Source: Geosiphon pyriformis
Lineage: Eukaryota > Glomeromycota > Glomeromycetes > Archaeosporales > Geosiphonaceae
DNA: 64,000 nucleotides
NCBI GenBank assembly: GCA_016748015.1
Contig: JAAOMT010000675.1
Coordinates: 241,341 to 305,340 of the forward strand
Reading direction: 5' to 3'
A program made the position numbers and the translations under genes. The notes beneath the pieces were generated by a model. That model was not told the DNA's origin. It ran no database searches and saw only the letters and a list, made by a program, of their open reading frames with translations. The stretch's first letter is position 1. The number at the start of each line of letters is the position of its first letter. Positions 1 through 64,000 of the stretch are shown here, piece by piece.

Positions 1-1008
1 ACACATCAGGCAATTGCAAGGATAGCCTCAGAGAAGACCCCAAACAGTGGGTAGATTTCAGTTCAGCCTCTGAGAAGGAGTACATAAACACACACAACAA
101 TCAAGAATTAAAGAATAACTTACATCACAACAGTAAAAAGAAAGCCTTCAGTGTAACAGTGACATTATCACACAAATAGAATTGAGAAACTCACAAAAGA
201 CTGATTGCAATTAAAGCGGGATATCAGCAATTAAATATAACAAGAAAACCATTCCATAACAGCGATAGTGGCAAGCACCAGTTCACAATAGCAGCCAACA
301 CCAACTGGTGATAGCAGCAAACACCAGGTTGAAATATCAAAAAGAAAGTATTTTCTCGTAGAACTACAAACATGTATATATACAGTAGTTTTAATATTGA
401 GAAATAATCAATCAAGTAATAAAAATCATAACTTATCAAGCAACAGATCCAATTTTATCCAACAAACTCCACTTTAAATCATACTTTCAAATTAAATATC
501 CCAAGAAACCTTTAAAAATCAAAAAGAAATGAAAAAGAATATTTAAAATGGAACTATCACAACCCAAAGTATTAAGAAACTTACTTGTATTATTTATTGA
601 ATAAAACTATCATTCATCAACTGAATCCCTTGGAAGAATAATCCTTGATCAAGATTATTCACGTTGTTACTAATTGATAAAAGCTTTATTGTGAGAATTA
701 GAAAAGCACTAAAGACCATTAACATTCTGTGTTTCTAGATTAGAGAAACACATCAGGCAATTGCAAGGATAGCCTCAGAGAAGACCCCAAACAGTGGGTA
801 GATTTCAGTTCAGCCTCTGAGAAGGAGTACATAAACACACACAACAATCAAGAATTAAAGAATAACTTACATCGCAACAGTAAAAAGAAAGCCTTCAGTG
901 TAATAGTGACATTATCACACAAATAGAATTGAGGAACTCACGAAAGACTGATTGCAATTAAAGTGGGATATCAGCAATTAAATATAACAAAAAAACCATC
1001 CCATAACA
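1..1008. repeat. 747-bp tandem repeat, 1.35 units
   Basis: Bases 1-261 recur at 748-1008, so the unit is 747 bp; the second unit breaks off where AT-rich DNA begins, and the array may extend left of the window. I see seven differences between the 261-bp copies and every one is a transition (A/G or C/T). The unit has no convincing ORF. It could be a satellite-like unit or the two ends of a short mobile element. Confidence 0.9.
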
Positions 1009-1030
1009 CCATTCTATTTTTAAAAAGTAA

Positions 1031-1147
1031 TTGTTGATTTAATTAATAATTTGATTATTAACTTAATCATTAACTTAATCATTGATTTAATTATTAACTT
1101 GATTATTGATCTAATTGTTAACTTAGTCATTAATCTAATTATTAATC
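1031..1147. repeat. 12-bp degenerate minisatellite
   Basis: About ten imperfect head-to-tail copies of a 12-bp unit close to TTAACTTAATCA (variants such as TTGATTTAATTA). It starts just after the truncated 747-bp repeat and marks the border of the extreme AT-rich block. Confidence 0.75.
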
Positions 1148-3689
1148 ACTTTTAATAGCTATATAAACAATAAATTTTTTAATAATAAAAAAACATGATT
1201 AAAATAACCAAATAAAATTTACTATAAATTACTTCTTCTTATATTACTTATTTTTTTTCTACTTTTAAGTATTTGAATATTTTAAAATAAAAGATTATTT
1301 GTTGGTATTTACATATCTTAATTTTTTTTTCTTAATTTATATTGTTAAAATTAGTTTAAGAAATAATTATTTGCTTTTGTAATTTATTAAATAAAAAAAC
1401 AATTAAAAAGCACAATAATATTTTTTATTAATTTTAAAAATTGTTAAGTTAAGACATAAAATAATAGCAATAATGTTTTTTTGTTGACAATTATGGACTA
1501 TTTTTTTATCTTTAAATTTTTAGAAAAGATTTATAATTGTAATTTTTATAAAACTGATCATGTATATTGAATTCTTACTTATTCAATTTACTTTCTTATT
1601 ATAATACCAAAAAAATCAAATATTTATTATTATCAATAAATTTTTGTCTATTATATAAAAAATTTAACCAACTTAAAATTTTTAAATACAAAACTTTTAA
1701 ATTTATTTATTTAATTATAATATCAATTTATAAACTAATATATTATATAACTAATTATAATATTTGGTGTTTTTTATAAGATATAATTTACAAAAAACAA
1801 AAACACTAATAAAATTAATTTGCAAAAATAGCAAAATTATAAATTATAAAAGCAAATTATCTGAAATTCACAAAATTTTTATTTTAATACTACAAAAAAC
1901 ATTTAAAATTATCTAATAACAGCTTGTTAACTAAATTAATTTTTAATTTTTATATTAATAAAAAACCCAGAAATAGCAAAAAAAATTATAAAAAATTAAT
2001 ATAATATATTAATTTTTTATATAATTACAACTTTGTATTAATAATTATAAAAATAAACTACAAAATTGAATTATATATTCCAAAAAAAATAAGTTATAAA
2101 TTTTATAGTTATTTTAAAAAAAATTTAATTATTTATTTAAAAAAACTATAAATTATCTTATCAATGAATTTATTATACTATTATATTCTAAAAAATACAA
2201 TTAAAATTCCAATAAAAAATATATTATTATTATTTATTATAAAGCCAAAAATCATATAATTTTTATTTTATAATAATCTTAAAAATTTTAATTTACTTAA
2301 AAAATATGTTATATTCTTTAAAAAATTCAAATTACAATTATTTATATCTTTATTTTTTTAATTTTTATTAATAACTAAAAAAATATTAATTTAAAAAAAA
2401 ATTAAAGATTAAAAAAATTTTATAAAAACTCAATCTTAAAACTTATTGTTATTTAAATTTCAAAAATAATTAAAAATTCAGTTATTTAAAATTCAATTAT
2501 TTAAAATCTGCTAAATTTAAACTTAATTACACCAATATATTTATTACCAATTTTATTTTTTTTACATATACTTTTATTATTAATTATATTAATAATATAT
2601 ATATTTATTGTTTAATTTGAAAATTTTATTAACAAAAAAAATAATACATAAATTTGGCTTAATAATATAAAAAAAACTATTATTATAAACAATTAAAATA
2701 ATATCAAAACAATATAAACAATTTTTTAATTTTTTTAAAACATGATAAATTTGTAATATTAAAATTTAATTATAAGATTCAACATATTAATATTCTTAAA
2801 ACAGTATTTTTACAATATTTTAATAATTACAATAGTATTATTAGATTGTAAAAACATTTTAATATTATAAACAAAAAAATAATAAAGTTGTTATTATTTA
2901 TTAGAATAATTCTATTATTATTTATATTAAATTCAAATAATAAATGCCAATTATTACATTAAATTATAGATTTTAAATTAATTTATTAAAAATTATATAA
3001 TAATATCTTTAAAAAAATATACTTATTATATCTAATTAATTTTTAAGCAATAATTATACTGACTAAAAATTTTAAATTGGCCAAATTAAAAACAAATCAC
3101 ATTTAAATTATTAATTTAATAATAAATAAATTATCTAAACTAAATACTAAACAAAAACAATTTAATTAATCTATAAATCAAAAATTAAAAAAATATTTAC
3201 CTAATAATTAAACAATATATTGATTTTTTTAATGTTACAAAAGCAATTAAAACAATAATTATGCTTAATATTAATTATAATAATTATTGTTAAATTAATA
3301 ATATAAATAAAATTAATTATAAATTAGAGTTAAATAATTAACAATTAAAAATTTGAGTATAAAAACTCTAATTATTATATTAAACTTAAACTACAAAGTT
3401 ATAAATTTACAAAAATAATATTAATATTAGTTTTATTATAACAAATAATATGATTACAACTAAAGTTAATATATATATTAATTTTATATTAATTACAATA
3501 ATTTTAAAGTATATATTAATTATAATTATAAAAACAACTATTATAATTATAATAAATATTTTAATATAATTTTTAGTTTAAATATTAAATAATAATTTAA
3601 GACCAAAAATTATTTAACAAAACTGATAATTGGTAAATTATTTATTAGTTGATTTTTAATAATGTTAATTAATAACAAAAAACTATTAC

Positions 3690-4560
3690 TAATAAAATTT
3701 AAGTTATAAATTAGCATAAAATTATTTTTATAATTTCTATATTTAATTAATAACTTAATTTGTATAAAACACATATATAATTAAAATATAATAATTAGAT
3801 TATATAATATTTCGAATTATATAATATTTAAAATTCATTAAAATATTTAAAAATTTGATAAAATGCCTAATAGTTTACAAAATAACTTGTAGTTTAATAA
3901 AATATATTTTTAGTTTACTAAAATATTTAAAAAAAAATGCTAAATTATAAAATAGTACTTTAATAAATTGATTAAAAAAAAACTTCTTTTTTTAATAAAT
4001 ATATCTTATTTAGAATTAAATTTTATTTTAGATATTTTATTTTAGAATTAACAATTAGTTACTACAAATTAATACAATAATATTACTTTAAAATTATCTA
4101 TTTTTAATTAATATTTTGAAATTAATTAACTATTAATTTTAATAACCATTAATAATTTTCAAATTTGGTTTCAAAACAATTTTTTTGAATCTATTTAATA
4201 TTTTTTTTTAGTTTATTTTTTTTTATTTTTTTTATATTATTGGATAGTCTACAATTAAAATTTTCTGTAAAAAAATTGACTATTATAGCAAAGTAATTAC
4301 ATATTATTTAAAAAGCTTACAAATAAATTTTTTTTATAAAAAAGCTGACTTTTATTACAAAGTAATTGGCATAAAATTGGTTATTTTATTATAAGTTTAA
4401 CAGTAAACACAGTTTAAAATATAGAAAGATACTTTAAAAAAAAATTAGCTTATTAAAAATTTATTAATTTTTATTAACAACAGAATTAACAAAAAAATAA
4501 CATTAACAACATCAAAAAAAGTAAAAAAACCTTTAATATTTTTTAAAGTTCTTTTAAAAA
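3690..4560 (-). repeat. Dispersed ~0.9 kb non-coding repeat, degraded copy
   Basis: This is the reverse-orientation, heavily AT-shifted copy of the repeat best preserved at 31.5-32.4 kb. Shared landmarks are the duplicated motif around GTAATTACTTTG, the string TTAGCATAAAATTAT, and a run of AAATATTT motifs. Around 3,925 it keeps the sequence that a LINE fragment interrupts at 29.0 kb, so it acts as the empty-site allele of that insertion. Confidence 0.65.
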
Positions 4561-5394
4561 TAATACAGCAATAATTAAATTAAAATGATAACTGTATTTA
4601 ACATAATAACTTTAAAATATTATCAGTCAATTTACATTTATTATAAACAATAATTTAAAATTCAAAACAAAATTATAGTTGTTAAAAAAACACTTTTTTA
4701 ATATATTAAAAACTAGATCAATAATTATTTTTTTAAAAACTATAATATTACAGAAATCAAAAAAATTTTCTTAAAAATTTATTTTATTATTCAAATAAAA
4801 ATTTAGAAGCTATTAGTACAAATATTTGTGTTACTTATTTCCAAGAACTTGACTACAATATTATTAAGTTTTATAAAAAAAATATTTTATTGATTTATAA
4901 TTTGTTTTTGAATTAGAATTAAAACCAAAAACAAACAGCAAAGAAAAACAAAAAAAATTTGACCAATTCAAATAACATCTAATATTCTAAAAACAACATT
5001 TAAATACTTGTAAATATCTAAACAAAAAACAAATATTAAATTTTTTTTTTTAATTACACTATTTTTAGTTTTATTTCTCTAAGCACAGATATTTAATTTA
5101 TTACTTAATTATTTTTTAAGACTAAAAAACTTTATAAAAAGTCTTATTCAACAGCCAAAAATAATTTATACAAATATTAATCTTTTTGATTATTTAGCAA
5201 AAAATTAAAGTAAACACTTAAAAATTTTAGCCAATAATGAGAATATTTTTAAACTTATTAAAAAAAAAACAAAAAAAAAACAAAATAGAAAACAAAAAAT
5301 TACAAAAAAAATGACTACTGTTTATATTATAAAAATTTTTAATTTTTTTGAAAAAAACATTAAAATTAGTTTTTAAAAATTTAAATTTTTTTTT

Positions 5395-5985
5395 GCAAAT
5401 TGGCAAGCTTTTAAAACTGCTTTTTTTAAGTAATTTACAAACAACATTTTAATTACTTTCTGTAAATATTTTCAAAATATCAAACAAAAATTATCTGATT
5501 CTATTATAACTTATATTAAAAAATTCAACAAACTTCTTAAAAAAATTTGCCAGTTAAAAATCAATACTTATTACATAATTGCTTAAATTTTGAATTAATT
5601 TATTGTTAGACTCAAAAACAAGTTTATCAAAAAAGTTTGTCCATATGTTTTAACAAATTTAATTATTGTTATTTAATATGTTAAAAACTATAAAATAACA
5701 ATAAAAAAAGTAAATTATATCAAACTTATTAATCTAGCTATTAAAAAAACCAGTTTTATAGCTGAAAAAAAAACTGACTAATTTATTAAAAAAATCGAAA
5801 CTTATTTTGCTAATTAACAACAAAAATATTAATTATTACAATAATAAAATTCTATTAATATGCTATTATTAAGTAATAATTTAAACTAAAATTCATATTA
5901 TTACTACTGTGAAATTTTAGAACATTAAAAACATAATTGCCAAAAATATAAAGAAATTAATAAAAATAAAATAATTAATTTTTTT
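5395..5985 (+). pseudogene. Decayed Ty3-type retrotransposon gag
   Basis: Starting at the TGG at 5401 one frame runs for about 190 codons whose only stops are TAA; there is no TAG or TGA. If those TAA are read as Gln the product looks like a fungal Ty3/gypsy Gag: a region with WQAFKTAFFK, then FNKLLKKICQL, a Gln/Asn-rich stretch near 5815-5880, and a Cys/His cluster near 5905-5945 (YYCEILEH followed by KHNC) at the place of the zinc knuckle. Family assignment is from pattern memory of fungal Gag proteins. The stop pattern suggests CAA-to-TAA mutation rather than random decay. Confidence 0.6.
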
Positions 5986-6529
5986 TTTAATAATAGTAAT
6001 TACTATTTATTACTATTATTATCTATTTATTATTTTTTGAAATTTCAGTCTAATTATTATTAACTTATCTTATTTTACTTTAATTTTAACAACAACAATA
6101 TTAGTTATCTCCAATATTAAGTTATTAATTATTAGCAAAAAAATTGATTTAACCAAATTAATTTATATTACAAAATTATTTTCAATTAAATAACAACTAA
6201 GTTAATTTTAATAATCAATTAGTGTTTTGTAATAATAATTAACAACCACCTAAATACTTCCACACTTAATTCAATTATTTAACAATATCTAAAAACCAAA
6301 ATTTTTATTATACTGTACTTCTAAAAAGTAAAACTACAGTTCAACAACAAAACTTTTTCAGCAATACAACAATTTTATTAGCAAAAATAGCTAAAAATAC
6401 CAACTTATTAAACATTTTTTTATTTAAATTTGAAGTCAATAAATTATTATTTCTGTTAAATAATATAATAATTTCTATATAAAAAGTAATTACTGTTATA
6501 TATATTAAAGCTTAAGTTAAAAAAAAACC

Positions 6530-7250
6530 AATTTACTTAATTTTAAACAGTAAATCTATTAAAAATATTATTATTTATTAATTAATACAACAATTTAAAT
6601 AAAATATTAACAAATCTGCTCAAACAATAATTGTTATTGTTAATAATATAAAAAAACTTCTATAAAAAAAAATTGACAATTTTTTTTTATAATTAACAAA
6701 AATATCATTTTAATCAAAGTTTTTATTATAAATATACTTTAATATTAAGTTTTTATTAAAAATAATTGACTTTTTAAATCTAATGCAAATTTAAATTAAA
6801 AAACCCAAAAATTAAAGATTTTATACTAAAAACAACAGATTAAAGTATTTGTTATTTGTAATACTTTCAACAAATAATTTAAAAAAGTCTTTTTATTTGA
6901 ATTTAAAAAAAAAAAAACTAATTATCAAAACTTATATGGCACTTAATTTTTAGTCTAATTAGACTAAAAAAACAGAACAACAGTTATTTAAACAATTATA
7001 ATCAATATTATAGTCCGAAAATTCAAATTAACAATTTATATTAGCAACAAACAATAAATAAACCAATAATTGATATGTTTTATACTTAAAACTATAACCA
7101 AAAAAACACTTCACATATATTTTATTAAAATATAAAGATTACAATAAAAAGCTTTTATTTATAAAAGTTTATATTTTATCAAAAAAAAATACAAAACTTG
7201 TACTTATTATTATTTTAAAATTTATTACAAAAAATAATTTAACAGGTTTA
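6530..7250 (+). pseudogene. Decayed retroelement protease region
   Basis: The frame beginning IYLILNS (6532 onward) continues with TAA as its only stops. It resembles a retroviral-type aspartyl protease: LILNS stands where LxLDSGS would be, then a KKIDNFF segment where fungal elements have a GEIDxFP motif. D-to-N and G-to-K/N changes fit G-to-A mutation. Further on (about 7100-7220) a segment resembling the Cys-rich tail of the same polyprotein is visible (LLKYKDYNKKLL). It lies directly downstream of the gag on the same strand, so both probably belong to one element. Reverse transcriptase and integrase were not recognised. Confidence 0.5.
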
Positions 7251-8149
7251 AGCAAAATAAAAAATAAAACAATATATCTTGTTTTATATATAGAGAACTA
7301 CTACCAAAAAATACAATTAAATTAATATTGTTATGAAAAAAAGAGTCTGTAATTAGATTTATTAATATATTCTTTTTATTTTCAAAAAAATAAAATAAAA
7401 AACTTCATTTACAATAGCTTACAACAATACTTTTAATGAATTTTACTATTATCTATATAATGCTGAAATAATTTATAAATTAATAATAATTTTAATTAAT
7501 AAAAAATTTAAGAAGATATTTATTAAATAAAAAAAGCAAAATATATTAAATATATTATAAAATTAGTTAAATTTAATTATGAAAATAAAATTAAACTTTA
7601 TTATCTAATTTTTAATCATGTTTATTTTCTAAAAAACTTAAATTCAATAATTAAAACAAATAAATATTTAGTTTTATAAGAAATATATTATGTTTTATAA
7701 TAATTAATAATATTTAAAATACTATGTTTTTAATATACTATTATTAATTAAAGATAATTAAAATAAAATTAAATTTAAATCACACAAAACACAATTAAAA
7801 TTCCAATAATTTTAATTTACTTTACTAAAAACCAATTTGTTTTATAATTCAAATTTCTGTTGATAACAAAACTATGTTAAAATTTTAAAAATTTACAATT
7901 ATAATATTTAAATTTTTAGAATTATTTAAGTTTTCTTATTATATCTAAAAATCAAATTTCTATTAATAATTTGGAATTAAACTTAACCATTTTACCAGTT
8001 ATTATTACAAAAAACAATATTTTAACAACTATTTTTTTTTTAATTTAAATAAAATACAAAACAAATTACTATTTAGTAAAACTGTCTTAAATATTAAAAG
8101 CTTATTATTATTATATATATTAATATTAAATTAATAAATATTTTATTAA

Positions 8150-8450
8150 ACTAATTTTAAACAGTAGTTTAACAGATAACATAATTATTAAACAACTTTT
8201 AAACCAATTAAGTTGTTAATATTTATTATTGTTAATAGATTTACTAAAATTTTTATTGACAAAATAAAAACTTTTTTTAAAATTAATAGTATTGTTGTAT
8301 TTATTAAAGTTTTTATTATAAAAGTTCTATAATATTAAATCCTTATTAAAAATAATTAATTATTTAAAATTTATGTTATTTTTAACTAAAATATATAAAA
8401 ATTTTAATTAAGTTATAATAAATATTATATTTAAATATTAGTAATTTGTA
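8150..8450 (+). pseudogene. Second decayed protease fragment
   Basis: The reading ILNSSLTDNIIIKQLL parallels the 6.5 kb copy (LILNSKSIKNIIIYQL) and is followed by the same order of hydrophobic blocks. It is a second, independently diverged copy, so at least two related elements were nested or tandem in this block. Only TAA stops were noticed where it was read. Confidence 0.4.
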
Positions 8451-11181
8451 ATTATTTTTAAATAATTACTATTATTAAATACTATTATTAAATTAAAAAT
8501 AAAAAAGCTTATAATTAAAACTTATTAAGTTTTATAGATTAATAATTTTTATATAAACTTATTATTACTATTTATTTAAAAAAACAAAAATAAAACAAAA
8601 ATAAAACAAAAAAAACCAATTGTTAATATTTTTTCTTATATATTATCAAACCAAAAAAACATTTCTATATGTATTTATTAGTATAAAATTCCAAAAATCC
8701 AAATTATCAATAATTAATACATATTATATTAACTATAAAAAAGTTATTTTTAATAAAAACATATTATAATAATAATAAAAAATAACTTACTATTATCAAA
8801 TATTATTGTTGATTTTGTGTTTTAAAATAATTAATTAACCAAAAAAACATAATAAATAAAACAATAACTTATATTTTATTTATAATATTATTTTAAAATA
8901 TAAAAATAAAATCTAATAAATAATCATAATCAAAATTAATAATATTATATTAATACAAATTTTTATAATTAAAAATATTTTTTAAAAAAATCTTACTTTT
9001 TCTAAATAACTCAAAAATTTTTCATAAATATTATTAAGTATTAATACTAGTTAAAAAAAGCATAAACAAAAACTTATAAGTTTAAATATTAAATTATACA
9101 AGTATTATTATATTTTATATTAATTTAAATATTATAATAAGTATAATTTTGTTTACAATTTATTATTATATATTTTTATTTAATTTTTAAAATTAATAAA
9201 CCAATTAATAAAAAAAAAAATTTAGAATTAAATTTAACCTTAATTTAAATAATATTTTTAAATCTGACAAAATTTAATTATTGTTTTTAATATTAAGCAA
9301 TATATTATGCTTTTAAACTTATTAAAAAAGCAAAAACTAAAATAGTTTAGCAATAATAACAAAAAAATTATGTTTAAAAAAGTCTATAATACAAATATTA
9401 AATTTAATTTAAAATATTTTAAGCAAATATTAATAATTTTAAAATTAACATTAAAAATTTTAACAATAATAATAATACAATTAATATTGAAATTTAGTTT
9501 ACTAAAAAAAAATAATGCAAAAAAAAAATAATTAATATAAAAAATATAAAAAGTATTATTATTATATTATAAATAATTTAAAAAAGTTTATAAAATTAAA
9601 CCAAAAAAAATAACATAGACCATATTTTTGTTTTTAATTTAAATAACTTAATTAATTTAATAAAAATAAATAAATTATAAATTATAATAAAAAAAATGAA
9701 TAGATTTAAATTTATTAAAAAAGTAAATAGTAAATATAACAAAAAAAATTATTAACTAAAAAAAAATAATTTAATTAATTATATTATTTTTATTTTATTA
9801 TATTGTTATTATTTATTAAAAATACTTAAAAAAATCAAAACTAGCTTTAGATTTTTAAGACAAAGTTAGCAATATATTAAAATAGAGTTATTATTATTAT
9901 TAATATATATATACTAACCAAAAACATTCAAATTTCAATTCAAAAATGATGTAAATTTTTTAATTAATATTATTATTAAATATTTAAGTTTAGAAATTGA
10001 AAAACAGTTATTATTATATGTTTTAAACTTTTTATAATTGTGTAAATATGTGAATTTTACATTATAAATTTAGATAAAAACTAAAGAATATTACTTGTTT
10101 TAAACAAAACAGTTAAAAAAAATGAATTTGGAAAACTTGAATTTATTTTAATAGATGTAAATAAAAGTACTACTCAATTAATATGTTAATATTTTTGTTA
10201 GTAAAAATAAGTTTGAAAGAATCAATATTATTTAATATTAAATTAAAATTGAAAAAATTATGCCAATAAAGCAAAAAACATATTAAGTATTATTAACAAC
10301 CCATTGGGTTATTTGACAGAATTTTAATCAAATATTAGACAATAATTTAATTTAATTATTAATGAACTTATAATTATTATTATTTATATTAATACCAAAA
10401 AAAAGAAAAAATTCACTAGGTTATTAAAAACTTAATAATATTATTTATGGTAATAACTATTCAATTTTACACAGTCAAGAATTGTTTAATTCTTTCAGTA
10501 AAAAGAAATAATTTTTCATATTAAACTTAAACAATTGACAAATAGTTATAAGTTTAACCAATAAAAAAAAGATAGTCTTTCTTTTAATTTCAGAATTTAA
10601 TGTTATTAATTACACAGCTAAAATCTGGCCTTTGTTTTCTATTTATATTTTTATTTAATTCCAAAGTATAGAATGTATATTCTCCACCAAAGATAATTTT
10701 TATAAATGGATCGAACTAATAAACATAGTACTTGTTCTCAGTTTGTTTTCATTTTAATATCAACAGAAGTTTTTCTTTACTAAGAGAAAAAAAATATAAT
10801 TTATTAATATTCCAATAGATAATTCTTTTGTTTTTAAAATTTTCTGTAATACTAATACAATAGCTTAAATGTAGTTAAATATGCGTCTAGCTTTTTTGCC
10901 TAATTCACTATCATTATATAGTGTAAAATTATAATTCAATTCGGAAAAATTGTTGCTTTATAAAAGGTTAAGAGTGAATCTGGTAAAATGAGTCATGTAA
11001 TTTTATATGGATTCGAATTAAGTACTTGTCGCCATTCAAAACTTGTAAGGACAAGACCAGCACATTACAATTATTGATAATAGGGCCCTAAAATATAATA
11101 AAGAAATTAAATTTAGTACATTTTTACAACAGATATTTTTGAACACTTACAACAATTCGAATGTGTTGTTCCATATTAATT

Positions 11182-12501
11182 TTATTTCTCTCCACCACTT
11201 GCTATTAATTGTCTTTGATACTCCTTAAATTTTCTCAACATGTTAAACGTGCCTACTTCCACTAAAATGCAAAAATAATATTCAAAAACATAACTTAAAT
11301 ACAATAAATAGAGTCAAAAGTTCAGTTAATACTATATACTTCATTTAATGAACTGAGTATTATTTGCTGTTCTAATTTTTCTAGATTATCATGTTTGATT
11401 TCTAATGTTTCATTGGAATCACTATTATTGGAATTATTATTTTTCTGATGAAATTGTCATAGCAAAAGCGAAAAAATTCAACAAGGTTATTCAAGGTTAT
11501 CTTAGTATAAATCCTTAATAATTACATTTGATTTGCCCATTTAATTACTTGAATATTCTTGAGTTGTAGTCTCATAATTAAGAGTATCAACTAGTTTACA
11601 ACACATATGATATATTATTACAGAAATTCAACATAGTTTACAAAACTAAGCATAAAAGCAAGCTTAATTATTATATAGTCAATGCCAAAAAACCTCCATA
11701 TAACTCCTGAGTTCTTTATCATTTTGTTTTATATCAATAGATTCTGCCTTACTCTCTTCCAAATCATTTGTTGCTTCTTCTTTCATCACTTTAGGTATCA
11801 TTAAACACGGTTTTTTAAATATCTGTAGATTTAACTCATCAATGAGTTCATGATTTTGTTGCTGACGAATGACATTGAGCAACTCCAGCCTGTTAATTTG
11901 TGATTTGTGCTTGACAACAGTCTTAAGAGCTAACGAGTGAGAACAGGTATAATTAACGAATTCCTATTCAAAATGTAAGATACCTTTTTATTTTCTAATT
12001 CAGTTTCTAGTTCTCTTTCCAGCTCAACAATTCCCCAAAAGTTCTTCACTTCAGGTCCTTTCTAAAAAATAGTGTGGAATTAGAGTTGATCAATACGATG
12101 AGATTGAACTGTCACCACAGAGGAACACATAAGGATTACATCCCACAAGCACTTCTACAACAGACAAATGAAGTGTAAGGAACAACACCCACCACAAAGA
12201 GGAACTGAAGAGGAATGACACCCCTATAACACCCTTTGTTGGTTGCACATCATCACCTATGACAGTTCAGAAAAATACAATATAAAATGTGACAGACCTG
12301 TTGTAAAAGAAATTCTACAAGTTCACATTGCTCCTTAATATGCTCATCTTGCTTCTCTTGTTTCTCTTCTTTAGTAAGAAAGTTCCTTAAAAACTCTAAA
12401 TATTTCTTTCGTAATATAGCTCACTTGAGTTTGGATTTGAGACGCAGAAAGGTTTCAAAGTCTTTAAAAAAATCAAGATATGACCATTGTAAATACGTGT
12501 A
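11182..12501 (-). CDS. Multi-exon coiled-coil gene, unknown function, 3' part
   Basis: Five exons fit together with GT-AG junctions and matching phases: 12501-12298, 12061-11984, 11921-11694, 11444-11333 and 11261-11182 (stop TAA). The joined product is about 239 residues, rich in Lys, Glu, Gln and Leu with strong coiled-coil character (for example VELERELETELENKK) and a C-terminus ending LIASGGEK. One in-frame TGA lies at 12423-12421 in the first exon (between KSKLK and AILRKK), which a single C-to-T from CGA would explain. No initiating ATG was found, so upstream exons are missing or lost. The 12297-12062 intron holds a C/A-rich low-complexity stretch. Family not recognised. It may be a recently broken gene; the consistent splice phases argue it was real. 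Confidence 0.55.
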
Positions 12502-12710
12502 CTATCGAAATATGAATTGATCGCGAGATTTCAAGGAAGACATCGTCAATTACAGATAAATGTACGCAAAATTTTTTCACAAAGAAAAGACACGCATCAC
12601 GAGGTATTAGTCAGAAGGTCGTACAATTAAATCATGCATGCAGAAGTTGTGATAACAATAAGTTTTGATCATAACTATTTTGAGAAAAGGTAATGCGTTT
12701 CTTGGATAGG

Positions 12711-14419
12711 TTGCAATTGTGGTTGTTCAAAAAAGATCCCAAAAGAAAAGTTTGCTGAATTACATGAGGCATTTCAAGCTCTCTCTAGATCCGAACAAGA
12801 TATATTTTTAATGGCCCAACTGAAAGCGGTGGAGTGATAACTGCCAGTCGACATCTTAAAAAGAAAACGAATAAAAGAACTTTTTACTATTGAGATCGCA
12901 AAACGCCTCTGTCAGAAAACGTATCTCAATATGTTGGAAATTGGTCGCACTCACTTCGAAAACGTCAGAAATCACCTAGCGGCGAATGGATAATACCGCG
13001 CGTTCATGGTAATGTAAAAAAAGTGCCGCGATGGAAAACCAAAATAACCATTGATATAACCGTTGCTACCGTTATGAAGAATTTTCTCGAAAACTATGCT
13101 GAAATCCATGGATTACCAAGTCCTGGTAGAAACGTCAACCGAATTACTCAATCGCTTACACTTTTGCCAGCCGAAACGAGCTACAAATCGGTCTATCGCG
13201 ATTTTATTGCGAGCCTCGAAAATGATAGCACGTTGAAATTGTTAAAATATGATGCATTTCGCAAGTTATGGCACCAATTAACGCCTTATATTCAAATTAT
13301 GAGTCCACGAACGGATTTTCCAACATTTTCGGAATGGTTTACAGTATAATGCTCGCAAGGAGAAGAAGAAGAAGAAGAAGAAGAAGAAGAAGAAGAAGAA
13401 GAAGCAAGAGACTTACTAAAAAGGTACAAAGAACATTTAGTTAAGGCTAAGTTGGAGAGAAATTATTACAACAAAAATACGAAATTAGCAGAACAACAGA
13501 GGAAATTGGTGGATGAGCATTTTAGAACAAGAGGTAAAGCTGATTATTGTAGCGTTGACGCTACTGCTCATTACAGTTACGATTGGGCACAAAACGTTCA
13601 CGTACCCCATTCCGATCAACATGTAATTGAAATTTATTACCTCAGTCCGTGTAAAGTGCATTTATTTGGTATACAAGATGAAGCAGTACGCGAACAAATT
13701 AATTATGTTCTCGATGAGGACGAAATTATCGGCAAAGGTCCTAATGGCACGCTGACCCTGGTATTCGATGGAATAAAGAAATTGAATAAAGGTGAAAAAC
13801 ATTTAAAAATTACTTGTGACAACGCGGGTGGTCAGAATAAAAATAATGCTACCATTTGATTTTATCTATATTTAGTAATTTGCGGTTATTATGAAACTAT
13901 TGAATTAAATTTTATGGTACCTGGACATACCAAATTTAAGTGTGATGGTAGTTTTGGATTGAATAAAAACTATATCGCAAAACAACGGTGGATTGCGTGA
14001 ATCATATTGTTGAAGTTGTGAAAAAATCGAGTACAGCGGGATTAAACAAGGCTCAGCGTTATGACAACGGAAAAGGTTTTCAATATTTAGATATCAATTC
14101 TGTTTTAGGAATTTTCTTTAAGAAATTGAATGGTATGCAAAAGTATCAGCATTTTCTTTTTGAAGCAGCTCATCCAGGAGTTGTCAAAGCTCAGCTAGTT
14201 GCTAGTGGTGCTTATGGCGAATTTAATCTGTTGAAAACTAGAAAAACAAGTGTTTCCGAAATTACCAAAGAAATTAAATCCTTTTCAATCCTAGTACTAA
14301 ACCCTCCTCCATTGGACTACAAACGCCAAAAGTATCTTGACAAAATTATTCGCCCATTTGTCAGAGATGAATTTAAAGACATTTCTTGTCCCAAGCCAGT
14401 ACTAAATGTAATCAAGTAA
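12711..14419 (+). pseudogene. Broken transposase-like gene (DUF7869-type)
   Basis: Pieces in successive frames read as one protein. It starts near 12711 with GCNCGCSKKIP, then PRVHGNVKKVPRW (near 13000), an ENYAEIHGLPSPGR block, an acidic GAA-encoded Glu run, and then the core: DYCSVDATAHYSYDWAQNVH, IDEDE-like LDEDEIIGKG, CDNAGGQNKNN, PGHTKFKCDG and KYQHFLF. This order of conserved Asp/His-bearing blocks is typical of a widespread eukaryotic mobile-element protein family (the DUF7869 region). Damage: a frame change before 12840, TGA near 12886, TAA at the 13349 end, TGA at 13857-13859 where the family has Trp, and a frameshift in an A-run near 13970. TGG is still used at several other Trp sites. 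Function as a DDE-type transposase is inferred from family knowledge. Confidence 0.65.
13360..13404 (+). repeat. (GAA)n microsatellite
   Basis: About fifteen GAA triplets, in frame with the transposase-like gene, where they encode a poly-Glu tract. Confidence 0.95.
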
Positions 14420-14539
14420 TTTATATATTAAACAAAAAAATGTTTAAATAAACTTTATTAATCGTACTAACGTTAAATAACTAAAATAAGTAATGAGTGT
14501 TCTGTGACTAACAATCCAGTAAACTTCTATTTTTTCTCG

Positions 14540-15046
14540 TTAATTAATAAGTAAGTGCTTAACATAATAACAATAGTAAAAACTGTTCCTAAGGATTCAA
14601 TTAAATTGTTTTTCTCTATTTATTTGGGCTTCTAATCTAGTTAATTCTTCCTTTTTGCTTTGCAATTCTTGTTCGTGCAGAGGAGTTCCACCAACATTTT
14701 TAATTTCTCATTCTTTTTGTTCAATCTCACTTCGTAATTGGGAAATTATTTGCTCCTTTCCTCAGTTTTTTTCTCTTCATTCTCTCAATGCTTGTTCTTT
14801 ATGTTTAAGATAGTCTTTATCACCTCTTCATTTTAAATAGTAAGCTTCAGGATCTCTTAATTTTTCAGCTAATCTTTCGTTTTCCATAGTCCCAACAAAT
14901 TTACCGGCTTTATTAAGTGGTCTTCCTTCCCCGTGGTTTTTGCCTCATCATTTTTGCAAAGTGAATTTGGGAAACAGCACAAGAGTAATATTATCCTCTT
15001 TTCACTCTTTTTCTAGTTGACCCAATTCTTTCGTTTTCTTTTTCAT
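14540..15046 (-). CDS. Mollicutes-type ORF read with UGA as Trp, 168 aa
   Basis: From the ATG at 15046-15044 one frame stays open for 168 codons to TAA at 14542-14540 if TGA is Trp (genetic code 4). It holds eight TGA codons (residues 15, 33, 34, 73, 90, 95, 113, 150), no TGG, and no internal TAA or TAG. Under the standard code it is shredded. The protein is very hydrophilic: an N-terminal half with QKWWGKNHGEGRPLNKAG and then a Lys/Glu-rich helical region likely to be a coiled coil (REKNWGKEQI, SEIEQKEWEI). The last ~20 residues lose this character and may be read-through beyond an original end. It starts 8 bp after the stop of the next gene on the same strand, as in a bacterial operon. Family not recognised. 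Origin from an endosymbiotic Mollicutes-related bacterium is inferred. Confidence 0.8.
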
Positions 15047-15054
15047 TCATTAAC

Positions 15055-16118
15055 TTATTTTCTTTCCCTACTTGCAGGGAATATATAAAAATCGTGGCAA
15101 TTAATTTCTTCTTCCATTTTCTGCATGAGTTCTTGTAATACTTCGCCAAATTCCTTTCAAATTGAGGGTTCTAGTGATAAGAATTCGTCATTTGAAACAC
15201 GTTGCTTTGATTCAATAGTAGTGTATCCAAAAGCTATTTCATTGTGTAATCTCGCAATCACTTTGCTTTTTCCAGCAATAATATTATCTGCGGTGGGTTG
15301 CAAAACTTTTTCAGTTAACTCTACTTGCTCGGGAGTGGCTGGTTTATACTCTTTTGCTCAACACTCATTTCCGTAACTTTCTTTGTATTTTGGAACTATA
15401 CGAGCAAAAAAATGAGGAGAGTTTGACCAGCAAGGTTTCCTGTTGGTATAAAGCGGAAGCCTGCAGGATAGTAAACTTCGTCTATCTTTTTCATAGTATC
15501 CTTATATGCTTTTTGCTTGACATCACACAATGGGCTTTTGCATTGGGACGAATATTGGCAAAAGTAAAAAATCTTCCTCTAAGTCGGATACATAGCAATC
15601 ATACAAACCCTTTTCGCGAAGGACTACACTGTCACAGCCAAGGCAGGCTTCTTTACAATCAGATTTGAGACAAGCATAATTAGGTGTATTGTCTAAATTA
15701 AAGGTAAAATGTGTGGATTGCTCGCCTTTTTCAATTTTGTTTGAACAATTAGTACACCAAGAACAAACATGGTGTTTACCGTCTTCATAGACACTAACAT
15801 CTCAATGAAGATAGATTTTACATTGGGGGCAAGTGGCGACAATTCTGTCTCACTTTCATTGGTCATGCTCGTTTAACTGTTTTACTCTTCAAGGCCAATC
15901 ACCACCCTCTTTATTCTTAAATTTTTCTAGAGCTTCTCTAAAAATTCTCTTTTTGTTCCTTTCTCTTTTGCACATTTATTTAGTTCTTGTTGAACCATAT
16001 TTTGTGCGCAATCTCAACAACAAAATTTGTCAGTTCTTTCTTCGGTGTTAGGTACTGGAACTGAAAAATTATTTCCTTCCTTTGTATTTTTACAATTAAA
16101 ACATTCTTTTTTAGTCAT
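15055..16118 (-). pseudogene. Mollicutes-type Cys-rich zinc-ribbon protein, three frameshifts
   Basis: The start is ATG at 16118-16116 and the end is TAA at 15057-15055. Read with code 4 and allowing three one-base shifts (near 15950 in a T-run, near 15570 in a T-run, near 15440) the product is about 350 residues. It uses TGA for Trp at least seven times and TGG three times. Cys pairs suggest several zinc ribbons: CFNC at the start, FCCWDC, CPQC, CSWCTNC, CLGC and CQYSSQC. The C-terminal ~130 residues are continuous and Cys-poor, ending FPASRERK. Shifts in homopolymers suggest decay after transfer, though sequencing error could mimic them. Family not recognised; the Trp codon use is the main evidence for a Mollicutes source. 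Confidence 0.75.
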
Positions 16119-16360
16119 GATTACTTATTAATATAGTAAGTTTTAAGCAATTAAAAAAAAAAGCAAACTACCTATTTAATACAAAAAAAAAACTTTTAAT
16201 TCACAGTGAGAGTCCGAAACATTAATACTGTGTTTAGAAATCTCATTAATAAAGCTGACTAAATGGTAAAATTTTTTGTCCAGATATTTTTGTCTTTTGT
16301 TTTGTAATGGTACATCATTATCCTGCTTTCTTTCTTAATATTTATTATTTTTCGTTCTTC

Positions 16361-16531
16361 TTAGTAAATTTCATAAGTGATTTTTTCTTTCTGTAGATAT
16401 TTCTCGAGAATTTTGGTGTCATTCATTTTAAAAACGTATGAAGCAATTTTTTCTTGTCCTTTTTTTAGAATGCTTTTAATTGTGCTGTAATTCTTTGGTT
16501 CCATAATCGATTTAATGTAAATTAGTTTCAT
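16361..16531 (-). CDS. Small Lys-rich ORF, 56 aa, probably of the same block
   Basis: ATG at 16531-16529 to TAA at 16363-16361 encodes 56 residues (MKLIYIKSIM start, Lys about one in five, ending KITYEIY). It contains no Trp, so the code cannot be judged. It lies upstream and on the same strand as the two code-4 ORFs and has similar Lys/Ile-rich composition. A further short open stretch with a VSFINEISKHS-like reading lies between it and the zinc-ribbon gene (16.2-16.35 kb). Could be chance, but the composition differs from the fungal exons nearby. Confidence 0.4.
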   Translation of the reverse strand: MKLIYIKSIMEPKNYSTIKSILKKGQEKIASYVFKMNDTKILEKYLQKEKITYEIY

Positions 16532-16694
16532 ATTTATATTTTAATATAGATATAATCCTATATTAAGCATATTGTAATTCAAGTAAAAGTCTATCTTAAT
16601 CATATAATAAAAATATTACAACCGGGATAATCAAAATGTAGTCAAATTAACTTACAGCCACACCAGCTTCTTATTTATATCACATAATCAAATC

Positions 16695-16925
16695 TTTACT
16701 TTGTCTGGTTTTGTTGCAGCATGTCTCATTTCAAACTAGATTGGCATTAGTAAATGGCCATTTTAAGACTTTGTATAACTTTTGTGGTAGTTTGGGAACT
16801 ATTTATCCAAATACTGCTACAGTAGAATCTGACTTTTTCAATTCTTGGATGAAAAAAGAATGAACATAGATTATCTTTAACAGATTTTTCACTTGAGGGT
16901 ATTATGAATTATAAATAGTTTGAGA
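16695..16925 (+). pseudogene. C-terminal fragment of a hAT-like transposase
   Basis: One frame reads FQTRLALVNGHFKTLYN then PNTATVESDF; after a one-base shift it continues FSILG, TGA, KKNEHRLSLTDFSLEGIM. The combination TVESDFS followed by LTDFSLEGI is a hallmark of C-terminal regions of some hAT-related transposases (family memory, not verified). The TGA falls where Trp is expected. The upstream part of the transposase is absent. Confidence 0.45.
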
Positions 16926-16969
16926 TACTTTCTTATCTTATCTAATATCACTAATTGGCACAAATTTTT

Positions 16970-17470
16970 ATTAAACATTTTTTTAATAAATTAATTATCT
17001 TATTAAGTAATAAATATTAAGCTATATATAGTAAAATAAAAATATGCCAAAATTAACAAAATTAAGAAGACCTGATTTAATGTAAATTTTAATTTAAATA
17101 AGACTTTTTAAAAATTCAAACTTAATTTGTTTATTAAATTAATAATTGATTAAAACAAGCTTAATGTAAATATTAAAACCAATTTTTCAAAATTAAATAT
17201 TTTAGTAAAATAATTGTTTTTATATATTAAAACCAAAAAATATTTTTAAAATATATATAATAATGAAAATAATATGAAAATTAGTTTTTTGTAAATAAAA
17301 ATAAGTTTAAATATGTAATATTTTCTAATATTAATCTTAAAAATTGTAATAATGTTTTTTAATATAATTTAAATTAATGATTTTTATTTTATTTAATTAG
17401 TTGTACTATTTTCAATATAATAAAAAATAAAAAAATTCAATTTAAGTATTGTTAAATATAATTTTTGCTA
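16970..17470. other. AT-rich spacer
   Basis: About 500 bp of nearly pure A/T without recognisable genes. It separates the transposon/Mollicutes-type block from the next gene island. Confidence 0.6.
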
Positions 17471-17944
17471 TATAAAAATTTACTTAGACCGATTAGCCAT
17501 TATTTGATATTATCCAAAATTGTGTTCATAAAATTGGGGTTATCATGAATGCTGGATGCTTTGGTAAAAAAAAGCACTTAATAATTGTGATCGGTTTTTT
17601 AAGAGACAAATTACCTTTTGGATAATTAAAATTTCCTCTTCTGTTTCATTGAACTGAATCAAACTCTATATCAGAATACAATGGAAAACCTTCTCGAACG
17701 ATCTGGAAACCAGCTTGAATTCCTCTTTCTTGGATAAGTCAGTCAAAGGACCAAGAAGCTGCTAGAGTATCAGAAAATTAACGAATCACTTGTCTGATCA
17801 AACTTTAACTCCAGACCAATCAAATTGGATTCGAATGCTAATGATGTAATTCGATCAGTTTTTGTTGTTTATCTTGCGTGATTAACTTTATGGAAGAAAA
17901 AAATAATCCAGCAAAGGATCCAATAGGAAGTTCAATGATGGGCT

Positions 17945-18500
17945 TCAAGATATTAGAGGGGAAAGAGGCTCATAAAAAGCCACGAACTCAGTCCTCCCCA
18001 GGGACTTCCATGACCCACATACTGTGCCACCTGTCGGCTTTACATACTCTATCGCCTTCTCAACCAGATTAACCATGGAGTGCGCTGACACCCTCTGTTG
18101 GCCACATGGATTCACCAACAATAAATAACGTTCCTGCAATTCCTTCTGTAACCTAGAGGCTTTGGCGTACGTGTATCTGAAAAGATTAGCTTGATGCATC
18201 TTAATTCCTCGGCCAAAGCTGTATGAAAGTTACGTCTAATGTCTGTTGCAAAAGGTGGCTGCTTTCCGATCCATTAAATATCGCCGTTAACGTTTCCCCA
18301 TGCATTGGGGTTCTGGTTCCAGTAATCTGAGAACAATCAAGACGTTAAACTTGTATTTTTCATTATACTGTGAAACAATAATAAAAAAACTTACCCGGAT
18401 ACTGCAATTTTGCGCGATCCTCACTTGAAATGTGCTTTAGCTCGAAGAAACGAGAGCGCCAGCAAAACGACAGTGTATAAACGGAGGAGACTACAAAGAC
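17945..18500 (-). pseudogene. Unrecognised protein gene, apparently interrupted
   Basis: On the minus strand a coding-like segment with a hydrophobic start and SRFFELKHISSEDRAKLQYP ends at a strong donor (GTAAGT, exon end 18395). It joins in phase to an exon at 18326 reading DYWNQNPNAWGNVNGD, which meets TAA at 18276-18274. Coding character resumes after that stop, and again after a good acceptor (TAATCTTTTCAG) as RYTYAKASRLQKELQERY to a TGA near 17945. The phases do not join without an extra change. Either the gene is broken or I have missed an intron. The hydrophobic start could be a targeting or membrane segment. Family not recognised. The GC-richer DNA at 18.4-18.7 kb is probably its 5' end and promoter. 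Confidence 0.4.
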
Positions 18501-19439
18501 GCAGAAGTGGGAGGGCTAAAATAAATTAGTGCTGAGGCAACAGGAGGCGGATCATCGTGAATCACGTAAAATCAAAAAGAATGGAGCGATGGCGGTGACA
18601 GGGAAGAAGCTTGACAGGACGCGCATTGTGAAGAATTCTTCAGATGACGTCATCCCCAGTCGCTAAACAGCACGTTCATCAAATTCTGGCGAAGAGTTGA
18701 TTTTGTCCCATAATAGGGGAACATTATTATAAATAATGCACATCAGTTATTGTTGATTGGGTGCATGCAGCAACAAATAATGATCATACATGTGATACGC
18801 ATCAGAAATTATATGTCAAATTTACAAATATTTAGATGTATTATGATGCTCCTTTTTTAGAATCAATGATATCATATTTCTAAATTAATCGCACTATGAA
18901 GAATTTTTCAATTGATATTTTACGATGTAAAAAATGTAACAGCTAAAGAAAAGATTGAAATTTGTTTATTGAAATTTTTTTGTATCCTCTAAAATTTATA
19001 TAAAATGGGGGTTTTTAAAGCTTAGTAAAAGAATTTTTTACAAAGGACGAATATGATAAGTGTCGTTTTCACAGAAATTTCTCCTATTAATTTCATGAAT
19101 TCAAAAATAGAGCAGTACAGCTATTAATACTATCGAAAGATTAAGATATCAACGCCCCTCGTTTCATGGTACTAATTCAAAAATAGGAGAAACAAATTCA
19201 TGAGGATAGTTTCGAAGGAAAGCTTTCAAAAAATGTATCGGCTTTTGTTACACAGCGTATAAGTAGATATTGATAATAATAATATAGCTTATGAAGTTAT
19301 ATATTTTTCTTCAATGTTATGTATAAAAAAGGGGAATTTAATGGTTGTTTGTGTGTGTGTAGTTAAAATTTCTTGTTTGTTTTTGTGGTATGAGGTTAAC
19401 GGATTTTTCAAGTTTAAATCTTTAAGGTTGAAAGAGAAG

Positions 19440-19935
19440 ATGGCGAAAAACAAGAAAAAGGTTTACGTTGGTTAGTCTGAGTGATAGACTTACAATCTGT
19501 TTGTATATGTCTCAAAATGTACTAATTGTGTTTGTTTATTTATTTCAATGATATGTTTTTCAGGAGATCCGAACACCAAATAATCGTGGCGATACGAGGC
19601 CGCTCCTGATCGGATGAAAGTTTCCTGGGATCTGTTATGTGATGATTTCCGTAAAAATTTGTTGAGAAGAGAGGTGCCATGTTGAAAGAGGTGATTTGTG
19701 TTTTAGGGTGATAAAATAAAATGATCAGAGTGATTTAATATATATCGACAATCATTAGCCGGTTTGTCAAAGATCATCCGAGAATTTGGCCTATCAGAGG
19801 GAAGCATCGAGACCATGAACCACCTTTTCAATTCTCAATCGAGCTTCAATATGTCGTCACACTCGACTGGTTCAAACACCCAACATCCGATTGCTCGCTA
19901 CCGGGTGCCAAAATTAAGTTGCTTCTATTTGGTTC
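19440..19935 (+). CDS. Possible small fungal gene, fragmentary
   Basis: An ATG at 19440 begins MAKNKKKVYV and meets a donor at 19471 (GTTAGT). The next acceptor (TTTTTCAG at 19556-19563) joins in phase to GDPNTK, then TAA, then a coding-like SWRYEAAPDRMKVSWDLLCD run to 19685. A further coding-like run (AGLSKIIREFGLSEGSIETM) starts after an acceptor near 19757 and ends about 19930. The pieces look like exons but the TAA and uncertain joins prevent a model. No family recognised. Confidence 0.3.
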
Positions 19936-19977
19936 ATTAATCAAAGGATAAAAGAAAGCCATATAGAATACTGAATG

Positions 19978-20002
19978 TCTTTCTTTCTTTCTTTCTTTCT
20001 TT
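19978..20002. repeat. (TTTC)n microsatellite
   Basis: Six TTTC units in a row, directly after the fragmentary gene above. Confidence 0.9.
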
Positions 20003-20619
20003 AGATTATATCGATTGTTCTTTTTTGGGTATTGATTAAAAAAAAGGTAACCGTTTCCAGAGAGATGAAGAGTTTATGGAAGGGAATATAAATTAAGGGT
20101 AAGTAGGGGTAAAAAAAATGTCTTTTGTATTGCGGTAATAGTAATATTATTATAATTTTGGGCGATTAAAAAATCGCGACAATGCCAGAAAAAATTATAA
20201 GGTTTTAATTATAAAATTACAAAAAAAGAAAATGTCCAAATTGTCCATCTGAAAAGTGTCGATATTATTGGATTAGGAAACTGCGGGGAGGAAATGATAT
20301 TGCATTGTTGTTCTGAATGGAATTTCAATGGTGGGTTCGAATGATAATGCACGATATATAAGATTCAGAATTAAAAGATGGGAACAGGGAAAAGTTTATA
20401 TAAATGGAAAGATGCGTGTAGATTAATTTCAATGACCTAGAATAATGAAATAGAATGTGTTGAGAAGATGGTTTTAAACAATCTCTACTGCTAAACTCCG
20501 AATATAGTTTACTAGTGTTCGTGAGAAGGGGGTGAATCATGGTCAAAAAAGGATAGAAGTCAAGCAGGCAATGCTTATAAATAGGGGCGGTACATAGCCC
20601 AGTCAGATTTCATGAAACT

Positions 20620-20868
20620 ATGCAGCGAGGAAGGATCGGGTTTAGAAGTTTGAAGATGAGAAAAGGGCATTTTCATTGGAATTACCAAGTCATAAAGAAC
20701 TTGAAAAATGTCCACTTCAAACTCATACTACGACCCTATTTTGTCAAGAGATGGTATTTTCCAAGGGAAGTGGAAGGTGATCATGCACCCAAAAACCCAC
20801 ACCCAATTTTGATCAGGGAAATACATGTGAAAACAGGGTTGCCTGCTTATGAAAAGGCCGTGTTTTAA
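20620..20868 (+). CDS. Small basic protein, unrecognised
   Basis: ATG at 20620 to TAA at 20868 gives 82 residues with many Arg, Lys, His and aromatic residues (FRSLKMRKGHFHWNYQVIKN, then LRPYFVKRWYFPREVEGDH). Composition and size are like a small basic organellar or ribosomal protein, but I recognise no family. An earlier exon is possible, since coding-like codons extend upstream of the ATG to about 20590. A TATA-like ATAAATAG lies about 40 bp upstream of the ATG. Confidence 0.45.
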   Translation: MQRGRIGFRSLKMRKGHFHWNYQVIKNLKNVHFKLILRPYFVKRWYFPREVEGDHAPKNPHPILIREIHVKTGLPAYEKAVF

Positions 20869-21706
20869 TTAACTGCTTTCTTTTTTTTTGTTCTTATTTC
20901 TTGTATTGCTTAAAAATTGGGCTAATAAAAATAGATAAAAGTGGTGGGATTTTACTTTATGGGGTATTTTTGGGTGTTTTATAACAGATTCTCTCAACTA
21001 CATAGGTATTTGGGATGGTGCCTGTCCTTTTTTCAACTTTTTCACTAAATACCTTTCTTCACCCAATGTAAAACTTTTCTTAGCATCAAACAACATCTGC
21101 TGTTTTCAACATAGTTAAGAATTACAATGTGGGAGATGGATGAATAGTAGGAAGTAAGAAAGATAAATTCAGGACTAAAGCAAATAAACTTTGAAGCCAA
21201 ACTAAAATAAAATTCTATAAATTTGTTCATTCAAAGAGCGAGAGCAAATATCTATTAATTCCTTGTCAAGGGGAAAAGAAATGCAAAGACTTATTTGAGC
21301 TTTGGGTTGTTCTTTTGTCCGAGGACAAAATAGATTCTTATGTTGATTAAGGACTTTCACGAAAACGCTAAGCAAACTGATATTGATGAGTTAGAAGCTA
21401 GTAGGGGAAAAATATAAAACCGATAAAAAAGGATATTTTAAAGGGTAAAGTTGATAGATAAGAGACTTTTGGAAGAGGAATAGAAAGGGAATATATATAT
21501 CTACATAATTTTCTACATAAATTCTGAATTTGCAAAGTTCGTTCCGCCCGTTTGTGTTTCATTCCAATTTGTAGTTGATAACGAAGCATATTCGATCCAT
21601 TAATATGCATCCATTTGCCAGCCAATCCATCAGAGTGGAATTTTCAATACATCAATTACCACAACCATTAGAAGCAAGATAAGAAGATACTCATCATCGC
21701 ACAAGC

Positions 21707-23201
21707 TTAAAATGATGTGGTAATGTGCATTGGGATATGCATGGCATAAGCTTTCTTGTGGGCGGAACTACCTCGATAAGCTTTAGAGGGTGAACGGTAA
21801 GGAATATCAATTCGTTGTTTGGTGGGTGAGAGGCAAGGAGATGAAAACGATGAATTTGGCATAGTTGTAGAGTAAGATGGAGGTGGAGCAAGAAGTGGAG
21901 TAACAAGCGATCGACAAGAAACAAGGCGAGCTTCAAGGCTCTGTTGATATAAATTAATCAAAGCAAAATTTTTAGCGTCGGCGGAAGAAATTTTAAGCCA
22001 AACCCGGGAGAAACGTAAAAGTTTTCCAAAATTTACCTTTACCCTTCCAACCATCTCTTGAACCATTAAAAGAGGATTAGAGTGTGGCGCGGTTGGTGAA
22101 GTGGGGCTTGGTAAATCGATCGACATTGCTGATCCTGGTCGTGAATAAGGACGTTGAACAGCATTAACCCGTGGAGGGCCAAATTCGCCATCCTGTTTAT
22201 TTTTTAGAATAGCCATTTCAATAGTGGCATCTAGGTGAAAAGGAAGAGATGATTTTAGCTTGTGCAGCTTAATCTAAGAAACAAATAACTTGAAAAAAGC
22301 AGAATCCAAACCTCTTAGCTCGTCTTTTAGTCGTTGTACTTGTACAATCAATTGGTTTTTGCCTTCCAACTCGTTCTCAAGCAATACATTTTTCTCAATT
22401 GCTTTGCTGAATTTACTTTCCAAATCTTGAAGAGAAGACTTGGTCGCTCTAATGAAAATATAAATGAAAATAGTTAGATCATCTGTTAAACACAATAAAT
22501 TTTTATCAAGAATCAAAAAATTATTTGTCGTCGAACCTTTCTGTACGTTCCAAATCATCGTTATTAACTTCTACCTCTCTTTTTTGAACCTTCAATTTTT
22601 CTGACAAGGTTCGCAGGCTCTCAAGCTCTTTTTGCATTTGAGCACTACTAATATTGGAATCGGACCGGAATTGATAATATTTTTGCTAGAATTAAAAATA
22701 ATAAAAATATTGAGATTTTGACTTAATAATTATACGATCCCAACGATTACGATAAATAGTGGATCATTAGGGATCGACGTGTGGCTTATTCTAATTTATA
22801 TCCCATCTCACCTTCCATTCATCAATTTCATTCTTCAATGTTTCATTCTTTGCTTTTACATCTTTGAATCGCTTTTCTGATTGTTCGAGCTCTCGCTCCA
22901 GTTCCTCTTCAAACTCCCTAGAGGATTGTTGAAACTCTTCAAGCGTAGCTTGTGTCTCTGCTAACGTTGCTTCCAACTCAGCAGCACGTGCTTTGTAATG
23001 TGCAAGCTCTTCGTGTATGGTTTTGAAAGTTCTTTATGGGAAGGTAAAGAAAAAATGGATGAACAGGTAAGTAATTTTCGCCATAGGTAAAGCAGTAATC
23101 AAAAGGTTTTTTTTTAACCTTCGTGATGTCTTGGACAAAAACTTTTTTTTAAAGAAAAAAAATATATATTTGAACTTCAAGTTAACTTACTTTCCAGCCA
23201 T
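21707..23201 (-). CDS. nudE: NudE/Ndel1-type nuclear distribution protein, six exons
   Basis: Exons 23201-23191, 23031-22812, 22685-22537, 22448-22312, 22230-22037 and 21940-21707 join through GT-AG introns of 159, 126, 88, 81 and 96 bp with matching phases into a 314-residue protein. The start is MAGK-TFKTIHEEL, with an 11-base first exon ending at GTAAGT. Residues ~10-150 are the coiled coil typical of NudE (LEEFQQSSREFEEELERELE, NNDDLERTERATKSSLQDLE, VQRLKDELRDATIEMA). The Ser/Pro-rich tail carries the conserved MVQEMVGRVK-SLEARLVSCR block. NudE proteins bind Lis1 and dynein and help nuclear migration and spindle positioning; that role is family knowledge. The last intron is a multiple of three and has no stop, so it can be misread as coding. 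The gene looks intact. Confidence 0.95.
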
Positions 23202-23862
23202 GTTTTTTTTTGTTTAAAATTTAAATTGTAGAAAATAAAAAAACAAGTTTCACTGGGAACATGTATTAAAGGAAGAAAGAATATTGTGTTGATAATAAAA
23301 AAAGGAGGAAAGATTATAGATGAATAGAGTCCGGTTCAAATTTGGGGTGTTTCACTTTATCTGTTTAAGTGAATCAAATGTACTCTTTGAAATAGAAAAA
23401 AATTGTTTCGCTGTTCGTCGTAAAGAATAATAAAATGAGACTTAAGTCTTCGTTTCCTTAATTTCAATCAAATTAGCGTGTGTACCGAAAAAACCTAGAA
23501 ATAACACACAGGGTGACAATAATTTTATTAAGGTGGAACAGTCAGAGTATTTGTGCTCTGTTGCTCTCACTAGCTCAACCCAATTATAAATTTTGTGGGT
23601 GTGTGAGTGATATATCATAATTCCAGCAAGAATCACTATATATATTGATATCGATAGCTAAGCCCTGAAAAGGAGAAGCAGCATAATACATGCAATAGTA
23701 CAAGAGAAAGACTTGAAAAAAAATTACAATATTAAAAAAAATAAAATACGCGCGTATATCATCAATCAGCATCAACAGCAAAATCATGATTAAGTTAGGT
23801 AAAACTAAAAGATGAAAGTACTAATTTTAATCATTTTAAAATAAATTGTTGGTAATATAAAG

Positions 23863-24091
23863 ATGATTAGGAAGCTAAAAAAAGCAGGTGGGGTTTTTGT
23901 GTATTGGTTGTGCAAAGAAGCAAAACAGACATTAAAGTCACCAGATCAGGGAAGAGACGCAAGAGACACAGGTATGACATTACATGCAAGGAGTTATAAT
24001 AGATTATAAGAGGCGTTCTAATTTTTGATACAATAAAAACAATCATCTTTTTTGTTTAGGTGAGGATAGACATGTCTTTTGGCTGAATTGA
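23863..24091 (+). CDS. Possible tiny two-exon gene, 46 aa
   Basis: ATG at 23863 opens MIRKLKKAGGVFVYWLCKEA and meets a donor at 23972 (GTATGA); an acceptor after TTTGTTTAG (24059) joins in phase to a short exon ending TGA at 24089-24091. It is divergent from nudE, about 660 bp from the nudE start. No family recognised; it may be a chance model. Confidence 0.25.
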
Positions 24092-24099
24092 AGCAAAAG

Positions 24100-25860
24100 T
24101 TCGCAGAATGCCGCAAGGTTTGAATAAGGAGCTATGGATCCGAGGTGAGTGGATAGGTGGGCAAGCAGGCAGGGAGGGCGGCAAAAAAGTTTTAAAAGTA
24201 TGGAGAAATCATAATGGTAAGTTTACCTTCATTCGGAGGGAGGGGCGTAGAGGGAAACGTAAGGATAAAAATACTTTTAGATGTCATAGTTGATCAAAAA
24301 ATGGGAGAGGGTCAATGTTGTGGTTGATTCAAGGGATATACTTGTATGCGTCTGGATCGATGAATCAATGACGAACAATGAAAGAATGAATAAACGGTTG
24401 TAAAGTTGTCTCACACAATTTTTTTTTTTGCGAGAAATATATTTTTCTTGCCATTTTTTAAAATTTTAGTAACTGCCGGGAATTCGTAATATATTAAGAT
24501 TAAAATTATAAACTTTATACCTATACCCTTCCCTTTAGAGTCAAAGTTAGAGATTCAAATTTGGGTACCAATCAAAATTCCCTCAGGCTGTACATATACC
24601 CAACCTTCAATGGCAAAACTATAGCAGGCGGGCAAAAAAGTAAAATGGGGGTGGGGTACATATTGTACACATTGTTGCATCCCCAATGCTTTTATCCCTT
24701 TCTTTATTTCTTCTTTTCTATCTATCTCCAAATCTGTTGTAAAACTAAAACTTCACTAATCGATGTGACAATAAAATTCTGCCACGGTTTTAATCGCTAT
24801 TTGACTGTTGATATTCACTGGGAAAAAAGCTAAACTTTGTAAGCCAAACTTTTCAATAAACATAAGGTTACACGCACACGACTTATTGTATTCAAGACGT
24901 CAATGTTTGAAAGGTTTCGATGAACCATTGTTTAAAATTGGCCCCAACTCGCAATTCTTTGGGGATTGAAAATGTTCCAACGCGAAATGCAAGTCAGCAA
25001 GAGGAAAAACTTGTTTAACAGTAAACATTGGGGATCAAATCAATGTGAAATCCCAAATAATCGACCATTTATGGTATTTTAATTGTATTTCATTATAAGT
25101 GGACTTTTGAAGAAATACCAAGAAATTATTATAATTTGAAATGACAGCTTTCATTTCGAATGGCTCATGAAAGAAAGCCTAATTTCGTTTTCTCGTCTCG
25201 GCCAACCGCTTATTTGATGAATATGGATCAAGCTAGCATTGATTGTGCATTAGGATAGGTACAACAGAATCAGGCAGCACTAAGTATGGTTATCAAAGGT
25301 TGGAAATGGAAATCAAAAAGTCGATCTATATCAAAAATGCGGGGAAAAGACTGAATAATCTTCATGAGCCAAAAGTCTCTCCTTTTTGTTGATAACAGTC
25401 GCCCATCCAAAAACATTTACTCAACGATTCCTTGTAACAGTGAATGTGATAACTTTTAAGAATCACTTATTTCTTTTCATTATGCTATAGATAAAATTTG
25501 CTCTGTACTGGCGAAGAGCAAAGTGCATTGAATGACTTCTTTTTTGTAACCTGTGTGGAGAAATTTTCCTTTTTGGAAATTGGTTCAAAAAACCTACTGG
25601 ACTTTTTCAAGTTTTTTTCAACCTGTCTAAATCATAGTTTAAATAAATTATTGTCAAAAATTTTTGTCTGTGCATATTATTATCCAATCCTGAAAAACTG
25701 ATAAAATCTTATTCATTGGCTTTTGTACTGCTATTGTTCAATTAATTAACTCAAAAATTGTGACAAACAATAGCTTTTATTATTTCCAGAATTTTCTTTA
25801 GTAAACAATCACGCAAGATGATTTCTATTGATCTAGATTTTATATTTTAAAAACTTGATC
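24100..25860. other. Intergenic region without a supported gene
   Basis: Normal island composition but no convincing coding exon pattern. Short ORFs at 24108, 24561 and 25498 lack coding-like amino-acid composition. Composition slides to extreme AT after about 25,860. Confidence 0.4.
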
Positions 25861-28720
25861 TATTTCAAATTTCATTGAAATTTCTTGATTGCTTTCGAAT
25901 AATAATTATATATCAAAATTATTAATTATTTTGAATTTTTTTTTTCAAAAGCTTGCATTTTTTAATTTAATAAAATAATTTGAACTTAATCATTAAAATA
26001 TTTTATAATCTATTTTAATATTGATATTTATTAGCAATTTATTAGTTTTTTAATATTTATTGTATTAATAAAAAATAGGTATTTAAATAAATTCACAAAA
26101 TTAAAATAATTACTTAATATTATTTATCAAAGTTTATTTTAATTCTTATTATTTGTTTTAATAATTAATAAAATTATTATTTATTTATTAAAAAATATAT
26201 AAAATATATTAATATTAAATTAATATTTGTTTTTGCTAATAAAAAAGTTGTTACAATTTAAAAATTATTAAATAAAATAAAAAATAAAAATACATAATAA
26301 TATATATATATATATATTATTTTATAAAACTTTAAATTATAAAATAAATATTATATAATAAATAATAAATAATATTAATATTAAACCTTTTTTTAAATTT
26401 TATAAATTTTATATTTATAAACAAAGCAAAAAAACAATTGTTATTTTTATAATATAACTAAAAAAAATTATAATTAAAAAGTTTTCTTAATAATAAAAGT
26501 ATTTTTTTAATTAAAGATTATTTTTTAATTAAAATTATAAAAAATACACCAAAAACAATTTTAGTATTATCATAATTATTATTAAAATTTTAAAAATTTT
26601 TATCAACAAATTATTAATAAAATTATTGTTATTTTTTAATTATTATTTTTTAATAACTTTTATTATTAACTTTAATAATAAATTATTATTTTTTAAATAC
26701 AAGTTTTGTGTTTTTTAAAAATATAAATTTATTATTATTATTTTATTAATTTAATTTAGATAACAACAATTATAATATATTTGGTTATATTGTTTAATAA
26801 ATTATTTTTATTAAAAAAACAAAGCAAATTATATTTTAACATAAATTTTTATTTTAAAAATTTAAATTAATATCATAAAAATCAAAGTAATATATTTTTT
26901 TTAACCAAATAATTTTTATTTTAATATTGCTTTTTTAAATTATTATTTTTTATTATTTTATTATGATATAACTTAATTATTTATTATAATTTAAATTTAA
27001 AAATCTTATAATTATAATTTATATATTTTTACATATATTAATTATATAAATTAATTAAAATTATAAACTTAAAATTTAAGACTAATTTGTTAAAAAAATT
27101 TTGAATTAAGACTTTATATTATTTTTTTTATATAATTAAAGTTTTTTGAGCAAATATAAATTAAAAATAAAATTGTATTAATATTAATCTTTTCAGATAT
27201 TTCTAATATTATTGATTATTTATTTAATTATTGTAAATTGTAAATTAAACTTCAAAAAATTTATTACAGTTTTCTGTTAAGTTAAAAATTAATTTAGTAA
27301 ACAATTTTTTAACTAAATTAATAAAAATTTTATTAAATTGTAATATTATTATTATAAATAATTTATTTAGTATATTTTATTTTGGTTAAAAATAGTTTAA
27401 TATCAAATATTTAAGTATTTTTTTTATATTATATTATAAATTATTTTTAAAAAAAATTTGATATGATATTTGGTAATTAATTTTTTTTTTTTTTTTATTA
27501 ATATTTAACGAATGAGACCCAAATGCCATTTATTATTAAACATAATTATATTTTTAATTAAAAAATATTTTGTTATTAAAAAAGTTAGATATAAAAGATT
27601 TTGTATTTTATTGATTTAAAATTATTGTTAATTTTTTTCAAATTAATAGTTTATATATGGTTGTTTTTATTGTTATTTAAAGTTTTTATTATTAAAATAT
27701 TTATGATTTAAACTGTTTTTTTGTAATTAAAAAGTGTTTAATAAAAACAGATTTAAATTTTATTAATATTTTTATAAATAATTATTTAAAATGAAAAAAT
27801 TATTATTTACAGTTTTAGTTATTAATAAGTTGATTTTTTTAACTTAAATTAAGCATAATTTTAATAAAACACTAACATAAAATTCCAAAATTAAACAAAA
27901 AATTTGTTTTTAAATAGTAATCTAATTAATAAAAATTAATTAGTTATTTTAAAAATTTTGTAAATATAATAAATTAAATTATTGTTTATAATAATTATAA
28001 TACTAAAATCCAAGTAATTAGAATTTAATTTAAAAATAAATTTTTTTATATTATTAAACTTATTTTTAATTCAAAATTTGATCTGATTTTTTAATTTTGT
28101 TTTTGTAATAATAAAAACCAAATTGTTTATATTTTTATATTACATATAACAATTTTTATACTAAATTAATTATTGAAAAAAAATATATTTACATTGCTTT
28201 TAAAAAATATTTTATTTAATTTTAGTATAATTATAATAATAAAGTTTAAAAGCTTAAAAATATTTATTTTAAAACTATTTAATTAAATAATAATATAAAC
28301 AAAAACACTAAAATTTGCAAATAATACATTAATAATTTTTTTAAAAGAAATTATTTAAAATTATTTTAGAATTAAGAATTAGATTTACAAAAAAAGCAGT
28401 ATTTTCAAAAAAAAACAACAAAAAAATATATTTAATTTATTAAGTATTAGTAAAAATTGATTAAAAAAAACTTTTAATTTTTTTAACTTGTTTAATTATA
28501 AAATTGTTAATAAAAACATTATTAAAAATATTTTTTTAATATAAAGTGTTGTTAAATAAAATAAATTATTCTTTACAAATATTTATTTATAAAACTTTTA
28601 GATAAAAGTTTACATTTTAACTTAAAATAACCAAAATATTTACATTTTTTATAATAAATTTAATTTAATTTTGTTTAAAAAAAATTTATATTATTACTAA
28701 TAGAAATTAAATTATTAATT
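25860..28720. other. Extremely AT-rich block
   Basis: Nearly pure A/T, no recognisable gene. It contains an (AT)n run at 26299-26319 and, from 28,720, a copy of the dispersed non-coding repeat. It is probably repeat DNA mutated to saturation. Confidence 0.6.
26299..26319. repeat. (AT)n run
   Basis: About ten AT units in the AT-rich block. Confidence 0.85.
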
Positions 28721-29010
28721 AGCATAAAATTATTCTTATAATTTTTATTATTAATTAATATATATTATTATTTCAATTTATTACTTAATATTTTATTAAA
28801 TTATTAAATATTATTATCTAATTAATAATTTAATTTGTATAATATACAAATATTAAATATAATAATTAAATTATATAATATCTTAAATTATATAATACTT
28901 AAAAATATTTAAAATTTTAATAAAATATTTAATATTTTACCAAAATAATTTATAAAAATAAAAATAATTTATAATTTACCAAAATATATGTTTAGTTTAT
29001 TAAAATATTA

Positions 29011-29859
29011 TTGCATAGACTGGGTTGTTACGGCGAAGGTGTGGCATCCTGATTCTCATATGCTTGCTGGGTTCACTAGCCGCACATCCTCAACACTTCG
29101 CACTTATGTTATAAAGGCTGTGCACAGGAGGTTGCCGGTGGCAGTAAGGAAGAGGTTGTATAATAAGTGCTACCCTAGTGTGTTGTGTTTGTTTTGCGAT
29201 AAGGTGGAGTTCTCTGACCACATTTTTACTTGTGTTCATGAGTCTGGCATTCGTGGTAAGATTTTGGTGGAGGCTTCTGCCCGTTGGTCAGCTTTGGCTA
29301 GTGGTTCCTCTGCTTCTGCTGTGTTGTGGGTTTTGTCTCAATGTTCCATTGATGTTGGGCTGTACACTTTGGTGTGCAAAGGGTTTGTGCTGGAGGAGTG
29401 GTATGGGGAGGCTTGTGATGTTTTTGAGAATAGAAAGGTGGCCACAGCTTAGATTGTTGATTATGTCAGGTTTGTTGTTGGATTACATCGTGCTAAAGTA
29501 TGGTTGGCTAGAGCCAGCCACCGGGTAGTGATGGAGAAGGCTGGTCTGATCTGTGATGTTGGTGTTGTTTCTGAGCTCCCGTGTGGTGTGTCTTCGGTTT
29601 TGTCTGATGGTATTGTAAGATTGCTTGGTTGGCCAATTCCTTTGCTGTTAGCTTTGGTCGTCGAAAGCCTTATTGTTTCTTTTCTGGTCTGGGTGGCAGT
29701 GTGCGGGTAGTTATAGATGTGTAGTGTTGTCTTGTCTGGCCTGAGTGGCTAGCCACATGTAGAAAGTGCATGAGTTGCATTTAGTTTGAGCCTCTTAGTT
29801 TGGTTCTATGTACTAAATAGCGATTGGGCTGCACTCATTAAATGGGTTAATAAAAAAAA
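29011..29859 (+). mobile_element. 5'-truncated LINE with target-site duplication
   Basis: An ~850-bp island of balanced composition inside AT-saturated DNA. It carries the 3' end of a LINE ORF2, a 3' UTR and an A-rich end (GGGTTAATAAAAA). The 9-bp word AAAATATTA lies at both edges (29002-29010 and 29860-29868), as expected for a target-site duplication, although low complexity makes this less decisive. The empty site is recognisable at about 3.9 kb. Its good GC content shows it inserted after the surrounding repeat had decayed. Confidence 0.85.
29012..29710 (+). pseudogene. LINE ORF2 C-terminal fragment
   Basis: About 230 codons in one frame to TAG at 29708-29710, with one internal TAG at 29450-29452 (likely CAG mutated). 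It aligns with the C-terminus of the 34-41 kb LINE: VWHPDSH, then a Cys/His zinc motif CLFCDKVEFSDHIFTC, then SHRVVMEKAGLI. Endonuclease, reverse transcriptase and RNase H domains are absent because of 5' truncation. Confidence 0.85.
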
Positions 29860-29969
29860 AAAATATTAACAAAAAAATTATAAAATAGTATTATAATAAA
29901 TTATATAAAAAAAAGTTTTTTTTTAAGAAAATATATCTTAGTTTAAAATTATTTTTTAATTATTATGAA

Positions 29970-32900
29970 AGTTATTATTTTGTTAAAAAAACTCTTTGTC
30001 TTTTTAATTTTATGATCATAATTAAAGCAAAGAGTAAAAAAGTTGTATTTGATATTTTTCTTAAGATATTTAATAAAGTTTCAACCAAAAAAGCTCTCTT
30101 TGTTGTAAAAACTATTACACAAAATATCTTAGAAGCTTTTTTTAAATATTTATAATAAAAAACTGTTTTTAGTGATTTTTAAAACATCTTTTTTATCTTT
30201 GGCTGATTTTTTATTAATCAAAATCCTTTTAAAAAAACACACTTAAATTAGTTTTAATATTATTTTTATTTCTTTAAAAAGCTCAAAAATTTTTAATAAC
30301 AGATTAGTTAACAAGTTGGTTTTTTTTCATAGTTTTTATATTAGATGTTGTTAGCATCTCTTTTTCAAAAAATAGTCAAAAAAATCAAAAGTTCAGAAAA
30401 GTAGAAACAGTTATTTGTCTTTGTTATTATTATACCAAATTTTTTTATAGTTTTTAATAAGATCTTAAATGAAAGCTTTATTGTATCAATTGGCATATTA
30501 TCTAAGATAAACCAAAATCAATTACTGGTTATATTATCAAATATAATCTTCTTCAACAGATCATTATTGGTTTTAAAAGCAAAACAACAGTTTTTTGTTA
30601 GATTATTTGTTCTTAAGAACTGGGTTAATTAAATGGAAACTGATTCAATTTTTTTCTTGGTTTCTGGTGCTATTTTTAAGATTAAATTGGTTTATGTTAA
30701 CACTGTATTTTAGTCTATACATGGTTTTTTGAATGCAAAGTTAGTATTAAAAGACAATATAAAGCTTTTTTGTATGAAATTTGCTTCTTAAGAGTTTTTA
30801 AAAACTGTTTTTTTGGTTGAACTTACAAGCTTTGTTTGCTTTGTTGCTTTCAAAATTGCCAAATTTTTGGTGGTTTTTAAGACTAATTCTTCTTTTGCTG
30901 CTGTTATATTACATAATATATTTTTAAGTGTATTTGTTGCTAATATTAAGATAGCTTTTAATGTATTTAATAAAGTTGTTTATGTTTTACTGAAGTCTGT
31001 TGACATTTGACAATATGTAATTGCTTATTTTAAGAAACTGAACTCTGTTGTTTCCATTTTAAATTATTGGTTAGTTTTGATAAATAAGAATAATATTAGG
31101 ATCTTCTCTTTAGTAAATCAAAATAAGACTATTCTGTTTTATAATAAGTTTAAAGCCAAGTTAATTAATCTTTCTTATAATTGTATTGTCTTTGAAATCA
31201 ATAATATGATTTTTTAAGTTGATAGTTGGACATGTTTTATTCCTTGCTCTCTTAATTTTAGTTATTGTTCCTAGTTTGTTCTGGTTATATTTAAATTTCA
31301 AATTGATTTGAATGCTGCAATTGTCAAAACTAGTATATTGAAGAAATACTGTATTTAGTAAAAAACTTCTGGAAATTAGCATTGTTTTTGGTGCCAGAGT
31401 TTGGATTATCTGGCTTTAAATTGTAAGATGCTGTTACTGGAGGTTTTTGGTTTTTTCTTAGCTCTTGTATGTTTATTGTAATGCTGTTAATTCACAACTA
31501 TGGGAAGTGTTTGAACCTCCAATAACTGAATTTATCTTCAAATTATCTCCTATAATTTGAACTGCTGGGCTTATAAGTGGAATGACCAGTTCTGTGCCAG
31601 TTGCTTTGTGTAGTTACGTTGTAGTAAACCTCAACTTTTTCCCAGGAATTGCTCGTCTGAAAGCTCACTAAAAATGTGTAGTTACTTTGCTGTGAAAGTC
31701 AACTCTTCTACAGAAATCTTGTCTGTAGGCTACTCTAATAATTATAATAAAAAAATAAAAGAAAGAAAATAAAAAAAATGTAAAAGAAATAAAATTTTGT
31801 CAAGGGAAACATTTTCTATCCAGGCCTGAAGTCACCAACAGTTTACTGAAATTGGTAGCTAGTCAATTTTAAAACATTAGTTGGGTTTTGGGGATTTTCC
31901 AAGTGCAATAATTAAAGAATTTGGTTTTTCAAATTATTTGGTATTTATTTTTTTTGTGTATATAGGAATGGTTCTAAGTAATAAATCTAAAGTAAGATAC
32001 ATTTTCTCGAAGAGAGAAGCTTTTTTTTTATACAACTTGTCATAACACTATTCTATGAACTTGAATTTTGCTCTTTTCTACAATTTTGCTGAACTAAAGA
32101 TATATTTTAGTGAATTACAAGTTATTTTTATGAACTATTAAATATTTCGGTAAACTATTAATTATTTCAGCAAATTTCTACAAATTTTGGCAAACTTTTG
32201 AATGTTATATATTTCAGGGTATTGCATGATTAATCATTGCACTTAGGTTATATTTGTGTTATGTACAAATTGGGTTATTAATTAAATGATAATTTTGGAT
32301 ATTTTGCTAATGTAATAAGTGATAATTTGAAACAATAATATATGCTAATTAATGATAAGATTTATAAGGGTAATTTTATGTTAAACAATATCTCTAATTT
32401 TGTCTGGTAACAATGTCTTTACCTCTTTTTTTTAAAGTTCTTAAAACTTTTGTTTTTTATGTTGTTAATAACAAGTTTTATATTAAAACTACTGTTTTTA
32501 TGTCTTTTTTGAATTCTTGTCTTTTTGTTAATTTAATTTTTTCTGTTGGTATAATATCTGATAATTTTGTGATTTCTTTTCAGTTGTTTTTTTTAGAATC
32601 TGAATTGGTCAAACTTTCTGCTTTGGTTAATTTTATTGTTAAGCCAATTAGTTCTATAGTTAAAGTGTTTAAACAATTTGTTAATAAAAATTTGGATTTA
32701 GGTAATGTTTTTGGCTTTAAAGTCAAGGAAGTTTTAGTATATATAAATATTTTTAGCAAGACTATTGATAAGCTGAAATGAGAAATAGTGGCTTTAAAAA
32801 CTAAGTATAGCTTTAAAAATATTAATATGTCTGACTCTTATATAAGTTTGTCTTCTGTAAATAATAATGTTTTTTTTAATTTAATGTCTCTTTGGAAATA

Positions 32901-33175
32901 TAAATCTAATGCTATTAAGACTAATGTCTTAAAAACGGCTAAATAGCTGGTTAAATTAGTTATTAATAATACTATATTATTTGAAATTATTCAAAAAATG
33001 TCTTTTTTGAGTAAGTTTTCTTTTAAAAATATCAATATAATATAGTTTAAACTGATTTAAATAACTGATTATATGTAATAAGTCTGTAAATTACACTTAG
33101 TTTGGAACTCTTAGTTTGATCAAAAGTATTATGTAGTGATTAGATTATACTTATTAAAACTTAATAAAAAAAAAT
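29970..33175 (+). pseudogene. Degraded LINE: ORF1 region joined to 3' tail, ORF2 missing
   Basis: Decayed ORF1-like reading runs through 30.6-31.4 kb, with short open pieces (30813-31010) and a segment matching the middle of the intact ORF1 (WTCFIP near 31.23 kb versus KTCVID). A 930-bp repeat follows at 31.48-32.41 kb. Then comes an open piece at 32413-32781 of coiled-coil type resembling the end of ORF1, then TAG/TAA-rich sequence. It ends with a 3' tail (33061-33175) matching the tail of the 29 kb copy, including TTAATAAAAAAAA. No ORF2 sequence was recognised between, so it is internally deleted. Mutation is mostly C-to-T/G-to-A. Confidence 0.55.
31480..32410 (+). repeat. Dispersed non-coding repeat, best-preserved copy
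   Basis: The least mutated member of the family also seen at 3.7-4.6, 28.7-29.96, 33.2-33.7 and 42.35-43.2 kb. It contains two ~65-bp related units in tandem (31608-31675 and 31676-31735, both starting GTGTAGTTAC). It shows no coding potential. At both 31.5 and 42.4 kb it sits inside decayed LINE ORF1 sequence but at different places, so it is an independent mobile unit, perhaps a solo LTR or non-autonomous element. Confidence 0.6.
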
Positions 33176-33179
33176 TATA

Positions 33180-33680
33180 AATTAATTTAATAAAAATATT
33201 CTTTAAAAATTAACAACTTTTTTATAATTATTACTGTTTAAAATTTACAAATTCTAACTAATATTTTGAAATTAATTAATTATTAATTTTAGTAATTACT
33301 TAATTAATTTTAAATTTAGATTAAAAACAATTTATTTTATATTTTTATATATTTTTTTTTTCTTATATTATTAAATAATTTATAGTCAAAATTTTCTGTA
33401 AAAAAGTTAATTTTTATAATAAAATAATTATATATTATTAAAAAACTTACAAACAAAATTTTTGCAAAAGGATTAATATTTATTGTAAAGTAATTACACA
33501 AAATAATTGGTATAAAATTAATTATTTTATTATAAATCTAATAACAACAATAATCCAAAATATAAAAAAATATTTTGAAAATAAATTAGCTTATTAAAAA
33601 TTTATCAGCTTTTATTAACAATAAAATTAACAACAAAACAAGATTAATAATATTGTAAAAAATAACAAAAACTTTTAATA
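33180..33680 (-). repeat. Dispersed non-coding repeat, partial copy
   Basis: Starts right after the LINE tail. It shares with the 4.2-4.5 kb copy the words ATTTTCTGTAAAAAA, AAGTAATTA and TTAGCTTATTAAAAATTTAT, in the same orientation. Confidence 0.6.
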
Positions 33681-34152
33681 TTATTATTAAATACAAAAAT
33701 ACAATATATTTAATCCAAATTTTTTTTGATTTAAAACAAACAGTTATATATTTTATCTTAATATTAACAAATATGTAATTAATGATATATGTTTTTTTAC
33801 TAATATTTTTTAACAAATTACTAAAATTATATATTATAATATTTTAAATTAATTTTTTAATAATTAAATTATCTAATTTTTATTAGTTTTAATTATATAT
33901 ACTAAGTTATTTTTTAATTAAAACTAATTACTTAAATATTAATAAATTAGCTTAATTTAATTTGATAAATTTTACTTTAGTTTTTTGTTATAGTCTAATA
34001 AATTATTATTAGATTAATACTATTTAATCAAACTTAAACAAAACTAAAATAATTGTTTTCTTAAATGTATTTATAAAATTTTTTTAATTATTACAGTTTA
34101 ATATAAATAATTTTTTGTTTTTTAAGATTACTATTTACTAAAAAATTTTTCA

Positions 34153-34164
34153 TTAACTAAAATT
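34153..34164. repeat. Target-site duplication, 3' side of LINE
   Basis: TTAACTAAAATT, identical to 40924-40935 at the other end of the element. Confidence 0.85.
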
Positions 34165-34297
34165 TTTTTTTTTTATTTTTTTTAATAAGTGAGATCCAAA
34201 TGCGACCTAGTGCTATACATCATATAAATGATCTAAACTAGGTGCAAATCATGCAATTTCTACACGTGACCAGCCACTTGGGCCAGTCAGGACTACA

Positions 34298-37200
34298 CTA
34301 TACATCTATATGCACAAAAACTGGATCTCCAATACCTGAAAAAAATGGACAAAACTTACGAAACCCAAAACCAACTCCAAAAGCCTCAGCCACCCCCAGC
34401 AACCTGACCACACCAGCCGAAAACACTATAGGCAAACCAGAAATTGAAGCAGGAGCGGAGCCATCACGTGGAATCAAACCGTGCTTTTCCATAAATGCTC
34501 AGTGTTTGGCCCAGACCAACCAAACATCTTTCCGAAACGCTAGACAAAACTCATGCACAAAGCTCACAATCCTCTTAGCACCCTTCTTAGAATCTTTAAA
34601 GACCAAAACAGACTCACGAAACCATTTATCGAAAACAAAGCCCTTACACAGAGCAACACCAACCCCAACCTCAGAAACACAAGAAGCCAAGGCCTGTAAG
34701 ACACATAAAGAAGAGCAAGAAAGACCAGAAAGAGCCTCCCAAGCTGAAGCATGTGCGCCCAACAAATGAGCATGGCCGACAGCATCCTGAGGACACGAAA
34801 AGACATGATCTGAGGTTTCAACGTCACCACAAAACAGACAGACCACATTGGGGTATCTCCTATCATATAAACATTTGCACACAACAACAGGAAGCCGATG
34901 ATGGAGAGCCTTCATAAAGTAAGTACAACAGTCTGCTGTGCACATGTTGGTAAAACCGGATGCCAAGTGAGAATCGGGGTGCCACACCATAGAAAACATA
35001 GACCAATTGATATTAGCATGCAAACTATTATCCACAATATAAGAACCCACTCCAATCTCCCAATGAGCTTGATGAACTGACCGGAAAACATCACAAATAA
35101 AGTGTCTAGAATTACCAGAAACTGCCGTATTACCAGCACATAAAAAACATTTACTGACTAAATAAGGTAGGCACCAAGCAGAGAGAGCAGCATCTTTGGT
35201 GAGTGCATTAGCACGCTCATTGCCTGAGACACCTGAATGACCTTTTACCTTAACCCAATTCACATCCAAATTCTTTTGATGAATGACGGTGGCAATGTGA
35301 CAACGCTCGATCCAACAGCGGTTCCTGAAATCCAGACAAACCAGTAAAGACTCTGACCTACATGCATCCAAAGCAGCCTGGCTATCTGAGAACAAGTCAA
35401 TTGAACGAGAAAAAGAAACACACTCAAGGGCCAAAGCTATGACTTGTAGTTCTGTCAGAGTAGAAGAAACCAAACCAGACACCCCAACACCCAAACCCAA
35501 GTTAATGTCCTCAAAAAAAACAGCAGCATCTGCTCTCATGTCAACAGTGCCCAGACCAGAAAGAGACTCATCCGTATACACAGAAAGGCGGGCAGCATCA
35601 ATGGTTGGCAAAGTGTCACGAATCACACCAAAATCACGAGAAAGATGAATATCAGACACAGCATGACCATCCACCAAAGAAGAACTTGAGGAGAGAGGCA
35701 CAACGCTACCAAGAAAGCGAACAGAAAGATTAAACCAGAAAGGGACTAGGCCACGAGGGTCCAGCCTCTTCCAACGCTTGAAGATCCCCCAACTGAAAAC
35801 ATCACCATTACAGTCACGAAGCTGTTCCACGAAAGCAATTCCATAATGCCTGAGTGAAGAGATATACTTGAAAAAACAGGATTTACCAAGAACCAAAGAC
35901 ATAGGAGTACTGCACTGATGACAAAAAGCACAAGCTAGAGGGCCTCCCAAAGACAAATCACACCCAGAAAAAATGTGAACCACACCTGCCAAAAAATTAT
36001 CCGAGGGACTGATACCAACATGAGCCGGAAACAGTAAGGGATGACAAGGACGCCAGTTGAGAACCTGGAGGTCATGAGACCTATAAGAAAACAAGCGACC
36101 CAAGACACCAGTAGAATTTGCAAAAGCAACAACGGAGGCCAATTTACTCTCAGCTTGGATCTGTTCGAAAGTTTTTAAATTGTACAAAGAGGGGTGATGA
36201 AGTGCATCACTGGGGAAATCACATGGCAATCCAGACTTAAACTTTAAGACCTTGCATACCAAAGCATCCCATTTACTACAAACACCAACAGAAACAAAAC
36301 TGAACTGAGTTCTGTAGCTGATGATGGGGAAAAGAACTGCAAACACCAAATATGCACACTGTTTGTCCGAAATCGCCTTTCTCAAAACAAGATTCACAAA
36401 AAACCGTACATCAGCCTGAGTTTTAGCCAAGCTAGGCTTCAATAGACTCTTAGAAGACAAAAAAATACCCAAATAGCAATGAGATTCCCCTCTCTTGGCA
36501 ATGGAAATAGGCACACCACTGATAGTTAAATGAAGATCCAGCACCCAGCAATTGATGAAGATGGCCACCGTTTTGTCATTGTTCACAGAAATATCGTTAA
36601 ACTTAAAAAACTCACTAGCAATATCAAGAATGCATTGTGTAGCAGCCTGGCTGCTACCAACCCAAATAGTATTATCGACAAAAGCGCCAGCAGCAAGAAA
36701 TGAAAACAGCCCAGCTTGAGGATCCACTCGGCCAGTTCTTAATATGAAATGAAAATTCAACCTGTAATCATACATACTATTTTGTCTCTTGACCTCGCAC
36801 AAAAGTGAATCATAAAAAATATGCCAGAGAAGAGGCAAGAAGACTTCCCCCTGATCCAGCCCATTATGGACACAATATCTGTTAGTCAAGCCAAAGTCAG
36901 TCATCACTCTGTTGACGTGACCCTTGTGAATACTGCCAAAAAATCTAATAAACCTGTCACACATTTTGATCCTGACTAGACTCTTCCTAAGATGTTCCCA
37001 ATCAACCGAATCATAAGCCTTGCACATGTCCTGTAAAACCAGCCAAAGTTCACGGTTCTTCTCCAAGGCATCCTCAACCACAGAACTGATAGCAAAAATG
37101 GGAGATTGCGTCGTCGTATCCTTCAAAACTGAAAAATTGTTCCCACGAAGAACATCAAAAGTGCTGCAAGCCAGAGAGATCCTATCTGAAAAGATCTTGG

Positions 37201-38986
37201 AGAGAATCTTGCGGGCTGTTTCAATTAAAGCTATAGGACGGGTGTTCGTTAGAACTCCCTCCCATTCATATGGTTTAGGAATCATCGAAACCCAAGCTTC
37301 TCTCCAAGGCCCAGAGACTGACTTGTCAGCCAAACAGAAATTCAAGAGCACTAAAAGCATATCCAAAACAGATTTGTCACAATGTTTCCATAATTCGTTG
37401 GAGATACCAGAAAGACCAGCCACTTTTCCATCAGAAAGATCCTTAACAACAGCTGACAACTCATCAAAACTAATCAAACGCATGACATCAGAGAAAGCAC
37501 CATCGAACACGTAATCCAGAGGCCGATATTAATGAGCCCAATTCTCAAACAAGTCAGACACCACCTCACGTTTCCTGGTCCATCTCTTCATAATTTTGTC
37601 CACCTTAGACTTAACCAAAACAGGCTCTAAAATCAACTTATCTTCTACAACCAAATGATCCAGGACCACCTTGCAAAAAGGATGCTCCAAAACACTCCTA
37701 ATGGTGTAACCCTTGTTCAGCTCAAAACTCTCCATCCTCTTACCAATAGCCTGTTTGATCGAGGATTCCTCAGCGCACTTGGATTCCACTAACTTGAAGG
37801 AGCGGTATAATTTTCTTGCTTTGGCCAGCACAGAACAAATAAGATCAAAATTAGAACCTGAAAGAAACAGAGACTTAACCACCGATGCACCAGGGGAGTC
37901 AAGTCTGTGCCACACCTCCAACAAAGAAGCAAAACCATCACTAAAAGCCAAACGCGAAGCCTTAACCAACTTAGAAACCAGCAGCTCCAGCTTGTGAAAC
38001 CTAAAAGAAGTCTTGGTAAACACGTCATCAAAATCTTTGAACCATTTTTTCTTAAATGTACCACCCACTGAAAGAACCATAATCTTGTGAACAATGTCCC
38101 ACATAGCATCCACATCTGCAAATCTGACTGCCACACCAAAAACATCTGAGAACATAGAAACATTAGCAGCTGAGACATCCCTGAACTCCAACCACTTAGC
38201 TTTATTGGCACTTTTGACGTCAAACTTCCAACAGTCTTTATTCACTTGCTTGTGAAGAGAATTCAAACGTGTATCCAAGAGCCCACCCAAACCCAAATCC
38301 ACTGAAACAGCTTGTTGGTCCATGTCAAAATGCTCACTGACATTCAAAACTTCATGTCGCACTATCGCATTGACAAGACTCGAGGAGACAAACACGTAAT
38401 CAATAGTTTTCTTAACACCCCTAGAATTTTCCCAAGTGGGCATTTTTGCAGCTGCACTACCAACTAAAGAATTGACCAGACCCAAATCAAAGCATCTTTT
38501 GAAACTTGCACTTTTATGAGAGCCGTTTTTATTAAAATCGCCACTGAGAATAATGAAAAAAGATTTGTTGACAGTCTTTGCAATGAGAAAATTGACTTCA
38601 CCAGCCTGAGAGAACTGAACCACCGAAGAAGCACCAGCATAAAGCCCCAAAATCAACACAGAAAGTTTGCTCTTGAAAAGTAATTTAATGGAAAGGAGCC
38701 GACCAGGCACCTCAAAAACCTTGCACACATGACAAGCCAAAGAAACGTCCATGATAACAGTAACACTTGCACCCAAGTGACCGGAGTCCAAACCAGAAGA
38801 GAACACTCGGACACCATCAAACTTGTCCGCAATCCATGGACAAACCTTACTCTTTAATTTCGTTTCAGTAATGATAGAGACCAAATTGTTCATTTCCTTA
38901 TGCCACCTAATAATGTCCTCTTGCTTAGCGGGATTGTTCATGCCCCTGACGTTACATGTAGCAACTTTCCAGACTAAACTGCTCAT
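34298..38986 (-). pseudogene. LINE ORF2: endonuclease, reverse transcriptase, RNase H
   Basis: One frame of 1,562 codons from ATG 38986 to stop 34298, interrupted only by TAA at 37531-37529 (CAA-type) and TGA at 34501-34499 (CGA-type; the 29 kb copy has SHR there). Endonuclease residues ~1-235: N12, E41 in TETK, D150 in SGDFN, D197 in IDYVF, H219. Reverse transcriptase follows: DMCKAYD (~653-659), and the catalytic box reads FVDN (~769-772) instead of the usual xxDD. RNase H ~1135-1270: YTDES, TELQ and FSDSQ are present, but the last Asp site reads ERAN. The zinc motif CLFCGDVETSDHVFSC is near the C-terminus. The product would nick target DNA and reverse transcribe the element RNA; at least two acidic catalytic residues appear lost. 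Confidence 0.93.
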
Positions 38987-39068
38987 TGAGTGAGGGGTAG
39001 AGACACCGAAAGTGCACCCATACTATCCATCTTGGCCGAAAGGCCTAGAACTGTCTCCATCAGACACT

Positions 39069-40775
39069 TCATGCTGTCTTCCAGCTTAGACACTGAAGAT
39101 ATATCAAAAGACACCACTCCGCAACATTCCCACTACTAGTGAACACACCTGAACCCTCACTTATCACTACATCCACCCCTTGATCCTGTGATGAAGGGGT
39201 CACCAATGGCTGACATCCAGGGCTAGGCTGGGGAACTGTTGGCCCGAGTACATCCAACCTCTTAGCCAGCTTACCAACTTGCTCCGTGAGGCTGGTGAGA
39301 CTGCGCTCAAGAGCGGCAAACCTATCGTTGACTTCCATTGCAACCAGTTGGGATGGCTTCATTTCTGAAGAGGAGCCATTATTCACCACAACGTTTTGAC
39401 TAGAGAGAGGGGGCGGAAAACACCCGCGAGCAATCTTTGCCTAAGAGAGACCACCAAAAGAGACCGGACGGGCAACTGGAGCCAAGTGTTTGGCATAGAT
39501 GGTTGCTAGCCTGCTTTTATCCGTATCCGAGAAAACCCTATGCAGCAAACTACCAGAAGATAATTTCCCACCAACTGCACAACCCAATGACGTGTGACCC
39601 AATTTCTCACACTTGGCGCATTTAGCAGAAATGAGGCGAGACCAGCAGAGATTGGTGTTCCTGAGTACTGGTGTGGTTCCCACAGCAGCATCCAATGATT
39701 CAGCAGAGTCGAAACAAACAACAGCACACCTGGCCCGAGCATACATAACAGAATGACGATCAATGACACACGTTTTCTCACCCACAGATCTAACAAAGTC
39801 CTAAATATCATGAGTGTTGGTCCCTATCGGCAATGTATAGAGCAGTGCCCTATGTTGGTCCCTTACATCCCATGCTTTCTTGTCTGAATCAGCCCTAGCC
39901 ACACGTACAGCATCTTTCCCGATTAAAATAAACTACTCAGCTGCGACCAAATCAGCCTGATCCAATTGTTCGAATTCCACCATCGCCTTCTGCCACAGCC
40001 TGATTAACTGCATCTTGATCGCCTTAATAACTTCAAACTCGGATAGCACAGCGCGCACAGCCTCAGCCGATGTTCCAATTGGAATTTCTTTTATGACCAC
40101 AGCCCAATCTGATCGCTCAGATGATCTCTTAAGATCAATGTTTACCATAATATTTGCACCAGTAGCCTTTTCAGTGGCTTTCATTAGACTTGATTCGGAA
40201 GTGAATGTCACTCTGATGATATCTGAAAATTTTGAGGGAGTAGATGCCCCCCCAAAACTATTAATTCCAGAAAATAATTTCCTCACCACCACAAGTTTTT
40301 CCTGAGAAGATTTGCCAGCCACTTTATCCAAGCCAATATCCAATGCGAATGACTTCCTGACCAGAACATTGACCAAATTTTTCATAGAAGAAGGGAGCTC
40401 AAGAGGAGCATCCGAGAAAACACCATCATCACTACCAACTTTTGAGAAGTCAATCTTTCTCAATGGCTTGCCCAACGCCTTCTTGGTTTTAACCTTCAAA
40501 CTCGTGGGCATCTGATCATAATCTCTACCAGCCAGAGCTCCACCATCACCATAATCAAAGCTGGTTTCCTCCACCAGACACTCCTCTTCCATATCAACAC
40601 TCTCAGACTTAGTAGTGTCCCCAGTCTCTGAACTCCATGAACAAACACCAGGAACTCCAACAGCAATCCCTCCATTATCAACACCCTCTGCCAACGCACC
40701 TCTCTTCCTCTTTTTTCTTGATGCAACTGCCTTAAAACCACTCTCAGAACCAGAAACTTTAGCAGTTTTTTTCAT
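39069..40775 (-). pseudogene. LINE ORF1: nucleic-acid-binding protein
   Basis: One frame of ~568 codons from ATG 40775 to 39069 with three internal TAG. The first, near 39930, stands where Trp fits (AAE-stop-FILIGKDAV). The second, near 39800, and the third, near 39440, stand where Gln fits. The N-terminus is basic (KKRKRG). Residues ~386-399 form a CCHC zinc knuckle, CAKCEKLGHTSLGC (C-x2-C-x4-H-x4-C). A short heptad-like segment follows (FAALERSLTSL). ORF1 proteins of this kind bind the element RNA. Confidence 0.9.
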
Positions 40776-40923
40776 AACAGCAATAACAGAGCCAACAGTA
40801 GCCTCGTAATCGAAGAACGGTTTTGATTTATCGTACTGAATGGTAAAAAACTTCTTTCGAAAAAACTTTTAACTCTTTTTTTGGGAATTTTGGACGAAAG
40901 AGAGAAAGAAGTTATTTAATTTT

Positions 40924-40935
40924 TTAACTAAAATT
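40924..40935. repeat. Target-site duplication, 5' side of LINE
   Basis: TTAACTAAAATT, identical to 34153-34164. Confidence 0.85.
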
Positions 40936-43440
40936 ATAGTTTTATTTATATTTTTTTTAAAAATAAATATCAATTAAATAATTTTTTTAAATTTTAAGAA
41001 AGTAATAGTTTTTTTAAACAAAAAACAATTTTTTTAATTATAGATAAATTAATATCCAAAATATAGAACTTTTTAATAAATATTTTTACTTTTTTTAATT
41101 AAATTAAGATTAATTTATTTTTGTTCTAAAATAATAATTTAATATAAAAAAAGTTTTATTTTTTTTATTTATATTAAAATCAATTATATTTAGTAAAACA
41201 CTTTTTTAGTTATTAATATTTTTTAGTTATTAGTATTTTTTTAAAAAAAATTTATTTTTATTACCTATTTTATATTTATTATAGTTTTTAAGAATTTAAG
41301 AATTTTTTAATTAAATCTGTTTTTATGTTTACAAATTGTTTAGAATTAATACTTAAAAGTAACTTAATTTTTAAATCTGTTTTATTACTTAAATACTTAA
41401 TATTTTCAATTAAAATTTTTGATTTTTGTGTTAAGTTATTATTAATAAAATTAAAAACAATATTTTTAGCTAATTTTTTATTATTATAATATTACTTATA
41501 ATAATTATTAAATTCAAAACAAAAAAATTTATATTAAATAAAATAGTAAAAAATATAATAAAATAAAAACAAAAAAGTTTTTTATTTAAAATATTATAAA
41601 ATATTATAAAATATTAAAATTTTTACAAGATATTTTGCATTATTAAAAATATATTAAATATAATATTTAATTTTGTTATAATTATAAATATGAAAAAATT
41701 TTGTGTTTTAAATAATAACAATAAAAACATATTGGCTAATTTTAATTTAAATTGGTTTTTAGTTATATTTTTTAATATATTAATTTTCAATTAATTTTTG
41801 CTAATCTTAAAAACAAAACAAGACATATTTTTATACATGTTTTTATCTAATTATATTATTAAGCTAAAGATCAAATTAATCAGATAAAAATAAAATTAAC
41901 TGTTTTTTTTTTGTTTTTTGGTATTGTTTTTAATAATATATAAGAAATAATTATTGATTATTAAAAATTTACTAAATAAATAGTTTTTACTTTAATGTTT
42001 AATATCTTTTTAAGATTAAATTGGTTTTTATTAAAATTGTATTTTAGTTTATATATAAATTTATTAATATTAAATCTGTATTTAATAATAATATAAAGCT
42101 TTTTTATATAAAATTTGTTTTTTAAGCTTTTATATACTATATTTTAAGCTAACTTAATTGTTTTATTTCTTTTTTTACTTTTAAAATAGTTAAATTTATA
42201 ATAATTTTTGAGTTTTTTTTTTTGCTATTATTTTTTTATATGCTATGCTTTTGAATGTTTTTATAACTAATATTAAAATAATTTTTAATGTTTATAATAT
42301 TATTAAAGATTTTTTTTCTTTTTTTTGTTGTTATTAATATTATTTTGCTATTAATTATATTGTTAATAAAAAACAATAAATTTTTAATAAGCTAATTTAA
42401 TTTTTAAAGTATTTTTTATATTTTAAACTATGTATATTATTAAACTTATTATAAAATAGCCAATTCTATATTAATTATTTTATGTAATTACTTTGTAGTA
42501 AAAATAAATTTTTTTACAGATATTTTTATTTGTAAACTTTTTAAACTATGTGTAATTACTTTGCTATAAAAGTTAATTTTTTTACAAAAAATCTCAATTA
42601 TAAATTATTTAATAATATAAAAAATAAAATAAAAAATAAAAAGTAAAAAATTAAAAATTATCTTTGGTTTAAGTATAAAATTGATTAAGTAATTATTAAA
42701 ATTAATAGTTAATTAATTTTAGAATATTAATTAAAATTATGAATTTTTAAAAAAGTTTGATTTTTAAGTAAATTTTATTAAATTAATTTGTAATTACTAA
42801 ATAATTATTAAGAAAATAATTTTAAGAAAAAAAATATTTTTTAAAGAATAAAATTTTTTTATATAACTTATTATAATACTATTTTATAATTTAACACTTT
42901 TTTTTGATAATTTTTTAATTAACTAAAAATATATTTTGTTGTAAATTATTAATTATTTTAAATATTTTATTAAATTTTTAAGTATTTTGGCAAATTTTTA
43001 AATATTACATAGTTTAAAATATTATATAATCTAATTATTATAATTAGTTATACTTATATATTATACAAATTAAGTTTATTAATTGAATAGTAATATTTAA
43101 TAATTTAATAAAATAATAAATAATAAATTAAAATAATAATATATGCTAATTAATAATAAAAATTATAAAAATAATTTTATGCTATTTAATAATTCAAATT
43201 TTTATTAATAATAATAATAAATTTTCAAAGTTTTATTAAAATTTGCTAATATTTTATAATATATTATTGTTTATTTTAAATTTTTTAATATAATTACAGC
43301 TATTTTAATATATTAATTAGTTTTAATAAGCAAAAATAATATTAGAATTTTTTTTCTAATTATATAATTTTTAAAATCAGTAAATCAGTTTTTTAAATTA
43401 ATAATTATTTTTATTATTATTATTTTTTTTTTATTAAATA
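40936..43440 (+). pseudogene. AT-saturated LINE ORF1 remnant split by a repeat
   Basis: 41.99-42.34 kb aligns with 30.64-31.01 kb (shared AAGATTAAATTGGTTT, ATATAAAGCTTTTTT, AATATTAAAATA), and 43.20-43.44 kb with 31.04-31.17 kb. The two parts are separated by a copy of the dispersed non-coding repeat. No frame is open. 40.94-41.9 kb is extremely AT-rich and probably the 5' part of the same copy. Confidence 0.5.
42350..43200 (+). repeat. Dispersed non-coding repeat, degraded copy
   Basis: Same orientation as the 31.5 kb copy. Two GTAATTACTTTG units (about 42.48 and 42.55 kb) and the AATATATGCTAATTAAT motif near the end are preserved. Confidence 0.6.
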
Positions 43441-46400
43441 CAGTCTAACTACTATTTAACATATAAAAATAAATAAGTAAATCAAACTAAAGATAGTTTA
43501 TGTATCTTTTATATATAACTAGTTATTTGGACCAATCAAAACAACATTACACATTTATAAAAACTTCTGTACTATTGTTTATATCAAAAAAAAAACATAA
43601 TCTACACAAACCAAAATTGACAACAAAAGATTCAACAATACTAAGTAAACAAATTATCTTTTTAAACAAAAAACTAAACAAACTACACAACAAATTAAAT
43701 ACCACTTTCATATTATAGACCAAACCACTTTTTTTTATATTAGCTCTAAACTTAGATCTTAATAATTATAACTTACTATAATATTCATTAATCAAATAGT
43801 AAATAAAATTAACTATTATAAATTTTACTTTTTTTAATTACCAAAAACTAATATTATCTTATTCATTTATTTCTTAAAAACAAAATTCTTGTACAAAACT
43901 ACATAAATACCAATATTTAAAGCTTTTGAAAAAAAAGTGCTCAACACTAAAGATAATAATGCAAAGTAATCTTTTACCAAAGATTTCTATAGCTTAAAAT
44001 AACCAAAAAAAATATCAAAATACATAAAAGCATTTTTAGAGCAAGTAAAAACATAATTAGACAACTTAATATTATCATACATCAAACACAAAATGTTTAA
44101 GTAATTTTTATTATAAAGTTTTTTTACAAACAACAACTAATAATCTCTTGTAAATAGGTTTTATTAAATATATGTATAAAGCAGCTGACTTTTTACTAGT
44201 AAATTCAGTTAACATATAAGAGTTTAGATGCCAAACTGAGATAATACATTTCTAATCTATGTACTAAATAAGTAAGTTATTTAAAATCTTTACACTAGAA
44301 CTCACTTTTTATTAAGCATAACAAATAGTTTGATAGATATCACAAACAAAATAATAAGCATTGTCTGAAACTATTTGATTATCTGCCATTAAAATTTTCT
44401 TATAAATTCTAATAGAAAGAACCAAACATAACTATATAGTAGCACAAGTAAAAGCATCTATTTAATCATTGTCTAAATCTTTAAAATAACTTTTTATCTT
44501 TATCTATTTTACAGAAATGTTTTTTAGCTTAATTAAATTAGCAATATGACATTTTTTTATCTAATATCTGTTTTGAAAGTCAGACTGACAAAGCTTAAGT
44601 TTCAATATGTACATATTTATAGCTGCTTGGTTATTTGTATACAAAACTACTGAACAAGACAAGAAAACATATTTCAAGACCAAAACAATTGCTTATAGTT
44701 TTAGTAATATTAAAGATAATATTTTATGCATCTCTATATTATATTTACTTTAATATTAGAGAAGTAACTCACTGCTTTACTAATTATCTTTGTTGTATTC
44801 AAATCTCTCAATAAATTATTAGTATAAATATTAATTTCTCTAGATTACAATTTATGTAAATGCTTATAAACATTTAAAAACTCATTTGAGCTAAAAAAAT
44901 TTGAATAAACTAGATTGGTAGCAGTCTTATTAAACTTAACAGAAAGATTGTTTATATATGCTAATGTTCTTCTAAATTATAATAGTATTAGATTTCTTGG
45001 GCTCAACTTTTTTTAACATTAAAAAGTTTTTTAATTCATAACCAAACTATGTTTATTCAATAAACAGTCTTCAAAGACAAAACCAAAATATTTCAAAAAA
45101 TACACTATATCAAAATAATAAGCATTTCCCAATATTTTAAACATTAAAAAATAGCCAGACTTACAAAATACACTAGACAAATTATTGGCCAAAAAAACTT
45201 TGATGTCCAAAAAAATTCTAATAATTCTTATTAGAAAATTGTTCATAATATTAATTTTTAACTTGACTGAATACTACAAAAAATTTAGAGATATCTACTT
45301 AAAACTTGCAAATTAAAGCACAGTATTTAAATAATTAGCCAAGAATCTCAGCAGTATTAAAAAATTCAACCACCAAAACTACTTTGACTTCTGTCTGTAT
45401 TTGCTTAAGAAACTTCAGACTATACAGAAATAAATAATATAAAGTCTCATTAGAAAAATCTCTTGGCAGATTGGCTTTAAATTTGAGCCTTTTTCTTATC
45501 ATAATATTTTATTTATGATATATACTCTTAGATATAAAACTGAACTGTATTTGGTAATTAACTATAAGCTACAAAACTGTTAAAACTAAATAAAAGAACT
45601 GTTTATCTAACAATGCCTTTTTGAAAACCATATTTAAGAAAAATCTAATATTTGAATGTGTTTTAGTAAGACTTAGCTTGAATAAGTTTTTTATTAACAA
45701 AAAAATGTCCAGATATTTATGAGATTTATCAGACTTGACCACAAAAATCAGTTAGTTACTAATGCACAAAAAAGTCTTTATCACTTTTTGGTTAATAAAA
45801 ATAGTCACTATTTTATTATTATTATTAATAAAAATATTATTAATTTAGAAAAATTCACTTACAATATCCAAAATATACTGCATTAATATCTGACTATTCT
45901 TTATTTATATTGTATTATCAACAAAAGCACCAGCTGCAAAAAATGAAGAAATACTTCTATTAATTTTTAACCTGTTTTTTTTGTCACAAAATTAAAGTTA
46001 ATTTTATATTCACACAAATATTTATATTTTTTAACTTTATACAACAAAGAATCATAAAAAATTCTCCAAAAAAGTAATAAAAAAACTTCACTCTGATCCA
46101 GCCTATTATGAACTATATAGCTATTTGAAAGACCAAATTAGTTATTATTCTGTTAACTCTGTTTTTATAAATATTTTCAAAGAACTTAATAAACCTATTA
46201 CACATTTTGATACATTCCAAACTAGATTTCAAATGATATTATCTGACTAAATTATAGGCTTTGCACATATCTTGTAAAACCAACCAAATTTCTTGACTCT
46301 TTTTTAAAATATTTTTTACTATTAAACCAACAGCAAACACAAAGAACTAAATTGAAGTATTCTTTAAGACTGAAAAATTATTATTATAAAAAACATTAAG

Positions 46401-49400
46401 CTTGCTATAAATAAACGAGATTTGATCTAATAGAACTTTGAACAAAATTTTTCTTATAGTCTTAATTAATGTAATAGACTGTATATTAATTAAAATACTA
46501 TTCTATTCATAAAGCTTGAGAATTATTAAGACTTATGTCTTTTTTTAAAGATTTAAAATATCACCAAGTTTAAAACAAGAATTTAGTAAATCCAAAAAAA
46601 CATCTTATTATTTTATCACTATAGTGTTTTTATAATTTATTCAATATGTCAGAAAAACCAATGGCTTTTTTATCAGGTAATTTATTAATCATTAAAACCA
46701 ATTTTCCTAGACTAATGTTATTTATTACACTAAAGAAAGCATTATTCTTTACATGCCCCAAAGAAGCATATTGATAAGCTTATAAATTAAGCAGAATCAA
46801 AGGAATCTTCTGCTTTCTTGTTTATTTTGTTATAATATTGTTCACTTTAAACTTTATCTCATTTGGCTCTAAAATTAATTCTTTTCTAACTATCAAATAA
46901 TTCAAAACAATCTTGCAAAAAAGTCGTTTTAAAACACTTTTTATTATGCTACCTTTATTTAAACTGAAATTTTCTATTTACTTCTTAATTGCATTCTTAA
47001 TAAATATACTTTTGACCACTTTTAATTTATAATATTTTGATTTATAATATTTTGATTTTCAATAATTTTTCTTAATTCTTAACAAATATTCAATAATCTT
47101 TGTTGGTTCTATACTATTATGAAACATAATAATAACTTTAAAAGTTATAGTATTATTAATAATTGACCAAATTCTAACAAATTGATTAAAATTAAATGTT
47201 TTATTTGAATTCAAACTCTTTACTATCTTAGCAATCAATAATTTTAGCTTAAAAAACTTCAAAGATTGTTTGTTTTTTAAGCAGTCAAAATTACAAAACC
47301 AATATTTAAAGAACATCTTATTGGCCAAATTAACTATAACACTTTTTAATATCTTCTACATTTTACACAAATTTTTTTTATTCTTTGCATTTACAAAATT
47401 ACTCATTATTCTTAATGACTTAGCAGAAAAACAATCTTTGAAATGCATTTATTTGGCTTTATTTGTATTCTTAATTCAAAACTTTTATTAATTCTTATTA
47501 ATCTGTTTGTAGACAGGTTTTTTAATTTAATTGAGACCATAACTGTCTTATAATTAGTATTAAAAAACTCAGATACAGATACAATCTTACACCCAATAAT
47601 TGCTAAAAACAGACTTTTACTCATGAAAATATAGTCAATAATTTTTTTTATCTCTTTGGAGTTGCTTTAAATAATTAACTTAAATAAAAAATGTCCACTT
47701 AATAAATTAATTAAACTCATATCTAAACACTTCTTGAAACTTGCATATTTTTTAGAACTATTTTTATTGAAATCACCACTCAGAATCACAAAAAAACTAG
47801 AACTAATTATATTAAAAATAACTGAATTGACATTAAAAGCTTAATTAAACCACATTTTGGCTAATATACCAATATATAGACCCAAAACTATAACTGAAAA
47901 TTTGTCTTTAAAAAACAACCAAATTAAAATGATTCTACTAAGAACTTTTTCAACTTTTAATACATGCAAAACCAAAAAACAGTTTATAACAACAGCCATT
48001 CTAATACCAAAAATATTTTTTTCAATGTCTAATGTAAAAATCTGAATGCCATTAAACTTATTTTTAATCTATAGCTTAATATTAAATCTCAACTTAATTT
48101 TAATAAGATTAGAAATTATGTTGTCGGATTTTAAATACCAGTGAACAATATTCTTTTGTTTTGCCAAATTGTTCATATCTCTAATATTATATGTAGCTAT
48201 TTTTCAGATAAACTTGTTTATTAAAATAAAAAATGTACTAAAAAACTTGAATTTACATACAACCAATTCAATTTCTCTAAAATTAAGCCAACAAAAACTT
48301 CAAAAGCTACTAATTTTGATTCCAATCTATCTGTTTTAGTAATAAAAATATTTGAATTACTTAAACTTAAATCCAAAACTTTGTCTTTCATTACTAGAAA
48401 AAAAGAAACAAAAAGCAACTAAGAGTTATCTAAAACCATGTTTATATCTGATTTCAACAATGTTGACACAAGAACTACTAAAAGCAAAAATTAAAAATTG
48501 AACATCAAAGGCATTTGTTCTATATTACTCAGTTGTTACACAATACCAAAAACTTAAACAGCCAAAAGCTTTAGGGAGCACTCCAAAAAAGCTAAATAAA
48601 CATTAATTAAAGGATTGTTTTAATTAGCCAAAAAATTTTTTTTCTTATAGAAAACACCAGAAAAAGACAATTCAAAACCAGAATTGAAGTTATTATTATC
48701 AGAAAAAAAACAAATAAAACCACTTGTGTCTATAATTTGCCACTAAAAGCAACAAAATAGGAAATAGAAATATTTTTCTTCATGTATAGCTTGGCCAATT
48801 GAAGATAATTTGCATTTAAAGCAGATCTTTTAAATATTTTTAAAGACTTTAAAGTAAATGCATTTGGTGCATTACACTTTAAAGCAGAATAGCCAAATTT
48901 TTCATACTTTTTACACTAAATCAAATTTATTTTAACCCAAGCAAGTTTTACACTACTAAAAATTAGCTTTGTATAAAAAACAGATTTAAGTTCTTTTTCT
49001 GATTTAAAGCCAACTATAACACAGCAAACATTATTGCCAATCTTGAATAAATAATTGATGACACAAGTTTTCTTATCAGTCTCTTTCAAAAAACACCAAA
49101 ATTATAAACTGTTGTTTCTACTAACAGAGTAAACAAAAGCATTCTGAAATGATCTTTTAACATTCAAGTTTTACAGTCTTTTATAGTTTTAGCTATATAT
49201 ACCAAATTTTTTCCAATTAAAAATAACTATTTTTTTGCCAACTAATCTGCTTGTTCTAATTTGGCAAATTCTATCACAGTTTTTTGTTACAGCTTAATTA
49301 ATTATAATCAGATTGATTTAATTTGTCTAAATTCAGATACTATAACAATAATCATTTCTTTTAACATGTCTATAAGAATTTTTTTGATTACTACAGCTTA

Positions 49401-50900
49401 ATTTGAGCACATTTTTGTCTCTTAATATTGTTATTTATAGAAAATAGGAATTATAATAATAGTTAAAATAGCCAATCAAAAATAGGCATAGTAAAAAGAA
49501 AAATTTTAGGATTCCTTTTAAGAAATTGCAAAATTCCAGAATTTTTTCAAAGAAATTGAAGAATTTCAAAAAATCTTGTATAACATAAATTATGTATATA
49601 TAGCAAGAGTATTAAAAGCAAAAAAATTATTGAATACAATTCAATTTAGTTCAGAATAACAATATTTCTCTTTTTAAAAATAGTTTTCTATGACTTAAAG
49701 TGGAATTATATTAATATTAATAAAATATCTAATTAATATTTAATCCATATTATTATTGCTTGATTAAAAATATTAATTAGTTTTACCACTATTAACACTT
49801 TATGTTGATAGAATTCAATACTTAACCATACTAAACCAATAGCTTTTAATTATAGCTATTGACAGAATACTAATTTTTTATTTTTTTTTTCTTATTTTCT
49901 TTAATTTTTTTTTGTTTCTTTGTTGTTTACTAATTGATTAAAAAGATTAAACACTAAGTATTTGACATTAAAAATAGTCTGGTAAAAGATTTGAAAACAA
50001 GAATAAAAAACTTAAGAATAGCTTACCAAAAAGGCATAACTGTTAGAATAAACTGGCCACCATATTGAAAAAAAAAATTTACAGAAAAAACTATCAATTG
50101 AATCTCTGTCTATTATACAAAAGACTTAATCAAAACCTTTAAACTTTAAAACCTTCAGAAATTACCAACATTTACCAGCTATTGAGCATTAAATTATGAG
50201 TTTATTATTTGTTCTAACATCCTAAATAATTACTTATAACAACATTATTGTTTATGATGATCTATTTATTTCAGCCAATAATACAGCTTTCTTTATACTT
50301 TTTTCAGATGTAAATATTAATTAGATAATCTTTTTAAATTTTGAAAGAGTAGTAATCTTCTTAAAACCATTAATTGTTAAAAAAAGTTTTCTAATCACTT
50401 GAGTTTTTGCTGTCATTAACTTTTTTTTAACTACTAAAAAATTAATGTTCAAAGCAAAAAATATTTTGACAGCTACTTTCACCTAAGTTTTTATTATTTT
50501 AGGATCAATTTACTTTTTTTTAAAAGAGAGATTAAGAAAAAAAAAAAAAGTTCTTTGTTTTTATCTATGCTATAATCAATTAAATTAATAAAAGAGCCAC
50601 AAACTAGACTAGTATCCACTCTTTTAGCTTTAAGAGTATTCACTGTTAAGCCAAAAAAAGAACCATTTTCAATACTAACTAAAACACTATTATCTTCACT
50701 ATTATTAAACTTATTGTTTATATCTGAATATATATTACTATTAACACTAAATTTGATTAAAAAAATATTTTTTTTATTACTAGAATGCTTAATATTACCA
50801 ATAGAAATCTTTTTCTTTTGGAAAAAAAAACTTTTAACAAAACCATGAAGAATTCTATTAAGTACTTTTTTTTTAAACATAATACTACTTGCAGTAGCTA
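43440..50900 (-). mobile_element. Heavily mutated full-length LINE copy
   Basis: Collinear with the 34-41 kb LINE. The 3' UTR lies near 43.45-43.6 kb; RNase H near 44.6-44.9 kb; reverse transcriptase at 45.6-46.7 kb, with FVDN again near 45.92 kb; endonuclease at 47.5-48.2 kb; ORF1 end at 48.2-48.5 kb; zinc knuckle near 48.91 kb; ORF1 start near 50.88 kb. Open pieces such as 47059-47328 and 50494-50880 are only surviving fragments. Comparison around 46.1 kb with 36.85 kb shows mostly C-to-T and G-to-A, especially CA-to-TA and TG-to-TA. ORF1 is interrupted at about 49.45-50.24 kb by inserted repeat DNA. Confidence 0.8.
49450..50240. repeat. Repeat inserted in the decayed LINE ORF1
   Basis: Approximate limits. 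It shares a block (CCAATAGCTTTTAATTATAG near 49.84 kb, then a T-rich tract) with 57.1-57.4 kb and 58.97-59.4 kb, so it belongs to a third dispersed family, perhaps LTR-derived. No coding content seen. Confidence 0.4.
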
Positions 50901-51049
50901 TTAGATTTACTACAAAGAAATTATTTGCTTAAAAAATATTTACAAGAAAATAACAAGAAAAAATAAAAAACTTCTTTTTTAAAAATATGCTTTTTAGAAT
51001 ATTTAGAATATAAAAGAAAAAAAAGTTATCATAAATTATATTTAATTTA

Positions 51050-52000
51050 AAGTTAATAATTATATTTGTTTTATTTTTTATTTTTTATTTTTTAATTTTG
51101 TTAAATATCTTTATTATTTTTGATTTTAAAATTGATTTAAATTTTGCTATTATTAAAATTAATAATTTAAAAAAATATTGTATTTAATAAAAAATTAGTA
51201 TTGTTTTAAATATTTAAAATTAAATTACTTAATAATAGATTATAAAAAGTTTTTTTTTTTTTTTAAGTCTTTTAAAATTGTTAAGTACTGTTTTATAAAT
51301 ATTAAGTCTTATATTAAAATATTTGTTTTTTTACTTTTTTTGTTTTTGTTTTTTTGGCTGTTTTTGTTTTTTTTGTTATTATTATTGTTAATTTAATAGT
51401 TTTTTTTAATTGGTTTTTCTAAAATTTAATTTAATTTAATTAACTGTTTTAGTTAAGTTTATTATTAAGTTTATTAATAATTTAATTATTGTGTTTAAAT
51501 AATTTTTTAAAAATAATTATGATTTTAATTAATTGTTTATAAATAAAATTAAAAAGTTGGCAAAATATATAAGTATTTTTAACAAAATTGTTAATAAGTT
51601 AAATAAAAAAGTGATAAAATTAAAATATAATATAATATAAAAAATAAACTTAATATATTTAAATTTAATATTAATATATTTATAATTAAAAATCCAGATT
51701 ATTTTAAATATAAAAAAGTATTTAATAATTTAATAATATTATAAAAACATAAAAATCTTAAAAAAATAATTTGATTTTATAAAAACTATTAAGTAGTTGA
51801 CTGATTTTATTTTAGATAATTGAAATAATTCAAAATGTTTTTTTAGATAAGTTTTTTTTGTAGTTTTAATATAATTTAATCTTAATTGATTTAAATAACT
51901 AGTTATATATAAAAAACATAAGCTATATTTAATTTAAAATCTTATATAATCGTATTATATTAAGTAATAATTGAATTGTATTTATTAAATAAAATAAAAA
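51050..52000 (+). pseudogene. AT-saturated LINE segment with 3' tail
   Basis: 51.45-51.65 kb parallels 32.64-32.80 kb (shared TATATAAGTATTTTTAACAA-like stretch versus TATATAAATATTTTTAGCAA), and 51.90-51.99 kb parallels the 33.06-33.17 kb tail. It is another internally deleted plus-strand copy, with no open frame. Confidence 0.45.
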
Positions 52001-52447
52001 TAAAAATTTTAATAAAATATTAAATTATAAAATCTATTTAAAAACAATATTTAAAATATTATTAATACTATTAAACTAATAAAAACATTAAAAAATTAAA
52101 TAAAACCAATATTTTATTTTTTATAAAAAAAAAACTTTAAATCATAAAATAGATTAAAAAACACCAAAAAAACACTAATTTTTAATATTTAAAAAAATTA
52201 AATACATTATTTTTAAGAGAAAAAGTTGTTTTTAGTTATTTTGGCTTTTTAGTTGTTTAAATAACAATAAAAAAATAATAAATTAATTATTAATTTATAA
52301 TTAAAAATTTTAAGATTTTTTATAATAATAATAATTATATTAAAATTTTTTTAATATATTGTTTTAAAAGAACTTAAATAAAGAACAAATTTTATTTAAA
52401 GTCAAAAATAATACTTTTTTAAAAACTTTAATATTATTTTATTAATT

Positions 52448-52492
<45 letters not shown>

Positions 52493-52750
52493 TTATTAAA
52501 ATTAGTACAAATTAATATTTGATTAATAAAATTATTGTGAAAACAAAAAAATTATGTTTTAATATAAATATATAATATTTATTTCAAAAAGTTATAAAAA
52601 CTAAAATAATATAATTTTTTAATATTGTTAAATTTTTTAATATTAATATTAATAATTAATTATTATTAAATTTTTTTGGTTTAATATTTATTGTTTTTTT
52701 TTAAAAAAAAAATTGCATATTTAATGTAATTTAGCTACCAGCTATTTTTA
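52000..52750. other. AT-rich block
   Basis: No gene seen. It holds the (TAA)n run at 52448-52491 and gives way to island composition near 52.75 kb. Confidence 0.5.
52448..52491. repeat. (TAA)n microsatellite
   Basis: About fourteen uninterrupted AAT/TAA triplets. Confidence 0.95.
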
Positions 52751-53280
52751 TACAATATAATTGTTATAGATTATATAACAAATTATGCATAATTAGCCAT
52801 CTAAGTTTTATTGGTTTTAAGTTTTGCTTTTAAATACAATATAAAACTGCTTTGTTTAAACCTTGTATTTTTAAAAAAAGTGAAAATTTCAAGTTTTTAG
52901 ACATGTTATCAAAATTTAAAAACCTGTTTTTTATGCAGTTTCATCAAGTCTAGTTTGGGTACCATGCATATTTTTACAGTTTACCGACAGAAAATAATGC
53001 ACATCGATGTGTGTTATTGTTTTCTTTATACTTACTGGCAGGACAAAGTTGATATAACACAAGGACAATATAATTTTATTGAAAGGAGACAGTAAAGATA
53101 AAATATTCTAAGTTGAATTAATTTGTCACAGCGAAATTTTGGGTGGATTGAGTAATTTATCATGTGATCTAGTCTAGATCTTTTCTCCCACGAACAGTCC
53201 ATAAATGTTGTGAAGAACAAGGAGAGAATATAGGGGGCATAAATTAGAAGACTACAATTTTTTAAATTGAAATAAATATC

Positions 53281-55667
53281 TTAACCACACTCTCCTTCCA
53301 CATCACATTCTTCTGGCTCCTCATCATCACTTCCATCGTCTGGACTAGGAGGTTCAGATTTTCCGGTATTATTTTTTCCTAGTCTCTTTTGATACCCTAA
53401 CTTCAAATTTACCAACACAGGATCATAGGTTTGCTGACGACGGAGTTTCAATAATTCGAGAACAGGATCAGAGGAACTTGCTACAACATGCGGCTTTGTG
53501 GATGAATCTTTAATGCTATTTTTCTCTTCTGCTTCCTTCGCAGCTGCGGCTGCATTTAATTCGATATGCTGTTGCTCAAAGATTTTCTTGGCCTCGTGTT
53601 GCACAGTAAGCATGTCTCGTTCTGCAACTTTGGTTGTTTCTGTTAATGATTTAATCGTGATTAATACGCTAGCCAATACCTCTTTGTAAATTTCAGATTC
53701 AATGTTGGCAAAGAGGGTGATTGCCTCGGCTGCAATATCATCAATTTCCTTGGCATAGTCCTCAAATTTCTTCTTTTTAGCTTTTTCATGTTTCTTGATG
53801 GATTCTCGAATATCATTCTTTGCTTCAGAAACCAGCTGAGTTAAAAGGCTCTCGGTTTCTTTTTTGTGATTTTCTATTTGTACTTTGAGAGTTTCTAAAG
53901 AATTTTCAGCATCCTTTCTGGCCTCTTTAGCCTTCTCTTTAAGTTGATCCAAAGCTTGTTTGGCAAATATAGTAACAGTTTCTTTTTTGTCGGATATGTT
54001 CTTTTCCGTATCCTGCTTCATTTGTTGCGTGAGTTGTTCAATTTTAAGGACATGTTCGGTACTCGAACTCTTGATAGTGTTCGGTTTAATCATAACAAGA
54101 TCCAGCGTGGTATTTTTGATATTTTCGACGTTAGTTTTGAAACTCTCGATATTATTTGAAACATGATCTTTGAGCTTTTTGAGATTCTTTGATACGGCTT
54201 GATGAAGGGCAATTGTAGCAGTTTCAATGCTCGCCAATTCAGCTGCTTCTTTGGCTTTCCTCGCTTCCTCGGCTTTACGTTCAGCTTCCAATTTGGCTAA
54301 TCTTTCGCGCTCTGCCTTTGCTTTACGTTCAACCTCCAATTGGGCTAATCTTTCGCGTTCTGCCTTTGCTTTACGTTCAGCCTCCAATTTGGCGAGTCTC
54401 TCCCTTTCTACCTTTGCTTTACGTTCAGCCTCCAATTTAGCGAGTCTCTCCCTTTCTACCTTTGCTTTACGTTCAGTCTCTTCTTTAATTTTCCTTTCTG
54501 CTTCCTCCTTTGCTTTTCTCTGGGCCTCTGCTTTTCTTTCAAGTTCTGCCGGGAACATGGTATAATAAATAAATTCCCAACCCGAAAGAATCGGAGGCTT
54601 GATTTGTGTTTCAAAAGTTGGAACAATTTTATGGATGTAGGTGTCTCTAATCACTATGATAGTGTTATAGACCGTAGGGTCAATGTAGTCATTATAGAGG
54701 ACAACAAGAGTATTCCATGATTTATTAACAAAGGATTCAAGGTTCTTTTGATACCAAGGTTTGACTGTTTTCTCGTTATACTTGGATACCCTGGCATATG
54801 CTAATGAAGCCTGATATTGGAAACGGTTCCAATAAGGATTTAAAATTTTGATCATCTCTTGATACGCTGAGTCAACGTGTTCTTTGACATATTCGTTATA
54901 TAGCTCTTTAGATATTTCCCAGGCCGAAAGAGCAGGTGCGTGAACATAGTCGAAATAATATGTTTTGACAATCTCGACCTTAGGCTGAGCAAAATCTAAG
55001 TAAGGTTTAGCATTACTTTCATACTGCAAATATGCCGAAGAGACCCATGGTTGTCCATGGTCGTTATAACTTTGCTTGAGTGTTTGTAAGGTTGGTTCAT
55101 AAAAATTATCTTTAAGTAGGATTATCTTTGGTTCGATGTATTTTTGGAAAAGGTCATGGTGGATGATATACTGGGATATGCCATTTGAGCAAACGTAATT
55201 ATTGAAAGGGGTTTGTTCTTTGATCGACCCATCCCCACAAGCAAATACCACATAAGATATGTAAAATACGAAAAAGTTTTCCCAAGTAAAAATCCGACGT
55301 ATAAGTCCTGGACTTTTTTCTTTCTTTTTAGCCTTCAAAGATTCAGATATTAAAGAATGTCAGTTGTGCAAGGGGAGAGGTGATATTTAGAAAAAAGTAG
55401 ACTTACTATATTCACTTTCTTATTAACCTGAGTTTTAGGCTAAACATAAAAGGGAAAAAGAACCAAAGTTCAGACTTCTTAATTGTCACTTGGAAATATG
55501 AAAGAAGTTCCAACGCAACTGACCTTTGTTTGTTTGTGTGGAATAGCACTCTCAGGTTCACGGATTAATGACGAATTCTTTTTACCGTTAAGTTGAACAG
55601 TACTGCCATTCACTTCACTTTTCGCCATCGGTTTCTTACTCTTTTTACTCTTTTTGCCTTCTCCCAT
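53281..55667 (-). CDS. Membrane-anchored coiled-coil protein, three exons, 742 aa
   Basis: Exons 55667-55524, 55439-55407 (33 bp) and 55332-53281 join in phase 0 through introns with donors GTCAGT and GTAAGT and acceptors TTTAG and TTGAAG; a branch-like CTGAC precedes the last acceptor. Start MGEGKKSKKS. Residues 1-72 are basic and hydrophilic. Residues ~74-91 (IFTWENFFVFYISYVVFA) are a single membrane segment. Residues ~95-320 are rich in Tyr, Pro and Trp in loosely repeated Y-x-P-x style units. ~322-420 is a Lys/Glu/Arg coiled coil with four 16-residue repeats (ERKAKVERERLAKLEA type). It is followed by more coiled coil to ~680 and an acidic tail ending ECDVEGECG. The layout resembles fungal She10/Osw7-like spore-wall proteins, but that is tentative. 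The only long intact gene in the right half of the window. Confidence 0.85.
54283..54474. repeat. 48-bp coding tandem repeat, four units
   Basis: Encodes the 16-residue coiled-coil repeats of the gene above. Units two by two are nearly identical, suggesting stepwise duplication. Confidence 0.85.
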
Positions 55668-56280
55668 GATGTATAAAATTCATAAAAAGTTATGAAGGTT
55701 TCAAAATTTCACAAGTATCAAAGTAACTGTAGGTTTTAAAGATTGTTGATATATTTATAAATTTATCAAAGCCCAGTTGTACGATTTTCCAATTGACAAA
55801 TATAATATCACCGAAAAAACTGCATGATAGTGCTTATCAAATTACCTTAAAGAGTCTAAGTTTCTTTGGCCACTAGAATCTTCAGTAATTTTTACTAAAT
55901 AGAAATGAACCGTGATATCCACAGGCGTGCCCAAAGTAGTATGTAAATTCAAACTTTTTTCGTGGAAAGAAAAGATCAAACACAAATATTTAGGCAGAAT
56001 TGCTTTGCAGGTCTTTTGTTAATAAAATTGAATGAGTTGGAATGATTTAATAGGTAGAACTGGTTTTTTATTTGGTATGTTTATGTATGTGTATTATGCA
56101 GCAAAATGAAAGATAGTTTCGGAATGGACAATGAAAGATTTTCGATTTAAAAAATGTGTTCTTTTATGATTGGCTCACGGATTAACAATGCCATTGATTA
56201 CAAGATTTTCCGAGCCTCAATTATAATGATAATCTATTCGAAACATGGCTCTACGAAATTATTTTTCCGGTCTTGTTTTA
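55668..56280. other. 5' intergenic region of the coiled-coil gene
   Basis: Island composition, no coding exon recognised; it presumably holds the promoter of the minus-strand gene. No distinct regulatory motif can be named. Confidence 0.4.
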
Positions 56281-56289
56281 TTGTTTGTT

Positions 56290-57540
56290 TGCTTATTGAT
56301 TTTCCCGAAAAATATTATTGCGAAATTTAGTTCTAATTTTATAAATAAAATAAAGATATGAACTCAAAGATTCCAATATAAACAAGAAAAAATATTTTAC
56401 ACCAGAATTCCAAAAGAATATAAGACTTTTAAATATGAAAAAATCAGTTATATTGTAAATTATTCTTATTGCAACTATTATAAGAAAATGTTTTTTAAAA
56501 TAGTTAAAATCTGTTTTTCTTTTTCTAAAAAACAAGACTTTGGTTTTTTTTGTTTTCTTTGATGTTTTTACCAATTTTGTATTATTAACATTAATTATAA
56601 TGTTAAAATTTATTTTGGTTGTAAACAAGAGTTTTTTTTTGTTTTAAACAATAATAATAGCAATACATTTATTGAATTTGTTTTAAATTATTATTTAATT
56701 GTATTAATTAAAAAAATATAATTTTGATTAATTATTACTAGTTGTAAAAACAAAACAAATTATGTTTTAATATTATTACTTAAATAAAAAATAGCAAAAA
56801 TAATAATAGTTTTAATTGACCAATTAAATATTAAAATTATAAATATTAGAATACCAAGAATTTTAAATATATTAAAAGAAATTTTAAAAATATTAGAGAT
56901 ATTAAAAATAATAAAAAATATTAAAATATTTTATATTATTAAAAATAAATATATATATACAAATAATAATAATTAACAAAAAATATCTAGTTATTAAACA
57001 ATCAAGAATTAAAAATTATTTTTATTTTTGAATTAATATTATTTTAAATAAAAATTATTATTTAAATTCATAAATTTAAAATACTAAAAATATAATTAAT
57101 TTTATTATTTTAAACCAATAGTTTTTGATTATAACTATTAATAAAATGTTATTTTTTTTTATTGTTTATTTGTTTTGTTGTTGAATTAATTTATTAAAAA
57201 AAAATAGTGCAAAAAATATGATATTACTTATAATTTAATATTATAAGTATAAAATTAAATCAAAAAATTTGGATAATTAACCAAAAAAGCAAAAACACTA
57301 AAATAAATTTGTCAAAAAAAATAAATAAAGTTAAATATTAAGTATTAAAAGTTATTATATAATTAAATATTTGTTTATTATACAAAAAACTCTATTAAAA
57401 AACTTTTAATCTTCAAATATTTCTATTATATAATAGTATTAAATTAAAAAAATTTATTTTATTATATATATATTTTTTATTATGTATTTAATAAATATAA
57501 TTTAACTACTATCTAAAATTACAGAATTATATAAACTTTT
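56290..57540. other. AT-rich block with repeat remnants
   Basis: An open stretch at 56293-56628 (minus) has Lys/Asn/Ile-rich composition typical of AT-rich noise. 57.1-57.4 kb matches the repeat at 49.84 kb and 58.98 kb. No gene supported. Confidence 0.5.
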
Positions 57541-58506
57541 ATATTAAGTATGGCTTATGTTTTTTCTATATATGACCAATTACTTAAACCAATTAAAATA
57601 ACACTAAGTACTTAAATTATCTACAATTAAGAAGTTATACAAAAAACTAAAATATATACTAGACAAATAAAAATATAGACCAAAACAAACATGAATATCC
57701 AACTTAATACCAAAATTGTAAATTATCTTAAAAGACCACAAAGATATTAAATCAGATATAGCTGATATTACAAACCTATCATATAGTAAAAAACTATGGT
57801 TTTTATAATGTATTTTTAGTTTAGCAATTAGTAATTACATAGTAAATCTGTAACTCTTAGCAAAAACTTGGACCAAATTGATAACCAGTGATGTACTATT
57901 AGAACTGTCATCCAATAGATATACTGTATTAGCAATCTACTTTTTTATTATAAAGTTTTTGGCTAGCAATATATATAAATAATTAGAAAATTCAGTCTTA
58001 TATAAAGATCAGATTATTACATTGTTAATAACACATATACTCAACAAATTATTTTATATTTTAATAGTCTTTAAAATTAAATTTCTTCTAGTGTTATCAT
58101 TATGGATGCAAAAAAATATGTAACCAGAGTTTTCAACCAACTTATATCTAATACACAATATGCTAGAATATCTTAAATCATATAATCTCTTTCTTTTGGC
58201 TACAAGTAATTAATAATACAAGATCTTTATAAAATAAAACTGAAAAATTACAAAAGCAGAACTGGTAAATTTAGATTAAATCTGATCATCAAGATACCAG
58301 ACATTAAATGTTTTATTTATATTAATTATGTTACATATAGTATTATCTACAATATTATCAGTATATTTGGAATTTCAACCAATAAAACTGATAGCTTCAA
58401 AAAGACACTTAATAAAATAACAAACATTTTCAGAAACAAATTTGTTTTTAATAGTATTATCCAAGTAGAAAAATCAATCCAAGTTATAAAGAAACATAAT
58501 CAAAAA

Positions 58507-58871
58507 TGTGATAACATAGAATAATATGAAAGAATACAGAATAATTCATAATAACTTAGGATAACACAATACAAAACATGAAAACATGATATAATACAAA
58601 AGAACTAATCAAACTTAGGATAATTAGTAATAAATTAGAGAAACAAAGCAATAACAAAAATAGTAAACAATAATTAACAATAACAAATGATCAAAAGCAG
58701 TTTTGTAAAACTAAGAGAAATATATAAAAAAGAGTAGTTATAGAAGATAAAAAGACAGGCAGATAGACAAAAATCAACTTTCTTTTATTTATATCTGTTA
58801 TATATTTCTTGTTATATCATATATCTTATATTACTAAAATAAAGAAAATATTAAGAAAACCAAAATTCACA
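58507..58871. mobile_element. Solo-LTR-like insertion
   Basis: A 365-bp segment begins TGTGA and ends TCACA, a perfect 5-bp inverted terminal pair as in LTRs. It has a TATA-like TATATAAAAAAG in its middle and a T-rich stretch after it. It interrupts the decayed LINE ORF2. No flanking duplication is evident, and further inserted sequence follows to ~59.4 kb, so the limits are uncertain. Confidence 0.4.
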
Positions 58872-61800
58872 TCTATATAATTCCAATACTCATGTATTTT
58901 AGCTGAATTAATCTTGTTTTTACCTTTGTTTTTGGTCAGATGTTCTTAGTATAAAACCAACTTAAACCAGTATAACTTGGACCAATTACTCTTAATCATA
59001 ACAATTAATGATACTAATTTCTCCTCTTTTATTTTTTTTTATAAAGCAGCAATATAGAAAAATTAACTTTTTGAAAATAAATTTCATAATAGCCTGGTAA
59101 AAAAGAGAAGCTCCTCTTAGAATTAAATATTAACATTATTTTATTAGCTTACCAGAAAGACAAAAAGATATTACCAGATCTTAGCAACTGTGCTTAACTA
59201 ACTTAAAAAAATAGCTTACATACATGAAGTTGTAACATCACAAAATCATCTCTCTGTGTCTTATAACTAAAGAACTTCATGAGTAAATTCACATCAATCA
59301 AAAAAACTTTTAGAAACTAATAACATTAACATATTAAACAAGTCTATTAACAGAAAACCTTCAAAAGCTTTCTAGAAATTCAAATTTTAAACACCAAATA
59401 TTACCACTATATATCTTTAAGTTTATCTGTAAAAACAGCTAAATAGTGACATGACACTTTAATAAAAAGTGTAAGATTAAAGATGATGATAGTATTGGCA
59501 AAAAAATCAGTATATTCATTGCCAACAACTCTAAAATAACCATTAATCTTGTTTTAATTGACTGAAAAATTCTTTAATATAATAATCTGGTAAATTTGGT
59601 TTCTTTCTATCTAGCATTTAGCACAAAAATTAGAACTGATAATTTTATTAATTAAGATACTCATATCTATTAACACTTGGCTATTTGTAAACAAAGTAAT
59701 TGAGCTAAACATTAAAACACATTTCAAAGTAAGAGTGATGGCTTGCAGTTCTGTCAGAGTTAAAGAAAGCAAGCCACATACTTTAATTCTTATATTTACA
59801 TTAATGTTCAGAAAATAGGTAATAGTACTATTATAAGCATAAATAGATTCCAAATTTTTAACTAAACTATTCATATAAACAACTATGTTATTTGACTTAT
59901 TTTTTATAAAACACTCATTAACATATCTAAATTTACTAAAACAATAACCAGAAGAAAGATAAAAAGCCAAAATATTATTATTAACTAAGCCACTATTCTT
60001 AATGAATTTAACCAGCAAATTAAATCAACTAGAAATTAGACTCCTGAAATCCAGTTTTTTTCATTTGCAAAAATTGCTCTATGTAAAACATTTGCCATGA
60101 CAATACAAAAGTTGATTTGCAAAAATAATACCAAATTTTCTCAGTAATTTCACCACTTTTATATATTTTTTTAAGTCCAAATATCTGTAATAGTGATATT
60201 ACTATTAATATAGAAAACATTTAACAAGTTATTGTTTAAGGATAACTTACACAATGCCAGAGTATTAGTTACACTGACCAGAAAGCAATTCACAAAATTA
60301 ATTAACAATGTGATCAAAAAACATAGAAGTTGTTAAGACATTTAACTAATAGCTTGCAAATCTATTGTTCTGTGTTCAAACAATTTGCCAAAAATGTCAT
60401 TTGAGTTGACAAAAACTACCAAATTTGTTAAAAAATTTTTGGTTTGCAATTATTTAAATAACTTAAGATCATACAACTCAAAATAAAAAATAACTTTATT
60501 GGGAAAATTTTTAAGTAAATTGGCATTAAGCTTTAGTTTTTTTTTAATATTTTGTTTTATTTTTCACACATATTTACTGAAGCATGACTAAACTGTAATT
60601 TGTAACCAACTATAAGTTGTAGAACAGCAGACATTAAATACAGAAATTGCTTATTAGATACAGCTTTCTTTAAAACCAGATTTGTAAAAAACTTAACATC
60701 TGACTAAATCTTGCCAAGACTTGATTTAAAAAAACTATTAGTAGATAAAAAAATGCCCAAGTATCTATAAAATTCATCTTTCTTTACTATAAAAATGTTT
60801 AAACTACTTATTAACAAATAAAAAACTTCTACTTTTTAATTAATAAGTATAGTGACTGTTTTATTCATATTAATAAAAATATTATTGATTTGAAAAAATT
60901 CATTAGCTATGTCTAATATAGCTGAATAATGAACATACTATTCTCAATCCAAATTGTGTTATCCACAAAAGTATTTGCTATTAGAAAAAATATTTTGCTA
61001 CCTTTAAGATCTTGTTTATCAGTCCATATAAAAAATTTTAAATCTAACTAATAATTATACAAATTATTATGTCTTTTAATTTTATAAAGTAAAAAATCAT
61101 AAAAGATTCTTTACAGCAATGGCAAAAAAACCTTACTTAATCCAGCCTATCATAAACAATATACTTTTTGGTAAGTCTAAAATTTGTTATAATTTAGTTA
61201 GTCTAATTATTATTTATATTCTTAAAAAACTTAATAAAATAAAAACATATCTTAATCTTAGTTAAACTGTTTTTTAAGTGGTTTTATTTAACAAAATCAT
61301 ATGCTTTATCTATATCTTAGAGTTACAGTTTTTTGTTCTTTTCCAATACATTCTTAATAACAGAACTAACAACAAAAATAGGAATTTGAATAGACATGTC
61401 TTTTAAAACTGAAAAATTATTACTACTCAAGACTTCAAAGTTACTACAAACCAAAGAAATCTTATTTAAAAAGATTTTAGATAGAATTTTTTGGGCTGTT
61501 TTAATTAAAACTATTGGCCTGGTATTCATAAAAGTTTTTTTTCAATTGTATGACTTTAGTATTATAGAAACCCAGATCTTTTTTTACTGTATAAAAATTA
61601 TATTTAACACCAAATATACATTGAAAATATCTAACAAATCATTCAGAACTTGCTCATTATTATGTTTCCAGAGCTTATTAAAAATATCAAAAAAACCAGT
61701 AGTTTTTTTATTAGATAGATTTTTAACAACTTGCAAGAACTTATCAAACTTAATATTACACATAATTTTTGAAAAGACATTATCATTAATATGCTTTAAA

Positions 61801-62060
61801 AGTACATATTAATTGGAACATTGATTAGACAAAACATTAAGTATTATGTGCTTTTTTATTTATTTTTCCATAATTGCATTAATTATAAATTTGATTTTAC
61901 ACAGCTTTAGAATTAATTTATTATTAATTACCAAGTAGTCAAGTACTACCTTTTAAAATAGCTGATTCAATATATTCTTAATTATTTTTTTCTTATCAAA
62001 ACAAAAATTTTTCATACATCTGTCTATAGTTTTTTTGATAAGCTTATTTCTAGTAATCTT

Positions 62061-62105
62061 AAATTTATAATACTTGAATTTATAATACTTGAATTTATAA
62101 TACTT
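62061..62105. repeat. 15-bp tandem repeat inside LINE
   Basis: Three copies of AATTTATAATACTTG on the plus strand, coding YYKFK units on the minus strand within the decayed ORF2. The 43-51 kb LINE has a similar two-copy expansion near 47.03-47.06 kb. Confidence 0.8.
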
Positions 62106-64000
62106 TTTTTTGATTCTTAACAGATAATATAAAATTTTCTTCAAACTTTTGTTATTATTAATCATAATGCCCACTCCAAAAGTTTTTTTCTTGTTAATGA
62201 TAAGCCAAATATTAATAAAACAATCAGTTTTTGAATCTTAATTTAGTTTTAAGCTCTTCACAATTTTGGCCACCAATAACTCCAACTTAAAAAACTTTAA
62301 TAATTGCTTATTTTTTGAATATTTAAATTTATTGAACCAAAATCTAGAAAACACCTTATCAGCAGAATTTATTACTATTTTCTTTATGATTTTTCATATA
62401 GTATTTAAATTGCCACAACATTTTGTACTATTGAAATCAGCCAATTTTTTTAAGAATTTGTTCAATGAGCACTCTTTGAATTGTAACTACTTACTGATTT
62501 CAGCATCTTTAATTTTGAACTTTCATTTATTTTTATTAGTTTATTTATATTTATTATTAAGATAAACATTTAGGAAACTATTCAAACCAATTATGACTGA
62601 AACTGTTTTGTAATTAGTATTAAAATACTCAAACATATTGTTAATCTTATGGCCAATAATCACAAATTTTAGGTTTTAGTTAACAAAAATAAAATTAATA
62701 ACCTTTTTAACACTCCTAGAATTGTTTTAAGTAGAAATCTTGGCTAATAAATATTTATTAAATAAATTAATTAAGCCTAAATTCACACAAAACTTAAAAC
62801 ACACACTTTTTTTTGAACTGTTTTTATTGAAATCTCTACCCAATATCACAAAAGTGGTAAAATTAATAGTTTTAACAATAAAAAAATTAATTTTTAATGC
62901 TTAACCAAATCTAATTTTAACAAAAGCATTTGCATACAAGTTCAAAATTATAACTGATAATTTACTCTTAAATAAAAACTATACTAAAATAATTTAACCA
63001 AAAATTTTATTTATCTTTAAAACATAAAAAGCCAAAAAATTGTTCATGATAATTGTCACACCAGCACCAAAAAAGCTTTTATCTAAATTAAATATAAAAA
63101 TTCTTATTTTATTAAACTTACTTACTATTCATAACATAATATTAAATCTTAAATTTGTTTCTGTAATAATAGAAATTATATTACTTAATTCAATATACTA
63201 ATAAACTATATTTTCTTGTTTAGCAAAAATGTTGATATTATAAACATTATATGTAACAAATCTCCAGATCAAATTAGTTAATGAAATAAGACAACCACAG
63301 ATAGATTTAAGCCAGCACATAATTAATCTAATTTTATCAATATTAAACTAATTAAAACTTCAAAAACCACTATTTTTAATTCCAAGCTGCTCACTTTAGT
63401 GTTTAAAATTTTCAAGCTACTCAAACTTAAATTCAAAATTTTTTTATTCACAACTAAAAAAAGAAGAACAAATAATATAATTAAGTTATCCAAAATTATA
63501 TCTAAATTCAGATTCGAATTTAATAATATAAACACAGTAAGAAAGAAAAATTAAGAGGTAAACACCAAGAGTATAAGATCTATAAAGCTTAACTTATGCA
63601 CAATATTAGACACTTAGTTAGCCAAAAACTCCAAAAAATATTCTAAAGAGACCAAACAAGCATTTAAAGAAAAGTTATCTGATAAAATAGAAGGAGATTT
63701 CTTATTAAAACCTAAAACACCAAGAAAAAAAGAGCCAAAACCAAAACCAAAAAACAACTTGTTAAAAACAAAAGCTGTTAAGACTATTTAAATCCAGAAC
63801 TTGTCATCAAAAATAGTAAAATAAAAGATAGAAACATTTTTTTTGGCATACAACTTGGCCAGCAAAAGACAATATTTATCTAAAGCAAACTTTTTAAATA
63901 TTCTTAAAGAAGAAAAGATAGAAAAACCAAAAGCATTACACTTTAAAACAAAATGACCAAAACAGTTATATTTCTTATATTAAACTAAATTCATTTTAAT

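Follow-up and report, generated by a model that had tools for sequence, protein, structure and literature searches.

The window, i.e. the whole analysed stretch of 64,000 nucleotides, contains on its minus strand, at about 14.5–16.1 kb, a HIT-domain gene that is broken into four pieces, all readable in genetic code 4 (UGA as tryptophan). The frame under study is the last of these pieces. It represents the 3' part of the gene (14540..15049, minus strand) and comprises 169 codons plus TAA, with nine TGA codons including the first codon, no TGG and no internal TAA or TAG. The earlier note had reported a UGA=Trp frame with eight TGA, no TGG and no internal TAA or TAG; this frame is real, its eight TGA being those after the first-codon TGA, and it has relatives in its own genome. 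A second piece (15055..15501, minus strand, two TGA) includes the end of the HIT domain and the part following it, and a third (15502..15975, minus strand, five TGA and two TGG) the Cys-rich part preceding the domain. The gene begins with a piece at 15927..16124 (minus strand) that starts with MTKKECFNC, shows a CxxC motif and is frame-shifted against the next piece; like starts are present in the related loci L005 and L006. The remnant of a small gene lacking tryptophan (MKLIYIKSIMEPKNYS...) is found at 16361..16531 (minus strand), and longer copies of it elsewhere have a basic tail at their end. On the plus strand a broken DUF7869 gene, a putative transposase, occupies positions 12684..14419, with the Pfam match at 13653-14087 and TGA at two of five Trp columns. 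An expansion of GAA/GAG repeats, encoding a run of glutamates, lies inside it at 13350-13404. The right terminus of a mobile element follows at 16695..16727 (C404:258035-258067, plus strand) with three mismatches to a 33-base pattern, and it adjoins the tetranucleotide ATTT (16728..16731, no strand), presumably a target-site duplication; for the copy in the window the left end and the partner of this duplication were not found. Elsewhere the window contains a standard-code non-LTR retrotransposon with reverse transcriptase and RNase H (34502-40868; GC about 40% in AT-rich surroundings) and a standard-code gene of 692 residues with tandem ERKAKAERERLAKLEA-type repeats and no Pfam match at 0.01 (53284-55359).

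Length is weak evidence for the frame under study because a code-4 frame of at least 169 codons was reached in 30 of 1000 dinucleotide shuffles of 14420-16730; its conservation is what marks it as real. A search of its own genome gave 11 matches at nine places (window included), the best of the others being on contig C320 with 86% identity and eight TGA. The second piece gave 14 matches at 11 places and the third seven at five, again with the window included. At the Trp columns of the frame distant paralogs often have TGA too, sometimes TGG or another codon. The longest relative of the HIT gene seen is L005 on contig C330, a code-4 frame of 436 residues with 15 TGA and no TGG that meets one TAA at a Trp column and then continues in frame for 144 residues (in total 19 TGA, no TGG and one TAA); thus this copy is also broken once. 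L005 and L012 exceed the curated cut-off of the HIT family (PF01230; 33 and 31.1 bits versus 21.5) and the broken pieces of the window gave no match to this family in the Pfam search. The His-x-His-x-His triad is not kept in any of them, the corresponding motifs being HFYMW (L005), HFYMR (L012), HFYLR (L013) and HFFAR (window). Matches of the HIT protein to bacterial families are far below the cut-offs (Mycoplasma HinT, 0.0014; an actinobacterial family, 1.7e-6). The genes of the window and L006 have 15 TGA-TGA and three TGG-TGG pairs in common, and by eye their frames break at different places, so the copy from which both descend could probably still be read in code 4. For these two decayed copies dN/dS is 0.075/0.177, above the values of the transposase. 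Between the same two loci dS is about 0.18 in the HIT gene and 0.48 in the transposase, which suggests an exchange of modules between elements.

The main gene of the element reaches 59.5 bits (4.5e-16) with the DUF7869 profile (PF25273, cut-off 26) and the copy in the window 44.6 bits. The assembly shows at least 35 matches to PF25273, at least 34 of them over the Pfam cut-off. The locus set used below (n=37) comprises 34 of 35 PF25273 matches plus three loci reached via the HIT gene, and leaves out C258:351142, which is below the cut-off. A whole gene of 584 codons from ATG to TAA, with three TGA and two TGG, is found in L020. This protein probably represents the transposase of the element. 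As to the DDE/DDD fold of class II transposases, its sequence gave no credible match to a solved structure in the PDB, and the structure predicted for a 198-residue fragment from the window has a pLDDT of 36.5.

The frame under study is a passenger of this transposon rather than a foreign fragment lying next to it. The copy in the window has the HIT gene, the flanking DUF7869 gene and one end in common with several other copies. The element has inverted ends of about GGGGCRTGCTGCAACAAAACCAGACAAAGTGAACAT and a 4-bp target-site duplication that is mostly ATAT. When up to three mismatches are allowed, the assembly (124.7 Mb) contains 77 matches to the 33-base terminus, 40 in forward and 37 in reverse orientation, and a reversed control has none. 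Seven left-right pairs of termini lie within 9 kb, and all seven are flanked by an identical 4-bp duplication, which is ATAT in five pairs and ATTT and AAAT in one each. Because the element prefers ATAT, a match by chance is not rare for a single pair (about 0.4 per pair, a hand estimate from 13 ends), and seven out of seven would occur by chance with a probability of about 0.001. Terminal inverted repeats and a target-site duplication of fixed length (4 bp in 7/7) are thus present, as in class II DNA transposons. Two of the seven end pairs, L031 (C81:37692-38112) with 421 bp and L032 (C370:2169520-2170058) with 539 bp, are short like non-autonomous derivatives, and they have the same ends as the full element and ATAT duplications. 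Two loci with more diverged ends show a 4-bp match by eye (L017, AAAT; L018, ATAT). A motif resembling the inverted end (AAAACCAGACAAA) occurs again just before the transposase start in L020 (near 2400), L012, L019 and L049 and may represent either a former inner end or a binding site. In L030 (C280) the end of the element at 12878 is located about 170 bases from a tRNA gene at C280:13048-13118.

These ends bear on several explanations. The earlier note had seen stray DNA adjoining transposon remnants, a view that is mistaken or at least incomplete since the frame and the neighbouring DUF7869 gene belong to one mobile element and are both written with UGA as tryptophan. As an alternative it had named an assembly chimera, which is very unlikely: relatives of the element are spread over many contigs of up to 2.7 Mb. 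Undetected endobacterial sequences do occur in public assemblies of Mucoromycota, as described in PMC11423566, but copies on so many long contigs and duplications at 7/7 end pairs leave chimerism or contamination with a probability close to nil. On the other hand, its claim that UGA=Trp genes reside in the chromosome of a standard-code fungus was right. Bulk endobacterial DNA, pasted like nuclear mitochondrial DNA beside unrelated fungal transposon remnants, would also account for code-4 genes in fungal contigs, but these genes sit within defined ends and duplications, the flanking transposon gene is itself in code 4, and, within the scope given next, bacterial rpoB and 16S did not appear. The rpoB profile gave three matches in the assembly and none over the bacterial cut-off; two of the three were examined and have Rpb2 domains, common to bacteria and eukaryotes, and by eye we take these two for polymerases of the fungus itself. 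No bacterial 16S was among the five scored of 277 candidates. The SSU and 5.8S rRNA sequences recovered are of eukaryotic type, and the organism is presumably an arbuscular mycorrhizal fungus. Since the ends alone already speak against it, this explanation is very improbable.

Two side observations concern rDNA and RPB2. L015 (C320:1044776-1046602) is a copy of rDNA near a contig end with substitutions in SSU stretches which we take to be normally invariant, so that it is perhaps a decayed rDNA unit. L025 226-1716 (G000:C362 near 1340277) contains an RPB2-like gene interrupted by roughly 300 residues. Pfam domain 6 breaks off at this insert and is taken up again at position 354, which gives the insert the look of an intein; since two frames are involved, it may also be an intron.

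The codons of the DUF7869 gene show how UGA was read. At five columns where the readable copies have tryptophan, the 37 loci show 79 TGA, 51 TGG, six TAA and no TAG. None of the 15 loci that show all five columns has TGG throughout, i.e. none can be read by the standard code, and TGA occurs at one or more Trp columns in 33 of the 35 loci showing at least one column, the remaining two being decayed fragments. Among the 26 long loci (at least 360 aligned residues) of the 37, which were used for the heterozygosity comparison and the tree, 16 are free of TAA and TAG in the aligned part; they have 47 TGA and 28 TGG at Trp columns and two TGA elsewhere. The mean A/G heterozygosity in the 26 long loci is 0.35 for tryptophan (5 columns) and, at conserved columns of the other amino acids, 0.29 for lysine (35), 0.24 for glutamate (21) and 0.24 for glutamine (19). 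TGA and TGG behave as synonyms and are exchanged as freely as the A- and G-ending codons of Lys, Glu and Gln. A tree constructed with the Trp columns left out requires at least 2, 2, 4, 3 and 2 changes between TGA and TGG at the five columns (at least 13 in total, counted on the best tree only, in which seven of 23 inner branches are starred). Under code 4 the dN/dS ratio, calculated for 17 loci, is 0.05–0.16 wherever dS stays below 0.9 (67 of 136 pairs; dS 0.19–0.78), cells with less than 50% local identity being excluded from all codon counts including those for dN/dS, which lowers dN somewhat. The DUF7869 gene has diverged while purifying selection acted on it, and TGA and TGG served it as synonyms.

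Neutral decay of a standard-code gene, with TGG turned into TGA by G-to-A changes, might be considered since many copies are broken and the genome is AT-rich. A change from TGG to TAG is equally easy, however, and no TAG is opposed to 79 TGA at the five columns; six TAA together with zero TAG reflect the one-step decay of TGA and not of TGG. With 16 of 26 long loci still free of TAA and TAG in the aligned part and a low dN/dS in addition, we hold such decay to be extremely improbable.

The host apparently uses the standard code. Two frames in the window, of 1009 (RVT_1 and RNase_H domains) and 692 residues, contain 24 and seven TGG and no TGA; the lack of TGA is partly a matter of choice because they were picked as standard frames, their run of Trp codons is not. 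Exons of RNA polymerase subunits agree with the standard code under the same proviso of selection. Two of the 60 tRNAs recovered are tRNA-Trp, both reading CCA. With 63 of the 7180 candidates scored this set is incomplete, lacking tRNA-Asp and tRNA-Tyr, so it may also miss a UCA tRNA. A pair of tRNA-Trp patterns matched 90 stretches in its UCA form (245 in the reversed control) and 29 in its CCA form (26 in the control), and it is insensitive because it missed both places with the known CCA tRNA-Trp. ARAGORN found no tRNA in the 55 of 90 UCA-pattern stretches examined, and the other 35 matches are nearly all one repeat, three members of which were among those examined.

These data bear on the possibility that the element is a transposon of the fungal nucleus and that the fungus itself decodes its UGA codons, by a suppressor tRNA or programmed readthrough. 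Such reading would account for movement in the nucleus and for the host genes inside elements, and the nuclear-signal-like tail of the small protein (see below) would fit it. The free exchange of TGA and TGG is nevertheless unexpected if UGA were costly, the frames of the host use TGG, both tRNA-Trp found are CCA, the loose UCA pattern led to zero tRNAs in 55 of 90 stretches (though it missed the known CCA tRNAs), and passenger genes such as L005 contain 19 TGA and no TGG. We consider this explanation unlikely. From the selection on the gene, the synonymy of TGA and TGG and the standard code of the host we infer that the DUF7869 gene evolved in a code-4 cell.

Besides the HIT-like gene, the code-4 passengers include a protein of 326 residues as well as coiled-coil and Cys-rich proteins. 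The 326-residue protein (L016; three TGA, six TGG) has no Pfam match and presumably resembles HAD hydrolases. The coiled-coil and Cys-rich passengers of L020 have five TGA and no TGG and three TGA and one TGG, respectively, and L019 carries such genes too. The small protein without tryptophan (MEPKNYS...) ends with PRKKRK, PRKRRK or SRKKRK in five of eight matched frames, a basic tail which we take to resemble a nuclear import signal. This cargo also bears on the question of another code-4 source, namely the fungal mitochondrion or one of its plasmids. Fungal mitochondria likewise read UGA as tryptophan, but neither HIT proteins nor the other passengers nor DUF7869 are known as mitochondrial cargo, and we regard this origin as quite improbable.

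The whole elements examined (on C330, C294, C309, C355 and C280) are 5.2–8.6 kb long and have left parts with standard-code frames, which we read as exons parted by introns. The left frame of C280 is protein-kinase-like (28.7 bits versus a Pfam cut-off of 31.7; six TGG, no TGA), and those of C309 and C355 share a homologous protein, so at least three of five elements (C280, C309 and C355) offer evidence that these frames are genes. For the left-part frames of C330 and C294 no match was found beyond a weak one between C294 and C355 (5e-4), and the left gene of the C280 element has no second DNA copy in the assembly. If these host-like genes lie inside the transposed unit, as the duplications indicate, the composite moved within the nucleus. 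Any simple account has most difficulty with this point, as none of the nuclear copies examined could provide the enzyme under the standard code.

Among 29 transposase copies, compared in pairs that align over 600 bases or more, no two are nearer to each other than 5.0%. A recent burst from one nuclear master copy is therefore not apparent, and many diverged, selected lineages appear to have fed the nucleus. Such lineages are easiest to explain if they live elsewhere, in code-4 cells. Taken together, it is likely that the frame under study is a passenger of a cut-and-paste transposon that was selected in a code-4 cell, most probably a Mollicutes-related endobacterium of the fungus, and was inserted in the fungal nucleus. 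This suggests that the element moved between symbiont and host. An endobacterial, Mollicutes-like source, as proposed at the outset, remains the best guess, with the donor deduced indirectly. No relative came up in a genome-contig collection, searched with one HIT piece and the transposase alignment A1, nor in viral contig, phage and plasmid collections. All these searches are weak because several patterns contained tryptophan, presumably turned back into TGG alone, and A1 entered the scan as two short peptides. No Shine-Dalgarno-like site precedes the code-4 frames (at best two to four of six bases), which is neutral to unfavourable for bacterial genes.

According to the sequence of events we propose, selection on DUF7869 would have taken place in a code-4 cell, most likely the Mollicutes-related endobacterium, and elements from many diverged endobacterial lineages would have entered the nucleus. 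There the transposase may have inserted them into AT-rich fungal DNA, and some nuclear copies may then have come to hold standard-code fungal genes. Our preferred guess is that the active transposase would be imported to the nucleus from the endobacterium, and the small protein with its nuclear-signal-like tail would fit such an import. Only tentatively we extend this to a transposon with two compartments, which would evolve in the endobacterium with UGA as tryptophan and jump to host chromosomes, while its proteins would act in the nucleus and the small Trp-free protein with the PRKKRK-type tail would serve as adaptor. Nuclear copies without a transposase of their own, moved only by the bacterial protein, would gather fungal genes, so that bacterial-code and fungal-code genes come to stand side by side in one element.

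Differences in genetic code are generally regarded as a barrier between gene pools. In this fungus a family of nuclear transposons has retained, under selection, a code which the host apparently does not read. If the origin proposed is true, the family documents that DNA passed repeatedly from a code-4 symbiont to a eukaryotic nucleus, and the traffic of protein-DNA complexes from endobacteria to host nuclei becomes testable. In practice, annotation by the standard code will overlook genes of this kind in fungal genomes or break them into fragments.

Compared with known systems the element shows both likenesses and differences. Its main gene is over the curated domain cut-off of the DUF7869 proteins (PF25273), for which Pfam gives no function and no paper was found in a literature search with subscription papers mostly outside its scope; here such a gene is written with UGA as tryptophan and sits in a mobile element. 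Inverted ends, the 4-bp duplication and, by eye, the Asp-bearing motifs CDNAGG and KCDGSF resemble Sola2-type DNA transposons in their general traits. To our knowledge the code and the cargo of the element are unlike those of any Sola2-type or other DNA transposon with 4-bp duplication. With the HIT family (PF01230) it shares the domain, which scores above the cut-off in L005 and L012, and differs in the loss of the His triad. In the literature searched, again with subscription papers mostly outside, no description of a nuclear transposon in a foreign code was found. The main text of the report on plant-type MULE transposases in a mycorrhizal fungus (PMC5982333) mentions neither genetic code nor UGA. 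Sailor is likewise a DNA transposon that was horizontally transferred between prokaryotes and eukaryotes, and its main text (PMC8533490) is without the terms Mollicutes, Spiroplasma, Mycoplasma and endosymbio, and the passages considered describe no foreign-code copies. According to PMC10507103 and PMC11423566, such fungi harbour Mollicutes-related endobacteria, which are annotated with the Mycoplasma code and into which host genes have passed. The gene transfer reported in the first of these concerns the same kind of partners and runs from fungus to endobacterium (MGMT, and PknD with LRR). It comprises single genes that entered the bacterium, in a main text without the stem transpos, whereas here a mobile element is found in the fungal nucleus and is written in a bacterial code.
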